A stretch of 64,000 nucleotides of DNA, from contig JAKSLG010000007.1 in NCBI GenBank assembly GCA_024401295.1, positions 1 through 64,000 of the forward strand, written 5' to 3'. Shown in pieces: positions 1 through 64,000 of this stretch (positions within the stretch are counted from its first letter, which is position 1; each line of letters starts with the position of its first letter). Made by a program: the position numbers and the translations under genes. The notes under the pieces are model-generated. The model was not told the DNA's origin. It saw only the letters and a program-made list of their open reading frames with translations, and ran no database searches. This DNA is from Bacteroidales bacterium (GTDB lineage: Bacteria > Bacteroidota > Bacteroidia > Bacteroidales > Marinilabiliaceae).

Positions 1-190
1 CGATGCCGCCTGTGAACTTTCCATTTTCTTTATGTTCCAGGTAAGCACGTGTCGCCCCGACTCCTCGTGGATTCACCTGTATAGAACCTTCAGCCTTGGC
101 TACGATTGTCGAGAAAGACAATGCCAGAAGCAATAACAAAACGGCTTTTGCACGAAGAATTCTGCTAATTATCATACTGTATATCATCAT
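1..190 (-). CDS. N-terminus of an exported protein of unknown function (partial)
   Basis: Only the first 63 codons are in the window; the gene runs off the left edge. Read on the minus strand from the ATG at 190 (an in-frame alternative is at 175) it gives a basic start, a leucine-rich hydrophobic core (LLLLLALSFS) and a likely signal-peptidase site near AKA-EG, so the product should leave the cytoplasm. The mature part begins with GSIQVNPRGVGATRAYLEH, which I cannot assign to a family. No lipobox cysteine is seen. It is divergent from the MATE gene across a 489-bp gap. Confidence 0.6.
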   Translation of the reverse strand, partial: MMIYSMIISRILRAKAVLLLLLALSFSTIVAKAEGSIQVNPRGVGATRAYLEHKENGKFTGGI

Positions 191-679
191 GAAATAAATT
201 TACTTCCTTATTGGGAAACCATATAACACTCGTTATACGACGGCCTATTTGCATTGTTACAATAATACAATATACGCAGTGTCGTTTTTCGTTCGTCACT
301 ACCTCATGCGCCGTTCGTCAATAAAAACGGCACTTGGGTCAAAAGTTCATCACTTTTTACATTCCTAACAAAAATGATTTTATGCTTATTTGTCATTCGG
401 AAATCGCCTCTGTCTGGCGCAGGCTCCGACTTCGCATATTTAACAGATGTCGCAAATGTGGGCAGATGACTAGTGAGCTTATTTAGGATTTTTTCAATAT
501 TTTAGTCATGCTGATTCAAAACATATTCTGAAACAGATTCTTATATTTGCACTCAATTTCAAAAAGGGAAAAAATGCCGACACAGGCTACTCACTAAAAC
601 CTCAAAAAACATTCGTAGAGGTGCAACAAATTGGCCTCTGCATTTTTTACAGACAACAGGACAGCAACAGAACGAAACG
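191..679. other. 489-bp divergent intergenic region
   Basis: No convincing open reading frame, tRNA or strong hairpin is visible. The right part holds a Bacteroidota -7 element at 542-549 for the MATE gene, giving a leader of about 130 nt. The left part, upstream of the minus-strand gene at 190, has no exact TAnnTTTG match on that strand. Confidence 0.5.
542..549 (+). promoter_or_regulatory. -7 promoter element (TATATTTG)
   Basis: Exact match to the Bacteroidota -7 consensus TAnnTTTG, upstream of the MATE gene. No clear -33 TTTG lies 19-21 bp upstream. The predicted start site just downstream would give a leader of about 125 nt. Confidence 0.5.
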
Positions 680-2092
680 ATGAATCGCGACTACAGAAAA
701 TTTCTAAGACTATTCAACCCGATGCGTCTCAAGGCACATGACGACGGAACAATCAACCTACGCAAACAGATTCGCACATTGACCGTGCCTATTTTCATCG
801 AGATGCTGCTCGTCACAATGATGGGCGCAACCGATACATTCATGCTCTCGCAATATGCCGACGACGCCGTGGCAGCCGTGGGTGTGGCCAACCAGCTCAT
901 CACGTTTGCGTTCATGGTTTTCCAGATTATCAACATAGGCACAACCGTGCTTTGCTCGCAATATCTTGGTGCAGGCAAGCGCTACAAGATGGAGCAGGTG
1001 ACAGCCATGGCACTTCTCCTCAACCTCGTCAGTGGCATTGTCATGTCGCTCATTCTCTCGCTCGGAGCTCCGTTCCTGCTCAACATCATGGGTCTGAAAG
1101 AGGACCTCATGGTCTACGGCCTTCCATATATGCAGCTGGCTGGCGCATTTGCCATTTTCCAGGCACTTCACATGACAGTTTCTGCTTCACTTCGTGCCGA
1201 TAACAAAGCCGTCTACCCGATGCTCGTCGTGTTGCTCGTCAATATCGTCAACATCATTGGCAACTATACGCTCATCTTCGGTAATTTCGGAGCTCCTGCG
1301 CTCGGTGTCGAAGGTGCCGCCATAGCTACCAACATCTCGCGTGGCGTGGCGATGGTGACTCTTTTCATCATTCTCTTCACTCGCCACATCTCGTTCAGCA
1401 ACCTCATCGAGGCATTCCGATCGCCAATTGCCGAACTGCGACACGAGATGCACAACCTCATGCGCATTGGACTCCCTTCTGCTGGCGAAAACATGTCATA
1501 CAACGCACAGCAGGTTGTCATCACATATTTCATCAACATGCTTGGCAATGAGGCGCTGACAACTCGTATGTATGTCGTCAATGCTGTAATCTTCGTTTAT
1601 ATATTCTGCATATGCGTATCACAGGGTGCAGGCATCGTCATCGGGCATCTCGTTGGCGACAGCCGCTATCATGCAAGCTACAAACTCGGATGGTATTCAC
1701 TGAGACTCGGCATCTTTGCAACGATGGTTCTCAGCGTCATCTTCGCTTGCTGCGGTGGAAGCATTCTCTCGCTTCTCACTGAAAATCCGGAAATCATAGC
1801 ATTGGGAAGCACCATTTTCATCATCGATATTGCTGTCGAAGTGGGCAAGGTCTGCAACATCTTCTATACGACAGTGCTCCGCTCTGTGGGCGATGTCAAC
1901 TTCCCATTCTATGTCGGCATAACCGTCCAGTGGCTCGTCGGAGTCCTCTGCGGATGGCTCTTCGGATTGGCTTTCGGATGGGGCCTCATCGGCATGTGGT
2001 GCGCATTCATACTGGACGAAGGCATCCGTGGCGCCATATTCATCTGGCGTTGGCATAGCAAACGCTGGCAACAGCGATCATTCGTGAGATAG
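680..2092 (+). CDS. MATE family efflux transporter
   Basis: A 470-aa polytopic membrane protein of the usual length for MATE exporters, which extrude drugs or metabolites using a Na+ or H+ gradient. The N-terminal segment PIFIEMLLVTMMGATDTFMLSQY is typical of MatE repeat 1: a helix ending in a D-T-x-M-L turn. About twelve hydrophobic helices follow in two homologous halves, and the second half begins near residue 260 (RIGLPSAGENMSYN). It is monocistronic, between its own -7 element and a hairpin terminator at 2183. The substrate cannot be predicted. Confidence 0.9.
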   Translation: MNRDYRKFLRLFNPMRLKAHDDGTINLRKQIRTLTVPIFIEMLLVTMMGATDTFMLSQYADDAVAAVGVANQLITFAFMVFQIINIGTTVLCSQYLGAGKRYKMEQVTAMALLLNLVSGIVMSLILSLGAPFLLNIMGLKEDLMVYGLPYMQLAGAFAIFQALHMTVSASLRADNKAVYPMLVVLLVNIVNIIGNYTLIFGNFGAPALGVEGAAIATNISRGVAMVTLFIILFTRHISFSNLIEAFRSPIAELRHEMHNLMRIGLPSAGENMSYNAQQVVITYFINMLGNEALTTRMYVVNAVIFVYIFCICVSQGAGIVIGHLVGDSRYHASYKLGWYSLRLGIFATMVLSVIFACCGGSILSLLTENPEIIALGSTIFIIDIAVEVGKVCNIFYTTVLRSVGDVNFPFYVGITVQWLVGVLCGWLFGLAFGWGLIGMWCAFILDEGIRGAIFIWRWHSKRWQQRSFVR

Positions 2093-2182
2093 CCACGCGC
2101 TCTTGCGATGATATCATAAAGCACAGGATGCACTTCCGTTTGTCAACAAAACGGAGTCTCGCATATTTGTAACCGAACACAC

Positions 2183-2230
2183 AGAATGGCTATTTCACGC
2201 AAAGCGTAAATAAGCCACTCTTTTTATTTT
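2183..2230 (+). terminator. Rho-independent terminator after the MATE gene
   Basis: An inverted repeat pairs AGAATGGCTATTT (from 2183) with AAATAAGCCACTCT (to about 2221), with one mismatch and a T/A offset, followed by TTTTATTTT. Confidence 0.6.
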
Positions 2231-2258
2231 ACAGAGATTTTATTTTTGAAATAAAAAG

Positions 2259-2266
2259 TATCTTTG
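2259..2266 (+). promoter_or_regulatory. -7 promoter element (TATCTTTG)
   Basis: Exact TAnnTTTG match 30 bp upstream of the ATG at 2296, just after the terminator of the preceding gene. No good -33 element is at the expected spacing. Confidence 0.65.
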
Positions 2267-2295
2267 TGACCGAAAACAAATAAACAATTCAAAAA

Positions 2296-4311
2296 ATGAG
2301 ACTTATTACAGCAACAATCCTTGCTATGATCTTCTCGCTACAGGCGATGGCTGGCAAGGTAATCAAGAATCCTGAGATAGAATACGCTGCCTCATGGATG
2401 ACAATCACCGAAGTAGAACTCACAAAAGAGGCGACCATCGTTCGCGGTACGCTCATGCCACACTGCTCCATCATCAACAACACCGTGCTTGCCGACCGCA
2501 ACACCGGCAAGGAGTTTAAGTTCCTTCGAGTGGAAGGCATCAACGCTTACGAGCCAGCTACCAAAGAAACGCCTTGCACCGTATATTTCGAACCTCTCGA
2601 CGCCAATGTCAAGGAGTTCAATTATATAGAGGTGGGCAATAATCCTCTGGGCAACTACTATGGCATAAAGCTGCAGCCGAAGGCTAAAGCGAGCAAGAAG
2701 GCTAAGGGCTTTGATCCGGAATCGCTCAACTACGACTACTATATGAGCCTGCCTTTCACTCCTGACCATGAATGGAAGTTCAGCAACGAGCCTTACAAGG
2801 GAGCGATAGAAAGCGGCAAGGCGCTGCTTAAGATTCACGTAACAAAGATTCCAAAGGAGCTTGCAAGCATTCTTCCAAATGCTACTGCCCGTGTGCAGAA
2901 TCAGATTACCCGTCAGGAAGAGAACTACGTAGTGTCTATGGACGAGGACAACTGCTACACCCTCGACCTGAACATTCCTCATGCGCAGTTTGTTTTCACC
3001 CAGCCTTTCGGTGACATCTTCATCGCTCCTGGCGACACAATCGAGATGTTCTCTACCATAGACTCTGCTCCTGACCGTCCGGGTCCTCGCTTCAAAACTT
3101 TCCGTGGCAATAGCGAGTCGGCAATGATAAACACTCTTCTGCCTAAGTTCATGGAGAAGTATGGCAGGGAAGAATACGACTATGAAGAGGCTCAGGCTAC
3201 TATAGAAAAAGGGAAAGACGCCACACAGGCACTCCTTGAGCGTTGGGCTAACCAGGCTAACGAGATCATTGCCGACGAGCAGCTCCGTCAGGCTCTCGTC
3301 AACTCTCCGCTCAGCACCCGTGGCAAAGACCTCGTAATGATTTCGCTCCTGACAAACAAGTGTATTGAGATAGAGAATGTTGTGTTAAGCTATACTCGCA
3401 CGGCAGAAACCTATACACAGAAAGAAGATGGCAGTTGGAATAGTGAACCGAACCCTAATTATGTAAAGCTTGACCTCCAAACCGTCTATGGCACTCTGCT
3501 AAAGAACAAGGAACTCATCTATAACAATCCTCTTGCCCTAAGCGAAAGCAGCCAGTGGGTATTTGTCAACCGTACACTCTTTGGTCCTCTGCTCTTCTCT
3601 TGGGAGCCAGTTAAGATTGATGAAAACTATTATAGCCAGCGTCGCCGCGATGATTATGGCATGGCAGGCACTTTCATGAACGACCTCTATCTCTCACAAG
3701 AGATCGTAAGACGTTTAGAGGATATTCAGAAGGATGACAAACTCGGTAAGCTTGCTGAGCATCGTGAAGAGATACTTGATGCTGTGGCAAAGAATGTGGG
3801 TGAAGCATTGGCTGGCATCCAGAATGTTAATGTGGCACAGACCATCACAAGCGAGTATCGCAAATTCGTGAAAGCGACCGATGCTGCCGCTGCCGACAAT
3901 GGCAACAACTGGACAGAAGAGCAGAATGCTCTTTGGCACAAGCTTGTTTCTCCATACAAAGGCAACACTCTCTTCCTCGACTTCTGGGGAATGGGATGTG
4001 GACCTTGTCGTTCAGGAATGATGAGCCAGAAGAAGCTTGTCGAGGAATTGAAGGACGAGAAAGTCAAGTTTATCTATATCACAACCGAAGATCAGAAGCC
4101 TGCAGCCGAGAAATGGATGGGCGAGAACAACATCAAGGGCGAACATGTCTATGTCACACAGAACGAATGGAAACAACTTGAAGCGATGATAAATTTCACA
4201 GCCATCCCTCGTGGAGCGCTCGCAAACAAGAATGGCAAACTCATAGAAAGCGACTTCCATTTCGATCAGTTCAATAGCGAAGAATTGAAGAAACTCGCAG
4301 AGAAGTTCTGA
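2296..4311 (+). CDS. Exported thioredoxin-fold (TlpA/AhpC-TSA-like) protein
   Basis: 671 aa with a signal peptide (ATILAMIFSLQAMAG). The long N-terminal half is beta-rich and resembles the DUF4369-like/peptidase-regulatory regions that often precede TlpA domains in Bacteroidota, though I cannot name it firmly. The C-terminal ~140 residues are a thioredoxin fold: a beta strand (NTLFLDFWG) leads into the active site CGPC at C568-C571, and a cis-Pro loop follows (AIPRG). The redox-active CxxC points to periplasmic thiol-disulfide exchange. Partners are unknown. It is monocistronic, with its own promoter at 2259 and a strong terminator at 4336. Confidence 0.85.
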   Translation: MRLITATILAMIFSLQAMAGKVIKNPEIEYAASWMTITEVELTKEATIVRGTLMPHCSIINNTVLADRNTGKEFKFLRVEGINAYEPATKETPCTVYFEPLDANVKEFNYIEVGNNPLGNYYGIKLQPKAKASKKAKGFDPESLNYDYYMSLPFTPDHEWKFSNEPYKGAIESGKALLKIHVTKIPKELASILPNATARVQNQITRQEENYVVSMDEDNCYTLDLNIPHAQFVFTQPFGDIFIAPGDTIEMFSTIDSAPDRPGPRFKTFRGNSESAMINTLLPKFMEKYGREEYDYEEAQATIEKGKDATQALLERWANQANEIIADEQLRQALVNSPLSTRGKDLVMISLLTNKCIEIENVVLSYTRTAETYTQKEDGSWNSEPNPNYVKLDLQTVYGTLLKNKELIYNNPLALSESSQWVFVNRTLFGPLLFSWEPVKIDENYYSQRRRDDYGMAGTFMNDLYLSQEIVRRLEDIQKDDKLGKLAEHREEILDAVAKNVGEALAGIQNVNVAQTITSEYRKFVKATDAAAADNGNNWTEEQNALWHKLVSPYKGNTLFLDFWGMGCGPCRSGMMSQKKLVEELKDEKVKFIYITTEDQKPAAEKWMGENNIKGEHVYVTQNEWKQLEAMINFTAIPRGALANKNGKLIESDFHFDQFNSEELKKLAEKF

Positions 4312-4335
4312 TTTCATATCAACGCCATATTACAA

Positions 4336-4367
4336 AGCGAGAGGATACACCATCCTCTCGCTTTTTT
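4336..4367 (+). terminator. Strong Rho-independent terminator
   Basis: Perfect 11-bp stem AGCGAGAGGAT / ATCCTCTCGCT with a 5-nt loop, followed by six Ts, 24 bp after the stop of the thioredoxin-fold gene. Confidence 0.9.
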
Positions 4368-4558
4368 CACACCTTTCAGAAAAGCCTCAGGCATGAGATT
4401 TTCATCTTCATTTTTCCACAATTTCCGTCCGTTTCCGAACGGGAGTTACACGAGAGTTCCCCAATCCTCCTCAAACGGACCTCTGCGAAAGCAATCGAAA
4501 GCAGTGCCACTATACAGCAAATCCGAAAAACATTCTTTGCGGAATCTCATTTTTTCTC

Positions 4559-4566
4559 TATCTTCG
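4559..4566 (+). promoter_or_regulatory. Probable -7 promoter element (TATCTTCG)
   Basis: One mismatch to TAnnTTTG, 18 bp upstream of the ATG at 4584. Its position argues against a short open frame over 4393-4587 being a gene, because the element lies inside it. Confidence 0.5.
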
Positions 4567-4583
4567 CGCAAAACAAAGCTGAT

Positions 4584-5462
4584 ATGAGCTCTATGAAACC
4601 GATTGACAAATACAACCGACTCGTTGAAATACAAAAGAATGGTCATCACACAAAGCCTGCGGATTTCACAGCAAGCGAAGATCACACCTGCCTCAACTGC
4701 GGCTCTATATTCAAAGGCAATTTCTGCCCGAATTGCGGTCAGGACGCAAAGACGAAACGCTTGTCAATCATGCAAGGCATTGACGACCTTCTGGGCATCT
4801 TCACAAATTTCGACAGAGGATTCCTCCACACATGCGCCGAACTCTTCTACAGACCTGGCTACATGATTGCCGACTATCTCGACGGCCACCGCAAAGAATA
4901 CGTCAAGCCGATCCAGCTCATCTTCCTGCTCAGCACAATCATGATCCTGCTCCACCTGGCATTCTACGGCGAAGGATTTAACATCGGCGAAGACACGACT
5001 ATAGAGATTTCCGAAGACAGCACCATCCCGACCGACGTCGTGCATGGCGTCAAGACATGCATAAACTGGCTCTCGAACAACATGCCTGTCTTCTACATGA
5101 TTCTCGTAAGCTGGATGGTCATTCCGAACAGCATCGTCTTCAGAAGAGCCAGCAGCCGACATCTGACCATCTCCGAGCACTTTTTCACGATGATCTATAT
5201 CGGATGTCAATTTCTGATTCTCAACATCTTATTCCTCCCTATCGAATGGCTGTTGATGGACACTGCCGGCAACAACATAATTGGAATCCTGTTGTTTGGC
5301 AACACCATTCCGCTACTCATTCTGATATGGGACATGAAACAGCTATACCAGATAAGCTACGGACGAAGCATTTGGCTCTGCTTGCTATCCAACGCACTTG
5401 CCTTTCTCTTGATTACGATTCTCATAGTTGCCATCATCATGATCATCTCTGCATACAACTGA
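4584..5462 (+). CDS. DUF3667 family membrane protein with N-terminal zinc ribbon
   Basis: 292 aa. Residues 36-54 hold two CxxC knuckles (CLNCGS and CPNCGQ), the treble-clef zinc ribbon typical of DUF3667. Behind it come several hydrophobic helices, including residues 104-126, 165-182 and 205-230 and the last ~40 residues. The family is widespread in Bacteroidota and has no established function. A 30-bp gap to the next gene suggests co-transcription with the beta-propeller lipoprotein. Confidence 0.85.
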   Translation: MSSMKPIDKYNRLVEIQKNGHHTKPADFTASEDHTCLNCGSIFKGNFCPNCGQDAKTKRLSIMQGIDDLLGIFTNFDRGFLHTCAELFYRPGYMIADYLDGHRKEYVKPIQLIFLLSTIMILLHLAFYGEGFNIGEDTTIEISEDSTIPTDVVHGVKTCINWLSNNMPVFYMILVSWMVIPNSIVFRRASSRHLTISEHFFTMIYIGCQFLILNILFLPIEWLLMDTAGNNIIGILLFGNTIPLLILIWDMKQLYQISYGRSIWLCLLSNALAFLLITILIVAIIMIISAYN

Positions 5463-5492
5463 AATAATACGATAAAAATCATTACAAAAAAA

Positions 5493-6656
5493 ATGAAACA
5501 CTTGAAATTCATTCTTCCCGCATTGCTGACATTGGCCGCATGCGGAAGACCCGGCTCAGAATCAGCTGGCAATCAGAATGTCACATATCTTGACATCGAG
5601 CAATTACATGATGCAAAAAATCTCAAATCCGATGAGGAAATTGTAGATTTAATCGAATCGCTCAAAGTTGTTCAGCTGGAGACAACCGACAGCGAGGAAA
5701 GCATGATTGGCGAATATATGGGGACAAACTTTGTTGATGGCGACAACATCATTGTCACATGCAAGTTCAACAGCAATTATCCGGTAAAGATTTTTGATGG
5801 CAACGGCAAGTTCAGATTCGCCATTCGCAAAGGAGAGGGTCCCGACGAGTATCTCCCATTCTCTAACATCTCGTACGATTATGACAACCACCTTATTATG
5901 ACTATCAGTCAAAACCATTTACGCTTCTTCAATCTCGACGGACATGTTGTCAAGGACACAATATTGCCATTCGACGCTATCGAGATCCAGAGGACTGGCG
6001 ATTACTACGTGCTCAGACATTCTGGATTTAGCGAAGAAGAATATTTGAGAAATAAACGACTTCTCGTTACGGACACATTGTTCAATCCTATTGTAGGCTT
6101 ATACGATTTCGACGCTAACGGACTTAGCGCAATCATTGAAGGTTCATATAACGTCTCCAACAATGGCTTGTATTGCCATGAACTTTTCAGGGACACAATT
6201 CTTTTCGTTAAAGACACGGTTATTTGCGAGAATCTTGTAATCAAATCTGACCAGAAACTTGAGCCTAGCATGTTGCCGTCACCTGAAGATCCGGAATGGT
6301 TTCTCAAACAGCCTGATGCTTATTTCTTTTCTCAATTTGTACAAGCCGGAAACGCCCAATACATATTCATTGTAAGATCGCAAGAAGAGAACTACTCGCT
6401 TTTCAGAAATGCCGTCTCTGGAAATGTGGCTATTCCTAAGGATGGTTTTCATTTTCTCACTAGACCAATGGGATTCGCAGGCGCTGACGCTTTCCTGACC
6501 TACATCAATGGCTACACATACGACGAAATGCGCAATGACTGCATTGAATTCGTAAAGGAGCACCCAATGTATGCGAAATATTTGGATATCTTTGAGAAAT
6601 ACGACGAAGAGACTGATAATCCAATATTTATCATATTCAAGATGAAGGATTTCTGA
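5493..6656 (+). CDS. 6-bladed beta-propeller lipoprotein
   Basis: 387 aa with a lipoprotein signal (ALLTLAAC, cysteine at about residue 17), so it should be membrane-anchored. The body matches the Bacteroidota 6-bladed beta-propeller family: an early LETTD.E..IG strand, then NFVDGDNIIV, KIFDGNGKF and RKGEGPDEY, a signature of these proteins. Members are common around surface loci but biochemically uncharacterised. It probably shares a transcript with the DUF3667 gene. A hairpin at 6695-6736 follows. Confidence 0.8.
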   Translation: MKHLKFILPALLTLAACGRPGSESAGNQNVTYLDIEQLHDAKNLKSDEEIVDLIESLKVVQLETTDSEESMIGEYMGTNFVDGDNIIVTCKFNSNYPVKIFDGNGKFRFAIRKGEGPDEYLPFSNISYDYDNHLIMTISQNHLRFFNLDGHVVKDTILPFDAIEIQRTGDYYVLRHSGFSEEEYLRNKRLLVTDTLFNPIVGLYDFDANGLSAIIEGSYNVSNNGLYCHELFRDTILFVKDTVICENLVIKSDQKLEPSMLPSPEDPEWFLKQPDAYFFSQFVQAGNAQYIFIVRSQEENYSLFRNAVSGNVAIPKDGFHFLTRPMGFAGADAFLTYINGYTYDEMRNDCIEFVKEHPMYAKYLDIFEKYDEETDNPIFIIFKMKDF

Positions 6657-6694
6657 AAGAGATGTAATCTGCACTTGCGAAACCTGAACATATC

Positions 6695-6736
6695 ATAAAT
6701 CCTCAACCGGACAAACGCGTTCTGTTGAGGATTTAT
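6695..6736 (+). terminator. Hairpin after the beta-propeller gene
   Basis: A 13-bp perfect stem pairs ATAAATCCTCAAC (6695-6707) with GTTGAGGATTTAT (6724-6736). No T tract follows, so it may be a weak terminator or an mRNA 3'-end stabiliser. Confidence 0.5.
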
Positions 6737-6821
6737 TGTCTGAAGCACTATAATTTTCACTTTTTCGCCTTAACATGAAGATTTTACGCATTCAAACTTA
6801 ACACCATTGACAAATAAAGGT

Positions 6822-6829
6822 TATCTTTG
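6822..6829 (+). promoter_or_regulatory. -7 promoter element (TATCTTTG)
   Basis: Exact TAnnTTTG match 28 bp upstream of the ATG at 6858. Confidence 0.65.
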
Positions 6830-6857
6830 CACAAAAATTTGACAAGAATAAGAAAAA

Positions 6858-7823
6858 ATGAAAGAACTTGCGAACCTCATGGGTTATAGAGAAAGCATCA
6901 AAGTTGTCGATGCTACACTGCGAGACGGCGGTTTGGTAAACGACTTCTATTTTACTGACGACTTTGTAAAGGAACTATATAAGACAAACGTAGAGGCCGG
7001 CGTTGACTACATGGAACTTGGCTATCGCGCTTCAAAGAAGGTTTTCGACGTCAACAAATTCGGCAAGTGGAAGTTCAGCTCAGACGACGACATCCGTGAA
7101 GTCATTGGCGAGAACAATACAGACCTTAAGCTCGCTATCATGGCCGACATAGGTCGCCACGAACTTCAGGATTTCGACCAGAAGGCAAACTCACCTGTTG
7201 ACCTCATTCGCGTTGCTACTTATATCCATCAGATGCCTGAGGCTATCGAGATGATCAACGACGCAGCAAAGAAGGGCTACGAGACGAGCTGCAACATCAT
7301 GGCTGTCTCTGGTGCACAGAAGGAAGATGTTGAGGTCGCACTCAACATGCTTGCAGACACTCCTGTTGATTGCATCTACATCGTTGATAGTTTCGGTTCA
7401 CTCTTCCCAGAGCAGATTGCTCGCATCTCTGACCTCTACATGAACTTTGCAGCTAAGCACAACAAGAAGGTCGGCATCCATGCTCACAACAACCAGCAAC
7501 TTGCATTCGCAAACACAATCGAGGCATGCAGCGATGGTGTAGATTGGCTCGATGCAACATACTTGGCAATGGGTCGTGGCGCCGGCAACTGTGCAATGGA
7601 GCTCCTCCTTGGATTCCTCAAGAACCCTAAGTATGATATCTACCCTGTTTATAAGTTCATCGAGAACCAGATGATGAAGCTCAAGGATGACGGCATCGTT
7701 TGGGGCTACGACATGCAGTACCTCATGACAGGTCAGCTCAACCAGCACCCACGCACAGCTATCCAGTTCACAAAGGATAAGCGTCGTGACTATGCTGAGT
7801 TCTACAACGAAATTTCGCAGTAA
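6858..7823 (+). CDS. HMGL-like aldolase catalytic domain protein
   Basis: 321 aa forming one TIM-barrel of the HMG-CoA lyase / DRE metallolyase superfamily. The first strand carries DATLRDGG (residues 18-25), where this superfamily places a metal-ligand Asp and catalytic Arg. H208 and H210 in GIHAHNN are the usual second metal ligands. Relatives include 4-hydroxy-2-oxovalerate aldolase and homocitrate/isopropylmalate synthases. The protein lacks the C-terminal regulatory domain of the synthases, so a lyase or aldolase role is more likely, but the substrate is unknown. It is monocistronic and codon use is that of a well-expressed gene. Confidence 0.8.
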   Translation: MKELANLMGYRESIKVVDATLRDGGLVNDFYFTDDFVKELYKTNVEAGVDYMELGYRASKKVFDVNKFGKWKFSSDDDIREVIGENNTDLKLAIMADIGRHELQDFDQKANSPVDLIRVATYIHQMPEAIEMINDAAKKGYETSCNIMAVSGAQKEDVEVALNMLADTPVDCIYIVDSFGSLFPEQIARISDLYMNFAAKHNKKVGIHAHNNQQLAFANTIEACSDGVDWLDATYLAMGRGAGNCAMELLLGFLKNPKYDIYPVYKFIENQMMKLKDDGIVWGYDMQYLMTGQLNQHPRTAIQFTKDKRRDYAEFYNEISQ

Positions 7824-7850
7824 TATCTGAAACACATCGATATTCATCGA

Positions 7851-7880
7851 GGGGTGCTCAATTATGGGCACCCCTTTTTC
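7851..7880 (+). terminator. Rho-independent terminator
   Basis: 7-bp G+C-rich stem GGGGTGC (7851-7857) / GCACCCC (7868-7874) followed by five Ts, 28 bp after the aldolase stop. Confidence 0.85.
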
Positions 7881-7904
7881 GCCTAAAGAGAAAACACGTT
7901 CCCA

Positions 7905-8852
7905 ATGAGACACTTTCTGATTATAGTTGCACTGTTGTGTCACGTGCTTGCCTATGCACAGGCAAAAGATGAAAAAGTGCAGACCGAAATTGTCATGAGT
8001 GATGGCAGCACAAAGACTCTGAGTCTGTCGTCGCGACTCAACAAAGCCATCAGCGTACTGAGCAGAGACCGTCAGAATTATCTGAAACAAGGACTCGCAC
8101 AGAACGCAGAACTGCTGACATTCTTTGAAGAGAACAGCAGATTTGTGTCAACATGGGACTACATCTCAAAGCAACTTCCAAACAGAGGCTTTAACCCACA
8201 GTTCCTCGGGCTTTTCGTCCAAGCAAACGAATATGCAAAATATGGAGGCAACAGAATTGAAAACTACATCTATAAGGAGAATGGCAACGGGAACATCGAC
8301 ATTCTGACAAAAGGCCCCAACAAGCATTTGGCAACGCTGCGGAAAGGCAACACGATAGAGATTGACGCGAACGACGTCAACAGTTGGTTTGCACAGCTCA
8401 AGCCTTTTCCGAAATGCACATACATAATCAATGGAGCACAGTATCAGACAGATGCCAATGGTCGAATAGAAAAAGCCATATTCTCGCTCGATTCGACATC
8501 GGTTGGAAAACATCTGCGCGACCAGGATGTGCAAGCGAACATGCATACGCTCAAAGGCAGCAACAGCAAATTGTACGATGCAGGACACATCGTTGCAGAC
8601 CGCTTCGGAGGAAGTTCAAACATGGTCAACCTCGTTCCCATGACGCGCAAAGTCAATCGTTCTGACTATAAAAGAATCGAAAACCTTTGGGCAAAAAACA
8701 TCAAACAGGGAAAGACCGTCAGTGCCGAAGTAATCATCGAATATGACACAAGTTCACAAATTCCATCGCGCTTCAAAGTTAGATACAGCTATGGCAACAA
8801 AGTGATGGAAAAAATCATTGAGAACGATATAGAAGAAGAGACTTCCAAATAA
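7905..8852 (+). CDS. Exported DNA/RNA non-specific endonuclease (Endonuclea_NS_2-like)
   Basis: 315 aa with a signal peptide (HFLIIVALLCHVLAYAQA). The C-terminal ~130 residues match the beta-beta-alpha-metal nuclease family: DAGHIVADRFGG places the general-base His at H228, and SNMVNLVPM supplies the metal-ligand Asn (N242), followed by the family's NRSDYKRIENLW helix. The central region (about residues 30-190) has no family I recognise. Such nuclease domains often form the toxic end of contact-dependent toxins, but here there is a plain Sec signal and no adjacent immunity or delivery gene. Nucleic-acid scavenging or defence outside the cytoplasm is the simplest inference. Confidence 0.8.
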   Translation: MRHFLIIVALLCHVLAYAQAKDEKVQTEIVMSDGSTKTLSLSSRLNKAISVLSRDRQNYLKQGLAQNAELLTFFEENSRFVSTWDYISKQLPNRGFNPQFLGLFVQANEYAKYGGNRIENYIYKENGNGNIDILTKGPNKHLATLRKGNTIEIDANDVNSWFAQLKPFPKCTYIINGAQYQTDANGRIEKAIFSLDSTSVGKHLRDQDVQANMHTLKGSNSKLYDAGHIVADRFGGSSNMVNLVPMTRKVNRSDYKRIENLWAKNIKQGKTVSAEVIIEYDTSSQIPSRFKVRYSYGNKVMEKIIENDIEEETSK

Positions 8853-8858
8853 TGGGAA

Positions 8859-8900
8859 AGCCCATCAGAGAAATCAATCTCCGATGGGCTCTTTCTTTTA
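8859..8900 (+). terminator. Rho-independent terminator between convergent genes
   Basis: Stem AGCCCATC (8859-8866) / GATGGGCT (8883-8890) followed by CTTTCTTTTA. It serves the plus-strand nuclease gene. The T tract on the minus side is poor, so it is probably not bidirectional. Confidence 0.75.
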
Positions 8901-8912
8901 TAAGCCAATCGA

Positions 8913-10946
8913 TTAGTTAATCAGATATGTCTTTGTCAGACCTTTATACGTACACTTCACCGTTGCACGGCCATCGACAATCTTGCCGACCTCAATCTTC
9001 ACCGAAGGATCATCGGCTGTAACCTTAATAACAGAATTGTCGGTGAGACGGCCATAAACCTGATAATGATCGGTTTGTGTGTATCCATTCTGGTTGGTAG
9101 AGAGAATGGCATCACGTGGGATGATGAGCTGCGTTCCATCGACACTGATCTTAATTTGTGGCACAACAGGCGGCTGAGGAATGTTCTGACCAGCCTTTGA
9201 GAAGCTCATGCCCTGCATATCGAACAATCCCTGAGGACGCTGAGGACCACGAGGGCCGCCCCAACGAGGACGCTCCGGCTCTTTCACATCAGGTCCATCG
9301 ACTACAAAATATATGGCATGTTTGCCAGCAAGACCTTCAACAGCAGGCACCTTGCAGCTGGCCACAAAATGTTCGCCACGCTTGCCCGACAACTTGATGG
9401 TTCCAATCTGCTTGCCATTCCATGTGCTGTTAGCGTAAGGTCCATCAAGCATGACCTTCACTGTGAACTCACCATCATATCCATACACACCATACAGATT
9501 GATTTGTGCATTATCGCCGGCCTTGATACCCTCGAATGCCTTGCAACCCTTAGTATCCTGCGACAAGCCGCCAAAACCAAAGTACTTATAACCAATGATG
9601 GCTCCATTCCTCAAACCAGCCAGATCCATGGTGTTGTTCCAGATATCGCGCTGATCCTGCAAAGCATTATTGTCAGTTATGTAGCAAGCCAGACCTGCAG
9701 AATAGAACTCGTATGGGTTCAGACCAAAAATCTGGAAGCCCTCAGAAGTAACCTCAGCACCCGTGTAGTGATCGCCATTTGAAGCCTTTGCGCTCCACTC
9801 ATTATTCTCGGAATAAGGATCATAACCGACAATACGAACCTGACCGCCCTTGGCAACAGGCTTCTTATCCCACTCAATCTTCACAGGGGCAACCATGGCC
9901 TGACGGGCATTTCCGAAACCACGTGGCGGACGGTGATAGAACACATACCACTGACCATTAATCTCTTGCAGAGAGCCATGAGTATTGTGGGCAAAGTTTG
10001 TGGTAGTGAGCGCACTACCCTCTTCGTTGAGAACGACGCCACGCGAATCGACCAAAACGCCACCCGAACGCCATGGGCCAAGAGGAGTATCGCCGTAGGC
10101 ATAGCGCAAAGCCGAATTGGTTGAGCCCAAACCATAATCCGGACCACTATAGCCCGAGAACACCATTACATATTTATTCCCGACCTGACGTATGGATGAA
10201 GCCTCGAAGAAATTGAATTCACCAGGATTCTGGCCTTTGTAGAGAGCTGGATATTCGGTTCCCTTAGGATCGCGAACCTCGCCGTAGCGAGCCGAAGCCG
10301 GAATGAAATAATCACGAATCTGTGTGCCAGGACGAACGCTGTACATTGTCTCCTGATCGAGCTCGGCAGCTGTAGAATGCTGGAAACCATAGAACACATA
10401 GGCACGGAACCCCTTCTTGAAATCAGGATCTTTCTTGTTGGTAACCGGCTCAATAAATACCGATGGATCAAAATCAATCATTGAACCATCCACGCACTTG
10501 CGTCCATCCTCGGTTAGATTGATTGGAGTGAACGGACCATTAGGACGTTCACCCTTGCAAACCATAGGAACTCGCTGCCATCCGCGTGAATGAGGATAGA
10601 GGTAATAAACCTTCTTGCCATTCTCCATAACCTCAACCAAATCGGGTGCAAACATTGTGTCCCACTGTCCGTCAACATAATGAGTAAAGATGGCTCCTTC
10701 ATCGCGCCACTGGCTCAAGTCCTCAACGGGAGCCGACCACATTCGAATATCAGGTCCGCAGTAATCCGTATTCTTCACATCATGTGAACCGATGATGTAG
10801 GCGCGCATCTTACCAGGATTGTCAGGATCTTCAAAGACACGAGGCTCGCCATCCGGAACATGCTCCCATAGCGGCAAATACGGGTTCTGAGCTTTAGCTG
10901 TAAATGTTGCAGCACAAGCCAGAGCCAAGAGAAAACATTTCTTCAT
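8913..10946 (-). CDS. Secreted glycoside hydrolase family 43-like protein
   Basis: 677 aa with a signal peptide (LALACAATFTAKA). Residues 25-350 form a GH43 five-bladed propeller: PRVFEDPDNPG near the start, MFAPDLVEV (residues 98-106), IDFDPSVF (157-164), and NFFEASSIR with the likely acid E248, then AHNTHGS in the last blade. GH43 enzymes act on arabinose- or xylose-containing glycans. Residues ~390-560 look like a beta-sandwich carbohydrate-binding module, then comes a Pro/Arg-rich linker (~560-580), and the last ~80 residues resemble an Ig-like domain. There is no SusC/D pair beside it. The xylB/xylE genes lie 45 kb away. Confidence 0.85.
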   Translation of the reverse strand: MKKCFLLALACAATFTAKAQNPYLPLWEHVPDGEPRVFEDPDNPGKMRAYIIGSHDVKNTDYCGPDIRMWSAPVEDLSQWRDEGAIFTHYVDGQWDTMFAPDLVEVMENGKKVYYLYPHSRGWQRVPMVCKGERPNGPFTPINLTEDGRKCVDGSMIDFDPSVFIEPVTNKKDPDFKKGFRAYVFYGFQHSTAAELDQETMYSVRPGTQIRDYFIPASARYGEVRDPKGTEYPALYKGQNPGEFNFFEASSIRQVGNKYVMVFSGYSGPDYGLGSTNSALRYAYGDTPLGPWRSGGVLVDSRGVVLNEEGSALTTTNFAHNTHGSLQEINGQWYVFYHRPPRGFGNARQAMVAPVKIEWDKKPVAKGGQVRIVGYDPYSENNEWSAKASNGDHYTGAEVTSEGFQIFGLNPYEFYSAGLACYITDNNALQDQRDIWNNTMDLAGLRNGAIIGYKYFGFGGLSQDTKGCKAFEGIKAGDNAQINLYGVYGYDGEFTVKVMLDGPYANSTWNGKQIGTIKLSGKRGEHFVASCKVPAVEGLAGKHAIYFVVDGPDVKEPERPRWGGPRGPQRPQGLFDMQGMSFSKAGQNIPQPPVVPQIKISVDGTQLIIPRDAILSTNQNGYTQTDHYQVYGRLTDNSVIKVTADDPSVKIEVGKIVDGRATVKCTYKGLTKTYLIN

Positions 10947-11017
10947 AGAAATAAGAATTTTGAATTATAGTACATTAAAAGCGACGTATAAATCATCGCA
11001 AAAAAGTTGTCAAGAAA

Positions 11018-11037
11018 GACGCAAATATCTCTGCGTC
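11018..11037 (-). promoter_or_regulatory. Possible operator/promoter for the GH43 gene
   Basis: A perfect 6-bp inverted repeat (GACGCA, 8-nt spacer, TGCGTC) surrounds GATATTTG on the minus strand (11022-11029), a one-mismatch -7 element 75 bp upstream of the GH43 start. This arrangement could allow a regulator to block the promoter. It is an inference from position only. Confidence 0.3.
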
Positions 11038-11138
11038 AACATCTTTGATCAACAAACAGCATATAGCCAAACACAAATATCTCAAAAAAAATCTACACTG
11101 CAAAGGATGCAATGCGTTCAACATACAATAAAAATGCA

Positions 11139-11146
11139 TATATTTG
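11139..11146 (+). promoter_or_regulatory. -7 promoter element (TATATTTG)
   Basis: Exact TAnnTTTG match 26 bp upstream of the CPBP protease ATG at 11173. Confidence 0.6.
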
Positions 11147-11172
11147 CAAAACACCCAATATAGAATAGTATT

Positions 11173-11982
11173 ATGAAAAAATTCACAATGCCCCTCTTGG
11201 CACTAGTCACCTTCTTCGTAACGCAATTAATCGTTGCGATTTTATGCACCTCCTTTTATATAATAACGACAGATGATTCGGACATTACAGGTTCGATGGC
11301 AATGGCGCTTATCATCTCATCCATAATCAACATCGTGCTGATGACATGGCCGCTGAAGATGTTTCTGCCAAAGAACGATGTCAAACCTGCATACATTGAC
11401 ATACGCTATGGAATCATGGCCGTATGTGCAGCTCTTGCCGGCCTGTTTGCAACGGATGTCGCTGTCACGTTGTGCGAACTGTCAAACGAATATGAAGAAC
11501 TGATGACCACTCTTTCGCATACTGCATCTGGAGTCATTGCCATTGCCTTGATTGGCCCAATTGCCGAAGAGGTTGTCTTCAGAGGAGCAATCATGGGATA
11601 TATGCTCCGCAAAGGCATTGCGCCTTGGATTGCGATAGCCACATCAGCCATAGCATTCGGCATAATACACATGAATCCGATACAGATTCCATTCGCAATT
11701 ATTGCCGGAATCATTTTCGGAGTGCTCTACTACAAAACAGGAAATATCCTGCTATCAACATTCGTGCATATCGTCAACAACACCATTGCGACCTACTGCG
11801 CAAACATGGAAACGAGTTCGCAAGAGAGCGTAATCACACAGCCTGTCATAATTGCAGCTGTCGTTGCTGCCTTTGCGAGCGCAACATTTCTGACGATCTT
11901 CTGGAAAAAACTGTCGAATCCGGAATACGTACCGACTATCGGCGAAAAAGAGATAATCGCCTCAACTAAAAATAATAAGTAA
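11173..11982 (+). CDS. CPBP family intramembrane metalloprotease
   Basis: 269 aa, about eight hydrophobic segments. The CPBP (CAAX protease / bacteriocin-processing) motifs are in order: EEVVFRG (E132, E133, R137), then FGIIHM with the second motif His, then FVHIVNN with the third motif His/Asn. These residues form the intramembrane glutamic/metal catalytic site. Substrates of bacterial members are mostly unknown. The 3' end overlaps the convergent LysE gene by 21 bp. Confidence 0.85.
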   Translation: MKKFTMPLLALVTFFVTQLIVAILCTSFYIITTDDSDITGSMAMALIISSIINIVLMTWPLKMFLPKNDVKPAYIDIRYGIMAVCAALAGLFATDVAVTLCELSNEYEELMTTLSHTASGVIAIALIGPIAEEVVFRGAIMGYMLRKGIAPWIAIATSAIAFGIIHMNPIQIPFAIIAGIIFGVLYYKTGNILLSTFVHIVNNTIATYCANMETSSQESVITQPVIIAAVVAAFASATFLTIFWKKLSNPEYVPTIGEKEIIASTKNNK

Positions 11983-12549
11983 GGCGCACAATGCCAAACA
12001 GACAGCCATGACGACATCGACCTGCTTGCGATAAGCGAGAAACCCTCGACGAAGCCATGAACCAACGAGCAGCCACACGAGATTTGCGCCCGGTCCTGCA
12101 AGATGCAGAATGACGGCAACCTCCAAGAGATCTGTAAGGCTATTGCTATACGGCAAGACAAAGATGCTGAATGCCGTCAGATCGAAAAGAATCATCTTGG
12201 CATTTGTCAACTGGACAATCAATCCTGAAAAAAACGTACACGTATCAGCTTCTTGCTCATCGTGGCCATTGCTTCTCCAGATGCAATATGCCAGCCATAG
12301 AATATATGCTGCACCGAGATACTTGAGAAAGACGAGATAATCGCCTATGACTGTTCCTAAAAGATGAGTGGCTACAGCTGCAATAGTCACAGCTATAGCA
12401 AAGCCACACAACATGCCATGCCACACGCGCAGAGCACGCTTTCGCCCATATTTGAGCGAGCATGAAAGCGAATAAAGATTCGCCGGGCCAGGGCTATATC
12501 CGACTATTAGAATATAGAGCAGCAACGTTGGCAAAAGTGAATGTGGCAT
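11962..12549 (-). CDS. LysE/RhtB family amino-acid exporter
   Basis: 195 aa with about six hydrophobic helices. The N-terminal motif YSPGPANLYSLSCSLKYGRKRAL is the LysE/RhtB signature (PGP then G..R). The family exports amino acids such as lysine, threonine or homoserine lactone; the substrate here is not predictable. It has its own -7 element on the minus strand at 12581 and overlaps the CPBP gene tail-to-tail by 21 bp. Confidence 0.85.
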   Translation of the reverse strand: MPHSLLPTLLLYILIVGYSPGPANLYSLSCSLKYGRKRALRVWHGMLCGFAIAVTIAAVATHLLGTVIGDYLVFLKYLGAAYILWLAYCIWRSNGHDEQEADTCTFFSGLIVQLTNAKMILFDLTAFSIFVLPYSNSLTDLLEVAVILHLAGPGANLVWLLVGSWLRRGFLAYRKQVDVVMAVCLALCALLIIFS

Positions 12550-12580
12550 AGAGTGCTATTCTTAATTTTTGTAAATATAG

Positions 12581-12588
12581 CAAACCTA
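12581..12588 (-). promoter_or_regulatory. -7 promoter element (TAGGTTTG, minus strand)
   Basis: Reads CAAACCTA on the plus strand, an exact minus-strand TAnnTTTG, 31 bp upstream of the LysE start codon at 12549. Confidence 0.5.
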
Positions 12589-12628
12589 AGCGAGAAAAAC
12601 AAGAACAAATAGGACATACAATAAAGAA

Positions 12629-12668
12629 ATCGGTCAAAACAGCAATTCAGAATGCCATTTTGACCGAT
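12629..12668 (-). terminator. Terminator hairpin after the redox operon
   Basis: Perfect 11-bp stem ATCGGTCAAAA (12629-12639) / TTTTGACCGAT (12658-12668), just past the end of the ECF S-component gene. On the minus strand it is followed by TTCTTTATT. Confidence 0.6.
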
Positions 12669-12690
12669 AAGATTATATCTATATGTTGGA

Positions 12691-13191
12691 TTATTTCAGA
12701 TATCTCAACAGAGCATAACCGAAGAAAATCTGAATCAACATTCCCGGATATCCGATGCGGATGTCCTGCAAAGCTGCATAGAGGCTGCCTGTCATAGGCC
12801 ATTCAAAGAAGAGGCCAGCGAGCTGATAGCCGACAACCGAAAGCGCGACGGCCCACAAGGCCACGCGACCTACTCGGCGTGCAATTGTTGCTGCTATAAT
12901 TGCGAGCAATGTACTTTTTATGAGCAGGATTGGAAGCGCATGAGTTGGTGGCATTGCGAACAAGATATGGTTTACCAGAGGCGAGCAGATTGCTGTCATG
13001 AGGCCGGCAATCATGCCATACTTGTATGCGGCAATGAGAGTGAAGAAATAGATTGGCAGGAAGATGAGACCTCCTTTAGGCATAAGGTGGCATAGCTGCG
13101 GAACGACAATGTTGCCGACAACGAAGAGTGCTGCCATCAGATATGTCTTGGCTTCCGTGATACGGAGCTGATAAACTGCTGTATTAAGCAT
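12691..13191 (-). CDS. ECF-transporter S-component-like membrane protein
   Basis: 166 aa with about five to six hydrophobic helices. The layout (helix, KGGLIFLPIYFFTLIAAYKYG loop, short helices, conserved amphipathic C-terminus) matches the small substrate-binding S-components of energy-coupling-factor vitamin transporters. No EcfT or EcfA gene is in the window, so it would rely on a shared module elsewhere. It is the last gene of the envelope redox operon, 18 bp after DUF1893. That context suggests import of a cofactor or product of the pathway. Substrate unknown. Confidence 0.65.
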   Translation of the reverse strand: MLNTAVYQLRITEAKTYLMAALFVVGNIVVPQLCHLMPKGGLIFLPIYFFTLIAAYKYGMIAGLMTAICSPLVNHILFAMPPTHALPILLIKSTLLAIIAATIARRVGRVALWAVALSVVGYQLAGLFFEWPMTGSLYAALQDIRIGYPGMLIQIFFGYALLRYLK

Positions 13192-13209
13192 GACTGTTTT
13201 ATTATTGAT

Positions 13210-13632
13210 TTAACTTTTCATTTTACTCAAAAAACCTCTGATGAGCGAGAAAGCCTCGTCCGGGTCAGACGTCTGCGATGTCAGTTTTTCAACCGGACAG
13301 ATATCCGTTCCCGTGCGGTTGATGATATTCGGTTGCATGACGGCATACGAAGTTTTTATGCCAGCCTGTTCGAGAACACTATGCGCCGGCTCACTCATCA
13401 CATACGCAAAGACTTCGGTGACACCCCCTTTGACAAGAAGAAGCGCTGCTCCGCGACCGATCACACGATCGGCAATCCTGCCTCCACGCAAGAAATCGGG
13501 CTCTGAATCGACAAGCGAAAAGAGGTCTATCACACCCTTGCGTGCAAAAGTACGCACATGGCCATCGGCAGAGCAAACGGCACCCCGGACTTCCTCGCCA
13601 TCGAGCATTTTTTTGAGCGTCTCCATCTGCAT
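13210..13632 (-). CDS. DUF1893 family protein
   Basis: 140 aa, cytoplasmic by sequence. It matches DUF1893, a deaminase-like-fold family (Thermotoga TM1506 type): RGGRIADRVIGRGAALLLV corresponds to the helix-strand core, followed by NRTGTDICPVEKL with the conserved Cys-Pro. No enzyme activity is established for the family. It lies 5 bp downstream of the Tat-exported aldo/keto reductase and upstream of the ECF S-component, so it is very likely translated as part of the same operon. Confidence 0.8.
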   Translation of the reverse strand: MQMETLKKMLDGEEVRGAVCSADGHVRTFARKGVIDLFSLVDSEPDFLRGGRIADRVIGRGAALLLVKGGVTEVFAYVMSEPAHSVLEQAGIKTSYAVMQPNIINRTGTDICPVEKLTSQTSDPDEAFSLIRGFLSKMKS

Positions 13633-13637
13633 CGCGT

Positions 13638-15062
13638 TTACTCCTCCTGGCTATTACGCTTGAGTTGCTCGACAAATCGGTCCATGCGACGCATCTCGCC
13701 CGGAATATTGATATTCTGAGGGCAATGCGGACGACATTCACCACATCCGATGCAGTGATCGACCTGACGCAAACGAGGCACACTACGGTCGTAGCCCACA
13801 AGGAACGCCTTACGCTGTTTCGCATAGACCTCATCGCGACGGCTCTGAGGGAGATTACCCTCCTTGATCATCTTGTTGTAATGGACAAAGACTGCAGGTA
13901 TATCGATGCCATAAGGGCAAGGCATGCAGTAATTACACTCGTTGCAAGGAATCGTCTTGAGGTTGTAAATATCCTTTGCAATGTCCATCAGGAACTCATC
14001 TTCCTCGGCTGTAATCGGCTCGAGAGGAGAATATGTCTTGACGTTTTCAACAAGATGTTCCATATATGTCATGCCAGAAAGCACACTGACGACGCCCTCT
14101 GGAGTGCCAGCGAAACGGAATGCCCAAGATGCAATACTATCCTCAGGACGACGAGATTTCATCTTTGCGACGATAGGATCCGGCACGTTGGCAAGACGTC
14201 CACCGAGCAATGGCTCCATGATTACACTCGGAATGCCACGCTTCTGAAGTTCTTCATAGAGATAAACGGCATCGGTATTCGAAGGGTTGATTTCATCAGC
14301 AAAGTTCCAGTCGAGGTAGTTGAGCTCGATCTGAACAAAATCCCACTTGTAGCGACCCTCGTCATGCCATTTGAGCAACATATCGAAGATGGCGATATCG
14401 CCATGATATGAGAAACCGAGATTTCGGATTTTTCCCTCTTTTTTCTGCTCGACGAGCCAGTCGAGAATGCCGTTATCCATATAACGGGCATTGAATGTCT
14501 CGAGTGGATTGAGGTTCTTGCCGTTCAAATCGCGTGCTGTACCGCCAATAGCATGAAGCAACAGGTAATCGACATAGTCGGTCTGCAGATACTTGAGCGA
14601 GTTGTAGAACATCTCCTGGCTCTCCTTTCGGCTCCAATTGCTTGCAGCGAAATTACTGAGTTTTGTTGCAATGAAGAACTTGCTTCTGTCGTGACGTGCA
14701 AGCGCGATGCCTGTGCTCGTTTCCGAACGACCCTGGCAATAAGCTGGGCTTGTATCGAAATAGTTGACGCCATGCTCCAGCGCATAATCAATCTGACGAT
14801 TGACAAGATCCTGATCAATTGGCGCATTTGGATTCTCGCGTCCTGCACCACCGCCCACAACAGGCAGGCGCATCATGCCATAGCCAAGAAGCGAAATGAC
14901 ATCGCCAGAAATAGGATTGCGGCGCATTGTCATCTTTCCGTCAGAGGCATTCTGGCTGGAAGAGGCCGACTGCGTCTCGTTTTTGCCGACACACGCACTC
15001 AGCACTGGTGCTGACGCAATTGCTGCACCGCCAAATATCTTGAGAAAATCTCTTCTATTCAT
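13638..15062 (-). CDS. Tat-exported aldo/keto reductase with C-terminal ferredoxin domain
   Basis: 474 aa. The N-terminus has a twin-arginine motif NRRDFLK, a hydrophobic stretch, and LSAC (C24), so it looks like a Tat-exported lipoprotein. Residues ~50-370 form the aldo/keto reductase barrel, and the usual tetrad is visible in FDTSPAY (Asp, Tyr), ATKLS (Lys) and LLLHA (His). The C-terminal ~100 residues carry two 4Fe-4S motifs, CNECNYCMPC and CIGCGECRPHC. Export of a fold that normally uses NADPH, together with Fe-S clusters, implies electrons from a membrane donor, probably the product of the neighbouring 15103-16572 gene. The gap upstream is 40 bp. Confidence 0.85.
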   Translation of the reverse strand: MNRRDFLKIFGGAAIASAPVLSACVGKNETQSASSSQNASDGKMTMRRNPISGDVISLLGYGMMRLPVVGGGAGRENPNAPIDQDLVNRQIDYALEHGVNYFDTSPAYCQGRSETSTGIALARHDRSKFFIATKLSNFAASNWSRKESQEMFYNSLKYLQTDYVDYLLLHAIGGTARDLNGKNLNPLETFNARYMDNGILDWLVEQKKEGKIRNLGFSYHGDIAIFDMLLKWHDEGRYKWDFVQIELNYLDWNFADEINPSNTDAVYLYEELQKRGIPSVIMEPLLGGRLANVPDPIVAKMKSRRPEDSIASWAFRFAGTPEGVVSVLSGMTYMEHLVENVKTYSPLEPITAEEDEFLMDIAKDIYNLKTIPCNECNYCMPCPYGIDIPAVFVHYNKMIKEGNLPQSRRDEVYAKQRKAFLVGYDRSVPRLRQVDHCIGCGECRPHCPQNINIPGEMRRMDRFVEQLKRNSQEE

Positions 15063-15102
15063 GATTCAAAATTCAATTCCAAATTAAAAACTACACCGCT
15101 AA

Positions 15103-16572
15103 TTATATCAGCTTGTGTGACTCATGTCCCTCAACATATATCGCTGAGAATGGACGTGCAGGGCAAAGATTTTCACATGCGCCACAACCGATACACTTCG
15201 ACTCGTTGATTGCAGGAATCGTCGGTTTTGATTTGTCGCCATCGATGTGAACCATCTGAATGGCTCCTGCCGGACAATGGCGGGCACAGTTGCCACAAGA
15301 CACGCCTTCGACAGCTGGCAAGCAGTTTTTCATCACAAACACGGCATGACCGATCTGTATTGACGACTTTTCGGCAAGAGTGATTGGCTTTATTGCGCCT
15401 GCCGGGCAAACACTTGAGCAAGCATTGCATTCAGGACGGCAATAGCCACGTTCATAGCTCATCGTTGGCTGCATCAGAGTCACTAGGTCGGTGCTTGGAC
15501 GCAAGACATCATTCGGGCACTCTGAGACGCAAAGCTGACAACCCGTGCATCGCATACGCATGTTTTCAGCAGTAAGCGAGCCTGGAGGCGTGATAGGCGT
15601 TTTGCGCTCAGGAGCAATCTTGTCTTCAATAACGGCAAGACCACCGTCAACTTTTTTCTTGTCTTGAGCAAACGATGCCGTTGCAGCAGCCGATGCCGCA
15701 GCAAGAACGAACATTCGACGGCTCTCATCTACAGACTTGCCGCCATTGTTCTTGTTTGGCTTATGTGCGTATGATATTGCACCGAATGAGCATTCATTCA
15801 GGCAATTACCACATACGACGCATCGTGAATAGTCAACCTCATGGCTGGCAACATTCAGACACGCTGCCTTGCAGTTACGCTCACACTTACGACAATTCTT
15901 GCATTTGCTATCGTCAATAACGATCTTTAACCACGAAAAACGTGCAGCAAAGCTGAGGACTGTACCAACAGGGCATATCGTGTTGCAATAGGTACGACCA
16001 TTGCGCCACGCCAATACAGCAACGACAACAAATGAAACTGCTGCAATCACGAACGTAGGCAATGAGCGGATCCAAACTTCGCGGCTATAGAATGTATAGC
16101 TGTCCATTCTCTCTGCTGCCATGGCGAGCAAATTGTTACAACCTATGTAAATCGGTTGCAAAAGATTCTGAACAATTCGACCGAAACTGCTATAAGGTGC
16201 GAGCAATGCTACAACAGAACCGGCACCAAGCAACAATGCAACGACGAGAACGCCAAGCATTGCATAGCGAAGCCAACTCTTTGCTGGTGAATAAGAAAAA
16301 CGATTTTTCTTACGTCCGATGCCATGGCTGATAACATCCTGAAGAATGCCAAGCGGACAAATCACCGAACAATAGATTCGGCCAAAAACGAGCGTAAGCG
16401 CAACAAGAACCGCGATGACGGCAAAGTTAAGCGCCAAGACAGCTGGCAAGAACTGAATCTTTGCCAACCATCCTAAATACGCATGAAGCGTACCTGTAAA
16501 GTCGAGGAAAAGCATCGTTATCAGGACAAAAACGATACTTGCCAATACGACTCTGATTTTTTTGAGGTTCAT
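15103..16572 (-). CDS. NapH/NapG-like polyferredoxin membrane protein
   Basis: 489 aa. Residues 1-205 form a NapH/NosR-like quinol-dehydrogenase unit with about four helices (10-28, 43-63, 104-126, 172-190) and two C-x3-CP motifs (CSVICP 68-72, CNTICP 196-200). Two 4Fe-4S motifs follow (CKNCRKC at 224-230, CVVCGNC at 251-257). At residues 284-302 there is a twin-arginine-like start SRRMF and an Ala-rich hydrophobic stretch ending SFAQ, like a second, internal Tat signal. The remaining 185 residues are NapG-like, with four further cluster motifs (from 342, 378, 426 and 460). The fusion would pass electrons from quinol to the periplasm. It lies in the operon between the TonB receptor and the aldo/keto reductase. 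Confidence 0.85.
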   Translation of the reverse strand: MNLKKIRVVLASIVFVLITMLFLDFTGTLHAYLGWLAKIQFLPAVLALNFAVIAVLVALTLVFGRIYCSVICPLGILQDVISHGIGRKKNRFSYSPAKSWLRYAMLGVLVVALLLGAGSVVALLAPYSSFGRIVQNLLQPIYIGCNNLLAMAAERMDSYTFYSREVWIRSLPTFVIAAVSFVVVAVLAWRNGRTYCNTICPVGTVLSFAARFSWLKIVIDDSKCKNCRKCERNCKAACLNVASHEVDYSRCVVCGNCLNECSFGAISYAHKPNKNNGGKSVDESRRMFVLAAASAAATASFAQDKKKVDGGLAVIEDKIAPERKTPITPPGSLTAENMRMRCTGCQLCVSECPNDVLRPSTDLVTLMQPTMSYERGYCRPECNACSSVCPAGAIKPITLAEKSSIQIGHAVFVMKNCLPAVEGVSCGNCARHCPAGAIQMVHIDGDKSKPTIPAINESKCIGCGACENLCPARPFSAIYVEGHESHKLI

Positions 16573-16596
16573 TAGTTTTATTAAGTTTTTGCTAGT

Positions 16597-18471
16597 TTAA
16601 AATTTCAGATTCACACCTGCCATGAATGTTGCATGAGGCATAGGATAACCGGCGTTGATCTCATAATCCTGAGCAAGAAGATTCTCGCCCTTAGCCCATA
16701 TCTGCAAATGCTTCATAACCTGACAGCCGACATTGATGTTGAGCAGAGTAAAGTTCTCTTTCGGATCATTTTCTGTGCCGACAGCCTTGAACAATCCGCT
16801 CACCTGTTGCAAACCTGCTGAAGCATTCCAGATGTTGCAATGGAATGTAGCACCGAGATAGCCCTTATACTCAGGAGCACCAACGACATGATTATCCATG
16901 TGGAGCCATGAATGGTTCGTGTTCAACGTCAGACATTCAGACACCTTGAACGAAGCTTCGAGTTCTGCACCGCGATTCTTTATCTCGCCAGTGTTAACAT
17001 TCTGGCGATTAACTGTCTGAATCATATTGTCACCATCGATGAGGAACAAATTGATTCCATACGTGAAACGTCCATTGGCAATGCGCTGCTTCCATGCAAG
17101 TTCGTAGTTCCAAAGGCGTTCAGCCTCAAGATCTTCGTTCGATGGCGGATAGAGATACATCTCGCGCATCGTTGGATTGCGGAAACCCTTGCTCGCCATC
17201 AGGCGCACCTCTGCATTATTCGTCGGACGAGCAACAATGCCAATCTGCGGAACCCATTCGCTGCCACTTACCGAATGATTGTCGAGGCGAATGCCTGCAT
17301 CAATAGTAAGCCAATCGGCCAAGGTCTGACGGAGGTCAACATAACCGGCTATTTCGTTCATATTGGCTTTGCCGCTCTGCTTGTTCTGCGTCTCAAGAAT
17401 CTCACCAGTCTCACGACTTGTATAGTATGCATTGCCGTAAATGTGCTGATAATCAACACCTACAGTAATACGGCTACCTACCCATGCATCAATCGACTGA
17501 TAGAACGAGACACCCGTCAATGCATCTTTCGAACGGAACAGTCGCATCTGAGGCGTTGCACCTTCGGCATAACCGTCATTAATCTTGTGACGTCCGAAGT
17601 TGTCATATACGCTCAATCGACCGCTTGTGCGTTCGCCATGGTTCTCGACAGCCAATGTTGCCACACCTCGAGTGATCCACTGATCGGCCTCATACATTGG
17701 AGCCGAGACAGATCCCGGATAAGACGAGTTGAAATGTGTCAAATCGACATCTGCAAATATATTCCATTTTTCGTTAAAGTCATAACCCAACTTCACATAT
17801 CCACCATACTGCTCGAATCCCATGCGTGGACGATGGTTGTCGGAACGGCCATACTGGCCTGCTACGGACGACGAAAAGCCGCCCTTTCTAATCATATTGC
17901 TGGCCTCAACCTGAACTGTTCCATAAGAACCGGCGCCAACATGGACATGTGTATTGACGCCATCCTGCTTCATTCCACGAGTCACAATATTGATGACGCC
18001 GCCCATCGCATTTGAGCCATAGAGAACCGATGCCGGACCACGCAAGACCTCGACACGCTCAGCCATCATTGTCTGATAGGCGTCTGCAATGCTATGGCCA
18101 TATATGCCATTGTACTGAGGATGACCATCTATGAGCACAAGAAGCTGACCGCCGCCAGCCGCTATGCCTCGTACATTAATTCCTCCAGCCGCACCATTGC
18201 TGACGCCAAAGCCCATCAGACCTCTCTGCGTAACAAACAAGCCCGGTACCTGTTCAACAAGCGTTGGCAAGATATTAACTCGCTGAGTTTCGGCAAGTTG
18301 AACTCTATCAACAACGCTAATCGTAACCGGAAGATTTCGAGCCGTCACGGCTGTTCGAGTACCAGTAACGACAATATCGTCAAGCGATTTGCCCACAATA
18401 CTATCCTGCTGAGCAAACACGTTGCCACACAAAAGGCCGGCAAAACAGAATACCAAGAATTTAATTTTCAT
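16597..18471 (-). CDS. TonB-dependent outer-membrane receptor
   Basis: 624 aa with a signal peptide ending NVFAQ. LDDIVVTGTR (from about residue 29) is the usual start of the plug region. The plug contains VEVLRGPASVLYGSNAMGG and VINIVTRG, hallmark motifs, and a 22-strand-type barrel follows, ending in an aromatic (LKF). The length and the absence of an N-terminal carboxypeptidase-like extension or SusD partner place it with siderophore/cobalamin-type receptors, not SusC. It is 24 bp upstream of the Fe-S membrane protein. It probably brings in the substrate or metal cofactor used by the envelope redox enzymes, but the ligand is unknown. Confidence 0.9.
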   Translation of the reverse strand: MKIKFLVFCFAGLLCGNVFAQQDSIVGKSLDDIVVTGTRTAVTARNLPVTISVVDRVQLAETQRVNILPTLVEQVPGLFVTQRGLMGFGVSNGAAGGINVRGIAAGGGQLLVLIDGHPQYNGIYGHSIADAYQTMMAERVEVLRGPASVLYGSNAMGGVINIVTRGMKQDGVNTHVHVGAGSYGTVQVEASNMIRKGGFSSSVAGQYGRSDNHRPRMGFEQYGGYVKLGYDFNEKWNIFADVDLTHFNSSYPGSVSAPMYEADQWITRGVATLAVENHGERTSGRLSVYDNFGRHKINDGYAEGATPQMRLFRSKDALTGVSFYQSIDAWVGSRITVGVDYQHIYGNAYYTSRETGEILETQNKQSGKANMNEIAGYVDLRQTLADWLTIDAGIRLDNHSVSGSEWVPQIGIVARPTNNAEVRLMASKGFRNPTMREMYLYPPSNEDLEAERLWNYELAWKQRIANGRFTYGINLFLIDGDNMIQTVNRQNVNTGEIKNRGAELEASFKVSECLTLNTNHSWLHMDNHVVGAPEYKGYLGATFHCNIWNASAGLQQVSGLFKAVGTENDPKENFTLLNINVGCQVMKHLQIWAKGENLLAQDYEINAGYPMPHATFMAGVNLKF

Positions 18472-18524
18472 CTATATATTGTCTATTATTTTGAGGGTCA
18501 AACATTTGTTATTATTTAAACCTA

Positions 18525-19169
18525 TCATTTCTTCGGATAGCCGACAGGGTTATTCATGACTGGCAACTGGCTGTTTGAGAGACCAAGAAGCGTTCTAAGA
18601 CCATCAACATCCATCGATGCACGTGGAACTGTTGCAAGGCCGACAGACTGGCAATAAAGATTGATATTTTCAGAAACATTGCCGGCATCTACACTACCCA
18701 TAACTATAGCATGTTCATCCTGACTTCCATAGATATCGAAATCAATAACCATCAAAAGGCTTACGGGCGCCTCTTTCACAAAATCCTGCGAGAAACTCTT
18801 GCCGCCAGCAATAAGCGCACGCTGGTCACCTGCAACAACGAAACGCAACTTGTTTTCAACTGCCATGTATTCATAAACATTATCGGCTGTAAAAACAAAA
18901 AGACGAATCTCCTTGCGATTCATTGCAGATGGCGCCGTACGATGATTAGAATCACGGCTGACACCATTAGCTGCCCAGCAGAGGTTACTAAGTTCCTGAT
19001 TATTCAATGCTTTAGGATCATATTCACGTACAGAATGACGTGTTGCGAGAGCCTCAACAGTGCTCTGCGATTTCTGATTCATATCCGGAGACGGGAGCGC
19101 AATATCCTGTGCCGTACAGCTTACAAAACTTGCTGCGGCAATAAATGCCATAATTACGTTTTTCATCAT
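18525..19169 (-). CDS. Exported nitroreductase-family (SagB/ThcOx-like) flavoprotein
   Basis: 214 aa. The N-terminus is a signal sequence (FIAAASFVSCTAQ); the Cys at 18 could be a lipobox, with F at -3 being less usual, or cleavage may follow TAQ. The rest is a nitroreductase fold: TRHSVREYDPKAL, LCWAANGVSRD, HRTAPSAMNRKE, and GNVSENINLYCQSVGLATVP near the C-terminus, as in the FMN-binding SagB/ThcOx type. An exported member cannot draw on cytoplasmic NAD(P)H. It is the first gene of the six-gene redox operon, 53 bp before the TonB receptor. No exact -7 element was seen upstream. Confidence 0.85.
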   Translation of the reverse strand: MMKNVIMAFIAAASFVSCTAQDIALPSPDMNQKSQSTVEALATRHSVREYDPKALNNQELSNLCWAANGVSRDSNHRTAPSAMNRKEIRLFVFTADNVYEYMAVENKLRFVVAGDQRALIAGGKSFSQDFVKEAPVSLLMVIDFDIYGSQDEHAIVMGSVDAGNVSENINLYCQSVGLATVPRASMDVDGLRTLLGLSNSQLPVMNNPVGYPKK

Positions 19170-19269
19170 GATAGATTTATAGTTTGTTGTGCTAATTTAT
19201 GACAATATTTCCAAACAACCGAAACTTTCGTCTATACACACGATAAACAATCGATTTTTATCGATAAAA

Positions 19270-20490
19270 TCAATCGTCTCGACGGAGTCTGAAAAAACGA
19301 CCATACGTAAGCATTCGCCAGACCCACTCAAAAGGGCCAAAGGGAAACCATCTGAGCCACATTGACGAAACGACCGTCTCCAGAACAAAAACCGACACGG
19401 CAACAAGTGATGTCTGCCACAATCCCAACGAACAACCCAACCCCATTCCTACACCATAGAAAATGGCTATGCCCATCACCGATTGCATCAAATAGCTTGT
19501 CAACGACATTCTGCCCGGCGACGCCAAAGCCTTCCACAACGGCAATTCGCTATTTTTCAAATAGATAAGCGACAAAATGCTCATATACCCAAGGCCGAGA
19601 GGATAGGAAGAAAAAGCGTAGAAAACAGCATGTACGACATTGCCAAACGGATGTCCATTTACAGAACTCCATGCGCACGCGACTGACATTGGCAGACCCA
19701 GTCCGAATCCCCAAGATGCGACTTTTCGCAATAACTGACGATGCTCCGAAAGTGTCGCATGGATTCCACTGCGACCTATATAAAGTCCTATCAGGAATAG
19801 ACCTAAAACCTTGAAACAGCGATGACTACTGACAAATTCCCACATACGCTCAAAAGCGCCTTGCACCAGGAACTGAAGGACACCGACGTAACTGTCCGAG
19901 TCTCGAAGCCATGTAGCAAAATTGTCCTCTGTTATGCCAAAACGATCACACCACTGCCACCACAACGCATATGGAATTTGACTTGGATCAATGCCTGTAA
20001 TCGCAATAATCAGATCGCATAGAATCGGGAGTGCAAGCATTGCGGCAGAAAATCGCAGTAACGTCCTATCACTCAAGCCATAAAACAAAGGCAGAAGTAA
20101 TCCCATCAATGCATATAACAGAAGTATATCGCCACTCCACAAAAGCATCAAATGCATAAATCCGATTATCACAAGCACCATCATGCGCCTATAAAAAATG
20201 CGCATGCCGTCAGCGCCACGTTTGCGTGCATTTGCAATAATCATCGAAAAGCCGATTCCAAATAGAACTGAAAAAATCGTATAGAATTTTCCATCTACAA
20301 ATATCATCAGAAACCAATGCATCCACACATCAGACTGAGCCGTAGGCATTGCCGATGTCTCGGCGTCACTCAGAAAACTATAAAGCGAAAATTCCGGATA
20401 GTTAGCCAAGGCGATGCCAAGCAATGCGAAACCGCGCAAAGCATCGAGCACGACAAGACGCTGTTTTGACGCAGACACATTCGTTCCCAT
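19270..20490 (-). CDS. DUF418 family membrane protein
   Basis: 406 aa, about nine to ten hydrophobic helices. It starts with RLVVLDALRGFALLGIALAN, the DUF418 signature, and contains KFYTIFSVLFGIGFSM; the C-terminal DUF418 domain has GRMSLTSYLMQSVMGI and ends FPFGPFEWVWR. Distant similarity to membrane acyltransferases is known for the family, but its role is not established. It is the last gene of the ispE-engB operon, 12 bp after the GHL10 hydrolase. Confidence 0.9.
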   Translation of the reverse strand: MGTNVSASKQRLVVLDALRGFALLGIALANYPEFSLYSFLSDAETSAMPTAQSDVWMHWFLMIFVDGKFYTIFSVLFGIGFSMIIANARKRGADGMRIFYRRMMVLVIIGFMHLMLLWSGDILLLYALMGLLLPLFYGLSDRTLLRFSAAMLALPILCDLIIAITGIDPSQIPYALWWQWCDRFGITEDNFATWLRDSDSYVGVLQFLVQGAFERMWEFVSSHRCFKVLGLFLIGLYIGRSGIHATLSEHRQLLRKVASWGFGLGLPMSVACAWSSVNGHPFGNVVHAVFYAFSSYPLGLGYMSILSLIYLKNSELPLWKALASPGRMSLTSYLMQSVMGIAIFYGVGMGLGCSLGLWQTSLVAVSVFVLETVVSSMWLRWFPFGPFEWVWRMLTYGRFFRLRRDD

Positions 20491-20502
20491 CGCCCTACCC
20501 TC

Positions 20503-22065
20503 TTAATATTTAACCGTAATCGGTTTCGATTTCTTATGTTCCGAGCCCCAGATATCGGTTGCAGCAATTCGGAACACGAACTTGCGACGCTTACCATTGC
20601 GAGGTTCAAGAGCATAGTATTTTTCTCCTGTAATGGCAACGATTTCCTCCTTTTCCGGTTCTCCTTTCGGATAGCGATAGATGACAAAAAAACGCGTCGG
20701 CGCACATGTCTCATTGACTGTCCAGAAAATCGTATCGTTATCTTTATCAAGATTATAAATGTCGATTTGCGGGCCACGCACCGGCGGGTTATTTCCAGCA
20801 AATGTCGGTGGAACGAACGGTGTGAGGGACGGCTTAGCGTATATGCGTTCAGCAAGTTCCTGCTCAAGTCCTAACAGATTGCGATTGAACTGACGATAGC
20901 TGAACAAGACACTGCCCGACAATTTTGCATCATTGCGGACATTCTCAATCTGAGCAGGCATTTCGCCTCGTTTGTTCCATGCCTTGCTGCCACTATTTAT
21001 CTTGAAAATACTATGCCCGACATATATTTGAACCTTGTCGGAACAAGCATCTCCCCACCACTTGGCAAGAACATCAAAATTCGCGGCCTTATTGCCTGAT
21101 TCCCAATAAAGTTGGGGAACGACATAGTCGACCCAGCCTTTGTCAACCCACTCGAGGACATTGGCATACAACACATCATAATCCGTCGTTCCTGCACGGG
21201 TGTCCGATCCTCGTGAATCATCGCGCTGATTGCGCCAAACGCCAAACGGACTCACGCCGAACTTGAGCCATGGCTTGATGCGTTTGATCGTATTATATGT
21301 CGTCTTTATGACGCTATCGACATTGCTACGGCGCCAGTCTTCAAGACTGAGATTCAACGGGTTATTTGCCGCATAAGATGCTGTATCGACAAACGTTTCT
21401 CCCTTGACCGGATATGGATAGAAATAGTCATCGAAATGGATTCCGTCGACATCATAGTTCGACGCTATCTCACAAATCACGGAGTCAATATACTGACGTG
21501 TCTCATGACGACCGGGATCAAGCAGGATTTTGTCGGAATACTTAATTGTCCAATCCGGATGTTGCTTCGAAACATGGTTTTCGGCGCAAACATAATCCAG
21601 TTTCGGAGCCACACGAAACGGGTTGATCCAAGCATGGAGCTCCAATCCACGAAGATGAGCCTCTTCAATCCAAAAATCGAGTGCGTCAAAAGTATCGGTT
21701 GCGGCGCTTTCGCCAGAAACGAAATAGGTCTTTGGCTCGATAGCCGAATTATAGATCACATCACAAGACGGACGCACCTGCAAGAAGATGCAATTGAGCC
21801 CCATCTTTTTCACCCTCTCGATTATTGCAACAGCCTCTTTCTGTTTAGCTGCAGTTGACAGGTTTGGAGCCGACGGCCAGTCGATGTTATTGACAGTTGC
21901 AACCCAAATGCCGCGCATTTCACGATTGCCGTTTGCAGATGAACAATTTATGGTTGTTTGTGTCCAGATTTGCGTGACACTGAATAGACATAAAAGTGTT
22001 GTTGCAACCCCTCTTAATAATTTCATGGCCTTTGCACTAGGTCTATAACTTGTTGTTATCTTCAA
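20503..22065 (-). CDS. GHL10 (DUF187/YngK-like) glycoside hydrolase family protein
   Basis: 520 aa with a signal-like N-terminus (residues 13-35). REMRGIWVATVNNIDWPS opens the GHL10 barrel, followed by LNCIFLQVRPSCDVIY, GLELHAWINPFRVAP, VDGIHFDDYFYPYP and a barrel end near DYVVPQLYWE. YngK-like enzymes are inferred to cleave glycosidic bonds in cell-wall or extracellular glycans. The C-terminal ~100 residues resemble a fibronectin-III domain. Its start overlaps the engB stop by 4 bp, so the two are translationally coupled. Confidence 0.88.
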   Translation of the reverse strand: MKITTSYRPSAKAMKLLRGVATTLLCLFSVTQIWTQTTINCSSANGNREMRGIWVATVNNIDWPSAPNLSTAAKQKEAVAIIERVKKMGLNCIFLQVRPSCDVIYNSAIEPKTYFVSGESAATDTFDALDFWIEEAHLRGLELHAWINPFRVAPKLDYVCAENHVSKQHPDWTIKYSDKILLDPGRHETRQYIDSVICEIASNYDVDGIHFDDYFYPYPVKGETFVDTASYAANNPLNLSLEDWRRSNVDSVIKTTYNTIKRIKPWLKFGVSPFGVWRNQRDDSRGSDTRAGTTDYDVLYANVLEWVDKGWVDYVVPQLYWESGNKAANFDVLAKWWGDACSDKVQIYVGHSIFKINSGSKAWNKRGEMPAQIENVRNDAKLSGSVLFSYRQFNRNLLGLEQELAERIYAKPSLTPFVPPTFAGNNPPVRGPQIDIYNLDKDNDTIFWTVNETCAPTRFFVIYRYPKGEPEKEEIVAITGEKYYALEPRNGKRRKFVFRIAATDIWGSEHKKSKPITVKY

Positions 22066-22670
22066 TTTTCAAAATTGCTTACCTCGGAATTGACGCGTTC
22101 GATATAATCAAGCAGTTCGTCACGTCCATTGCCACGAGCCGACGATGTCGTAAAGCATGCCGGCATCTCTTCCCAATCCTCAAGCATTCGAGCCTTATAT
22201 GCTTCCATATTGCGTTCAAGCTCAGATGGTTTCAGCTTGTCTGTTTTTGTAAAGATGATATTGAACGGAATACCGTTTTCACCAAGCATCTGCATGAATT
22301 CGAGATCGATTCGCTGTGGTTCATGACGGCTATCAACGAGCACGAAAAGGCATGTGAGCTGTTCGCGTTTCAACACATAATCCGTGATGATCTTCTGAAA
22401 GCCCTCTTTTATGCTTTTCGAAACTTTTGCATAGCCATAGCCAGGAAGATCGACGAGATACCACTCATCATTGATTGTAAAATAGTTGATACACTGTGTC
22501 TTGCCCGGTGTACCAGAAACTTTTGCTATTGCATGGTTGCAAAGCATGTTGATAAGCGAAGACTTACCGACATTGGATCTGCCGATAAACGCGTACTCTG
22601 GCAAGGTACTTTTAGGACAATCGCTCATTTTCGAGCAACTCTTCAGGAAATCAGATTTCTTGATAATCAT
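22062..22670 (-). CDS. engB: Ribosome biogenesis GTPase EngB/YsxC/YihA
   Basis: 202 aa, the normal length. All GTPase motifs are present: G1 GRSNVGKSS (residues 30-38), G3 DLPGYGYAK, G4 TKTDK and G5 SSARG. EngB is needed for assembly of the large ribosomal subunit and is usually essential. It sits in the operon between a 116-aa unknown gene (10 bp upstream) and the GHL10 hydrolase (4-bp overlap). Confidence 0.95.
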   Translation of the reverse strand: MIIKKSDFLKSCSKMSDCPKSTLPEYAFIGRSNVGKSSLINMLCNHAIAKVSGTPGKTQCINYFTINDEWYLVDLPGYGYAKVSKSIKEGFQKIITDYVLKREQLTCLFVLVDSRHEPQRIDLEFMQMLGENGIPFNIIFTKTDKLKPSELERNMEAYKARMLEDWEEMPACFTTSSARGNGRDELLDYIERVNSEVSNFEN

Positions 22671-22680
22671 CGCAACGGAT

Positions 22681-23031
22681 CTAGTCTTTAATTGTTAATC
22701 TGATACGTTCGACACCATCTTCATCGCGCTCAACTTTACATAGTCCGACGCATTTGATGCTGTCCATTTCAGGCAAAAGTGTTGATACTGCCACATTTTC
22801 ATCGGGCAGAATCAGCAGTTCCTTCACACGAAGATTAAAACCGCAAAATCTACTTTCAAGACCAATTATGATTTCCTCAACATCTTTCAATGAATCGGAT
22901 GATGGCATCATGCGGACACTGTCCTTATCTCCTTCCAGAAAATAATTCTGGACATCGAGAAGGAAGTCACGAATACTGAAACCTGGTTTCAATCCGTGCA
23001 AATGTTCCTGCAGATTAATCGACTTTACCAT
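22681..23031 (-). CDS. Conserved-looking 116-aa protein of unknown function
   Basis: A small acidic protein without signal peptide or membrane helix. It looks alpha/beta, with two strands near ELLILPDENVAV and KCVGLCKVERDEDGVERIRLTIKD. The ATG lies 17 bp after the stop of the upstream phosphatase, and the stop is 10 bp before engB, so it is clearly part of the operon. I recognise no family. The contiguous arrangement supports a real gene. Confidence 0.7.
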   Translation of the reverse strand: MVKSINLQEHLHGLKPGFSIRDFLLDVQNYFLEGDKDSVRMMPSSDSLKDVEEIIIGLESRFCGFNLRVKELLILPDENVAVSTLLPEMDSIKCVGLCKVERDEDGVERIRLTIKD

Positions 23032-23048
23032 ATCGCCTGGATCTTAAA

Positions 23049-25328
23049 TTATATTTTTTGTATTCCATCGACTTTACTTTCACCAGTACGTTTAAAGCAC
23101 AATCCGATGATTAATACGTCATCAGTCTGCTCGTTGTTTCCTTTCCAGTCAACAAAATGCTGGTTTATAAAGTTCTTCTGTTTATTGATTGGGAAGCTCG
23201 CGGCTTCTTTCAAAATCGTTATCATACGCTTGCGCTTGAGTTTCTGGCCCTTCGGACCGCCAAATTGCGACTCAAATCCGTCCGTAGTCAGATAGAGCAT
23301 ATCACCTTCATTCATCTGCAATTCAATATTCTTGAATTCGCGCGCAATAAAAGCCTCATCAAGATCACCGATGCTTCGCTTGACGCCTTCGAGAATCTCA
23401 ACAGTGCCGTCCGTTCTGACGATGTATGCATGATGACGCGAAAGTGATATCGAGCACTTGTTTGTTGCCTCGTCAAGACATACCATCGACATATCGACAC
23501 TGTCATTGCCATGAGTCGTGCCGTTGTTCATCAATATGTTGCGCATATTAGCGTCGAGATCTGTCATCAAGTTTGCAGACGACGATGGCGACAAGGCTGC
23601 AATATCATTCAAAATCGTTGAACACACCATGGCCACGAACGCGCCAGGAATGCCATGTCCGGTTGCATCAGCACAGCATATAAAACACTTATTACCAATA
23701 TTATAGAACCAATAGAAATCTCCACTGATGTGATTGCATGGCATATAATTAAGGCTATGCCCGAGCAACATTGGCGAATCCATTCTTGCTTCGCTCGGCA
23801 ATATGTCGTTCTGTATGCGCGACGCATATTCTATCTCGCGATTGAGCTTTGAATTCGTTCGCTCAAGCTCAACCTTCTGTGTCTGAAGAATAGACGTATG
23901 GCGAACGACTTCGTGCTGCAGATGCATGTTCTGCTGATAGACTTCCTTCTCACGCTCGCGAACCATGCTGAGCGCATAGTTGAGTGCAACGATGAGTGAG
24001 CCTGCAATGGTTGCTATCGTTATGCAGATCCACACGCGACGCCAGAAAGTGAGCGAATCAAGTTCGTTCTGCTGTTGGCGGATTTTTATGCTGTTCGTGA
24101 TGATTGTGGTGTCTCGCTGATGAGCCATATTGCGATATGCAATATTGTGGCTAAGCAATTCATTTCGCGAGGAATCCATCAAGATGCTCATGCGACGCAT
24201 GTTGGCGTAGGACTCGCGATAGTTTCCCGTGTGGTAATAATAGTTCGACAACGTGTTGTAATAGCGTTGGTTCAAATCCACTGCGTAATTGCATATCTGC
24301 TTCAACTCTTTGTCATTCAGAATAACACGCGCGCTATCAAACTTGTTTTCAAAGATCATTATCTGAGCCTTCAGAAGGCTCGAGAGAGCAACAATCATCG
24401 GTCGTGTATCATCGGCAGTCATCGCGCAATATCTCTTTATGTAATAGGCGGCCGAGTCATATTGTTCTCTCTGGAGATAATATTCGCCCAAAAGACCCAT
24501 TGCATAGAATTCGTAGTAGCCTGCCAACGATGGATCCAAGACATCTTTGCGCAATCGGCCGACACAATTTGCCATTCCGTCCAAATCGTTGGCAAGAGCG
24601 CGCTGACGCATTTCCGAGACGTTTATGATATGATTGTTGAACAAGTCTGTTTCACTTGTCATCTGCTTCATGGCAATGAGATATGCATCAGCCTCCATCG
24701 TATTGCCGATTGAAAGGAACAAGCTATGAAGATGCTGATATATATTGAAACGACTCGTTGCGAACTGAGGTCCATGACAATAATTGAGCAAATCGCGATA
24801 ACCGTCGATGGCCGAGCCATAGTTATTGCTATGACTGATCAAAGAAAGCACCTCAAGACGACATTCGACATACTCTTCGCGATGATCAGACTCGAGCGCC
24901 GTTCGCGATGCAATCATATACTGACGCTCGGCTTTCTTATCGAATCCAAGACTCTTGAGCACTTCGGCATACAGCATCTGACCCTCAAGCTTATGATCAA
25001 TCAGCACTCCCTGAGATGTATTGCTAACAGTGTCGAGAACAGCCAACGCCTGCTCAAGCAGATTTCGAGCTATGACAACTTCGCCGACGAAATAATGGCA
25101 TTGCGACATATTGACCTGGACACAAGCCTTCTCGCCCACATTCTTTGCAGCTTGATATGCCTTTGTCTGCTTCGACAACGCTTCATAGACTTTTGTCTCA
25201 TTGAAAAGCGAATCGGCTTCCGACAAAAGCACGTCAACCTCACTTTTGACGAGTTTGTTAGACTTATGGCACGATGCAATCAAGATGCACACAAGCAACG
25301 ATAATATCAACAACAGTCTCTTTCTCAT
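23049..25328 (-). CDS. TPR-containing SpoIIE/PPM-family phosphatase, membrane-anchored
   Basis: 759 aa. Residues 1-20 form a lipoprotein-type signal (LIASC, C20). Residues ~30-400 are helical repeats of TPR type on the periplasmic side. A membrane helix is at ~431-455 and a coiled coil at ~456-510. The SpoIIE-type PP2C domain occupies ~510-748, with GDFYW (536-540), metal-binding ADATGHGIPG (553-562) and TTDGFE (681-686). These phosphatases dephosphorylate anti-sigma antagonists in partner-switching pathways, but no STAS or anti-sigma kinase gene is nearby. Its start overlaps the stop of the preceding paralogue by 4 bp. Confidence 0.88.
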   Translation of the reverse strand: MRKRLLLILSLLVCILIASCHKSNKLVKSEVDVLLSEADSLFNETKVYEALSKQTKAYQAAKNVGEKACVQVNMSQCHYFVGEVVIARNLLEQALAVLDTVSNTSQGVLIDHKLEGQMLYAEVLKSLGFDKKAERQYMIASRTALESDHREEYVECRLEVLSLISHSNNYGSAIDGYRDLLNYCHGPQFATSRFNIYQHLHSLFLSIGNTMEADAYLIAMKQMTSETDLFNNHIINVSEMRQRALANDLDGMANCVGRLRKDVLDPSLAGYYEFYAMGLLGEYYLQREQYDSAAYYIKRYCAMTADDTRPMIVALSSLLKAQIMIFENKFDSARVILNDKELKQICNYAVDLNQRYYNTLSNYYYHTGNYRESYANMRRMSILMDSSRNELLSHNIAYRNMAHQRDTTIITNSIKIRQQQNELDSLTFWRRVWICITIATIAGSLIVALNYALSMVREREKEVYQQNMHLQHEVVRHTSILQTQKVELERTNSKLNREIEYASRIQNDILPSEARMDSPMLLGHSLNYMPCNHISGDFYWFYNIGNKCFICCADATGHGIPGAFVAMVCSTILNDIAALSPSSSANLMTDLDANMRNILMNNGTTHGNDSVDMSMVCLDEATNKCSISLSRHHAYIVRTDGTVEILEGVKRSIGDLDEAFIAREFKNIELQMNEGDMLYLTTDGFESQFGGPKGQKLKRKRMITILKEAASFPINKQKNFINQHFVDWKGNNEQTDDVLIIGLCFKRTGESKVDGIQKI

Positions 25329-27586
25329 AGCTCTATGCCAATTATTGAATAATCATCGGTCGTATCCGACTTTCGAACATTTCCGGCAAGCATTCCTTCA
25401 ATCCAGCTTGCACGCTGACCGATCGGCATCGTATTGCACTGGGTGAAAATATCGATGAAATTCGCATTTCCCGAAACGCCACGGCTGCCATAGAAGAGTT
25501 TTTCAACGCCATCGGTATACATATATAATGTATCGCCCTTCTCATATTCAAAGAAATAATCCTTGAAACGCGTGAATGACGTGCCTGCATCATTTTGAGA
25601 TGATGAGACAAATCCGACATGGCGATTATCGCCGACAATATGACTAACTTCACCTTTCGAGATGAAGACTACATCTTCGTGTGCAAGAGAGATATTGACG
25701 CTCTTCTTTCCAGTATCGATGACTGCCAGAGCAACATCAATGGCATCAGTACGGCGAATGTCCGGCATCATATTGACAAGCGCATTGTCAAAATCGCCAA
25801 GCAACTCCGACGCAACAAAAGTCTTGCAATTACGCGTGATATCACTCAGAATTGTCAGTCCGACCATCGTCATCATCGCACCAGGAATGCCTTGACCAGA
25901 ACAATCCGCACAACATACGACAACAACATCGCCAAACTTACGGAACCAATAGAAATCGCCACTGACTACATTTACAGGCTTGTAGATGACAAACGCGCCG
26001 CCAAATTCAGGATAGTTCAGAAGACCGGCTTCAGGCAAGACGCCCTGCTGAATAAGCTGGGCATATGACTGACTCTGCAAGATATCATCGTTACGACGTG
26101 TAATTTCATTTTTCTGAGCTTCAAGCTGACGTGTCTGTCGGCGTATCTCACTACGCAATTTTTCGCGTCGTTCGAGGTCGAGTCTCTCGTTCTCACGCTT
26201 CCTGTAACGCTCAATTGCTTGGCGAACAATGACAACAAGGAGAATAATTATGAGAAGAGCCAACGACGCAAACACAAGGCCGGCTTGAGCCGTATTCATC
26301 TCACTGTCTTGCTGAGCAAGCAAGATGCCCTGGCTGAGAATGGTCGTATCGTTGCTATAAACATTATCAAGATCCTTCGCTCGCTGAATCGCATAGATTT
26401 CAAAACTCTTTTCATGAAGCTTGTTAATCTCGCTGGCCATCAAAACCGCATTGCGATAATCGCCTGTTCGTTCATACAACATCTCCTTGCAGCGATAATA
26501 AGGCATCGCATAGTCAAGAATTTCAAGCATTTCCGCAGGAGGATTTGAACGTTCCAAAGCCACATAAGCCTTATCATAACGACCCTCTTCTACTGCAATA
26601 ATTGCTGCAATAAGATCAAGATGATATGAAGAATACATACTCGTCTGCTTGTATTCCTTGGCATACTGGCTACTATATCGGCACTTCAGTACATGTTCTT
26701 TGGCTTCAGCATATCTTCCGACCAAAGACAACACCTTTGCTGCTTGCAAATCAGCCCTCCAAATGTGGATTTTTGTTCCGACAAGATCCACAATCTGAAG
26801 CAGACGATCTACAACCTCAAGCGCCTCGTCATAACGCTTCGTAGAAATCAGGAAATCGACTTTGCGGAACAGATATCGCGACTCAAGAGTCAGACTCTGC
26901 ATATAGACGCCTTCCTTCTCAATCGCGCGTCCATACTGCTCTGCCAACGGCACAGCTCGCATGTCCGAGTATATTTTATACAGCTGAGTCTGCGCCATAA
27001 AACGCAGGTTCGGATACGTCTGGGAAACACTCGAATTCAGGACCTCTCGCGAACACTTAGCAGCTTCGACATAATTGCGGGCACACTGATATGCCTCAGA
27101 TTTTTGCATAACGCTATATGCACTGAAAGATTCATCGCCAATTTTGTCGGAAAGTGCGATTGACGTATCATATAGCAAAAGAGCCCGATCAACATCGGAA
27201 TGCATGATATGGTCAGCTTTTGCACAATATGCAGTTGCGAGCATTCGAATAGCGAAAGAATCGCTCTTCAATCCAAAATAATCAATCACTCTGTCGATAT
27301 CGACAACAGGGCCGTAATGGGAGTTGTTAAAGTCTCTCATGTGATAGTCTATGCACTGATATGCATAATAAGTATCACTGTCGCACACAGACCGATACGC
27401 CGCATCGACCCACATTCGTGCCGTTCTGAATTTGCCGTTGATATAGCTGTTTCGGAACGAATCTACCGTAGCAGTAAAGAATTCATTGATATCGGCTTTA
27501 TGCTTGCTCACAACATTACCGTCACTCACGACAGCCGACGCGAGCGAAACCGATAACAGCAATATGACACACAACAAAAGCCTCAT
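25325..27586 (-). CDS. Second TPR-containing SpoIIE/PPM-family phosphatase
   Basis: 753 aa, a paralogue of the gene directly downstream with the same order: signal sequence (residues 1-18), helical TPR-like repeats, a membrane helix around 435-458 (LLIIILLVVIV), a coiled coil rich in Arg/Glu, and a C-terminal SpoIIE-type phosphatase. Catalytic strands GDFYWF, ADCSGQGIPGAMM and YTDGVE are present. The usual GHG after the metal-binding Asp is GQG here, a small departure. It is 6 bp downstream of ispE and overlaps the next phosphatase by 4 bp. Sensing of a periplasmic signal by the repeats is an inference. Confidence 0.87.
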   Translation of the reverse strand: MRLLLCVILLLSVSLASAVVSDGNVVSKHKADINEFFTATVDSFRNSYINGKFRTARMWVDAAYRSVCDSDTYYAYQCIDYHMRDFNNSHYGPVVDIDRVIDYFGLKSDSFAIRMLATAYCAKADHIMHSDVDRALLLYDTSIALSDKIGDESFSAYSVMQKSEAYQCARNYVEAAKCSREVLNSSVSQTYPNLRFMAQTQLYKIYSDMRAVPLAEQYGRAIEKEGVYMQSLTLESRYLFRKVDFLISTKRYDEALEVVDRLLQIVDLVGTKIHIWRADLQAAKVLSLVGRYAEAKEHVLKCRYSSQYAKEYKQTSMYSSYHLDLIAAIIAVEEGRYDKAYVALERSNPPAEMLEILDYAMPYYRCKEMLYERTGDYRNAVLMASEINKLHEKSFEIYAIQRAKDLDNVYSNDTTILSQGILLAQQDSEMNTAQAGLVFASLALLIIILLVVIVRQAIERYRKRENERLDLERREKLRSEIRRQTRQLEAQKNEITRRNDDILQSQSYAQLIQQGVLPEAGLLNYPEFGGAFVIYKPVNVVSGDFYWFRKFGDVVVVCCADCSGQGIPGAMMTMVGLTILSDITRNCKTFVASELLGDFDNALVNMMPDIRRTDAIDVALAVIDTGKKSVNISLAHEDVVFISKGEVSHIVGDNRHVGFVSSSQNDAGTSFTRFKDYFFEYEKGDTLYMYTDGVEKLFYGSRGVSGNANFIDIFTQCNTMPIGQRASWIEGMLAGNVRKSDTTDDYSIIGIEL

Positions 27587-27592
27587 CTCTTA

Positions 27593-28414
27593 TTACATCA
27601 TTTTACCTTTCCACACGAAGAATTCTTCTGCAAAACCGCTCATCGCCGGTTCTGCTTCAAACAATCCGAAAACCGATGAACCACTGCCGGACATACTTGC
27701 ATAGACCGCACCTCGGCGATATAGTTCATCCTTAATTTCACCCACAACCGGATACTCCGCGAACACAGACTCCTCAAAATCGTTTTTCAAAAGCCCGCGC
27801 CATTCTGCCACCGGACGCTTGACAATTTCCGTGATTGACGTCAACGGCTTTTGAGGACGGACCTTGCTATAGGCCGTCTTTGTCGGAACACTCACATCCG
27901 GCTTGACAAGAAGAATCCACCAGTTGCTCAAATCGAGATCCGCCGGAGTCAACACGTCGCCAATTCCGCTTGCAAAAGCAGGGCGATTATCGATGAAGAA
28001 TGCGCAATCGGCACCTATGCCGGCAGCCATACGCTTCTGTTCCTCAGCGCTCAAATCCAATTTGAGAAGGTTACAAATCGTACTGATCACGAATGCTGCA
28101 TCAGAAGAGCCGCCGCCGAGACCTGCTCCAGTCGGAACGACCTTATGAAGATGCAAACCGACAGCCGGAATATCACGCACTTCACGAAGCTTCATCAAAG
28201 CCTTGATACACAGATTCTTCTCTGGAGGACAATCCACAGCATTACCCGACGCCTCCCACACATATGGAGCATCGCAGTTCTGCGGAAATACAACCTCAAG
28301 ACCATCAGAGAGAGCTATAGGATAAAAGAGAGTCTCAATATCGTGATAGCCGTCTGATCTTTTGTTCGTTATGTCGAGTCCAAGATTAATCTTGGCATTC
28401 GGATAGACAATCAT
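27593..28414 (-). CDS. ispE: 4-diphosphocytidyl-2-C-methyl-D-erythritol kinase
   Basis: 273 aa, a GHMP kinase of the MEP isoprenoid pathway that phosphorylates the 2-hydroxyl of CDP-ME. The start AKINLGLDITNKRSDGYHDIET is the IspE substrate-binding signature. The ATP-binding GHMP loop PTGAGLGGGSSDAA is at residues 94-107, and the C-terminal MSGSGSSVFGLF motif is present. It heads the tight minus-strand operon that runs to DUF418. The 196-bp upstream gap contains no exact -7 element. Confidence 0.95.
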   Translation of the reverse strand: MIVYPNAKINLGLDITNKRSDGYHDIETLFYPIALSDGLEVVFPQNCDAPYVWEASGNAVDCPPEKNLCIKALMKLREVRDIPAVGLHLHKVVPTGAGLGGGSSDAAFVISTICNLLKLDLSAEEQKRMAAGIGADCAFFIDNRPAFASGIGDVLTPADLDLSNWWILLVKPDVSVPTKTAYSKVRPQKPLTSITEIVKRPVAEWRGLLKNDFEESVFAEYPVVGEIKDELYRRGAVYASMSGSGSSVFGLFEAEPAMSGFAEEFFVWKGKMM

Positions 28415-28610
28415 TTCAGCGTTTTTCTATTTTCCTGTCATTCTGTCGGTTTCAAGAGCAGAATACATATTTTATATTTAAACGACAAAAAAAAGAAAAA
28501 GTTGGCTTTTGTGGCCTAAACTTTATGCGAAAAAAGCAAAAAAACATCAATTACTGACATTTTTCTGCCTTTTCACCCGTGATTACTCACCTAAATCTGT
28601 ATCCCTAAGG

Positions 28611-29135
28611 CTATTTTGCCCAAATCACGTAATCTGATTTGCGAGGTTTCTCCGGGCGCTCCGAACCGGCAGCTGCATAGCCGATTACGCAGTGGCCAAT
28701 TCCCTCATAATCACCATCAATACCGAGATCGCGAAGGATCTTTTTTCCCTCCTCGCTCTCAAACTCCTCTTTGGCTCTATGTATCCAGCACGAACCAAGT
28801 CCGAGACTATGTGCTGCAAGCATAAGATTCTCCATTACGAGCGTGCCGTCATAGACGTGTGTGCTGACATCTTTGCGAGCAAGAACGACGAGCACGACTG
28901 GCGCATTGTAAAACGGATCGATATCGGCAGACATCACATCGGCGTTCATCTTTGAGAGTTTGTCGCGCAAAGCCTTGTTCGTCACGGCAATGATGATTGG
29001 AGACTGCATACCCATGCCCGTAGGAGCATACGTTCCTGCCTTACAAATCTCTGCGACAAGCTCTTCCGGAACCATCTTGCCATCGAATTTCTTCACGCTT
29101 CGACGCGTGACCATATTTTCAATAACTTTATTCAT
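28611..29135 (-). CDS. Cytoplasmic nitroreductase family protein
   Basis: 174 aa without signal peptide, a full-length nitroreductase of the small type. TRRSVKKFDGK is the N-terminal FMN phosphate-binding motif; YAPTGMGMQSP and LMLAAHSLGLGSCWIHRA are the other flavin contacts. The enzyme should reduce nitro or quinone compounds with NAD(P)H, but the physiological substrate is unknown. It lies 13 bp behind the small polymerase partner gene and probably shares its transcript. Confidence 0.9.
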   Translation of the reverse strand: MNKVIENMVTRRSVKKFDGKMVPEELVAEICKAGTYAPTGMGMQSPIIIAVTNKALRDKLSKMNADVMSADIDPFYNAPVVLVVLARKDVSTHVYDGTLVMENLMLAAHSLGLGSCWIHRAKEEFESEEGKKILRDLGIDGDYEGIGHCVIGYAAAGSERPEKPRKSDYVIWAK

Positions 29136-29148
29136 AATAATATAATAT

Positions 29149-29391
29149 TCAATTATTTACACAAACTTCATCCATTCCGTGTTCATCAGGAGGAAGATCA
29201 TCCCATTCGGACAATTCCTGCACTTCATAGCTTTCGACATTTCGCTTCACAGTTTCGCGAATGGCCTGATCGTGGCCCGTCAGAGCCGCAAAAGGCGCGA
29301 ACTGGGCAGCCCTGTTCATCATAGACATAGGCTGATGGCGCTTCGACGTATGATGAGGCAGATTTATTATGTCGTCATAATTTTCATTCAT
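29149..29391 (-). CDS. Small protein linked to Y-family polymerase (RAAQFAPFAAL type)
   Basis: 80 aa, acidic at both ends. The core MMNRAAQFAPFAALTGHDQAI (motif at residues 27-37) is a conserved block that I recall from small proteins encoded next to UmuC/DinB-like polymerases in Firmicutes and Bacteroidota (YolD-like context). Its ATG overlaps the polymerase stop by 4 bp, so the two are translationally coupled. Function is unknown; a role as polymerase accessory factor is inferred from linkage. Confidence 0.75.
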   Translation of the reverse strand: MNENYDDIINLPHHTSKRHQPMSMMNRAAQFAPFAALTGHDQAIRETVKRNVESYEVQELSEWDDLPPDEHGMDEVCVNN

Positions 29392-30902
29392 GCCTTGTGT
29401 CCTCCAATCTGTCGGTTACGTTCCATGGCTGTTGCGCCATCTTCATAGCTCGTTCCTTTCAAAATCGCATTCTTGCCGTATTTTTTCTTTATGCTCAGCA
29501 ATGCCTTCTGCATACGATGCTCTTTTTCAAAGAATTGCTCTTCCTCAAGCCTCTGTCTTTCCAGCGTCTCGTAATCCGTAAAAAGATCGAGCTGAACCGG
29601 CCCGTTGCGACGTTCCACTTTATGGGCAGGAATGACATTGTTGGCCGTAAGATTGAGACGTCTGACAAGAAGATTCTCATTGACCGTCTTGTCGAAAATA
29701 GCCATAACCGCATCGACAATCAAACGGGACGACGACGTCTGACGGCCTAGCCGCGATGACCCATGAGCATGTTTCGGAATTCGACGTCCGTAGTGATCAA
29801 CCGTGATCGGCCCATCATACAACGCCGCAATTGCCGGATTGGACAGGCTTTCGACGTCGTAGCCGATCGTCAGAACGAGCTGATCGCACACGACGTTTTT
29901 ATCCACAAGATCGAGAGCCAACGCATCGGCCATTTCTCTGGCAACAATGCGCGCTTTTGCACATGTGTATGGCTCGGTCAATACCTGACCGCTGCTGATG
30001 GAATTCGTTTCCGGCCGATAAGCCTTGACCATTTCCATCGTGCAAGGTTCCCAGCCCCATGCATGGTCGATCAGCAGTTCGGCATTCACGCCAAAGAGCT
30101 TGTAGAGCAACTCTTCATGCTCAATTGAACATCGGGCGATTTTTCCCATCGTATCGATGCCGTATGAGGCCAATTTTCGGGCTATGCCGCCTCCGACACG
30201 CCAAAAGCTGGTCAACGGGCGATGATTCCACAGTTTCTGTCGATAGGTCATCTCATCGAGTTCGGCAATGCGCACGCCATCGCTGTCTGCCGCGATATGC
30301 TTTGCAACAATATCCATAGCTATCTTGCTGAGGTACAGATTAGTGCCAATGCCAGCAGTAGCCGTTATTCCCGTTTCTGCAAGCACATGACGAATCATTT
30401 TCATGGCCATTTCATGAGCCGTCATTCCATTCCTTTTCAGGTAATCTGTCGCATCAATGAACACCTCGTCAATGGAATAGGCAAAAATATCCTCCTCGGA
30501 CACGTATTTCAAGTAAATGCTATAAATTCGCGTGCTATACTCGATGTAATAAGCCATACGCGGAACGGCTGCAATATAGTCGATTTCCCAATCGGGATGC
30601 TTCTTCAGTTCCACGTCCGACGACGACTTACCCAGAAGCTTAAACCCAGGAGTATTGCGCCTTCGTTCGGCATTGACATCGCGCAAACGCTGAACGACCT
30701 CAAAGAGACGGGCTCTTCCGCTTATTCCATAAGATTTCAGCGAAGGCGAGACCGCAAGACAAATCGTCTTTTCGGTACGGCTGACATCGGCTACGACAAG
30801 GTTTGTCGTGAGCGGATCGAGCCCACGTTCGACACATTCGACCGATGCGTAAAACGACTTCAGATCTATTGCAATATATGTGCGATTATCATTATCCATC
30901 AC
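29388..30902 (-). CDS. Y-family (UmuC/DinB-like) translesion DNA polymerase
   Basis: 504 aa. The palm domain shows metal ligand D13 in DLKSFYASVE and the catalytic SIDE motif at residues 143-146. Finger (SYGISGRARLFEV), thumb HhH (RKLASYGIDTMGKIA) and little-finger regions follow. Near the C-terminus QLDLF (437-441) is a textbook beta-clamp binding motif, and a charged ~60-residue tail follows. It is longer than DinB (~350 aa) and nearer the UmuC/YqjW class. It should copy past DNA lesions. No LexA-type box was recognised upstream. Confidence 0.92.
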   Translation of the reverse strand: MMDNDNRTYIAIDLKSFYASVECVERGLDPLTTNLVVADVSRTEKTICLAVSPSLKSYGISGRARLFEVVQRLRDVNAERRRNTPGFKLLGKSSSDVELKKHPDWEIDYIAAVPRMAYYIEYSTRIYSIYLKYVSEEDIFAYSIDEVFIDATDYLKRNGMTAHEMAMKMIRHVLAETGITATAGIGTNLYLSKIAMDIVAKHIAADSDGVRIAELDEMTYRQKLWNHRPLTSFWRVGGGIARKLASYGIDTMGKIARCSIEHEELLYKLFGVNAELLIDHAWGWEPCTMEMVKAYRPETNSISSGQVLTEPYTCAKARIVAREMADALALDLVDKNVVCDQLVLTIGYDVESLSNPAIAALYDGPITVDHYGRRIPKHAHGSSRLGRQTSSSRLIVDAVMAIFDKTVNENLLVRRLNLTANNVIPAHKVERRNGPVQLDLFTDYETLERQRLEEEQFFEKEHRMQKALLSIKKKYGKNAILKGTSYEDGATAMERNRQIGGHKA

Positions 30903-31111
30903 GCCGTAAATTTAGCATTTTTCAATGAGAAAAAATCAAAAATGGAGATGTATGAAAGGAATAGCACAGACCGACAAAACAGATTGAAGTGAAACACAAA
31001 ATGTCCTATATGTTTGGACACATTGTCTGCCATAGCCACACAATGGAACAATGTAGCGGCATAGCCGTTTCTTAAAAAAAGTGAAACAGAAATGCAGTTG
31101 TATATTTTTAC

Positions 31112-31119
31112 TAACTTTG
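31112..31119 (+). promoter_or_regulatory. -7 promoter element (TAACTTTG)
   Basis: Exact TAnnTTTG match 57 bp upstream of the ATG at 31177. It lies downstream of the longer in-frame ATG at 31081, so it supports the start at 31177 for the transporter. The 273-bp divergent region back to the polymerase gene holds small inverted repeats (such as CATTG/CAATG near 31021-31044) but no gene. Confidence 0.65.
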
Positions 31120-31176
31120 CATTTCGGAATAAAACTCAAGTGGTCAAAAAGCCACAGAAAAACAACGCTAATAAAA

Positions 31177-32844
31177 ATGGATTTTATTGTTGATCTTTTT
31201 TCCGGCAATGGACTAGCAACAACACTCATTTACATCTGCATCACTGGTTTTGTGGGTGTTATGCTCGGAAAATTGTCGATTGGAAAAATCAAACTTGGCA
31301 TCGCCGGCGTGCTTTTTACCGGCATCATTCTTGCGCATTTTGGCGCACGTTTTAATGGCGACATGTTGCATTTCGCACAGGAATTCGGCCTTATTCTTTT
31401 TGTCTATGCAATCGGCATCGACGTCGGTCCGCGTTTCTTCAGCACGTTCAAAAGCGACGGACTTCTGCTGAACATCTTCGCGCTTTGCATCATTTTCGGC
31501 GGCTTCGGCATCGCCATTGCAATACACTATTTGTTCAATGTGCCTGCCGAGGTTATTACAGGTGTCATGTGTGGTGCAGTGACAAACACACCTGGTCTTG
31601 GTGCTGCAAAACAGGTCGTTAGCGACTTTAACGCAGCAAACCCTTCGATGGCAATTGACGACAGCATGCTTGGTTCGGGCTATGCTATGGCCTACCCACT
31701 TGGCGTGATTGGCATCATTCTCTCAATGATTCTCATCAAGGCATTTTTCCGCATCAGAATACCAAAAGAGGTCGATGACTACAACGAGTCACTCGGTGCC
31801 GGAAACAAACTTGAGAGCGTGGTTGTTAAGATTACTAACCAGAACCTTTTTGGAAAGACAATCGACCATATCGTCAGCTTTGTTGACAAGGAACTCGTAT
31901 TCTCGCGCATCGAACGCAAAGGTGAATTCCTCGTGCCAACAGCCGATTTCGTGATTGAAGAAGGCGACATCGTGCATGGCGTTTCAGACGACAACAACAT
32001 CGAAAATCTCCGAATCAAACTCGGCAACGTCGAAGTTGGCCAAAAGGCTGAAATCGATGGCGACCTCGTGATGCGCAGATTCATGATAACGAACCATAAG
32101 ATTGCGGGCATGACGCTTGAGCAGCTCGGCATCTTCCGTCGCTATGCGGCGAACATCACGCGTATCTATCGTGCTGGTTTCGAGGTACTTCCTACAAAGA
32201 GAACCACAATCGAGGTCGGTGATGCCGTGCGCGTGGTCGGCAAGAAAGAAATCATGCCTCAGATCAAGGCAGAACTCGGTGACTCAATCAGCGAATGGTC
32301 ACATCCAAATATCATTCCACTCTTCATGGGCATTGCACTTGGCTTGCTCGTCGGTTCAATACCATTCTTCATTCCAGGCTTGCCAGCACCAGCAAAATTG
32401 GGCTTGGCCGGAGGTCCACTCCTCATAGCAATATTGCTTGGATGGAAGGGCCGTATCGGCGACATGACATTCTACATGAACTCCGGTGCGAACATGATGC
32501 TTCGCGAAATGGGCATTGTCCTTTTCTTAGCATGCGTCGGATTGGGTGCAGGAGCAAAATTCGTCGAGACATTCCTCAACGGAGGCTATATGTGGGTGGC
32601 ATACGGTTTCGCAATCACTTTCATTCCTCTGATCATTGTGGGAACGGTGGCTCGTATAATGAAAATCAACTACCTCAAGATATGCGGTTTCATGGCAGGA
32701 TCAATGACAGATCCTCCAGCACTCGAATATGCCAATGGATTGAGCGCAACTCACGCGCAGTCAACAGCTTATGCTGCTGTTTATCCACTGACAATGTTCC
32801 TCCGCATATTGCTTGGGCAGACACTTGTACTTATATTATTGTAA
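31177..32844 (+). CDS. AspT/YidE family transporter with two RCK_C (TrkA-C) domains
   Basis: 555 aa from MDFIVDLFSGNG; a 32-residue upstream extension is rejected because the promoter lies within it. N-terminal helices (~10-180) and C-terminal helices (~375-555) match the two halves of the aspartate:alanine exchanger family, with GAVTNTPGLGAA in the first half and GSMTDPPALEYA as the matching motif in the second. The cytoplasmic middle (~205-365) has two TrkA-C-type beta-alpha domains that usually bind ligands. It is separated from the carboxylase beta subunit by 6 bp. It may exchange carboxylates or amino acids, but the substrate is unknown. Confidence 0.88.
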   Translation: MDFIVDLFSGNGLATTLIYICITGFVGVMLGKLSIGKIKLGIAGVLFTGIILAHFGARFNGDMLHFAQEFGLILFVYAIGIDVGPRFFSTFKSDGLLLNIFALCIIFGGFGIAIAIHYLFNVPAEVITGVMCGAVTNTPGLGAAKQVVSDFNAANPSMAIDDSMLGSGYAMAYPLGVIGIILSMILIKAFFRIRIPKEVDDYNESLGAGNKLESVVVKITNQNLFGKTIDHIVSFVDKELVFSRIERKGEFLVPTADFVIEEGDIVHGVSDDNNIENLRIKLGNVEVGQKAEIDGDLVMRRFMITNHKIAGMTLEQLGIFRRYAANITRIYRAGFEVLPTKRTTIEVGDAVRVVGKKEIMPQIKAELGDSISEWSHPNIIPLFMGIALGLLVGSIPFFIPGLPAPAKLGLAGGPLLIAILLGWKGRIGDMTFYMNSGANMMLREMGIVLFLACVGLGAGAKFVETFLNGGYMWVAYGFAITFIPLIIVGTVARIMKINYLKICGFMAGSMTDPPALEYANGLSATHAQSTAYAAVYPLTMFLRILLGQTLVLILL

Positions 32845-32850
32845 AGAAAT

Positions 32851-34395
32851 ATGGGAATAGCATTCGATAAATATCTCGAGCGTCAGAAACAGCTCGAGGA
32901 ACAATATGGCGCTGAATACTACGCCAAGCAGCACAACAGAGGCAAACTCACAGCCCGCGAACGCATCTTGATGCTGTTCGACGAAGGCTCGTTTGAAGAA
33001 GTTGATGCGTTCATCCCATCGGCAGGCGGCACGACGTTCGGCAAGACGACAAAAGCATTCGGCGATGGTGTAATTGCCGGCTTTGGTACGATCAACGGTC
33101 GTCAGGCATACGCATATTCGCAGGACTTCAACGTCATGGGAGGTTCGCTTGGTGCTGTTCACGCTGCTAAAATCACCAAGGTTCAGGACATGGCGCTCAA
33201 AACAGGTCACCCGGTCATCGCGCTTATCGACTCTGGTGGTGCGCGTATTCAAGAAGGCGTAGCAAGTTTGAATGGCTATGCAAACATCTTCCGTCGCAAC
33301 GTATTGGCATCGGGTGTGGTCCCACAGATTTCTGCAATCATGGGCCCTGCAGCAGGTGGCGCTGTGTATTCACCAGCATTGACCGACTTCATCTTCATGA
33401 GCGAAGGAACAAGTTACATGTTCGTAACAGGTCCTGACGTTGTCAAACAAGTATTGAACGAAGATGTGACAACAGAACAGCTCGGTGGTGCAAAGGTTCA
33501 TTCATCAAAGAGTGGCGTTGCTCAGTTCGTTTATCAGGATGACGCGAACCTCATCCTCGGCATCAAGCGATTGCTGACATATTTGCCTTCTAACAATATT
33601 GAAAATCCACCATTCGTGCAGAACGATGATCCGACAGATCGTGTTGAAGTCGCTTTGCGCGATATCGTTCCAGAAGACCCAGACAAACCATACGATGTTC
33701 GCGATGTTATCCGCCTCGTTGTTGATAAGGGCCGCTTCTTTGAAGTTGCAGAGAACTTTGCTCAGAACCTCGTTGTTGGCTATGCTCGTATCGGTGGCTA
33801 TGTTGTTGGTATCGTAGCAAATCAGCCAAAAGTCATGGCGGGTTCACTCGACATCGATTCTTCGGTTAAGGGTGCACGCTTCATCAACTTCTGCAACGCA
33901 TTCAACATTCCTATCATCACATTCGAAGACGTACCAGGCTTCCTTCCAGGAACAGACCAGGAACATCAGGGCATCATCCGCAATGGCGCGAAGTTGCTCT
34001 ACGCATACACACGCGCAACTGTGCCTAAGATCACGGTCATCCTCCGTAAGTCATACGGCGGTGCATATATCGTGATGAACAGTAAGGGTATCGGCGGTGA
34101 CTACAGCTTTGCTTGGCCAACAGCTGAGATTGCCGTAATGGGTCCGGATGGTGCAATTGCAATCCTTTGCAGAAAGGAACTTGCTGCAGCAGAAGATCCT
34201 GCCGCACTCAAAAAGGAACTTGTTGCAAAATATCGCGAAGAAGTTGCCAACCCATATATTGCTGACGAAAAAGGCTTCATCGATGAAGTTATTGATCCTG
34301 CCCAGACACGTAGCAAGATTTATCGCGTGCTCAAGACCCTTGACAACAAGTCGGTTAGCATGCCACGACGCAAGAATGGCAACACTCCATTGTAA
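32851..34395 (+). CDS. Acyl-CoA carboxylase beta (carboxyltransferase) subunit
   Basis: 514 aa, the usual length of propionyl-CoA carboxylase beta / methylmalonyl-CoA decarboxylase alpha subunits. Both crotonase-like halves are present: the N-half has ARERI, LIDSGGARIQEG and GPAAGGAVYSPA, and the C-half has EDVPGFLPGTDQEHQGIIRNGAKLLYAY and RKSYGGAYIVM. The enzyme moves CO2 between biotin and an acyl-CoA, most likely propionyl-CoA/methylmalonyl-CoA. It is followed by the biotin carboxylase and carrier subunits. No membrane decarboxylase subunit is nearby, which favours a carboxylase. Confidence 0.93.
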   Translation: MGIAFDKYLERQKQLEEQYGAEYYAKQHNRGKLTARERILMLFDEGSFEEVDAFIPSAGGTTFGKTTKAFGDGVIAGFGTINGRQAYAYSQDFNVMGGSLGAVHAAKITKVQDMALKTGHPVIALIDSGGARIQEGVASLNGYANIFRRNVLASGVVPQISAIMGPAAGGAVYSPALTDFIFMSEGTSYMFVTGPDVVKQVLNEDVTTEQLGGAKVHSSKSGVAQFVYQDDANLILGIKRLLTYLPSNNIENPPFVQNDDPTDRVEVALRDIVPEDPDKPYDVRDVIRLVVDKGRFFEVAENFAQNLVVGYARIGGYVVGIVANQPKVMAGSLDIDSSVKGARFINFCNAFNIPIITFEDVPGFLPGTDQEHQGIIRNGAKLLYAYTRATVPKITVILRKSYGGAYIVMNSKGIGGDYSFAWPTAEIAVMGPDGAIAILCRKELAAAEDPAALKKELVAKYREEVANPYIADEKGFIDEVIDPAQTRSKIYRVLKTLDNKSVSMPRRKNGNTPL

Positions 34396-34447
34396 GACTA
34401 ATATGTCTGGACTGAGGAAACGACGTCAGACACAAAAGATATAAAAT

Positions 34448-35944
34448 ATGATCAAATCCATATTGATTGCAAACCGAGGCGAGATTGCCATCCGAATTGC
34501 ACGAACAGCAAGCCGAATGGGTATCAAGACCTTTGGTATCAGGACAAAGAAGGAGCCAAATGCAGTCTATTTGCAGAAAGTCGACCAGATTGTCGACTTC
34601 CCAGAGACAGATGGTTCTGTACCAGAATTCCTCGACATTCCAAACCTCGTAAAACTCGCTGTTGACAACCACATTGAGTCTATGCACCCAGGTTATGGTT
34701 ATCTGTCGGAGAATGCAGATTTTGCAAAGGCTTGTCGCGATGCAGGTGTCATTTTCATCGGCCCATCGCCAGAAGTCATTAAATCTTTGGGCGATAAGAT
34801 CATTGCCAAAGAGATTGCACATCGAAGCAATGTTCCGATGGTAGGCGGCACACTTGGAGGCATTCCAAATGCAGAAGAGGCTGTCAAAGAGGCCAACAGA
34901 ATCGGATATCCAGTCATCATCAAAGCTGCTACAGGCGGTGGTGGACGAGGAATGCGCGTATGCTACAAAGAGTCTGAAGTCAAGCAGAACTATGAACTCT
35001 GTACTGCTGAAGCGACGACTGCATTCAACGATCCGACTGTATTCATCGAGAAATTCGTCGTTAATCCAAAACATATCGAATTCCAGATTGTTGCCGACAA
35101 ATATGGCAACGTCGTTCACCTCGGCGAACGCGAATGTTCAATACAGCGCAAGCACCAGAAGTTGATGGAAGAGGCTCCATCACCAGCTCTCGACGAAGAG
35201 CTCAGAGCCAAGATGGCAAAAGCTGCCGTAGATCTTGCGAAAGAGGCTCACTATGAGAGCCTTGGAACAGTTGAGTTCTTGCTCGACGACAATCGCAATT
35301 TCTACTTCATGGAGATGAACACTCGTATTCAGGTAGAACATCCTGTAACAGAAATGATTACAGGTCTCAACCTTGTCGAGCTTCAGCTCTTGATTGCATC
35401 TGGCGAGCCACTGCCAATCACACAGGATGACGTCAAACTCAAAGGTTGGGCTATCGAATGCCGAATCAATGCGGAAGACGTTCAGGCTGGTTTCACACCA
35501 AGCATCGGCATCATCAAGAATCTCCGATTGCCATCAGACAACAACATCCGCATCGACTCAGGAGTGAGAATTGGAACTGAAATCACTCCATTCTTCGACT
35601 CAATGATTGCAAAACTCATTGTTCATGGCAAAGACCGCAATGATGCAATCAATTTGGCACTCCATTCTGTTGAACACTTCCACGTGACAGGCGTAAAGAC
35701 CACAATTCCGTTTGACAAAGCCGTTCTTCACAACGAAGTATTCCGCAAGGGCGATTTCAACACGTCGTTTATCGAGACAGAGCTTAAAGACCTTGTTTAC
35801 AAGGAAGAACATGAAGAGCTTATCGCAGCATTGCTCGCTGTCTCGCAATACAACCACGACAACGACTTTGCACAGGACAACACCGAGAATGGTGAACAGG
35901 CAATGGATCCTTGGGTGCTCCAAAAGCGTATCCGTCACCTTTAA
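34448..35944 (+). CDS. Biotin carboxylase subunit of acyl-CoA/propionyl-CoA carboxylase
   Basis: 498 aa, an ATP-grasp enzyme that carboxylates biotin with ATP and bicarbonate. Visible motifs are KSILIANRGEIAIRIARTA, HPGYGYLSEN, the glycine-rich ATP loop ATGGGGRGM, ERECSIQRKHQK, and the catalytic MNTRIQVEHPVTE. It is longer than AccC of fatty-acid synthesis (~450 aa), with ~50 extra C-terminal residues, as in Bacteroidota acyl-CoA carboxylase operons. It lies 52 bp after the beta subunit and 12 bp before the carrier. Confidence 0.93.
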   Translation: MIKSILIANRGEIAIRIARTASRMGIKTFGIRTKKEPNAVYLQKVDQIVDFPETDGSVPEFLDIPNLVKLAVDNHIESMHPGYGYLSENADFAKACRDAGVIFIGPSPEVIKSLGDKIIAKEIAHRSNVPMVGGTLGGIPNAEEAVKEANRIGYPVIIKAATGGGGRGMRVCYKESEVKQNYELCTAEATTAFNDPTVFIEKFVVNPKHIEFQIVADKYGNVVHLGERECSIQRKHQKLMEEAPSPALDEELRAKMAKAAVDLAKEAHYESLGTVEFLLDDNRNFYFMEMNTRIQVEHPVTEMITGLNLVELQLLIASGEPLPITQDDVKLKGWAIECRINAEDVQAGFTPSIGIIKNLRLPSDNNIRIDSGVRIGTEITPFFDSMIAKLIVHGKDRNDAINLALHSVEHFHVTGVKTTIPFDKAVLHNEVFRKGDFNTSFIETELKDLVYKEEHEELIAALLAVSQYNHDNDFAQDNTENGEQAMDPWVLQKRIRHL

Positions 35945-35956
35945 TAGAATAGTACT

Positions 35957-36484
35957 ATGGAAAGCAATATACAAAACAGAACGCTCATTGCTGTAGGCAA
36001 GGATGGTGAGAACTATGAATTCCAAGTCAAGAACAGCTATGAGTTCAGCACAAAAGGCCAGAAGCTGAAAGTTGAAATCATCGAGGAAGCTGACGGATTC
36101 CTATTCTTCGCTTGCGAAGGTGTCCGTTATCCTGTCGAAATCGTATCTGTTCGCCAAAACACATACGAGGTGATGGTCAATGGCGTAAGCTATACATTTA
36201 CGATAGAGACGCCATTCTCGCTCAAGCGTCGACAGATTTTGGCTGCAAATCGCCCTGTAAGCGATACAGAAGAACTTCATGCACCAATGCCTGGCAAGAT
36301 TGTCAGCGTAGCTGTTGAAGTCGGTCAGGAAGTCAATCCTGGTGATACGCTTCTCGTACTCGAGGCTATGAAGATGCAGAACACACTTATGGCTTCGTCT
36401 AAGGGCGTAGTCACTTCTGTTAAGGTTAAGCCAGGCCTATCAGTCGGAAAGGATGACCTTCTTGTTGAAATCAAGAAAGCGTAA
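35957..36484 (+). CDS. Biotin carboxyl carrier subunit
   Basis: 175 aa. The C-terminal ~75 residues are a biotinyl domain; EAMKMQN gives the biotin-accepting lysine K139. The N-terminal ~100 residues form a beta-rich region (GENYEFQVKN, EGVRYPVEIV, NGVSYTFTIET) that probably contacts the other subunits. HAPMPGKIVSV marks the domain start. It is the last gene of the operon, followed by a strong terminator at 36503. Confidence 0.92.
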   Translation: MESNIQNRTLIAVGKDGENYEFQVKNSYEFSTKGQKLKVEIIEEADGFLFFACEGVRYPVEIVSVRQNTYEVMVNGVSYTFTIETPFSLKRRQILAANRPVSDTEELHAPMPGKIVSVAVEVGQEVNPGDTLLVLEAMKMQNTLMASSKGVVTSVKVKPGLSVGKDDLLVEIKKA

Positions 36485-36502
36485 TATCCAAATACAAACA
36501 GA

Positions 36503-36539
36503 GACGGCTGCCCGAAACTCGAGCAGCCGTCTTTTTTTC
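36503..36539 (+). terminator. Strong Rho-independent terminator
   Basis: Perfect 9-bp stem GACGGCTGC (36503-36511) / GCAGCCGTC (36523-36531) followed by seven Ts, 18 bp after the carrier gene. It separates the operon from the convergent polysaccharide locus. Confidence 0.9.
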
Positions 36540-36549
36540 TACACACGAA

Positions 36550-37668
36550 TCAATCATTCCGAAGTCGCCACCGTTTTACCTGCAATAATGGCAACCAAAC
36601 CACTTCCCATGTATAATCCGTAAAGTTTCGGAAATAGAACTTTTCACGTTTCAGGAAACGCACAAATGCGTTTTTCCCTTTATATATTTCATCCCGTCGA
36701 CAATCACTCGTACCGAAATTTCCTGACGTCATAACAGCTTCGAGGACACGACGTCCACGCTTGCAATCCGGCTCAGAAATGAGCCATTCATAATAATTTC
36801 TGCAATCACGGATTTCATCATCTTCCACTCCTTCAAATACGCGCAGAAGCACGTACATTATTGATGAAGAAAAACGCGTCAGTCCAAAACGATCCAGTGT
36901 TTTCTGCACAAAACACCGTGTCTTTTCATCCGTTATTGAGGTCAAGACCATGTAATAATCCATCAACTGACGCAATCCAACGCCCTCCTCCAGATAATGC
37001 CGGAAAATATGCAGCAGAATAAAGAATGCGTCAAATTCCAAATGGCGATAATGAGGATTAATCTGCTTTTGCCATTCACGCGCAAAATCATCAAACCATT
37101 GCTGCAATCGTCGATTCTTCCACGGATTGACGAAATAGCTCGGAGTAAAATGCAACTCAACATGCTCCTCTACGACATCAAAATCGATGTCATATATTCC
37201 TGAAATATCTGAACGGCCAACCTTTTGGCGGACATATTCCGTGAGTAATGCACGACGCTCGGACAACGGCTCCATCTCTTTCGTAAACGTCCATACATCA
37301 ATATCTCCGGCTGCACGATATGAAGATATCGACTGTGGATAATAGGCCAAGTTACGCTGTCCCTTTAATATTAAGGCATCAAAGCCATCATTATTGAGAA
37401 TGCTTAATACCTCAACGCTTTTATTACTCATCACATCATTGCGATGACGCAAACTCTCGGCAATAGCACCCCACTTGAGAGTGATTATCCTCGGAGGCAA
37501 TTGTTCCTTAGGCATCTGCTTCAAGCCGAAATATGTTATTCCGACAAGTGCATGCGAAGTTGCTGTTTCGAAAACCGCAGCCCACTCTTTTTCTGTAAGG
37601 TTACGACTCAGAGAACTACGCTTCCCAAGTGAAATTTGTATCAGCTCAAACAAAAAATGTTCCATCAC
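36550..37668 (-). CDS. Nucleotidyltransferase-fold protein (NTP_transf_5-like)
   Basis: 372 aa. The segment LILKGQRNLAYYP followed by YRAAGDIDVW places a GDxD metal motif of the nucleotidyltransferase fold at about residue 120; this matches the uncharacterised nucleotidyltransferase family PF14907, which is frequently found in polysaccharide loci. The transferred group and target are unknown. It is the last gene of the operon, 3 bp after the Alg13-Alg14 fusion. Confidence 0.75.
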   Translation of the reverse strand: MMEHFLFELIQISLGKRSSLSRNLTEKEWAAVFETATSHALVGITYFGLKQMPKEQLPPRIITLKWGAIAESLRHRNDVMSNKSVEVLSILNNDGFDALILKGQRNLAYYPQSISSYRAAGDIDVWTFTKEMEPLSERRALLTEYVRQKVGRSDISGIYDIDFDVVEEHVELHFTPSYFVNPWKNRRLQQWFDDFAREWQKQINPHYRHLEFDAFFILLHIFRHYLEEGVGLRQLMDYYMVLTSITDEKTRCFVQKTLDRFGLTRFSSSIMYVLLRVFEGVEDDEIRDCRNYYEWLISEPDCKRGRRVLEAVMTSGNFGTSDCRRDEIYKGKNAFVRFLKREKFYFRNFTDYTWEVVWLPLLQVKRWRLRND

Positions 37669-37671
37669 AAA

Positions 37672-38637
37672 TCACAAAACGCCACAACAGATCGCATTCG
37701 GAAAATACTTCAGCATATCGCTCCACTGCACTAAAAACAAATCGGCATACTTTTCAATCCAGACCGGGGTCCGACTTGGTGTCGTAACGTCCGCCGCAGA
37801 ATTAATAAATATGATCTTTGTTCCCAAAAGTCTCTTTGCAAACGCAATTGTTGGTATGCAAACGCCTGCGCCTGTCGTTATAATGCACGTAGGCCGTTTC
37901 ATTACAACCCACCACAAGGCCTGAATAGCATTTGCTATTAATGTCCACTTTCTTGCCGGCTGAAAATTCACCAAAAAGACATGTTTCTTATCTGCCATGA
38001 AAGCCTTAGTTGCGGTCGTCTTCAACGTCAACCAGTAACAATCATTGCTATCGGGAATATCTCCAATGGCAAGCTGCAACTCGCGCAGATGACCGCCCGC
38101 CGAAGATGCAAGGCAGATGCGTTTTCCACATTTCATCTCATCTATGGCAGAGCGAATCGCAGCCACAGAACTACCTTTCTCAATCTGCTTGAATGTATGC
38201 GTTCGAGCCTTGTCGACGGCTTTTTGTAATTCACGAAAGGTTTCATCAACGTCTGCCGATGTCGGCAAAACTCCGACAACGATACCCATTTCATCAAGTT
38301 TCCTAACGAGTTGAAACTGATCGTGAATATGCTCGGTCTCATTGAAACGAGGCACAACGACCATGCGCTTATGCATATCCATTGCTTCAGAAATTGCACC
38401 CCAACCGCCTTGCATAATAAGCAATTCTGCACCATGGATGTAATCATGCATTTCATCTCGCGTACACATCGAAAAACTTTTTTTGACGTGTTGATACGCA
38501 TAATTTGTCCAACCTGTCTGAACAATAACATCCTCCGATAAATGTTCCGCCAATCGGTCAACAGCCTTTGCCATTCTCTCGAATGGCATATCCATCGTAC
38601 CTAACGAAACAAATATGTATGGTCTTTGCGGAATCAC
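37672..38637 (-). CDS. Fused Alg13-Alg14 / PssE-PssD-type glycosyltransferase
   Basis: 321 aa. Residues 1-165 match the Alg13/PssE/EpsE half: IFVSLGTMDMPFERM at the start and ELLIMQGGWGAISEA (GG at 77-78), the nucleotide-sugar binding loop. Residues ~172-321 match the Alg14/PssD half: RICLASSAGGHLREL (GGHL 181-184), then CIITTGAGVCIPT and KIIFINSAA. In most bacteria the two halves are separate genes (PssD binds membrane, PssE catalyses). Here they are one chain in the order Alg13-Alg14. Transfer of a sugar to a lipid-linked acceptor is likely. The start overlaps the upstream acyltransferase by 4 bp. Confidence 0.82.
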   Translation of the reverse strand: MIPQRPYIFVSLGTMDMPFERMAKAVDRLAEHLSEDVIVQTGWTNYAYQHVKKSFSMCTRDEMHDYIHGAELLIMQGGWGAISEAMDMHKRMVVVPRFNETEHIHDQFQLVRKLDEMGIVVGVLPTSADVDETFRELQKAVDKARTHTFKQIEKGSSVAAIRSAIDEMKCGKRICLASSAGGHLRELQLAIGDIPDSNDCYWLTLKTTATKAFMADKKHVFLVNFQPARKWTLIANAIQALWWVVMKRPTCIITTGAGVCIPTIAFAKRLLGTKIIFINSAADVTTPSRTPVWIEKYADLFLVQWSDMLKYFPNAICCGVL

Positions 38638-39185
38638 TTTTCTATATCGCGTTTCTTAATGAAGACTGCAGGATTACCGCCCACAATCGACTGTGGTTCA
38701 ACATCTTTAAATACTGCTGATGCTGCACCTACGATAGCATTTTCTCCTATTTCGACACCCATTCCGATGAAAGCAGATGTTCCGATCCACGAACCATGAT
38801 GCAACGTAATACCAGAAACAATCAAACCGTCATTTGCCGTATTGTTCATCGATGAATCATGTCCCGCCGTACACAAATAGGCATACTGAGAGACAATGCT
38901 ATTCTCTTCGAGCACTACCATTGCTTGATTGTAACAAATCGTATGCGGACCTAGACAGGATCCTTTCGCCATTGACAAATTCCATGGTGCCCATATTCTT
39001 GCTGAAGCATACACATTTGCATGAATGCTTACCTTTGCACCGAACAACTTCAATACACACCATCTTAAAGGCCAAAACAATTTTGTTGGGAATGGTCTGA
39101 AAAAAACTATCCTAAAGACATTCCACACAACTCGCAAAAGTTTATTATGAAGCGCTACACACTTAATTTCAAGCCGTTTATGCAT
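38634..39185 (-). CDS. WcaF-like left-handed beta-helix acetyltransferase
   Basis: 183 aa. The N-terminal helix (VVWNVFRIVFFRPFPTK) and FWPLRWCVLKLFGAKVS resemble colanic-acid acetyltransferase WcaF. The rest is hexapeptide repeats with the catalytic-type His in GHDSS, and ends VGGNPAVFIKKR. It should transfer acetyl groups to a sugar of the polysaccharide. It overlaps the preceding GT4 gene by 8 bp and the next gene by 4 bp. Confidence 0.82.
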   Translation of the reverse strand: MHKRLEIKCVALHNKLLRVVWNVFRIVFFRPFPTKLFWPLRWCVLKLFGAKVSIHANVYASARIWAPWNLSMAKGSCLGPHTICYNQAMVVLEENSIVSQYAYLCTAGHDSSMNNTANDGLIVSGITLHHGSWIGTSAFIGMGVEIGENAIVGAASAVFKDVEPQSIVGGNPAVFIKKRDIEK

Positions 39186-40290
39186 TTTTATTCTCTTTTA
39201 AGCGTTCATATAATCGCACAAAATCAGAAGCAATGACTTCTGAAGAATATCTCGTTTCGACCAGATGACGTCCACGACGCCCCATCTGCTCCAAATCTTC
39301 TTCATCTTTTTTCAAGAACTCACGAAGCGCCTCAACCAAAGGAGCTGTTCCGACAGGGATCCACCATCCACAATTCTCTGTGGACAGTTCTTTCCAAGGT
39401 GTACCGTGAGTCGTTATAACTGGTGTTCCGGAGGCCAATGATTCCGTTACAACAATGCCGAAATTTTCAGAGTGCGTTGGCAATACGAACAAATCAGCAT
39501 TTCGATAAAGTTCGTACTTCGCTTCGTCATAAACAGCTCCCATGAATTGAACCATATCGCTCACGCCCAATTTGTTTGCCAAAGAGATCATATTTCGTTC
39601 ATAATTTTCGTCTCCAGAACCTGCGATCTGAATCGTATAGCCAGACAACTCCTCACGAAGTTGAGCGACCGCTTCAATCAAGAAATCAACACCTTTTTTT
39701 TCATGTATACGACTCAAGAACAATATTTTGCGGTTTCTGTGCCACGAATCTTTCAATGGAATAGAATCAAGTGACAGACCATTAGGAATGACTTCAACAT
39801 TTGGATTCCAACCGAGCCTTTTAAAGTTGTTTTTCTCGCTTTCAGCCGTCGTAAGGACAACATCTGCGATAGCGACGCCACGACGTTGAAAAAGCAATGT
39901 CGCAGGAAGCTTTTTAACCCAATAATTCCTTGAAACGATCCATGGTTCAAGCATTCCATGCGGTGAATATACTACTTTATAACCCTTATTCTTGGCCCAC
40001 AATGCAGTTCGAGCAGACTGAGGCAACCAGCAACAATTTGTATGAAACACATCTGGCTTCAACTCATCAAGCAGCTGCAAAAAATCAGCCTTTGACTTAT
40101 TGGAAAAAGGATTGTTGTTTTGTGGAATAAAATGCAAAGTGCCGTTTTCAATCGTTAGCATGTCATCGCTTTCGTGCGTTATGATATGCAAATCGACCAT
40201 GCGGCCAAGATCGCGAGCCAGTGTTTGCATATAAACACCAACGCCACCAGAATTTTTATCAATGGATGGTATATAGTGAACTATCCTCAT
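39178..40290 (-). CDS. Family 4 glycosyltransferase
   Basis: 370 aa with a GT-B fold. The N-domain begins RIVHYIPSIDKNSGGVGVYMQ (glycine-rich acceptor loop) and has SPHGMLEPW. The C-domain has the linker strand KILFLSRIHEKKG, and the donor-site ESFG-type motif appears as SENFGIVVTESLASG. A retaining transferase acting on the lipid-linked glycan is expected; sugar specificity is unknown. It is 2 bp after the other GT4-like gene. Confidence 0.88.
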   Translation of the reverse strand: MRIVHYIPSIDKNSGGVGVYMQTLARDLGRMVDLHIITHESDDMLTIENGTLHFIPQNNNPFSNKSKADFLQLLDELKPDVFHTNCCWLPQSARTALWAKNKGYKVVYSPHGMLEPWIVSRNYWVKKLPATLLFQRRGVAIADVVLTTAESEKNNFKRLGWNPNVEVIPNGLSLDSIPLKDSWHRNRKILFLSRIHEKKGVDFLIEAVAQLREELSGYTIQIAGSGDENYERNMISLANKLGVSDMVQFMGAVYDEAKYELYRNADLFVLPTHSENFGIVVTESLASGTPVITTHGTPWKELSTENCGWWIPVGTAPLVEALREFLKKDEEDLEQMGRRGRHLVETRYSSEVIASDFVRLYERLKENKNA

Positions 40291-40292
40291 TC

Positions 40293-41366
40293 TTACAGTA
40301 AATGACTGATAAAATACTCTGCGACAGCCTTCCCCGAAATATTCTCACGGCTCCACTCTACGCGATGCTTCGCAAAATTCCGCACTTCTTCCTTTTTACT
40401 AGAAAGTTCTCGAAGCATATCGGAAAGTTCAGATTTGCTATCGGATGAAAAGACACGTCCAATGTCATCATCTGCAATCAACATTTTTGCGCCACAATGA
40501 TCTGAACATAAAACATACAAGCCCAATGTCATAGCTTCGTTCACAACAGCGCCCCAGCCATCGTGATGGCTTGGAAGCACTAAAACATCATAACGTTGCA
40601 TTATGTCTGTCACTTTCGACATGGGCAGGCTGCCATAAAACGTTGTGTCTAAACCATTTTCTTCAGACAAGCGAACTAATGGTTCTCGTTGCTCGCCATC
40701 TCCGACAATACCCAAAGAGATGTCACAAAGTCCTACGCTGGCGTTAAGCAACAAATCTACATTCTTTCGTTTTGATAAAGCACCGACAAAAAGGACTTTC
40801 AACCTTGAATCGCTTGGAACAGGAATCGAACGTTCGTTCCATTGCGTACAATACATGAATGGAATGACTTGCCAACGGCTACTCCAAAATTTGTAATAGC
40901 GAACAAAATCTTGCCCCATAACATATATCTTGTCAATGTACTTAACGTATTTCCAATCCGTTAGAGCAAATCGCATTGCGTGCATCCACAACGGGAACTT
41001 GTTAAGACAAGGTGGCTCCGTGATAATAACACGATGGACATTGACACTCAAAGACAACTTGAACCATTTTGCAACAATCTTGAAGGCGTTTATACCACAG
41101 AACGAACAATAAGTATCAACGTCAGCAGATGATAATAAAGCCTTCACATCATCATCTGATGGGGCAATCACAAAGCGGACATCGGTATCTTTCATGAATG
41201 AATCTGAAGACCATCCCATAGAGGTGCGCTCATCGATATCAATGCATGGCGCGACAAAGACAACGCTTTCAATGATTGACATACGGGACAATTCATTTAT
41301 AAACGGCATCTTGTGTGGCGACACACACAATTCAAAGAATATCAGCTTCAATTTTTTCATCAGCAA
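40293..41366 (-). CDS. GT4-like glycosyltransferase
   Basis: 357 aa with a GT-B fold. C-domain motifs are LKVLFVGALSKRKNVDLLL, and HHDGWGAVVNEAMTLG as the donor-binding E-x7-E equivalent. The N-domain is less typical. The 5' end overlaps the Wzy/WaaL-like gene by 35 bp, longer than the 1-13-bp overlaps elsewhere in the locus; the start might instead be the MKKLKL methionine two codons in. Confidence 0.8.
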   Translation of the reverse strand: MLMKKLKLIFFELCVSPHKMPFINELSRMSIIESVVFVAPCIDIDERTSMGWSSDSFMKDTDVRFVIAPSDDDVKALLSSADVDTYCSFCGINAFKIVAKWFKLSLSVNVHRVIITEPPCLNKFPLWMHAMRFALTDWKYVKYIDKIYVMGQDFVRYYKFWSSRWQVIPFMYCTQWNERSIPVPSDSRLKVLFVGALSKRKNVDLLLNASVGLCDISLGIVGDGEQREPLVRLSEENGLDTTFYGSLPMSKVTDIMQRYDVLVLPSHHDGWGAVVNEAMTLGLYVLCSDHCGAKMLIADDDIGRVFSSDSKSELSDMLRELSSKKEEVRNFAKHRVEWSRENISGKAVAEYFISHLL

Positions 41367-42543
41367 TCAATTCTGACTCTTCATCAAATTCTATTTCATC
41401 AACAAGTGGAGCCTGATGTAATATGCCTGCCAGAAGCCAAAACAATAGGCATGGCATGTAAAATGAAGTATAGAGATAGCCTTCAAAAATAGAATGGACA
41501 CATATGAACACAAATATCCCCAAAAACAATTCCTTGTCCGGAAGATACTTATCACCAAAGTTTCTCAATGCTCCCCATAATATGCCTACTATGCAGATAA
41601 AAGCGAATATTCCAGTCTGCGATAGTACGGCAAGCCATCCACTACCGGACTCAAGACGGCCCTCAACCAATTCGCCATCGACATAACCACGAGCGAAACC
41701 TATGCCAAACAATGGTGCAGATTTAAACTCTTGCCATCGCGTCGACCAGAGCTCTGTACGGGAGTTATTATCAATATCCTGCGTCGATGTCTTCTCCTCA
41801 AACGAAGAGGCATCACTCATTAAAATCGGTAAAAACATATAGATAACAAATATGCCAATAAAAATTCCGGAAACCACTTTCGAAACATTTTGGAAATACG
41901 ATTTCATATATATCATTGCTCCAACGGCTGTCGAAATCAAACCAGCACGCGAGCCTGCAGTAAACTGCAAAAACAGAGTGAGCAAAATAAGCACTGCAAG
42001 CATCATTTTCCTTGCGGTATTTTCACTCGACATCATCTTATGAAGATTAACAAGATTGGCAACACCTGCAACCACAGCCAGCCACATAGGATGCGGAGTA
42101 AAACCGGAAAAATAGTCTTTAAATCCTATAAACTTACCATTGTAATAATTTATTCCTGCGAAATATGCGTATATATTGGCGATATTAACAAGAAAAACCA
42201 AATCGAGAATTGCAGAGAAAAGCGAAACTCGCATGTCGTAACCATCCTCAGAATAAAGGAGGCCTGTCGACATAATGAGGACCATTACAAAAACGGCAAG
42301 ACGCAAACTAAAGCTCCAATTAACCACACTGCTTATCAACAACGCGACGATAAAAGCGACAAACACAACTGCATTACCACCACCGACACTCCTATTCAAC
42401 TGATAAAAGCCCAGCAGACCTAATCCTGCAACATACGGCAGCTGGCTGAAAGATATTGGGACTATAACTGAAGAGATAAAACAAATCGCCAACAAATATG
42501 CGAACCTGTTCTCTCTGATATATTCAATCCAATCTCTAAACAC
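41332..42543 (-). CDS. O-antigen polymerase/ligase (Wzy/WaaL) family membrane protein
   Basis: 403 aa with about eleven hydrophobic helices. The Wzy_C-type core is seen: FTAGSRAGLIS, a long periplasmic loop with GIGFARGYVDG, and GSGWLAVLSQTGIFAFI. Such proteins either polymerise repeat units or ligate glycan to lipid A-core. Because the operon encodes a Wzm/Wzt exporter and no Wzx flippase was found, a ligase role is at least as likely as a polymerase role. The C-terminus is acidic. It abuts the upstream acyltransferase by 1 bp. Confidence 0.82.
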   Translation of the reverse strand: MFRDWIEYIRENRFAYLLAICFISSVIVPISFSQLPYVAGLGLLGFYQLNRSVGGGNAVVFVAFIVALLISSVVNWSFSLRLAVFVMVLIMSTGLLYSEDGYDMRVSLFSAILDLVFLVNIANIYAYFAGINYYNGKFIGFKDYFSGFTPHPMWLAVVAGVANLVNLHKMMSSENTARKMMLAVLILLTLFLQFTAGSRAGLISTAVGAMIYMKSYFQNVSKVVSGIFIGIFVIYMFLPILMSDASSFEEKTSTQDIDNNSRTELWSTRWQEFKSAPLFGIGFARGYVDGELVEGRLESGSGWLAVLSQTGIFAFICIVGILWGALRNFGDKYLPDKELFLGIFVFICVHSIFEGYLYTSFYMPCLLFWLLAGILHQAPLVDEIEFDEESELIADEKIEADIL

Positions 42544-43064
42544 TACTTCAATCTTCTAATTAATTTCGCAGGGCAACCACCTACCAAAGTATATGGTTCC
42601 ACATCCTTGGTTATTGTCGCACCGGCAGCAACCAAAGCCATCTCGCCTACTGTCACTCCAGGCAATATTGTACTATTAGCAAGGACACAACTTCCTCGTC
42701 CTAAACGAGTCATGCTGCATGTTCCTTCACGACTAACGATTCGTGGTCCATCTGAAGTTATCTTATGGAAACCAGTAATGACCGTGCAACGTGTACTGAC
42801 AACGGCTTCATCCTCAATAATAATGTGGCTGACCTCATCCCCTTCTACATTGACCATAAATAGTGTTTCATGTCCTATGAAAACATTATTACCCACCTCC
42901 ATCTCGCCGACTCCATGTATCTTGACTCCCTGAAAAATCTCTACACCTTCGCCAACCTTCACTCCTGCCCATCGCCACAAACGAGACTTAAACTTCCGAC
43001 AACCACTATTTGGCAAAATAGCGATTAGCAGATTAGCAAAATACATCCTTTTGGTGCGTATCAT
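42543..43064 (-). CDS. Left-handed beta-helix acyltransferase
   Basis: 173 aa. Hexapeptide repeats (VKVGEGVEIFQGVKIHG, VGNNVFIGH, TILPGVTVGEMALVAAGATITKDV) end in YTLVGGCPAKLIRRL, the usual closure of sugar O-acetyltransferases. Probably acetylates a hydroxyl of the polysaccharide. It overlaps a GT2 gene by 4 bp upstream. Confidence 0.82.
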   Translation of the reverse strand: MIRTKRMYFANLLIAILPNSGCRKFKSRLWRWAGVKVGEGVEIFQGVKIHGVGEMEVGNNVFIGHETLFMVNVEGDEVSHIIIEDEAVVSTRCTVITGFHKITSDGPRIVSREGTCSMTRLGRGSCVLANSTILPGVTVGEMALVAAGATITKDVEPYTLVGGCPAKLIRRLK

Positions 43065-44017
43065 ATCTTAAACAGTTTATAGACAAACAAATATAATCGG
43101 ACTGAGACATTAATCAAACGATACTTTATCTTTTCTTTGATTGTCAGTCTGCAATTAATTGCCAAAGGATAATATGGCTTTGATTGATAGAGCTTGATTG
43201 TCTCCGAATCGACATCTACACAATTGGCAAGCGATTGCGCAAATGCAAAAGAGACTTTATTCATCATCACTTTATATGCATCACGACTTTGGTCAACTGC
43301 ACTTCGCGTAAAACCATATAACGAATCAGCAACGACAAGAAGGTCTTGGGCCTTCTTGGGATTTGCAGACTTCATGATTGAACCAGTACGTTGAAAATAG
43401 TTGTACGTGCATTTATCAACATACACTATGCGATTAGCAGAAAAATATGCTCGTGGAGTAAACTCTTGATCTTCATGATAGATTCCAACCATGAATTTCA
43501 AGTCATTAATCAATAAGAATTGTCTGCTATATAATGCACACCATGCGGCAGGAGGCATAGAAACTGCGCACAAGAAATCGGAGCCTTGATAGATATGGTT
43601 CTCTGATTCAAAAGGTATCTCAAAAACGGATCTATCCCCATTCTCATAAAGCAGAAACGGCTTAAAACATAACACATCGAGCTTGTCTGATTCTGCTTGA
43701 GACAGCAATGCGCCTAGACAATTATCCTCAATGTAGTCATCACTATCAACAAACCATACATATTGTCCCATAGCGATGGAAAGTCCCGTATTGCGGGCTG
43801 AACTAAGACCGCCATTCTTCTGTTCTACGACTCGAATATTTGTATTTAGTGAGGCATAGCTCAAGACGATATCCATTGCATTGTCAAGCGTGCCATCGTT
43901 GACTACAATAATCTCATACTCATCATGAGCTATATCCTGATGAAGACAACTGTCAAGGCACCGAGCTATCCACTGCTCGGTGTTGTAGACAGGTATGATT
44001 ATCGAAAGACGCCTCAT
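43061..44017 (-). CDS. Family 2 glycosyltransferase
   Basis: 318 aa. GT-A core: LSIIIPVYNTEQWI, VVNDGTLDNA (UDP-binding Asp), NGGLSSARNTGLS, and the metal-binding VDSDDYIEDN. The C-terminal part is amphipathic and basic, suggesting membrane association. An inverting sugar transferase of the polysaccharide pathway. 4-bp overlaps on both sides. Confidence 0.9.
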   Translation of the reverse strand: MRRLSIIIPVYNTEQWIARCLDSCLHQDIAHDEYEIIVVNDGTLDNAMDIVLSYASLNTNIRVVEQKNGGLSSARNTGLSIAMGQYVWFVDSDDYIEDNCLGALLSQAESDKLDVLCFKPFLLYENGDRSVFEIPFESENHIYQGSDFLCAVSMPPAAWCALYSRQFLLINDLKFMVGIYHEDQEFTPRAYFSANRIVYVDKCTYNYFQRTGSIMKSANPKKAQDLLVVADSLYGFTRSAVDQSRDAYKVMMNKVSFAFAQSLANCVDVDSETIKLYQSKPYYPLAINCRLTIKEKIKYRLINVSVRLYLFVYKLFKI

Positions 44018-45009
44018 CGAAACAACCTACAAACAAAACGGTAAATACGCAAACGGAAGAACCTTATTCTCCATGACAACATATTGTTCCATGGAATCAA
44101 CTTTAGCAAGCGTATTTCATTTGACGTTCTTTCTATGGATGTAAAGAAATTTTCCAACATTGGGAAAATATTGTATCTATCCAAAATATAATTACGTGCC
44201 GTCAATATATATGGAAATCTTTCAATATATACAGCTTGAGGATTCTGCAAAATACGTTCTATTTGAGAACATGTTCTTTCCTTGTCGTGAATATCAATAA
44301 CAATAACCGCTTCTGAAGGAAAGTATTCTGAAATATTTGGACAACCAAAATAAATAGGAACTGAATAACCTAATATTGCGTCAGCAATCTTTTCTGTCCA
44401 ATAATGTTCTACACTAGAATTCTCAATACAAATGTGGAATCGATAAGGTAGAATAGCATCAGCTTTGTCATCAATAAATTTTATCCCCGCTCCAAAGAAA
44501 TCTATTTTCCCTGCAAATCGTTCAGACAAACACTTATAAAAATCATACCTGACTACATGACCAGGCATCATTGTCTTGGATGAACATATCATCGAAATAT
44601 CAGAGACCTTCTGAGGAACTTCAAGATTGCGGAGAGAAAGGTATGGATACTTTACTTTCTTGGTCTCATGTGAAAATCCAAAATGCCAATTCAAAGCTTG
44701 TTGAGAAAGATGATTTTTGGGGGACTTGTAATGACTATGTGACGAAATAATATGGTCAAACTGGTTCAAAAAATGATGACAGTAAGGGTTTGAATCTTCA
44801 GGTTCACCAGAGATGAATATCAAACCACCTTTTTTATATTTTATATTAGCAAGATTAGGCAAAATATTTTCATATACTACGACATAATCCCAAACAATAT
44901 CCTCGTTTGAATTCTCAACAAAATATATAGATTCTCTATACCTTTCTCTATCTAGCTGATGATAGAACAAATCATAGGAAAACGTTGTAAGTATATTGAC
45001 ATAAATCAT
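44014..45009 (-). CDS. Family 10 glycosyltransferase (alpha-1,3/4-fucosyltransferase type)
   Basis: 331 aa. The GT10 signature is clear: ISGEPEDSN in the N-domain, then PYRFHICIENS (E196-N197-S198) and WTEKIADAILGYSVPIYFGCPNISEYFP (Lys207 contacts GDP-fucose in known structures). GT10 enzymes transfer L-fucose from GDP-fucose and build Lewis-type structures in Helicobacter and Bacteroides. No GDP-fucose synthesis genes are in the window. Gap of 11 bp to the upstream GT2. Confidence 0.87.
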   Translation of the reverse strand: MIYVNILTTFSYDLFYHQLDRERYRESIYFVENSNEDIVWDYVVVYENILPNLANIKYKKGGLIFISGEPEDSNPYCHHFLNQFDHIISSHSHYKSPKNHLSQQALNWHFGFSHETKKVKYPYLSLRNLEVPQKVSDISMICSSKTMMPGHVVRYDFYKCLSERFAGKIDFFGAGIKFIDDKADAILPYRFHICIENSSVEHYWTEKIADAILGYSVPIYFGCPNISEYFPSEAVIVIDIHDKERTCSQIERILQNPQAVYIERFPYILTARNYILDRYNIFPMLENFFTSIERTSNEIRLLKLIPWNNMLSWRIRFFRLRIYRFVCRLFR

Positions 45010-45020
45010 AATTAAAGAAG

Positions 45021-45953
45021 CTAACGCAAAAGTATCAATGGGAATAATACAATCTTTGAGACTAACTTATAATTAAATATAGATGTTCTACTGCTTATGT
45101 TACATATCAACAGTTTTAGGAGTTCATAATAGATCATCATCGCAGAAAAGAAATTCACTTTATTCTGGCAAACACAACGGATGTAATGCTCTATTTGAGT
45201 TCGAATTACGCCTGAAGCATATATTGAATGATTGTTTTCTGAAAAATCAATAATATTCAAAATCACACGATAGTGATCTTTAAGTGATGCAAGGGTCATT
45301 TCTGTATTCATTGCAGAGCCTATTCTGTTCAGTTGATTGTATACCATTACTGGTATTGAAACAATAGAATTTTCAATCTGACAGAAATATCTAAATGTAA
45401 ACTCTCCATCTTCTGCATAATTAATACCTTCGCTAAAACGAAGATTAATCTCATCGATGATTCTTCTACAGAACAAATAACACCATACTTCTCCATGGTA
45501 ATAAACATTTGAATAGAATGTATCGACATCAGGATACGAAGTTTTGGTTAAAGATGGCAAAAAAGAACTCATGCAAACCCCATCAGAAATAAACGACACA
45601 CCGTAACAAAAAATGTCAACACCATAATGACTACAAAGTTCGTTTAATAGATATACTATGGCGTCAGAGTTCAACCAATCATCAGCATCAACAAATAATA
45701 CCCATTCGCCACTTGCATTATCAAGACCGACATTACGTGCAGAACCCACCCCTCCATTGTCTTTGTGGATGACATTAACAAAAGGGAACCGTTCTGCATA
45801 TCCATCGATTATTGTACCTGTATTGTCTGTACTACCATCATTTACAACAAGGACTTCTATACCATCAGACACTTGACATACAATACTGTCAAGACACCTT
45901 GTAATATACGCCTCAACATTATAAGCTGGGATGATAATTGACAACCTTACCAT
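45021..45953 (-). CDS. Family 2 glycosyltransferase
   Basis: 310 aa. LSIIIPAYNVEAYITRCLDS, VVNDGSTDNTGTII, NGGVGSARNVGLDNA and VDADDWLNS give the GT-A donor and metal sites. The C-terminus ends in a hydrophobic stretch (YKLVSKIVLFPLILL). AT-rich compared with flanking chromosome. It shares 1 bp with the acetyltransferase upstream. Confidence 0.9.
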   Translation of the reverse strand: MVRLSIIIPAYNVEAYITRCLDSIVCQVSDGIEVLVVNDGSTDNTGTIIDGYAERFPFVNVIHKDNGGVGSARNVGLDNASGEWVLFVDADDWLNSDAIVYLLNELCSHYGVDIFCYGVSFISDGVCMSSFLPSLTKTSYPDVDTFYSNVYYHGEVWCYLFCRRIIDEINLRFSEGINYAEDGEFTFRYFCQIENSIVSIPVMVYNQLNRIGSAMNTEMTLASLKDHYRVILNIIDFSENNHSIYASGVIRTQIEHYIRCVCQNKVNFFSAMMIYYELLKLLICNISSRTSIFNYKLVSKIVLFPLILLR

Positions 45954-46399
45954 TATAACGACTCCTTACATTTCAAGCCATTTCTGCTAATGATGTAAGC
46001 AGGATTGCCAACGACGACACAACCATCTGGAACTGACTTCATGACAACACTATTAGCACCTATCGTGACATCATTACCAATGGCGATATCGCCACAGACA
46101 CAGGCTCCAGAACATATCTTTACATTATCACCTATTACCGGTCTAGTGTTGTCATCGAACTGAGTCTTGACCCCAATCGTCACATTGTGCCACACTTGAA
46201 AATTACGGCCAATGCTCTTGGCATTTATCTGAGTGGAATGTCCATGATTAACGAAAAAACCTTCTCCAATATTGTCGCAGGTGATGAACGAAGTCTTATC
46301 TGCTGGGGCAAGCCAACTAATGGCCCGGCTATCGAATCCCAGGCGATAATAGAACACCGAACGATATTCTGCCATTTCGTCCATCATATAGAAAAACAC
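45953..46399 (-). CDS. Serine-acetyltransferase-like acyltransferase, catalytic part of a frameshifted gene
   Basis: 148 aa if read from the GTG at 46399; no better start exists. It contains the family's FYYRLG helix, GEGFFVNHGHSTQINAKSIG with the catalytic-type His, hexapeptide repeats and GNPAYIISRNG. Homologues carry ~50 further N-terminal residues, and these are found in the adjacent +1-phase frame (46384-46566). One extra T in the T5 run at 46392-46396 would join the two frames into a protein of ~203 residues. So the gene is either broken, read by slippage, or affected by a sequencing error. Confidence 0.75.
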   Translation of the reverse strand: MFFYMMDEMAEYRSVFYYRLGFDSRAISWLAPADKTSFITCDNIGEGFFVNHGHSTQINAKSIGRNFQVWHNVTIGVKTQFDDNTRPVIGDNVKICSGACVCGDIAIGNDVTIGANSVVMKSVPDGCVVVGNPAYIISRNGLKCKESL

Positions 46400-46566
46400 T
46401 GACGCATTGCTTTATCCTCACGACGGATATTACGTATCCAAACCTCAAAATCCTTTCTAAACAAGTTGGGCTTAGACACAAACAAAATATAGTGAGGAAC
46501 TATACGCGACCTACGAAGATAATAGAAGAACATCACTATAGCATGGACAAAAAAACTCATAGCCAA
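46384..46566 (-). pseudogene. N-terminal part of the frameshifted acetyltransferase
   Basis: 60 codons, starting 10 bp before the end of the upstream GT2 gene as in the rest of this overlapping operon. The sequence IVPHYILFVSKPNLF and KDFEVWIRNIRR resembles the N-terminal helical region of capsule-type serine acetyltransferases. It runs into TGA directly after the T5 run, while the sequence continues in the -1 frame as the catalytic part. The join would read M-R-Q-C-F-F-Y-M-M-D. Confidence 0.65.
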
Positions 46567-47492
46567 TGACCTCCCTTCTGCATATTATCTATACGATTGC
46601 GACGATATGCCATCAGATTACCCATTATGGTGAAGAATGACGTAATATACTCCCATATCATGCGAAAATCCAGTTTAGCAAATCTCTTAATGGCATCGAA
46701 TGAAAAATATAAATAGTTCTTTATAAATTTCTGCCATCGAAGAGACATGTTCAGATTTATATCTAAAAATATGTACATCTGCATGTCGCGATATATCATA
46801 TTCTTCCTAAATACTTGGTAATTCCCAAATCCGTTCCTATCATGAATCATTTTAGCACCAGGCACAACACCTGTTTTGTATCCGTGATATTTCACACGTT
46901 GCTCATAATGTACATCTTCGCCATAATGGAAGAATATAGGATCAAAACCCCCAATATTGTGCAATGTCTTCACAGGCAATAACCACCCTGCAGCCGGCAC
47001 ACATTCCACAGGATAGACGTCCTTCATCTCAGCCATAGTAACATCCTCGACAATTGTAGAACCAATTTCCTTAAGATACTCCTTGAACTGACCGTCCAGT
47101 GAAAGTTTGTCGCCATGAACATGCAAGGGACTGAAAACCGCATAATCAGAATATTGAGGATTCTCGGATACCTTCAACAACTCCTCGAACATATCAGGAT
47201 AAACATACGCATCCTGATTGAGAAGATAAACATAGTCAGCTTTATGCTCGAGGGCATATCGCATACCGACATTATTTGCCTGTCCAAAACCTAAATTCCT
47301 CTCGGACTGAATAAGATGGACCTCTGGATAATTGCCTTGAATATATTGGACCGTTTCGTCAGTAGAAGCATTGTCGACAACAACAACGTCAACCTTGGTG
47401 GAACTTGTACGCAATGACTCGAGACATTCATGAATCCACTTCATGCCGTTCCATGTGGCTATAATGACGGTAATACTTTTCATCGTCTCCAT
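46557..47492 (-). CDS. Family 2 glycosyltransferase (rhamnosyltransferase-like)
   Basis: 311 aa. ITVIIATWNGMKWIHECL, VVVDNASTDETV, ERNLGFGQANNVGMRYA and LLNQDAYVYPDMF are typical of the WbbL/rhamnosyl GT2 branch, in which QD replaces DD. The HYGEDVHYEQRVKYHGY segment holds the catalytic base region. Overlaps the previous gene by 13 bp and the next by 10 bp. Confidence 0.88.
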   Translation of the reverse strand: METMKSITVIIATWNGMKWIHECLESLRTSSTKVDVVVVDNASTDETVQYIQGNYPEVHLIQSERNLGFGQANNVGMRYALEHKADYVYLLNQDAYVYPDMFEELLKVSENPQYSDYAVFSPLHVHGDKLSLDGQFKEYLKEIGSTIVEDVTMAEMKDVYPVECVPAAGWLLPVKTLHNIGGFDPIFFHYGEDVHYEQRVKYHGYKTGVVPGAKMIHDRNGFGNYQVFRKNMIYRDMQMYIFLDINLNMSLRWQKFIKNYLYFSFDAIKRFAKLDFRMIWEYITSFFTIMGNLMAYRRNRIDNMQKGGHWL

Positions 47493-48412
47493 ATTATAGA
47501 ATACACATCACCATATTGTATGGCTTTGCCAAAAGATTTGCGTATATAATGGCACAAAGTATCTCGATATAAATTAAACACAGAGAGTCCCCTTTTTCTC
47601 AAAACATGAACATATCTATTATATACGCTACGATAATTCTTAAATAACGGGACGAGAATGTGTGACGTCAAAGCAGGCGAAGAGCTATAGCCTTTGTCCT
47701 CCATGAAAGCCTGAACGTTGATGAAGGCATCCAACCGAGCCGTGAGCTTTTCGAGATTCACGCTATTGTCGTCCGACGTCAATGAACCGCTGCGAACAGT
47801 ATAGACATAAATGGGATGATTGACAATAGAAATTGTCTTGGCATAGTAACCCGTCATGACCGAGAAGAGATAATCATTAGCGACCTTTGTCTCGTCGAAC
47901 TTAATACCATTATCAACAACCAAAGACATGCGAATCATCTTGCTCCATGGCTCTGTATAGCCAAAGCGGAACAAAGATTCATCAGGCTCTGCCTCATATC
48001 GTTCGAACATAAAATCCTTCGTTCGGTTGGCCTTAACAGATATATCATCACACTGACAACTCTGGGTATTAAAATAGATAATATCAGACGATGAATCCAT
48101 ATGCTCCGAAATAACATCTAAGAAGTCATCAGTAAAGAAGTCATCAGCATCGGCAAAAATGAGCCATTGGCCGACAGCATACTTCAATCCGACATTTCGG
48201 GCATAGCCGGCACCTCTACCATCTTTCGTGAGGTAATACTCAACATTGCTTCGCTTTAGCTCGGGAACTAAGAATGGTATATCTTCGGCATTGTCGCTAT
48301 TATCATCCACCACTACTACTTGGATGCTGTCGGATTCTGGAATAGAACGGAGACATCGCGACAACAAAAGAGGAATATTTCGATGAGGAATTATGATGGA
48401 AAATGACGGCAT
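47480..48412 (-). CDS. Family 2 glycosyltransferase
   Basis: 310 aa from the ATG at 48412 (MPSFSIIIPHRN), which directly opens the GT-A fold and lies 2 bp after the upstream stop; an in-frame ATG at 48448 would add 12 residues inside the upstream gene. VVVDDNSDNAEDI and FADADDFFTDDFL are the donor and metal sites. DGRGAGYARNVGLKYA is the usual acceptor-side helix. Sugar specificity unknown. Confidence 0.86.
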   Translation of the reverse strand: MPSFSIIIPHRNIPLLLSRCLRSIPESDSIQVVVVDDNSDNAEDIPFLVPELKRSNVEYYLTKDGRGAGYARNVGLKYAVGQWLIFADADDFFTDDFLDVISEHMDSSSDIIYFNTQSCQCDDISVKANRTKDFMFERYEAEPDESLFRFGYTEPWSKMIRMSLVVDNGIKFDETKVANDYLFSVMTGYYAKTISIVNHPIYVYTVRSGSLTSDDNSVNLEKLTARLDAFINVQAFMEDKGYSSSPALTSHILVPLFKNYRSVYNRYVHVLRKRGLSVFNLYRDTLCHYIRKSFGKAIQYGDVYSIIWRR

Positions 48413-48414
48413 AA

Positions 48415-49383
48415 CTAATGTGTGTGGAAGTACAACCATTTCTTCCAAAGAAGAATTATCTCATACTTACTCTTGAAATATCTCTTCTTATTGAAGTGTT
48501 TGATGGCGTCAAAGAAGCGAACAAACGGCAAGGCAACCGCAAAACAACCTATTTCTGAAACAGTTCTTTCTATATGTTTTTGCGAAATAACAGACAATAG
48601 ATATACATCTCGCTTGCTTAACAGTTCTTGTTTGAATCCGCCAATCAGCGTTGTCATATCAACATCTTTCATATAGGATGCTATATACTTTTTCTGAAGC
48701 ACGTCCTTTCGTTCTATGGAAGAGATATTTATTCCAGAAACTCGAAAGTCAAAAAGTATATCTTTCGTATTGGCCACCCCATTTGTTGCCATAAGATTGG
48801 CAGTCATCGTGTCACTTTTCCAAGCCAAAGGGTAATCAACAAAACCACCATTGTTCTTTAGCTCCTTCGTTTTGAAAACATAGTTGGCAATGCAAGCTAC
48901 GTTGCCAATCTGCTCATACTGAATCATGAACTCTAACTGAGATGCATGTTCGAGATACATGCCATCTTGCCTCACTACATAACCTTCACCATCTATGATT
49001 TGAGCTCGGGCTCGCAACAAATCAACGTCAGGATATATATTAGATAACTTGTCTATATGCTCAAGAAAATCTTTGGAATAAACATCGTCATCACTTGCCA
49101 TTATCAAATACTCTGTATCGCACAGGTCAACAAGAAGATTCCAATGAGAGACAAGGCTCTTGCCACCCATATTCTCTATGTTGCGCCTATATGAGAAACG
49201 TTCATCAGATAGGTATGGTTCACAGATTTCACGTATAGGCTCTGGAGAACAATCGTCGCTAATCACCACCTTGAAATCGGCAAACGTCTGCATAGAAATG
49301 CTATCAAGCATCTCCCTGAGATATTTTGCCTTATAGGCTGGCAGCAAGAATGTATACTTGGGCGGCATAAGAGAACTTAACAT
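48415..49383 (-). CDS. Family 2 glycosyltransferase
   Basis: 322 aa. YTFLLPAYKAKYLREMLDS, VVISDDCSPEPI and MASDDDVYSKDFLEH mark the GT-A site. The start overlaps the upstream gene by 7 bp; a second ATG at 49368 (MPPKYTF) would remove the overlap and is equally possible. The C-terminus is basic and aromatic (KKWLYFH). Confidence 0.86.
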   Translation of the reverse strand: MLSSLMPPKYTFLLPAYKAKYLREMLDSISMQTFADFKVVISDDCSPEPIREICEPYLSDERFSYRRNIENMGGKSLVSHWNLLVDLCDTEYLIMASDDDVYSKDFLEHIDKLSNIYPDVDLLRARAQIIDGEGYVVRQDGMYLEHASQLEFMIQYEQIGNVACIANYVFKTKELKNNGGFVDYPLAWKSDTMTANLMATNGVANTKDILFDFRVSGINISSIERKDVLQKKYIASYMKDVDMTTLIGGFKQELLSKRDVYLLSVISQKHIERTVSEIGCFAVALPFVRFFDAIKHFNKKRYFKSKYEIILLWKKWLYFHTH

Positions 49384-50348
49384 ACAACTCTCAACTGGCT
49401 CTGAAATGAACGTTCAAGACCAATAATTTTGCACCTAAACTCATCAAAGTCTTTAGACTGTTCAGAATAACTCAACAACATATCACCAAGCATAGACTCA
49501 ATATTATCGAGAATCATTGCTTCTGGAATCTTATACTTATCGGGAATTGCCACATCAAAATCATTTTCTGCAGCATTCTTTTTTCCAACCAAGATATTGC
49601 ACCCAAAATAAACTGCTTCTTTGGGCATACGTTCAGGACCAGGGAACTCCCCAAAATCAATGTAAAGCTTTGAACTTTTATATACCTCGGCCAACTCTTC
49701 TGGGGTATAACCACTTAAAGGCACATAGTTAAATCTATTCCGCTTAAGCAATTCGTTCATTATCAAAGATGGTTTTGATGGATTATAAAGAACGACATCC
49801 TTTCTACCATCAGTATTACGACATGGACCAATATTCAAGAATTGAAGGCTTATTGGTTCCACACAATAATGAGCATCCTTGATACCAAGCTCATTCTTTA
49901 CATACTCATAGGCATATTTTGATCCACAAAGATGAGTGATTTCTTCTAAATCAAAATTACAATATCGCACATCAAGCGATATGACTTCAATATGCAAAAG
50001 TTTCTTTACTGCATATTTGATTCGCTTTAGCAGAGGTGCCTTTTCATATATGAGATTATCCTTACTAAGCCACCAAATATACCTCTTTGCTTTCTTATAT
50101 GGATTCAAGTAAAATGGTCTACGTTCAGGAACAACAACCGAATTTTCTTTTTTATCTTCTACTTCATGAACCAATATCCAAGGATTGCCATATATAAGAT
50201 ATCTTTCTGGCATTGGATTCCGTCCGTTTTCATAATTATAGAAAACCATTACAGCATCTCGTCCTATCTTTCTAAGATAATAACACATCTGCTGTAGTGC
50301 CTCAGGACCACCAGAAACTTGATATGCAGGAGCAAAAACGTAAATCAT
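49377..50348 (-). CDS. Probable GT-B glycosyltransferase (divergent)
   Basis: 323 aa. IYVFAPAYQVSGGPEALQQM has the glycine-rich loop of GT-B enzymes, and late in the protein KLYIDFGEFPGPERMPKEAVYFGCNILVG followed by DVAIPDKYKI resembles the donor-binding half of a family I recall from capsule loci. The usual E-x7-E motif is replaced by PERMPKEA. Fold assignment is moderately secure, reaction uncertain. 4-bp overlap with the upstream GT2. Confidence 0.65.
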   Translation of the reverse strand: MIYVFAPAYQVSGGPEALQQMCYYLRKIGRDAVMVFYNYENGRNPMPERYLIYGNPWILVHEVEDKKENSVVVPERRPFYLNPYKKAKRYIWWLSKDNLIYEKAPLLKRIKYAVKKLLHIEVISLDVRYCNFDLEEITHLCGSKYAYEYVKNELGIKDAHYCVEPISLQFLNIGPCRNTDGRKDVVLYNPSKPSLIMNELLKRNRFNYVPLSGYTPEELAEVYKSSKLYIDFGEFPGPERMPKEAVYFGCNILVGKKNAAENDFDVAIPDKYKIPEAMILDNIESMLGDMLLSYSEQSKDFDEFRCKIIGLERSFQSQLRVVC

Positions 50349-51451
50349 CGCAGTTCATTCATTAAGACACGTATTGACACTTTATAATCTCTTAATGTCT
50401 GACCGAGTCCATAATGTGACACCAAATATACTGACACAGAAATAAATCTAACTATACTAACCTTAGCCAATTCCGCCAAATATTTACCACAATTCGCATT
50501 AGTATCTATTCCGGCAGTTCTCAGATGTTTGGCAACAAGTGACTCTAAACGTAATTTTGATTCAATATTTTCTACAGATTCAGAGTCATCAAAATCCCTA
50601 ATTTGTCTATCAACATTCCATGCAGCACTAACGAGCGGATATACATTCTCTTTAAACTTTGTTTTGGAAGCCATCAATGCATGATGAGCATACGCTACAT
50701 TCTTTTCTTCTTCGGAAATATCTATTTGCTCGCATATATAGTCAAATACCTTCCTATCAAAAATAAAATTGGACCCATCAGCACTTCGTTTATCTGTTTC
50801 TACGTCATTATGTCTTCTGAAATAACTTAATTCTTGTTCTACGAAAACGACGGAACCTTGTAATGCCAATTCAGTCCAGAACATATAATCACCAGCTGCA
50901 TGCATCCTCATATAAGTTTCCGGCATCAACAACGCCTTTTTACGACAAAATATAGCACTACTAGCATTTATAATCGAACAACCCAGTGTCAAATATTTAT
51001 GGATATATTCTTCTCCTTTGAAAAACTTTACATTATTACTTTCGTTTAACAAAATATCGCCAACAGTTTCGTTTTGAACGATATGCACATTACAATATGC
51101 AACAGAACAATTTTGACAACTATTGAAAGCTGAAACTAATTTCTCTAAAAAAATCGATTCACAATAATCATCGCTCTCTGCGATCCAAACAATATCACCA
51201 TTCGCTAATGAGATTCCTTTATGCCATTGCTTAAATGGAGATCCAGAATTTTCTTCATTCACTATTATTTTAGAAACATGAGAGTCCAGTTTATATTTAG
51301 AAATAATCTCTAGACTATTATCTGTCGAATGGTCATCAAGAATAATAACCTCAAAATTCTCATAACTTTGATTCAACACACTCTGTATGCGCTTATCTAG
51401 ATAATGAGAATGGTTATAATTCGGAATAATTACAGAAACTAAAGGTCCCAT
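50345..51451 (-). CDS. Family 2 glycosyltransferase
   Basis: 368 aa. VSVIIPNYNHSHYLDKRIQS, IILDDHSTDNSLEI and WIAESDDYCES are the GT-A motifs. It is one of the most AT-rich genes of the locus. First glycosyltransferase after the wzt gene (17-bp gap). The extra ~60 C-terminal residues are amphipathic. Confidence 0.88.
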   Translation of the reverse strand: MGPLVSVIIPNYNHSHYLDKRIQSVLNQSYENFEVIILDDHSTDNSLEIISKYKLDSHVSKIIVNEENSGSPFKQWHKGISLANGDIVWIAESDDYCESIFLEKLVSAFNSCQNCSVAYCNVHIVQNETVGDILLNESNNVKFFKGEEYIHKYLTLGCSIINASSAIFCRKKALLMPETYMRMHAAGDYMFWTELALQGSVVFVEQELSYFRRHNDVETDKRSADGSNFIFDRKVFDYICEQIDISEEEKNVAYAHHALMASKTKFKENVYPLVSAAWNVDRQIRDFDDSESVENIESKLRLESLVAKHLRTAGIDTNANCGKYLAELAKVSIVRFISVSVYLVSHYGLGQTLRDYKVSIRVLMNELR

Positions 51452-51468
51452 TCAACAATGAATTACCA

Positions 51469-52764
51469 CTAACTCACACGACTGATGATTTCTTGAGTAT
51501 ATGGAATCATAATGTTTCCCCAACATTTTTGCCACTGAACGACTTCCACACCACTTCCTACTCTTGTTATTTCAAAAACAACAGATTTAGATACAACCTG
51601 AAAATCTCGTTGTCCCACTGTATAATCTCCAATTCCCACAGAAAAAGACGCATAATAAGTTCCTGGCACAATATTGTGATTATTTAATGAATAACGTACT
51701 TTTATATACTCCCCAGCCTTCACCTCAAAGGTTGAAGTACTAGAAACACCACCTATTGGCACATCATCCATTCCAAAAATTGTAGTATTAATTCTACAAT
51801 TCTTTACTGTATTGTTAGCCCATAACTCAATATGAAATGGTATTTCATCATCCGAATTGAACTTAGTCTGATTGTTCTCAATTCCTACAGACAAAAAAAC
51901 GACCTCTTTGGCGACATCCACCTTTCCTGGTTTAGAATATTGGGTAAATGAGCATAATTCTCCCATTGAATTATTATTAACGTAGTATTCTGCACAACTT
52001 CCTGCCGTACCCATATAATTCACCATTCCATCTTTCAAAACAATTCCACTCTTACACATGGATCTGACTGCCGCCATATTATGACTAACAAACAATATTG
52101 TTCTTCCTTGTCCATTTGCTACATCTTGCATCTTGCCTATGGCTTTCTTCTGGAACTCTGCATCGCCGACTGCAAGTACCTCGTCTACAACCAATATCTC
52201 TGGTTCGAGGAAAGCGGCTACGGCAAAGCCTAGGCGAACGGTCATACCTGAGGAGTAACGCTTGACTGGTGTGTCGAGATAGCGCTCTACTCCTGCGAAA
52301 TCAACTATCTCATCGAGTTTGCGTGTTATCTCGGCTTTCGTCATTCCCATGATGGAGCCATTCATGTAGATGTTCTCACGACCAGTGAGCTCTGGGTGAA
52401 AACCCGTGCCAACTTCGAGAAGAGAGGCTATGCGACCTTTGTATCGAATGGTACCTGTAGATGGTGAAGTGATGTGCGATAGTAGTTTGAGCAATGTGGA
52501 TTTGCCTGCGCCATTCTTGCCAATAATGCCAACCACATCGCCTTGTTCAACCTGAAACGAAATATCGCGCAATGCCCATACGTAATCGGAATCGCCTTTC
52601 TTGGTGCGGTCGTTGGTTTCGCCAATCTTGAGGTATGGATCTTCGCGACGAAGGATTGTCGTCTGCCACCAACGATTGAGGTCGTGAGAAAGTGTTCCCG
52701 TGCCGACACGGCCAAGACGGTATTGCTTACCTACGTTATTGAATTCAATTGCGATGTTACTCAT
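51469..52764 (-). CDS. wzt: Polysaccharide ABC transporter ATPase (Wzt) with C-terminal substrate domain
   Basis: 431 aa. The ATPase half has Walker A GKNGAGKST (82-90), signature YSSGM (170-174) and Walker B EILVVDEVLAVGD. The last ~180 residues form a beta-sandwich like the Wzt C-terminal domain that binds the capped non-reducing end of O-antigen and gates export. It couples ATP hydrolysis to export through Wzm. A 159-bp gap with an 11-bp repeat array separates it from wzm. GC content falls from the ATPase half to the C-terminal half, as if the specificity domain had been exchanged. Confidence 0.9.
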   Translation of the reverse strand: MSNIAIEFNNVGKQYRLGRVGTGTLSHDLNRWWQTTILRREDPYLKIGETNDRTKKGDSDYVWALRDISFQVEQGDVVGIIGKNGAGKSTLLKLLSHITSPSTGTIRYKGRIASLLEVGTGFHPELTGRENIYMNGSIMGMTKAEITRKLDEIVDFAGVERYLDTPVKRYSSGMTVRLGFAVAAFLEPEILVVDEVLAVGDAEFQKKAIGKMQDVANGQGRTILFVSHNMAAVRSMCKSGIVLKDGMVNYMGTAGSCAEYYVNNNSMGELCSFTQYSKPGKVDVAKEVVFLSVGIENNQTKFNSDDEIPFHIELWANNTVKNCRINTTIFGMDDVPIGGVSSTSTFEVKAGEYIKVRYSLNNHNIVPGTYYASFSVGIGDYTVGQRDFQVVSKSVVFEITRVGSGVEVVQWQKCWGNIMIPYTQEIISRVS

Positions 52765-52802
52765 TTTGCATACAGATTGTAAATTGGCTATAGCGCTTTT
52801 AT

Positions 52803-52857
52803 CCTATGGTTTTCCTGCCTTTCTCCTATGGTTCTCCTATCTCTTTCCTATCTGAGC
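52803..52857. repeat. Five-unit 11-bp periodic repeat between wzm and wzt
   Basis: On the plus strand CCT recurs at 52803, 52814, 52825, 52836 and 52847, exactly 11 bp apart. The units are CCTATGGTTTT, CCTGCCTTTCT, CCTATGGTTCT, CCTATCTCTTT and CCTATCTGAGC. In the transcribed direction this is a purine-rich run of ATAGG motifs, 39-93 nt before the wzt start codon, in the only sizeable gap of the polysaccharide operon. It could be a helically phased protein-binding array, an mRNA element, or a short tandem-duplication tract. Confidence 0.75.
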
Positions 52858-52923
52858 GAAATTGTAAGTTCGTATGTGGTGTACTGGTTACGGATTATAA
52901 CGTTGACAACTTTTGCATCGTGG

Positions 52924-53760
52924 CTATACGGTATCCATAAAATTCTTCTCCACCCTATTGAAAACGACTATCGAAATGAAAAGAGTCACAAGCATGAAAA
53001 TCGTACTATAGAGCAGTCCACCCCAATCGAATATTCCACATCCAAAGCAACTATATTTGAATGCCTCGAATACAGGCGTTAGCGGATTGAGCTGCAAGAT
53101 TGCCTGATAGTTTGCCGGAGCTGTACTGAGGGGATAGATTACCGGAGTTGCATACATAAAGAGTTGCAATCCGAATGTTATCAGGAAAGTAAGGTCGCGA
53201 TATTTTGTTGTCAGGGACGATAGTATCAATCCCCATGACAATGCATGAAAAGCTATTAAGAAAATGTATAATGGCGTCAAGACAATCTGCCATTGAACTC
53301 CAACATTCGTACCCATAAATGCATAAACGACATAGACGGCAATGAAAAGGAGCATCTGAATGAGCATCTTGATAAGATTGCTTGTAATGGCCGAAAGAGG
53401 CACAACGAGACGCGGAAAATAGACCTTGCCAAAAACGCCTGCATTTGCTGCAAAGACATTGTTGCATGCCGTGAAAGCCGCACTGAAATAGTTCCACAAT
53501 GTGATGCCTGCGAGATAGAACAATGGCTGAGGGACCTCATCTGTACTGATACCGGCCAAACCACCGAACACGAACATGTACATGATTGTCGTCAGCACAG
53601 GCTGAATGACATACCAAAGCGGTCCGAGGATTGTCTGTTTGTAAACAGTTACGATGTCGCGCTTGATATACATGACGTACAGGTCACGATAACGCCACAA
53701 TCCTTTGAGGTCTATATCGAAAAGTCCACTCTTCGGTTTTATCTCAAAATAATCTTGCAT
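52924..53760 (-). CDS. wzm: Polysaccharide ABC transporter permease (Wzm)
   Basis: 278 aa with about six membrane helices in the ABC-2 arrangement. LWRYRDLYVMYIKRDIVTVYKQTILGPLWYVIQP is the typical N-terminal amphipathic helix and first segment of Wzm/TagG proteins; QLFMYATPVIYPLS and LNPLTPVFEAFKY are the C-terminal signature. It forms the channel for the lipid-linked glycan together with Wzt. Its start is 18 bp after the preceding unknown gene. Confidence 0.92.
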   Translation of the reverse strand: MQDYFEIKPKSGLFDIDLKGLWRYRDLYVMYIKRDIVTVYKQTILGPLWYVIQPVLTTIMYMFVFGGLAGISTDEVPQPLFYLAGITLWNYFSAAFTACNNVFAANAGVFGKVYFPRLVVPLSAITSNLIKMLIQMLLFIAVYVVYAFMGTNVGVQWQIVLTPLYIFLIAFHALSWGLILSSLTTKYRDLTFLITFGLQLFMYATPVIYPLSTAPANYQAILQLNPLTPVFEAFKYSCFGCGIFDWGGLLYSTIFMLVTLFISIVVFNRVEKNFMDTV

Positions 53761-53778
53761 ATTACTTTGCTTTGGTGG

Positions 53779-55029
53779 TTAGTCTGCATTTGCCACACGG
53801 ACGACATGCGGACGCTTGACCTTATCTTTACCTCGTTTCAGAAAGACAAGAATCCTTGCATTTGCTCCAATTGCAGGATATGGCAAATGGTGTTTATCGA
53901 GAAAAGCCTTGCCGATGAATCCACGAACGTATGATGGTTCGGCGACACCATCTTCAACAATTGGTTTTGACATATCGAGCAATTCCCATGAACAAAAACC
54001 TTTCTCGCGATTAATCTGTGTTATGCGGACATCGCGCATGCCGAATGTTGCAATACCTTCTGAATCAGAGCAAACATTTCCGATGATGGCAGTTTTAAAT
54101 TTGCTTTTCTCCGGAATAAACGGAAGGAAACGAACGAATTGTCCCTCTTGGACATTAATGCGCTGACCCTGCGACACGTAATGACGCGACTTTGAATCAT
54201 AGACATGTATCATGCCCTGTTTTTCGTCCACAAATTCGACATAACCCGTTTCACACTCAAAGAGGTCTGAAACATTTTGTGTCGCGAGAACGGCATCGCC
54301 AATAGCGACCGAGTCTTCTCTCTTTCGAAGCAACACATCATATACCTGGCCCACAACCACATAATTACCACGAGCATTACCCTGATTCAAAGGATTGGCG
54401 CGAAGGACATGGACCTCGGTTGATGACTGCATTCCATCGGCACTAGTAAGCGTAGCAAAACGCAACTTGCGTCCACGTACATCTTTCTCGGCAATTCGTG
54501 AAACTACCATCTTAGCCACGAAATATCCGTTACTATTCAATTCCGACTGAAGACATGCTATTTGCTCAGCCGGCAACACCTCATCCGGACGAACGAGAAG
54601 AGACTGCATATATGCCTTGGCAACACGTTCCTTGAGCGATGCGAAGGTACGGCCTTTCGGATTCGGCTGTCGTTCACAATCTTCAGGACGGAAATTTCTT
54701 AAATCCCACAGCTTAAGGAATGGAACAAGATGAAAATCGGCATAAGCCGAAGCCACCTTTATGGCAGCATACAGAATCTGCGAATGGAGCAACGACGGAC
54801 GCTCAACATCAAGCTTTACATAATCGGCCAAAAGTTGTCTGCAACGCACAGAACCCAACGATTCATGCTGTTTGTTAACGACCTTGCTTATTATCCATGC
54901 AAACTGATTGATTACAGACGGGTCTTTAGGTGCTACCTCTGCAAATTGGGCTCGCATTGTCTCAACCTGTTCTATAAGAGATTCTTCCATATTTTCATCA
55001 AATTGTTTAAACAAACACCCATGGCTCAC
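53779..55029 (-). CDS. Unknown 416-aa protein with OB/cold-shock-like segments, first gene of the polysaccharide operon
   Basis: No signal peptide or membrane helix. The N-terminal ~190 residues are helical. Residues ~190-410 are beta-rich with repeated patterns, for example GYVEFVDEKQGMIHVYD then INVQEGQFVRFLPF, reminiscent of cold-shock/S1-type OB folds, and ITQINREKGFCSWELLD later. I do not recognise a named family. It has a -7 element at 55111 and is 18 bp upstream of wzm, so it probably leads the transcript. The start may be the second Met at 54990. A nucleic-acid-binding or regulatory role is an inference only. Confidence 0.7.
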   Translation of the reverse strand: MSHGCLFKQFDENMEESLIEQVETMRAQFAEVAPKDPSVINQFAWIISKVVNKQHESLGSVRCRQLLADYVKLDVERPSLLHSQILYAAIKVASAYADFHLVPFLKLWDLRNFRPEDCERQPNPKGRTFASLKERVAKAYMQSLLVRPDEVLPAEQIACLQSELNSNGYFVAKMVVSRIAEKDVRGRKLRFATLTSADGMQSSTEVHVLRANPLNQGNARGNYVVVGQVYDVLLRKREDSVAIGDAVLATQNVSDLFECETGYVEFVDEKQGMIHVYDSKSRHYVSQGQRINVQEGQFVRFLPFIPEKSKFKTAIIGNVCSDSEGIATFGMRDVRITQINREKGFCSWELLDMSKPIVEDGVAEPSYVRGFIGKAFLDKHHLPYPAIGANARILVFLKRGKDKVKRPHVVRVANAD

Positions 55030-55110
55030 TTTCGCAATTTATCACAGCTTCGCCATCTCAGTCACAGCTGAAAACAAGCGACTAAGGAGCATTAGTTTCA
55101 TTAGTAGCTA

Positions 55111-55118
55111 CAAATATA
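55111..55118 (-). promoter_or_regulatory. -7 promoter element of the polysaccharide operon (TATATTTG, minus strand)
   Basis: Reads CAAATATA on the plus strand, an exact minus-strand match. It is 81 bp upstream of the ATG at 55029 and 120 bp upstream of the alternative at 54990. A weak -33 (TTG) is 23 bp further up. No other strong promoter was found in the following 18 kb of the same strand. Confidence 0.6.
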
Positions 55119-55174
55119 ATGTTTTTTGATTAAGATACATGCAATTGACCATCCTTTATGCACAAATGACAGAA

Positions 55175-55204
55175 AAGGCCAGACAACATCCGTCATCTGG
55201 CCTT
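55175..55204 (-). terminator. Terminator after the sugar transporter gene
   Basis: Perfect 9-bp stem AAGGCCAGA (55175-55183) / TCTGGCCTT (55196-55204). On the minus strand it is followed by TTCTGTC after a TTTT run. It insulates the xylose genes from the polysaccharide operon. Confidence 0.75.
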
Positions 55205-55223
55205 GAATCTATAGAAAAGAGAT

Positions 55224-56681
55224 TTACTTTCTATTCTTCCAGAGGTCTGTCATCTGCTCAAGAGTCTTGCCCTTTGTTTCTGGAACAAGACGCCATACGA
55301 AGATTGCTGCGAGAATACAGATGACACCATAGAGTCCGTATGCAAACCAATAGCCAAGGCTATTTGCCATAGGCACGAATGATGTTGACACGATCCAGTT
55401 GAAAATCCACTGGAATGCAACAGCAATTGCAACGGCTGCACCACGAATTGTATTCGGGAACACTTCAGCGATGAGCACCCAGCAGATTGGGCCCCACGAG
55501 AACATGAAGCTTGCAGAATAGAGCATGAGCGAGATCATGCAGAGAAGCTGCATTTCATCGTTGCCGAATGTGCATGCAACACCAAATGCGCCCAAAGCCA
55601 TGCCGAGAGAGCCGACAATAAGAAGAGGCTTGCGGCCGAGCTTTTCAACAGTAAAGATTGCAACGCATGTAAATCCGAGGTTCACGATACCATTGAAAAC
55701 GGTAAGGACCATTGGATTATCGAAGCCCATTGCCTCGTAAATACGTGGAGCGAAATACAACACGGCATTGATACCTACAGCCTGCTGGAACACACTGAGC
55801 ATGATACCAACAAAAATGCAGAGGAAACCATACGTCATGAGTTTTTCAGTCTTCACTGTTATAGTGTTCTTGATTTCCGAAAGAATTGTCATTGCCTCAG
55901 CCTTGCCATTGATGCGAGACAAGACATAGAGTGCAGAGTCATCCTTGCCAATCATAGCGAGATAGCGAGGTGTTTCCGGCACGAAGCAGATAAGGATAGC
56001 GAAGAGACCAGCAGGAACCATTTCAGAGCCGAACATATAACGCCAGCCATTCTCGATGCTCCATGCTGCATCTGCACCATTCACGATCTGATTGAGGCCA
56101 TTGCCGACGCTCTCGATGATTGGAGCAACATGGTCGCCAAGAATAAAGAAGTTCACGAAGTAAACAACCAACTGACCGAAGATGATGGCAAACTGGTTCC
56201 AAGACACGAGCATTCCTCGGATGTTGCTTGGCGCAATCTCACCAATATACATCGGGCAGACAGCCGAAGCAAGACCTACACCGACACCACCGATGACGCG
56301 ATATATGTTAAACACAATGAGCAATGTCAAACTTGGCTCACCCTTTGCGAGGACCATTGACTCTGGGCACATAGAACCCCATGCAGAGATGAAGAACATG
56401 ACACCTGCGAAAATAAGGCTCTTCTTACGACCCCAGCTCGATGCGAGGATACCGGAAATAGCTGAGCCAATGATGCAACCGATGAGGGCACTTGAGCTTG
56501 TAAAGCCATGCCAGAAATCGGTATAAGCGAAATCGGAAGCACCCATGAAGAAGGCCTGAAGACCTTTCTCTGCACCCGAGATTACAGCCGTATCATATCC
56601 GAAGAGCAAACCGCCCAATACAGCCACTAAGACAATACCGAACAAGTATGAACGGCTGCCCTGATTACTTTCTGTAGACAT
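55224..56681 (-). CDS. Sugar porter family MFS symporter (XylE-like)
   Basis: 485 aa with twelve helices. The sugar-porter motifs are all there: GGLLFGYDTAVISGA, GRKKSL after helix 2, PMYIGEIAPSNIRG, PETPRYL, GINAVLYFAPRIYE and VPETKGKTLEQM. Length and motifs match XylE-type H+/sugar symporters. The place after xylulokinase suggests D-xylose as substrate. A hairpin lies between the two genes, so expression may be uneven. Confidence 0.9.
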   Translation of the reverse strand: MSTESNQGSRSYLFGIVLVAVLGGLLFGYDTAVISGAEKGLQAFFMGASDFAYTDFWHGFTSSSALIGCIIGSAISGILASSWGRKKSLIFAGVMFFISAWGSMCPESMVLAKGEPSLTLLIVFNIYRVIGGVGVGLASAVCPMYIGEIAPSNIRGMLVSWNQFAIIFGQLVVYFVNFFILGDHVAPIIESVGNGLNQIVNGADAAWSIENGWRYMFGSEMVPAGLFAILICFVPETPRYLAMIGKDDSALYVLSRINGKAEAMTILSEIKNTITVKTEKLMTYGFLCIFVGIMLSVFQQAVGINAVLYFAPRIYEAMGFDNPMVLTVFNGIVNLGFTCVAIFTVEKLGRKPLLIVGSLGMALGAFGVACTFGNDEMQLLCMISLMLYSASFMFSWGPICWVLIAEVFPNTIRGAAVAIAVAFQWIFNWIVSTSFVPMANSLGYWFAYGLYGVICILAAIFVWRLVPETKGKTLEQMTDLWKNRK

Positions 56682-56711
56682 AGATTTTTATTGGTTGATG
56701 ATTAAAAATTG

Positions 56712-56742
56712 AAAAAAAGCAGAGACGGTAAAAACCGCCTCT
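56712..56742 (-). terminator. Intercistronic terminator between xylB and the symporter gene
   Basis: On the minus strand AGAGGCGGT, a TTTT loop, then ACCGTCTCT (9-bp stem with one G-T-type mismatch), followed by GC and seven Ts. It is downstream of the xylB stop at 56780 and 31 bp upstream of the symporter start, so it would end or attenuate the xylB transcript. Confidence 0.8.
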
Positions 56743-56779
56743 ACTTGATTATCTGAGTTGTCGTCTTGACAATGCAAAA

Positions 56780-58270
56780 TTACTTAGACATTGATTTCTC
56801 GAGACGATACTTCCACTTCTCGTATGCGTCTGCATATTCCTGAGCCTTGCTCTGGTTTGGCTCGATAACGTCGAGCTTTTCGAGAGTAGCGAATGCCTCG
56901 TTGTTGTCCTTGTAGATACCAGCACCCATACCAGCACCCTTAGCAGCACCTACTGAGCCGTCTGTATCGTAAAGTTCGATAACTGCACCTGTCACACCAG
57001 CGAGAGTGTCGCGGAAGATTGGGCTGAGGAACATGTTTGCATGACCAGCGTGAATCTTGCTTACGTTCATACCCATGCTCTTCATGATATCGATACCATA
57101 CTTGAACGAGAATACGATACCTTCCTGAGCAGCACGAACGATATGATGCTTAGAATGGGTGTTGAAGTTCAAGCCACGGATTGAGCAGTTGATCTCGCGG
57201 TTTTCGAGCATACGCTCTGCACCATTACCGAATGGAAGGACAGAGAGACCTGCGCTACCGATAGGAGCCTTTGCTGCAAGGTCATTCATCTCGTTATATG
57301 AAATGCCTTCTGGAGCAATATTACGCTTGATCCAAGAGTTGAGGATACCAGTACCATTTACGCAAAGAAGAACACCGCAACGAGTTTCTGTAGCAGTATG
57401 GTTCACGTGAGCAAATGTGTTCACACGGCTCTTTGGGTCGTAGTCAACAGTGCCATTGACACCATACACAACGCCTGAAGTACCTGCTGTCGAAGCAATT
57501 TCACCTGGGTTGAATACGTTGAGCGAGAGAGCATTATTTGGCTGGTCACCACCACGATATGTAACAGGTGTACCTTCCTTAAGACCGAGCTCAGCAGCTG
57601 CCTTACTTGTCAACTGGCCCTGCTCAGAGAATGTAGGCTTAATTTCTGGGATAAAGTTCTCAGGAATGCCATAGTAGTCGAGGAGGAACTTAGCAACGCT
57701 ATTTGTAGCGAAATCCCACATCATACCTTCAGAGAGACCGCTGGCAGTTGTGCAGATTACGTCTGTCATCTTCATAGCGATAAAATCGCCAGGGAGCATA
57801 ATCTTGTAGATCTTCTCGAAAATCTCAGGCTCATTCTCCTTAACCCAAGCGAGCTTAGAAGCTGTAAAGTTACCTGGAGAGTTCAAGAGGTGTGAGAGGC
57901 ACTTTTCCTGACCGATAGTCTCGAAAGCCTTCTGGCCGTATGGAACGGCACGAGAGTCGCACCAGATGATTGAAGGACGGAGGACCTGCTTATTCTTGTC
58001 AACGCAAACAAGACCATGCATCTGATATGAGATACCAATTGCCTTAACCTCTGCAGGATTTGCACCACTCTCCTTCATGATTGAGTTTACAGAGAGTTTG
58101 AGGTTTTCCCACCACATTTCAGGATCCTGTTCAGCCCAACCTGGGTTTACAGCGATGATTTTTGCTTCTGTTTTTGGGAAGAATGTTGATGCAACGCACT
58201 TGCCTGTTTCTACGTTAACGAGGCTAGCCTTAACGGAACTACTTCCGACGTCTACTCCTAATGTATACAT
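56780..58270 (-). CDS. xylB: Xylulokinase
   Basis: 496 aa, FGGY carbohydrate kinase. GVDVGSSSVKASLVN is the first phosphate loop; SYQMHGLVCVD and IIWCDSRA carry the substrate site; RGGDQPNNALSLNVFNPGEIASTAGTSGVVYG holds the catalytic Asp and second nucleotide loop; a GAAKGAGMGAG segment lies near the end. It phosphorylates D-xylulose for the pentose phosphate pathway. The xylose isomerase gene normally found beside it is not in the window. Confidence 0.92.
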   Translation of the reverse strand: MYTLGVDVGSSSVKASLVNVETGKCVASTFFPKTEAKIIAVNPGWAEQDPEMWWENLKLSVNSIMKESGANPAEVKAIGISYQMHGLVCVDKNKQVLRPSIIWCDSRAVPYGQKAFETIGQEKCLSHLLNSPGNFTASKLAWVKENEPEIFEKIYKIMLPGDFIAMKMTDVICTTASGLSEGMMWDFATNSVAKFLLDYYGIPENFIPEIKPTFSEQGQLTSKAAAELGLKEGTPVTYRGGDQPNNALSLNVFNPGEIASTAGTSGVVYGVNGTVDYDPKSRVNTFAHVNHTATETRCGVLLCVNGTGILNSWIKRNIAPEGISYNEMNDLAAKAPIGSAGLSVLPFGNGAERMLENREINCSIRGLNFNTHSKHHIVRAAQEGIVFSFKYGIDIMKSMGMNVSKIHAGHANMFLSPIFRDTLAGVTGAVIELYDTDGSVGAAKGAGMGAGIYKDNNEAFATLEKLDVIEPNQSKAQEYADAYEKWKYRLEKSMSK

Positions 58271-58368
58271 TTTCTGTGTTTTTATATTTCTTGTTTGTTA
58301 TAATCCTTTTATTTTCAGACCGAAAGAAGCCATTGAACTTCTTCACAATCCCACACTTATGCAATATG

Positions 58369-58399
58369 CAAAGTTACACACTATTATAATATTTTCAAA
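58369..58399 (-). promoter_or_regulatory. Complete Bacteroidota promoter for xylB (-33 and -7, minus strand)
   Basis: Minus-strand TTTG (plus CAAA at 58396-58399), a 19-bp spacer, then TAACTTTG (plus CAAAGTTA at 58369-58376). This fits the Bacteroidota consensus fully and is the best promoter in the window. It gives a leader of about 90 nt before the xylB ATG at 58270. No separate operator was recognised. Confidence 0.75.
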
Positions 58400-58479
58400 C
58401 AGTCTTTTAAATATTTATTATTCTTTTTAACATTGCACGAAAAACAGCAATGCGCATCAATACAAGTTATATGCATAAC

Positions 58480-58510
58480 AAAAAAAGGAGCCGCTGCGAG
58501 CAACGACTCC
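58480..58510 (-). terminator. Terminator after the 178-aa exported protein gene
   Basis: GGAG at 58487-58490 pairs with CTCC at 58507-58510 inside a longer imperfect stem (GGAGCCGCTGC / GCAACGACTCC). On the minus strand it is followed by a run of eight Ts ending at 58479. The 298-bp stretch 58271-58568 holds this terminator and the xylB promoter and no gene. Confidence 0.75.
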
Positions 58511-58568
58511 CTTGAGTTCATCATCAAGCTGATGAGACTATTTCTTTCCGCCATTAAGCGACCATCGA

Positions 58569-59105
58569 CTATTTTAGAAGTTCTTCAATCTTTGACTTCG
58601 CAACGACAAAAGCATTTTTCAAGGTCTCGAGAGTTGCCAAATCGAGAGTAATGCCAGAACGATAATTGTTTTCTACAATATTAAAACCTGCAGACCACTT
58701 CTTGTTCTTTTCGACATAAAATGCAGAGAACGAAACTCCATCGAGCGTACGGAAAGAGGCTTCGCTATATACCTTAGGTGCAGCCGTCATGATCGTTGTC
58801 TTGACATAATCAATCGACTTTATGCACGCATCAATCTCTTCATAATCGATTGTGCCAGAGAATGTTTCACTACCATTAGATTTCTCAATCTTCATGCAGC
58901 CGAGCTTCTTGCCAGTGTCGTGGTTTGTCACAATGAGGACCTGAAAATCCATATCGCTTGGACCGACAAGATTATGGTATTCCTTGATCAAAAGATTGTC
59001 GCGGCAAGACATAAATTCCACCGCCTTGCTACCTGACTTTTCCTGAGCAAACAGCGACGAACTGAAAGCTATGAGGAGCGAGATTACAAATAGTATTTTT
59101 GCCAT
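58569..59105 (-). CDS. Exported 178-aa protein of unknown function
   Basis: A signal peptide (ILFVISLLIAFSSSLFAQ) precedes a 160-residue mature part. The mature protein has DFQVLIVTNHDTGKKLGCM, GTIDYEEIDACIKSIDYV and WSAGFNIVENNYRSGITLDL, suggesting an alternating strand/helix fold. I recognise no family. It is monocistronic with a clear terminator. No -7 match is seen directly upstream. Confidence 0.7.
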   Translation of the reverse strand: MAKILFVISLLIAFSSSLFAQEKSGSKAVEFMSCRDNLLIKEYHNLVGPSDMDFQVLIVTNHDTGKKLGCMKIEKSNGSETFSGTIDYEEIDACIKSIDYVKTTIMTAAPKVYSEASFRTLDGVSFSAFYVEKNKKWSAGFNIVENNYRSGITLDLATLETLKNAFVVAKSKIEELLK

Positions 59106-59432
59106 TGTTTATCGTTTTTTGCATTTATACGTATGGTGAGGTTTTTGGTTACAAAAAAATACTTTTCACACACAGCTGTGTGCGAACTCACAAAAAAAAT
59201 ACCAAATCATTAAATGAGAGAGATACCAGAAGCATTGCCAACAGGCAAAAAAAAGAATGACAATAAGAATGAATTGAATGACAAAACGCCACATCCTGTA
59301 GAACAAAAAATCAGGTAAAAAAACTCAATGCACCAAGCAAAAAAAATGCGTTTAGCTATAAAATGGAAATGAAATCTTGACTAACTTTGCGGAAAGCATA
59401 AGCGAGAGTAAAAAAACATAAACATCCGATAT
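59106..59432. other. 327-bp divergent intergenic region upstream of pyrB
   Basis: Holds a perfect 14-bp palindrome CACACAGCTGTGTG (59169-59182) flanked by near-identical direct repeats ACAAAAAAATAC (59151-59162) and ACAAAAAAAATAC (59190-59202), then A-rich sequence and the pyrB -7 element at 59382. No open reading frame or tRNA. Confidence 0.6.
59382..59389 (+). promoter_or_regulatory. -7 promoter element (TAACTTTG)
   Basis: Exact TAnnTTTG match 43 bp upstream of the pyrB ATG at 59433. Confidence 0.65.
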
Positions 59433-60344
59433 ATGATGAAGAATAAGAGCTTGGTTTCCATCACCGACTTCAGCAAGGAAGAGATGTTGAGAATCATAGA
59501 GTTAGCCGCTGATTTCGAAAAGAATCCTAACCAGCCATTGTTGCGTGGAAGCGTCATTGCAAGTTTGTTTTTTGAGCCATCGACACGCACGCGCCTCAGT
59601 TTCGAGACAGCGATCAATCGCTTGGGTGCAAGAGTAATCGGCTTCAGCGATGTCAACGCCACTTCGACAACAAAGGGTGAGACACTGAAGGACACAATAA
59701 TAATGGTGAGCAACTATGCTGATTTGATAGTTATGCGCCATCCGCTTGAAGGTGCAGCACGTTATGCATCGGAGCAGTCACGAGTACCTGTTGTCAATGC
59801 AGGTGATGGTGCGAATCAGCATCCATCGCAGACTTTGCTCGATATGTTCTCGATATATAAGACTCAGGGCCGCCTGGATAACTTGAAGATTGCGATGGTA
59901 GGTGACCTGAAATATGGCCGAACTGTTCATTCGCTTTTGCAGGCGATGTCGCATTTCAATCCTACATTCTACTTTGTAGCTCCAGACGAGTTGAAAATGC
60001 CTCAGGAATACAAGACATTCCTCGACGAAAAAGGCATCAAATACGAGGAGCATCATGACATGCAGGAAGTTCTTGGCGAGGCCGATATCCTGTATATGAC
60101 ACGCGTTCAGAAAGAGCGCTTCGCAGACCTGATTGAATATGAGCGCGTCAAGAATACATACATTCTTCGCAATTCGATGCTGGACGGCACGAAGGACAAT
60201 CTCCGTATCCTGCATCCACTGCCACGCGTGAACGAGATTGCGTATGACGTTGACCAGAATCCAAAGGCATACTATTTCAAACAGGCTGAAAATGGCGTAT
60301 ATACGCGAATGGCTATCATTGCATCAATTTTGGGCGTAAAATAA
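59433..60344 (+). CDS. pyrB: Aspartate carbamoyltransferase catalytic chain
   Basis: 303 aa, normal length. [12 protein letters not shown] (STRTR at 50-54) is the carbamoyl-phosphate site; [16 protein letters not shown] and HPLPRVNEI are the other active-site loops. It makes carbamoyl-aspartate, the first committed step of pyrimidine synthesis. An alternative start one codon later (59436) is possible. PyrI follows after 10 bp. Confidence 0.96.
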
Positions 60345-60354
60345 GACGAAAAAG

Positions 60355-60810
60355 ATGGAACAGAAAGAACTGAAAGTGAGCGCCATCAAGAATGGCACCG
60401 TGATTGATCATATTCCAGCACAGAACCTCTTTAAGGTAATCTCGTTGCTTGGACTCGAAAATATTGAAAATCAGATTACGTTCGGCACGAATCTGGAGAG
60501 CCACAAGCTTGGCAGAAAGAGCATCATCAAAGTGTCGGACAAGTTTTTTGCAGACGAAGAGATCAACAAGATCGCACTCGTTGCTCCTCAGGCAAAACTC
60601 AACATCATCAAGGACTATGCGGTCGTTGAAAAGAAGAGTGTTGTTGTGCCTGACGAGATTCACGGCATTGTCAAGTGCTTCAACCCAAAATGCGTAACGA
60701 ACCATCAGCCTATTCAGACAAGATTTAGTGTCGTAGGTCGTCTGCCAATTGCGCTCAAATGTCACTTCTGTGAGAAGGTTACGAGCGAAGAACAGATGAT
60801 AATTATCTGA
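60355..60810 (+). CDS. pyrI: Aspartate carbamoyltransferase regulatory chain
   Basis: 151 aa. KVSAIKNGTVIDHIPA opens the allosteric nucleotide-binding domain. The C-terminal zinc domain has its four Cys in KCFNPKCVTNH and LKCHFCEK. It makes the holoenzyme sensitive to CTP/ATP. 2 bp separate it from the flavin reductase gene. Confidence 0.96.
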   Translation: MEQKELKVSAIKNGTVIDHIPAQNLFKVISLLGLENIENQITFGTNLESHKLGRKSIIKVSDKFFADEEINKIALVAPQAKLNIIKDYAVVEKKSVVVPDEIHGIVKCFNPKCVTNHQPIQTRFSVVGRLPIALKCHFCEKVTSEEQMIII

Positions 60811-60812
60811 TA

Positions 60813-61394
60813 ATGAAGCAAGATTGGCGTCCAGGCAATCAGCTATACCCATTGCCTGTTGTGATGGTGAGTGTGGGCGATTGTCCCGAAAACTATAACA
60901 TCATAACAGTCGCATGGGCAGGCACGATATGTTCAAACCCAGCAATGGTCAGCATATCAGTTCGTCCAGAACGCCATTCACACGCAATCATTGAGCGGAC
61001 CGGCGAGTTCGTCATAAACCTAACGACCGAAGAGCTGGCGTACGCAACGGACTGGTGTGGCGTCAAGTCGGGACGAGACTTCGACAAATTTGCAGAGATG
61101 CACTTAACGCCAATCGCATCAAAATGTGTTGCCGCACCCGCAATTGCCGAATCACCAATTTCGATAGAATGCAAGGTCAAGCAGAAGATTCCGCTTGGCA
61201 CACATGACATGTTCATTGCCGAAGTGGTCAACGTGAAAGCCGACGACCGCTATTTTGACGAAAAAGGAGCCTTTTGTCTTGAAAAGGCACATCCGATTTG
61301 CTATTCGCACGGCAAATATTACAGTATCGGCAAGATGATTGGCCGATTCGGATATTCAGTACAGAAAAAGAACACCCAGCGCAAGAAACGATGA
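60813..61394 (+). CDS. Flavin reductase family protein
   Basis: 193 aa, FMN-binding split barrel. PVVMVSVGDC, TICSNPAMVSISVRPERHSHAII and FVINLTTEELAYATDWCG are the flavin-contact strands typical of the HpaC/DIM6 family. The reaction is probably NAD(P)H-dependent FMN reduction; the physiological role is unknown. Translationally coupled (ATGA) to the helicase. Confidence 0.88.
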   Translation: MKQDWRPGNQLYPLPVVMVSVGDCPENYNIITVAWAGTICSNPAMVSISVRPERHSHAIIERTGEFVINLTTEELAYATDWCGVKSGRDFDKFAEMHLTPIASKCVAAPAIAESPISIECKVKQKIPLGTHDMFIAEVVNVKADDRYFDEKGAFCLEKAHPICYSHGKYYSIGKMIGRFGYSVQKKNTQRKKR

Positions 61395-63415
61395 GTAAGC
61401 GTAGCCCAAAAGAGAACATAGATTTGGACAACGCTGAATTTCAGGATGTCTTCAATCTGATAAAGAACACGAACTCGTCAATCTACATGACAGGTCGTGC
61501 GGGCACCGGCAAATCCACCTTTTTGCGATACATTGTCCGCAATATCAAGAAGAAGACCGTCGTACTTGCCCCAACAGGCATTGCTGCCGTGAATGCCGGA
61601 GGTGTCACAATACATTCATTTTTCAAAGTTCCATTCCATCCTTTTGCACTCGATGATGTCAACTTCACGACACCAGAGCGCCTGAAGGAACGCCAGAAAT
61701 TCAACAAGGAAAAAATCAAGCTCATACAAGAGCTGGAACTCATCGTGATAGATGAAGTTTCGATGGTCAGAGCCGACCTGCTGGATTTCATCGATTTGAT
61801 TCTGCGTGTCTATACGGGAAAGAGGAACATCCCTTTTGGCGGAAAGCAGATGCTCTTGGTCGGAGATGCCTTCCAGCTTGAACCTGTCGCAAAGCGTGAA
61901 GACTGGGACATCTTGCGAAGATTCTACACATCGCCATTCTTCTTTGATGCACAAGTGTTCAAGCGCATCGACCTGGTACAAATAGAGCTTCGCAAAGTCT
62001 ATCGACAGCATGAAGATGCGTTTCTGTCGCTTCTCGACAGGGTCCGCACAAGCAATTCGACGATCAACGACATGGGGCTGATAAACAGCCGACACATCCC
62101 GAACTTCATGCCACAAGACGGCCAGATGTACATCACACTCACATCGGTCAAAGCAACGGCTGACGAGATAAACGACACCAAACTCGAAGAGTTGCCGGAC
62201 ACGCCCCGAGTATATAAGGGCATGGTGACGGGCGATTTCCCAGAGACATCATATCCGACGAGCCTCAAGATGACGCTCAAGGCCGGAGCACAGGTCGTTT
62301 TCATCAAAAACGACCCGGAACGACGATGGTACAACGGCACGATTGCACGTATTGTCGAACTTGAAGAAGAGGGAATATGGGCCGAAGACGAGAAGGGAGA
62401 CAAATTTTTCGTCGAGCCCGATCTATGGGACAACGTCAGATATAAATATGACGAAAAAGAGCACAAAGTGGTCGAGGAGGTGCTTGGCACATTCAAGCAA
62501 CTGCCACTTCGACTGGCATGGGCAATAACCATACACAAAAGCCAAGGCCTGACATTCGACCATGTCATCATAGACCTCGGCAGAGGTGCGTTTGCCTGCG
62601 GACAGGTCTATGTCGCCTTGAGCCGCTGCCGCACCATAGACGGCATAATATTGCGTTCGCCAATCACACAACGCGACATCATGACAAACAGTCATGTCGT
62701 CAACTTCTCGGCCGAAGCAAACAATCGCGTCCTGATTGAAAAGCAGTTGTCCGAAGCACGAGCCATACAACTATACTCCAATGCGTCACTATCGTTCAGA
62801 CGAGGCGACTACAAAAGCGCACTTCAATGTCTGATGGACGCTTTCATGCTAAAGCCTGAAGACCTTGAGAACAAGGCTGCAAGGCGACTCATCGGCATGC
62901 GACTCGGCATAATCGGAAAGCTAAACAACGAAATTGAGCAACTCGTCGAGGAAAAGCGCAAGATGCGCAAATCGGTATTTGAATTTGCTCAAGAATATTA
63001 TCTGCTCTCGGTTGAATGCAAGCACAAATATGGAGACAACCGTTCGGCTCGAGCGAACCTGAACAAAGCCATACGCCTTGCACCGGAATATGTTGACGCG
63101 CTCAAACTGAGAGCCGAAATCGAACTTGAAACCGGAGACTACGATCAAGCGCTCGAAGATGCGACGGCCGCAATTGCAGCCAGTGCGAACCCATGCGATG
63201 CCCTTAAGCTCAGAGCCAACGTACACTGCAAGATGCGCAATCTTGGAAATGCATACAACGACCTCATGAAAGCCATGCGCATAAACGATGAAGATGCCGA
63301 GACATATCGAATGCTCTCGGAAATATGTCGAAAAATCGGTGAGGACGAGGATGCGGAAAGATACGAGAACATTGCAGATGCGCTCGACGACAGATTCAAT
63401 GATGAAGAAGATTGA
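61391..63415 (+). CDS. Pif1/RecD-like helicase with C-terminal TPR region
   Basis: 674 aa from the ATG at 61391, which overlaps the flavin reductase stop; an in-frame ATG at 61298 would bury 31 extra residues in that gene. Walker A GRAGTGKS (35-42), APTGIAAVNAGG, Walker B VIDEVSMV, and near 370-420 AITIHKSQGLTFDHV and YVALSRCRT (motifs V/VI, UvrD_C_2 type) define an SF1B helicase. Residues ~460-660 form helical TPR-like repeats (YVDALKLRAEIELETGDYDQAL). A role in replication or repair with a protein partner bound to the TPRs is inferred. Confidence 0.88.
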   Translation: MSKRSPKENIDLDNAEFQDVFNLIKNTNSSIYMTGRAGTGKSTFLRYIVRNIKKKTVVLAPTGIAAVNAGGVTIHSFFKVPFHPFALDDVNFTTPERLKERQKFNKEKIKLIQELELIVIDEVSMVRADLLDFIDLILRVYTGKRNIPFGGKQMLLVGDAFQLEPVAKREDWDILRRFYTSPFFFDAQVFKRIDLVQIELRKVYRQHEDAFLSLLDRVRTSNSTINDMGLINSRHIPNFMPQDGQMYITLTSVKATADEINDTKLEELPDTPRVYKGMVTGDFPETSYPTSLKMTLKAGAQVVFIKNDPERRWYNGTIARIVELEEEGIWAEDEKGDKFFVEPDLWDNVRYKYDEKEHKVVEEVLGTFKQLPLRLAWAITIHKSQGLTFDHVIIDLGRGAFACGQVYVALSRCRTIDGIILRSPITQRDIMTNSHVVNFSAEANNRVLIEKQLSEARAIQLYSNASLSFRRGDYKSALQCLMDAFMLKPEDLENKAARRLIGMRLGIIGKLNNEIEQLVEEKRKMRKSVFEFAQEYYLLSVECKHKYGDNRSARANLNKAIRLAPEYVDALKLRAEIELETGDYDQALEDATAAIAASANPCDALKLRANVHCKMRNLGNAYNDLMKAMRINDEDAETYRMLSEICRKIGEDEDAERYENIADALDDRFNDEED

Positions 63416-63580
63416 TCTTGCCAAATCATTCTTCCACATCAAGAAATACAAAGCCGACATCTGCATAATCCAAGTGTCAAATGCATCCGACCAATAAATA
63501 ATGCAAAACAAGCCCTTAATAATTGGCATTATATTGCTATATTTGCTCATTAGAGTCATTGACGTCTACAACCATTGAAA

Positions 63581-64000
63581 ATGCTTGACAAGCAGCAATA
63601 TAAACCAGAGCATGCAGTGAATTTCCTGAAATACTGTCCTCATTGCGGAAGTGCAGATTTCGTGGCCAAATCACGCAAGGAATTCGCATGCAGGGACTGT
63701 GGCTTCAACTTCTTTCCGAATGCGGCTGCAGCCGTGGCTTGCGTCATTGAAGACTCTGATGGTAAAATAATGCTCACAAAACGGGCTCGCGATCCATGGA
63801 AAGGCTGTTATGATCTTCCAGGCGGCTTTGTTGACCCGGGAGAGAGCATCGAAGAAGCCATTCATCGCGAGATGAAGGAAGAGACCGGATGCGATGTCCG
63901 CATCGAATCTTTCATATGTTCACGTCCGAATCGTTACATCTTCAGCGGCTATGAAGTCAACACAACAGACATAGCCTTCAGATGTCGCCTTGCAGAACAT
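63581..64000 (+). CDS. NUDIX hydrolase with N-terminal zinc ribbon (partial)
   Basis: 140 codons present; the 3' end is outside the window. An N-terminal zinc ribbon (CPHCGS then CRDCGF) is followed by the Nudix box, running from GGFVDPGE through to REMKEETG, complete with its catalytic Glu residues. The ribbon resembles that of NudC-type NADH pyrophosphatases, but the protein is shorter at the N-terminus and may be a general nucleotide-sugar or ADP-ribose hydrolase. The upstream 165 bp hold no clear promoter. Confidence 0.85.
   Translation, partial: MLDKQQYKPEHAVNFLKYCPHCGSADFVAKSRKEFACRDCGFNFFPNAAAAVACVIEDSDGKIMLTKRARDPWKGCYDLPGGFVDPGESIEEAIHREMKEETGCDVRIESFICSRPNRYIFSGYEVNTTDIAFRCRLAEH

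What the first reader, a model, noticed from the sequence alone, without database searches (positions are those of the whole stretch)
12691..19169. Six-gene envelope redox operon with two exported flavin/NAD(P)H-family enzymes and a quinol-dehydrogenase-like Fe-S protein
Seen: co-directional genes with gaps of 5-53 bp encode an exported nitroreductase-fold protein, a TonB receptor without SusD, a NapH/NapG-like polyferredoxin, a Tat-signal aldo/keto reductase with two 4Fe-4S motifs, DUF1893 and an ECF S-component. Known: nitroreductases and aldo/keto reductases normally use cytoplasmic NAD(P)H, while NapH/G pass quinol electrons to periplasmic acceptors. Inference: a periplasmic reductive pathway acts on a TonB-imported compound, fed by menaquinol, and its product or cofactor enters through the S-component. 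I know of no characterised system of this composition.
Basis: partly seen in the sequence, partly recalled or inferred. Interest (0 to 1): 0.75.

Follow-up and report, generated by a model that had tools for sequence, protein, structure and literature searches.

The report
Conserved envelope reduction-and-uptake gene module
Many gut Bacteroidales keep together genes for a membrane electron relay, an exported iron-sulfur reductase, a vitamin-carrier-like membrane protein and a small enzyme of unknown function, which looks like an unstudied way of reducing and taking up some scarce compound.

Summary
The six genes are at the stated coordinates, co-directional, 5-53 bp apart, and end at a strong terminator-like hairpin. 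Four form the core of a Bacteroidales module, the TonB receptor is an optional partner, and the exported nitroreductase does not belong. In 247 genomes of the order, the Tat-exported aldo/keto reductase (AKR, two 4Fe-4S sites) and the NapH-NapG polyferredoxin occur in the same 38 genomes; DUF1893 and the S-component-like protein are strongly associated. DUF1893 is fused to the AKR in four loci, to a TonB receptor in three, and to the S component in three related Clostridia-type loci, where an iron-sulfur AKR without signal peptide follows. tatC lies near in 24 of 134 loci. A relative of the polyferredoxin was shown to need Sec and Tat. 'ECF import' is half right: the S-component fold is there, but EcfT was found in only 1 of 11 genomes, the Clostridia-type one. 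I propose reduction outside, then import, of a scarce compound. Substrate, electron source, direction and chemistry are not shown. No paper on the module turned up in the listed searches.

The parts
18525..19169 (-). Nitroreductase-family protein (214 aa) with a signal-peptide-like N-terminus; first gene of the unit but not part of the conserved module
   Evidence: ORF; PF00881 E 1.4e-19; closest solved chain 3hoi (BF3017) E 2.4e-51; not linked elsewhere
16597..18471 (-). TonB-dependent receptor (624 aa), BtuB/siderophore-receptor type, no SusD; recurrent optional partner
   Evidence: a homologue in 17 of 80 named loci
15103..16572 (-). NapH-NapG fusion polyferredoxin (489 aa): four distinct hydrophobic segments, 8 Cys in two groups, twin Arg, 16 Cys in the C-terminal part
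   Evidence: dual-targeted family in PMC5449189 (passages)
15715..15720 (-). Twin-arginine (residues 285-286) before the NapG part of the polyferredoxin
   Evidence: R286 invariant and R285 at least 90% in 24 sequences
13638..15062 (-). Tat-signal, lipoprotein-like aldo/keto reductase with two 4Fe-4S sites (474 aa)
14991..14993 (-). Lipobox-like Cys24 after the Tat motif RRDFLK
   Evidence: C24, R3, R4 invariant in 29 sequences
13917..13946 (-). First 4Fe-4S Cys group of the AKR (C373, C376, C379, C382)
13722..13754 (-). Second 4Fe-4S Cys group of the AKR (C437, C440, C443, C447)
13210..13632 (-). DUF1893/TM1506 family protein (140 aa), no hydrophobic segment found
   Evidence: E 3.5e-39; conservation; closest solved 1vk9 and 9e9a
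12691..13191 (-). S-component-like membrane protein (166 aa)
12629..12668 (-). Terminator-like hairpin closing the unit

Best explanation
A quinol-fed periplasmic reductase coupled to uptake of its product. Most likely order of events: (1) the TonB receptor, where present, brings a scarce, probably bulky or rare compound into the periplasm (inferred). (2) Menaquinol electrons pass through the NapH part and the four C-terminal 4Fe-4S sites of the NapG part of the fusion polyferredoxin (topology inferred from motifs and from a tested family member; quinol oxidation inferred). (3) They go to the two 4Fe-4S sites of the Tat-exported, lipid-anchored AKR, which reduces the compound at its intact Asp-Tyr-Lys-His site, perhaps through a nicotinamide cofactor carried out with the folded protein (inferred). 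(4) The reduced product crosses the inner membrane through the solitary S-component-like protein (inferred). (5) DUF1893 in the cytoplasm acts on it and so pulls uptake (inferred). A few Clostridia-type and Bacteroidales loci keep the S component, DUF1893 and a 4Fe-4S AKR without signal peptide, so the same reduction may be done inside instead. The nitroreductase is a passenger or a lineage-specific spare flavoprotein.
For: Same 38-genome set for AKR and polyferredoxin orthologues in 247 genomes, with cut-offs set after seeing a clear score gap in both (AKR 677.3 and above against 452.1 and below; polyferredoxin 683.8 and above against 596.2 and below, with G198 counted from two contig pieces). 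DUF1893 with AKR in 22 of 25 genomes (3.8 expected, Fisher 2.8e-18); with the S component in 19 of 25 (2.6 expected, 8.3e-18); collapsed by family 9.8e-12 and 2.2e-10 (which took 119 families; at least one more exists, f159). Fusions: AKR-DUF1893 in 4 and DUF1893-TonB receptor in 3 of 80 DUF1893 ORFs; S component-DUF1893 in L146, L147, L150, each followed by a 4Fe-4S AKR (Pfam of L147 only). Export signals and Tat. Fold of S component and of AKR, tetrad 29 of 29. The three sampled genomes with an AKR-DUF1893 fusion lack the S component, while 17 of the other 19 with both AKR and DUF1893 have it (hand count), as expected if the S component serves cytoplasmic DUF1893.
Against: No substrate is known. 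EcfT in only 1 of 11 genomes. 16 of the 38 AKR genomes lack DUF1893 and 20 of 38 lack the S component, so the reductase can work without import. A receptor homologue is near in only 17 of 80 loci, and with at least 38% identity in 13. DUF1893 also lies in unrelated neighbourhoods in most Clostridia-type loci seen. One of the three fusion genomes, G418, has a second, unfused DUF1893 and yet no S component. DUF1893-TonB receptor fusions carry a signal-peptide-like segment in the middle, which would leave DUF1893 inside, whereas the Tat-AKR-DUF1893 fusions would carry it out: the two do not agree if both are read literally. NAD(P)H dependence of the AKR is not excluded.
Confidence: 0.4

Rival explanations
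1. A periplasmic terminal reductase: the polyferredoxin and AKR use an external compound as an electron sink or detoxify it, and nothing need be imported; DUF1893 and the S component are a second, often neighbouring function.
For: AKR and polyferredoxin share all 38 genomes, while DUF1893 (22 of 38) and S component (18 of 38) are optional. Flavodoxins with signal-like N-termini sit within 77 bp in 6 of 134 loci, which fits a general periplasmic electron supply. NapGH is a known quinol dehydrogenase for nitrate respiration (PMC5449189 passages).
Against: Fusion of DUF1893 to the AKR in four loci and the S component-DUF1893-AKR order in three related Clostridia-type loci tie the parts together.
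Confidence: 0.27
2. Periplasmic redox repair: electrons from quinol keep exported proteins or flavoproteins reduced, with AKR, flavodoxin, nitroreductase or superoxide dismutase as variable outlets.
For: Flavodoxin neighbours, an Fe superoxide dismutase between DUF1893 and the S component in L104, DUF362 neighbours; a different nitroreductase with a lipoprotein-like N-terminus diverges from the module in L050 and L051, two genomes of one genus.
Against: Does not explain the TonB receptor, the S component or DUF1893.
Confidence: 0.13
3. DUF1893 and the S-component-like protein serve the AKR itself, supplying or inserting its cofactor before Tat export, rather than handling an imported compound.
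For: TM1506 is said to auto-ADP-ribosylate an Asp (one review sentence, PMC8946771), a hint at NAD chemistry; nearest AKR folds include NAD(P) complexes; DUF1893 fuses to the AKR; a cofactor-loaded Tat oxidoreductase has a precedent (only the title of Halbig 1999 seen, in the reference list of PMC7317946).
Against: In Clostridia-type genomes S component and DUF1893 also pair without an adjacent AKR (L145, L151, L161), and the S component pairs with a methyltransferase or a phosphoribosyltransferase elsewhere.
Confidence: 0.12
4. Chance neighbours in one genome.
For: Fits the nitroreductase and the flanking LysE and YeiB genes, of which no homologue was found in the 80 named loci.
Against: for the core genes.
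Confidence: 0.02

Closest known systems
NapGH quinol dehydrogenase and the dual Sec/Tat-targeted polyferredoxin of deltaproteobacterium MLMS-1 (PMC5449189; passages read)
   Same: NapH half with transmembrane segments and 4Fe-4S sites, twin arginine, NapG half with four 4Fe-4S sites, in one chain
   Different: Two, not three, Cys groups before the twin arginine; neighbour is an AKR instead of nitrate reductase; gene set with DUF1893 and S component
ECF transporter S components (RibU, FolT, ThiT, BioY)
   Different: EcfT in 1 of 11 genomes; no solved relative by sequence up to E 10; no known ligand
Iron-sulfur aldo/keto reductases (COG1453-like, name recalled)
   Same: AKR barrel, catalytic tetrad, C-terminal two 4Fe-4S sites; 34% identity over 407 columns to the L147 protein
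   Different: Tat motif and lipobox; polyferredoxin in every genome that has it in the sample
TM1506 / DUF1893 (1vk9, 9e9a)
   Same: Profile match E 3.4e-23 to 1vk9 with the invariant Cys and GKAA motif aligned
   Different: Function unproven there and here; here fused to AKR, TonB receptor or S component in some relatives
FMN-dependent nitroreductase BF3017 (3hoi)
   Same: E 2.4e-51
   Different: The window copy lies in the operon; the copies located in other genomes do not

Membership tests
NapH-NapG dual-targeted polyferredoxin | NapH half then NapG half in one chain with 4Fe-4S Cys groups | tested here: met
   NCBIfam NapH 177-274 and NapG 280-472, both below their cut-offs; 8 plus 16 Cys in order
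NapH-NapG dual-targeted polyferredoxin | Twin arginine before the last export segment | tested here: met
   R285-R286, R286 invariant in 24; the stretch after it did not pass my hydropathy cut-off, and low hydrophobicity there is what PMC5449189 reports
NapH-NapG dual-targeted polyferredoxin | Quinol oxidation and Tat dependence | not testable with these tools
   Tat dependence shown for a relative in PMC5449189
ECF transporter | S-component fold | tested here: met
ECF transporter | EcfT (and ATPase) partner in the genome | tested here: not met
   PF02361 in 1 of 11 genomes, the Clostridia-type G444; not in the own genome, which is only 75% complete. ATPases not searched
ECF transporter | Curated family score | tested here: not met
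   no hit for the window protein; L130 PF12822 26.2 bits, cut-off 30.7
Aldo/keto reductase superfamily | AKR barrel and Asp-Tyr-Lys-His tetrad | tested here: met
Aldo/keto reductase superfamily | Uses NAD(P)H | tested here: inconclusive
   residues at the recalled phosphate site are G330, M331, H336, but a Gly-Met pair also stands there in L-galactose dehydrogenases aligned
TM1506/DUF1893 | Pfam family score | tested here: met
   133.9 bits, cut-off 27
TM1506/DUF1893 | ADP-ribosylation of an Asp | not testable with these tools
   known here only from a review sentence
Tat substrate lipoprotein (AKR) | Twin-arginine motif followed by a lipobox Cys | tested here: met
   76 and 72 of 77 orthologous ORFs by regular expression; the ORF without the motif, L040, is called with an over-long start

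The most novel reading that the evidence does not exclude
A vitamin-type S component that works without any ECF motor: uptake is made one-way by chemistry on both faces of the membrane, reduction outside by a quinol-fed exported AKR (or DUF362 protein) and capture inside by DUF1893 (or a phosphoribosyltransferase or methyltransferase), with the reductase able to change side of the membrane during evolution.
Probability: 0.2. Interest if true: 0.85.

Novelty: new variant of a known kind. Interest (0 to 1): 0.6.

Why it matters
It would link menaquinol electron flow to acquisition of a scarce compound in common gut bacteria, give a testable role to DUF1893 and to an orphan S-component family, and explain why tatC often lies next to these genes. 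The polyferredoxin, AKR, DUF1893 and S-component genes lie together in named strains such as Bacteroides finegoldii DSM 17565 (L122) and Dysgonomonas macrotermitis DSM 27370 (L090); B. xylanisolvens XB1A (L123) has the first three together. So the idea is directly testable.

Tried and rejected
Nitroreductase as a module member: rejected. 55 of 247 genomes have it at E <= 1e-30, 10 of them with the Tat-AKR against 8.5 expected; in the nine other genomes with both, it lies on a different contig from the module. The nitroreductases that one search listed near the module match other nitroreductases of this genome, not the window one.

Riboswitch clue to the substrate: none informative. No Rfam hit at gathering score in the window; in 43 further loci (13, 20, 10) only two tRNAs, one T-box, RNase P RNAs and one fluoride riboswitch.

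Substrate from partners of the S component elsewhere: Tat DUF362 plus a second type of polyferredoxin in five loci (L216-L220), with a phosphoribosyltransferase in three of them (L216, L217, L219; Pfam of L217 only); SAM methyltransferase in L223, L226, L234, L235, L236, L239, L249 (Pfam of L223 and L234, the rest by eye); DUF3842 (Pfam of L252; L244, L251, L257 by eye). They do not point to one known vitamin. B12 is suggested only by weak receptor similarity (TIGR01779 134.6 bits, cut-off 599.7). Folate is suggested only by sub-threshold TIGR04518 hits of Clostridia-type relatives.

Solved relatives of the S-component alignment by sequence: none up to E 10. PHROGs for DUF1893: none.

Literature: DUF1893 with Bacteroides 0 papers, DUF1893 0, TM1506 1 (passages read), deaminase-like fold/Thermotoga maritima/ADP-ribosyl the same 1, AKR/4Fe-4S/Bacteroides/twin-arginine/NapH 0 with four of five terms, AKR/Tat signal/iron-sulfur/Bacteroidetes 10 listed, none by listing on this module, one (PMC5449189) on the polyferredoxin family, periplasmic flavodoxin with Bacteroides 0, DUF362/NapH/ECF 513 papers of which the 8 listed are not relevant. 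Searches served for background only. The library lacks most subscription papers, and by its own note bioRxiv.
Full report
What is there. The window lies in contig C38 of a 2.3-Mb assembly that is 75% complete; its relatives by sequence are named Prevotellaceae and other Bacteroidales. The last ORF is followed by a strong terminator-like hairpin at 12668-12629 (the scan as a whole found 8 terminator-like sites against 7.6 expected, so the case rests on this hairpin's fold score). No homologue of the outer genes, LysE-type and YeiB-type, was found in the 80 named loci. I did not test a promoter; the sigma-70 scan found 13 sites against 11.5 expected and does not cover Bacteroidota promoters.

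The conserved core. DUF1893 is found in 25 of 247 genomes of the order and 1 of 198 in a phylum-wide draw, that one being the window's own genome. Stretches around the other 25 order hits (24 genomes) and 80 named loci were examined. In the 80 named loci tblastn finds an AKR in 61, the polyferredoxin in 49, the S-component-like protein in 50, a receptor in 17, and no window-type nitroreductase. Some of these AKRs are distant paralogues: one over 45% identical is in 50 of the 80; ten of the 80 have none of the counted partners. In the 25 order stretches: AKR orthologue 15, polyferredoxin 14, S component 12. In the 247-genome sample the AKR (38) and polyferredoxin (38) orthologues are in the same genomes; DUF1893 with AKR 22 (3.8 expected), DUF1893 with S component 19 (2.6 expected). 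The S component co-occurs even where it is not on the DUF1893 contig (G215, G216, G303; places). Three DUF1893 genomes lack the AKR (G255, G293, G408), six lack the S component, and seven S-component genomes lack DUF1893. 16 AKR genomes lack DUF1893.

Fusions and cross-phylum context. Of 80 DUF1893 ORFs in 134 loci, 4 are AKR-DUF1893 (L045, L046, L053, L136) and 3 DUF1893-TonB receptor fusions. All four AKR fusions keep a Tat motif and a lipobox-like Cys. In the phylum of the Clostridia-named G444, DUF1893 is in 50 of 299 genomes. Of the 30 loci taken, whose printout was partly cut, I saw the S component next to DUF1893 in L145, L151, L161, fused in L146, L147, L150, and one gene away in L170; most others seen had unrelated neighbours. 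Comparing places, which overlap only in part (299 and 229 genomes), gives eight genomes with both within about 1 kb (G631, G575, G490, G444, G582, G658, G476, G639). In L146, L147 and L150, which are close relatives (S-component identity 71-83%), a 4Fe-4S AKR without signal peptide follows directly; the one in L147 is 34% identical to the window AKR over 407 columns. In Bacteroidales L068, L069, L070, L072 and L131 an AKR of this kind lies after DUF1893 and S component, and a 31% identical one in L056.

Export. Orthologous AKR ORFs carry RRxFxK in 76 of 77 and a lipobox-like Cys in 72 of 77. The polyferredoxin has the layout of the NapH-NapG fusion that PMC5449189 reports to need Sec and Tat (passages read). 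TatC is found in 24 of 134 loci, on the strand of the nearest core gene in all 24, before the polyferredoxin or after the last gene, 0-2085 bp away (Pfam check of two). The own genome has one TatC, on another contig.

Variant modules. In G227, G362, G303, G427 and G341 the S component sits with a Tat-signal DUF362 protein and a second type of polyferredoxin, in three of the five (L216, L217, L219) with a phosphoribosyltransferase, and in L219 and L220 with a related receptor. In L221 it sits with that polyferredoxin, an AKR (35%) and an FMN-reductase-like protein, both with twin-arginine starts. In L223 and L226 it sits with a SAM methyltransferase and a receptor. Flavodoxins with signal-like starts lie within 77 bp of the core in 6 of 134 loci (two checked by Pfam). 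The common plan, in my reading, is: receptor, polyferredoxin, exchangeable exported redox protein, S component, exchangeable cytoplasmic enzyme.

Reading. The electron route to an exported AKR is the best supported part (I would give it about 0.75). Import of the product through the S component, and DUF1893 as its cytoplasmic user, are inferences (about 0.45 and 0.35). The absence of the S component in the three sampled genomes where DUF1893 rides on the Tat-AKR (against presence in 17 of 19 without that fusion; hand count) fits, but is a small sample, and one of the three (G418) has a second, unfused DUF1893. The DUF1893-receptor fusions, with a signal-like stretch in the middle, remain unexplained. 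Nothing here names the substrate.

Novelty. The parts are of known families; the combination, its pairing, the fusions and the solitary S component were not found described in the searches listed under Tried and rejected.

Noticed in passing
L036, L037, L058 (fused ORFs 6718-9168 -, 6779-9058 -, 8556-10844 +): DUF1893 fused in frame to the front of a TonB receptor with a signal-peptide-like segment in the middle; either a pre-protein cut by signal peptidase or an internal start.
   Followed up: partly
L216-L220: Parallel module: S component, Tat DUF362 protein, second type of NapH-NapG polyferredoxin, with a phosphoribosyltransferase in three and a related TonB receptor in two of the five.
   Followed up: partly
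L104 4295-4972: Fe superoxide dismutase (Pfam) with a signal-like start between DUF1893 and the S component; clusters it in three loci, probably L119 and L128 by gene spacing.
   Followed up: partly
L223 7451-11856: Receptor, methyltransferase and S component beside genes that look by eye like encapsulin and its ferritin-like cargo.
   Followed up: no
L235, L248, L244, L251, L252, L257: Clostridia-type S-component genes near a HypA-like gene, an aldehyde ferredoxin oxidoreductase-like gene (both by eye) and DUF3842 (Pfam in L252 only); L241, L242, L245, L247 and L254 hold an RNase P RNA gene.
   Followed up: no
window 28677-29108 (-): A further nitroreductase-family gene in the window, away from the operon.
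   Followed up: no
L135 7401-8929: The polyferredoxin homology is split between two overlapping pieces, as if the frame were interrupted in this Phocaeicola sartorii record.
   Followed up: no
L102: A record named Clostridiales carries Bacteroidales-like DUF1893 and S-component genes; possibly a mislabelled bin.
   Followed up: no
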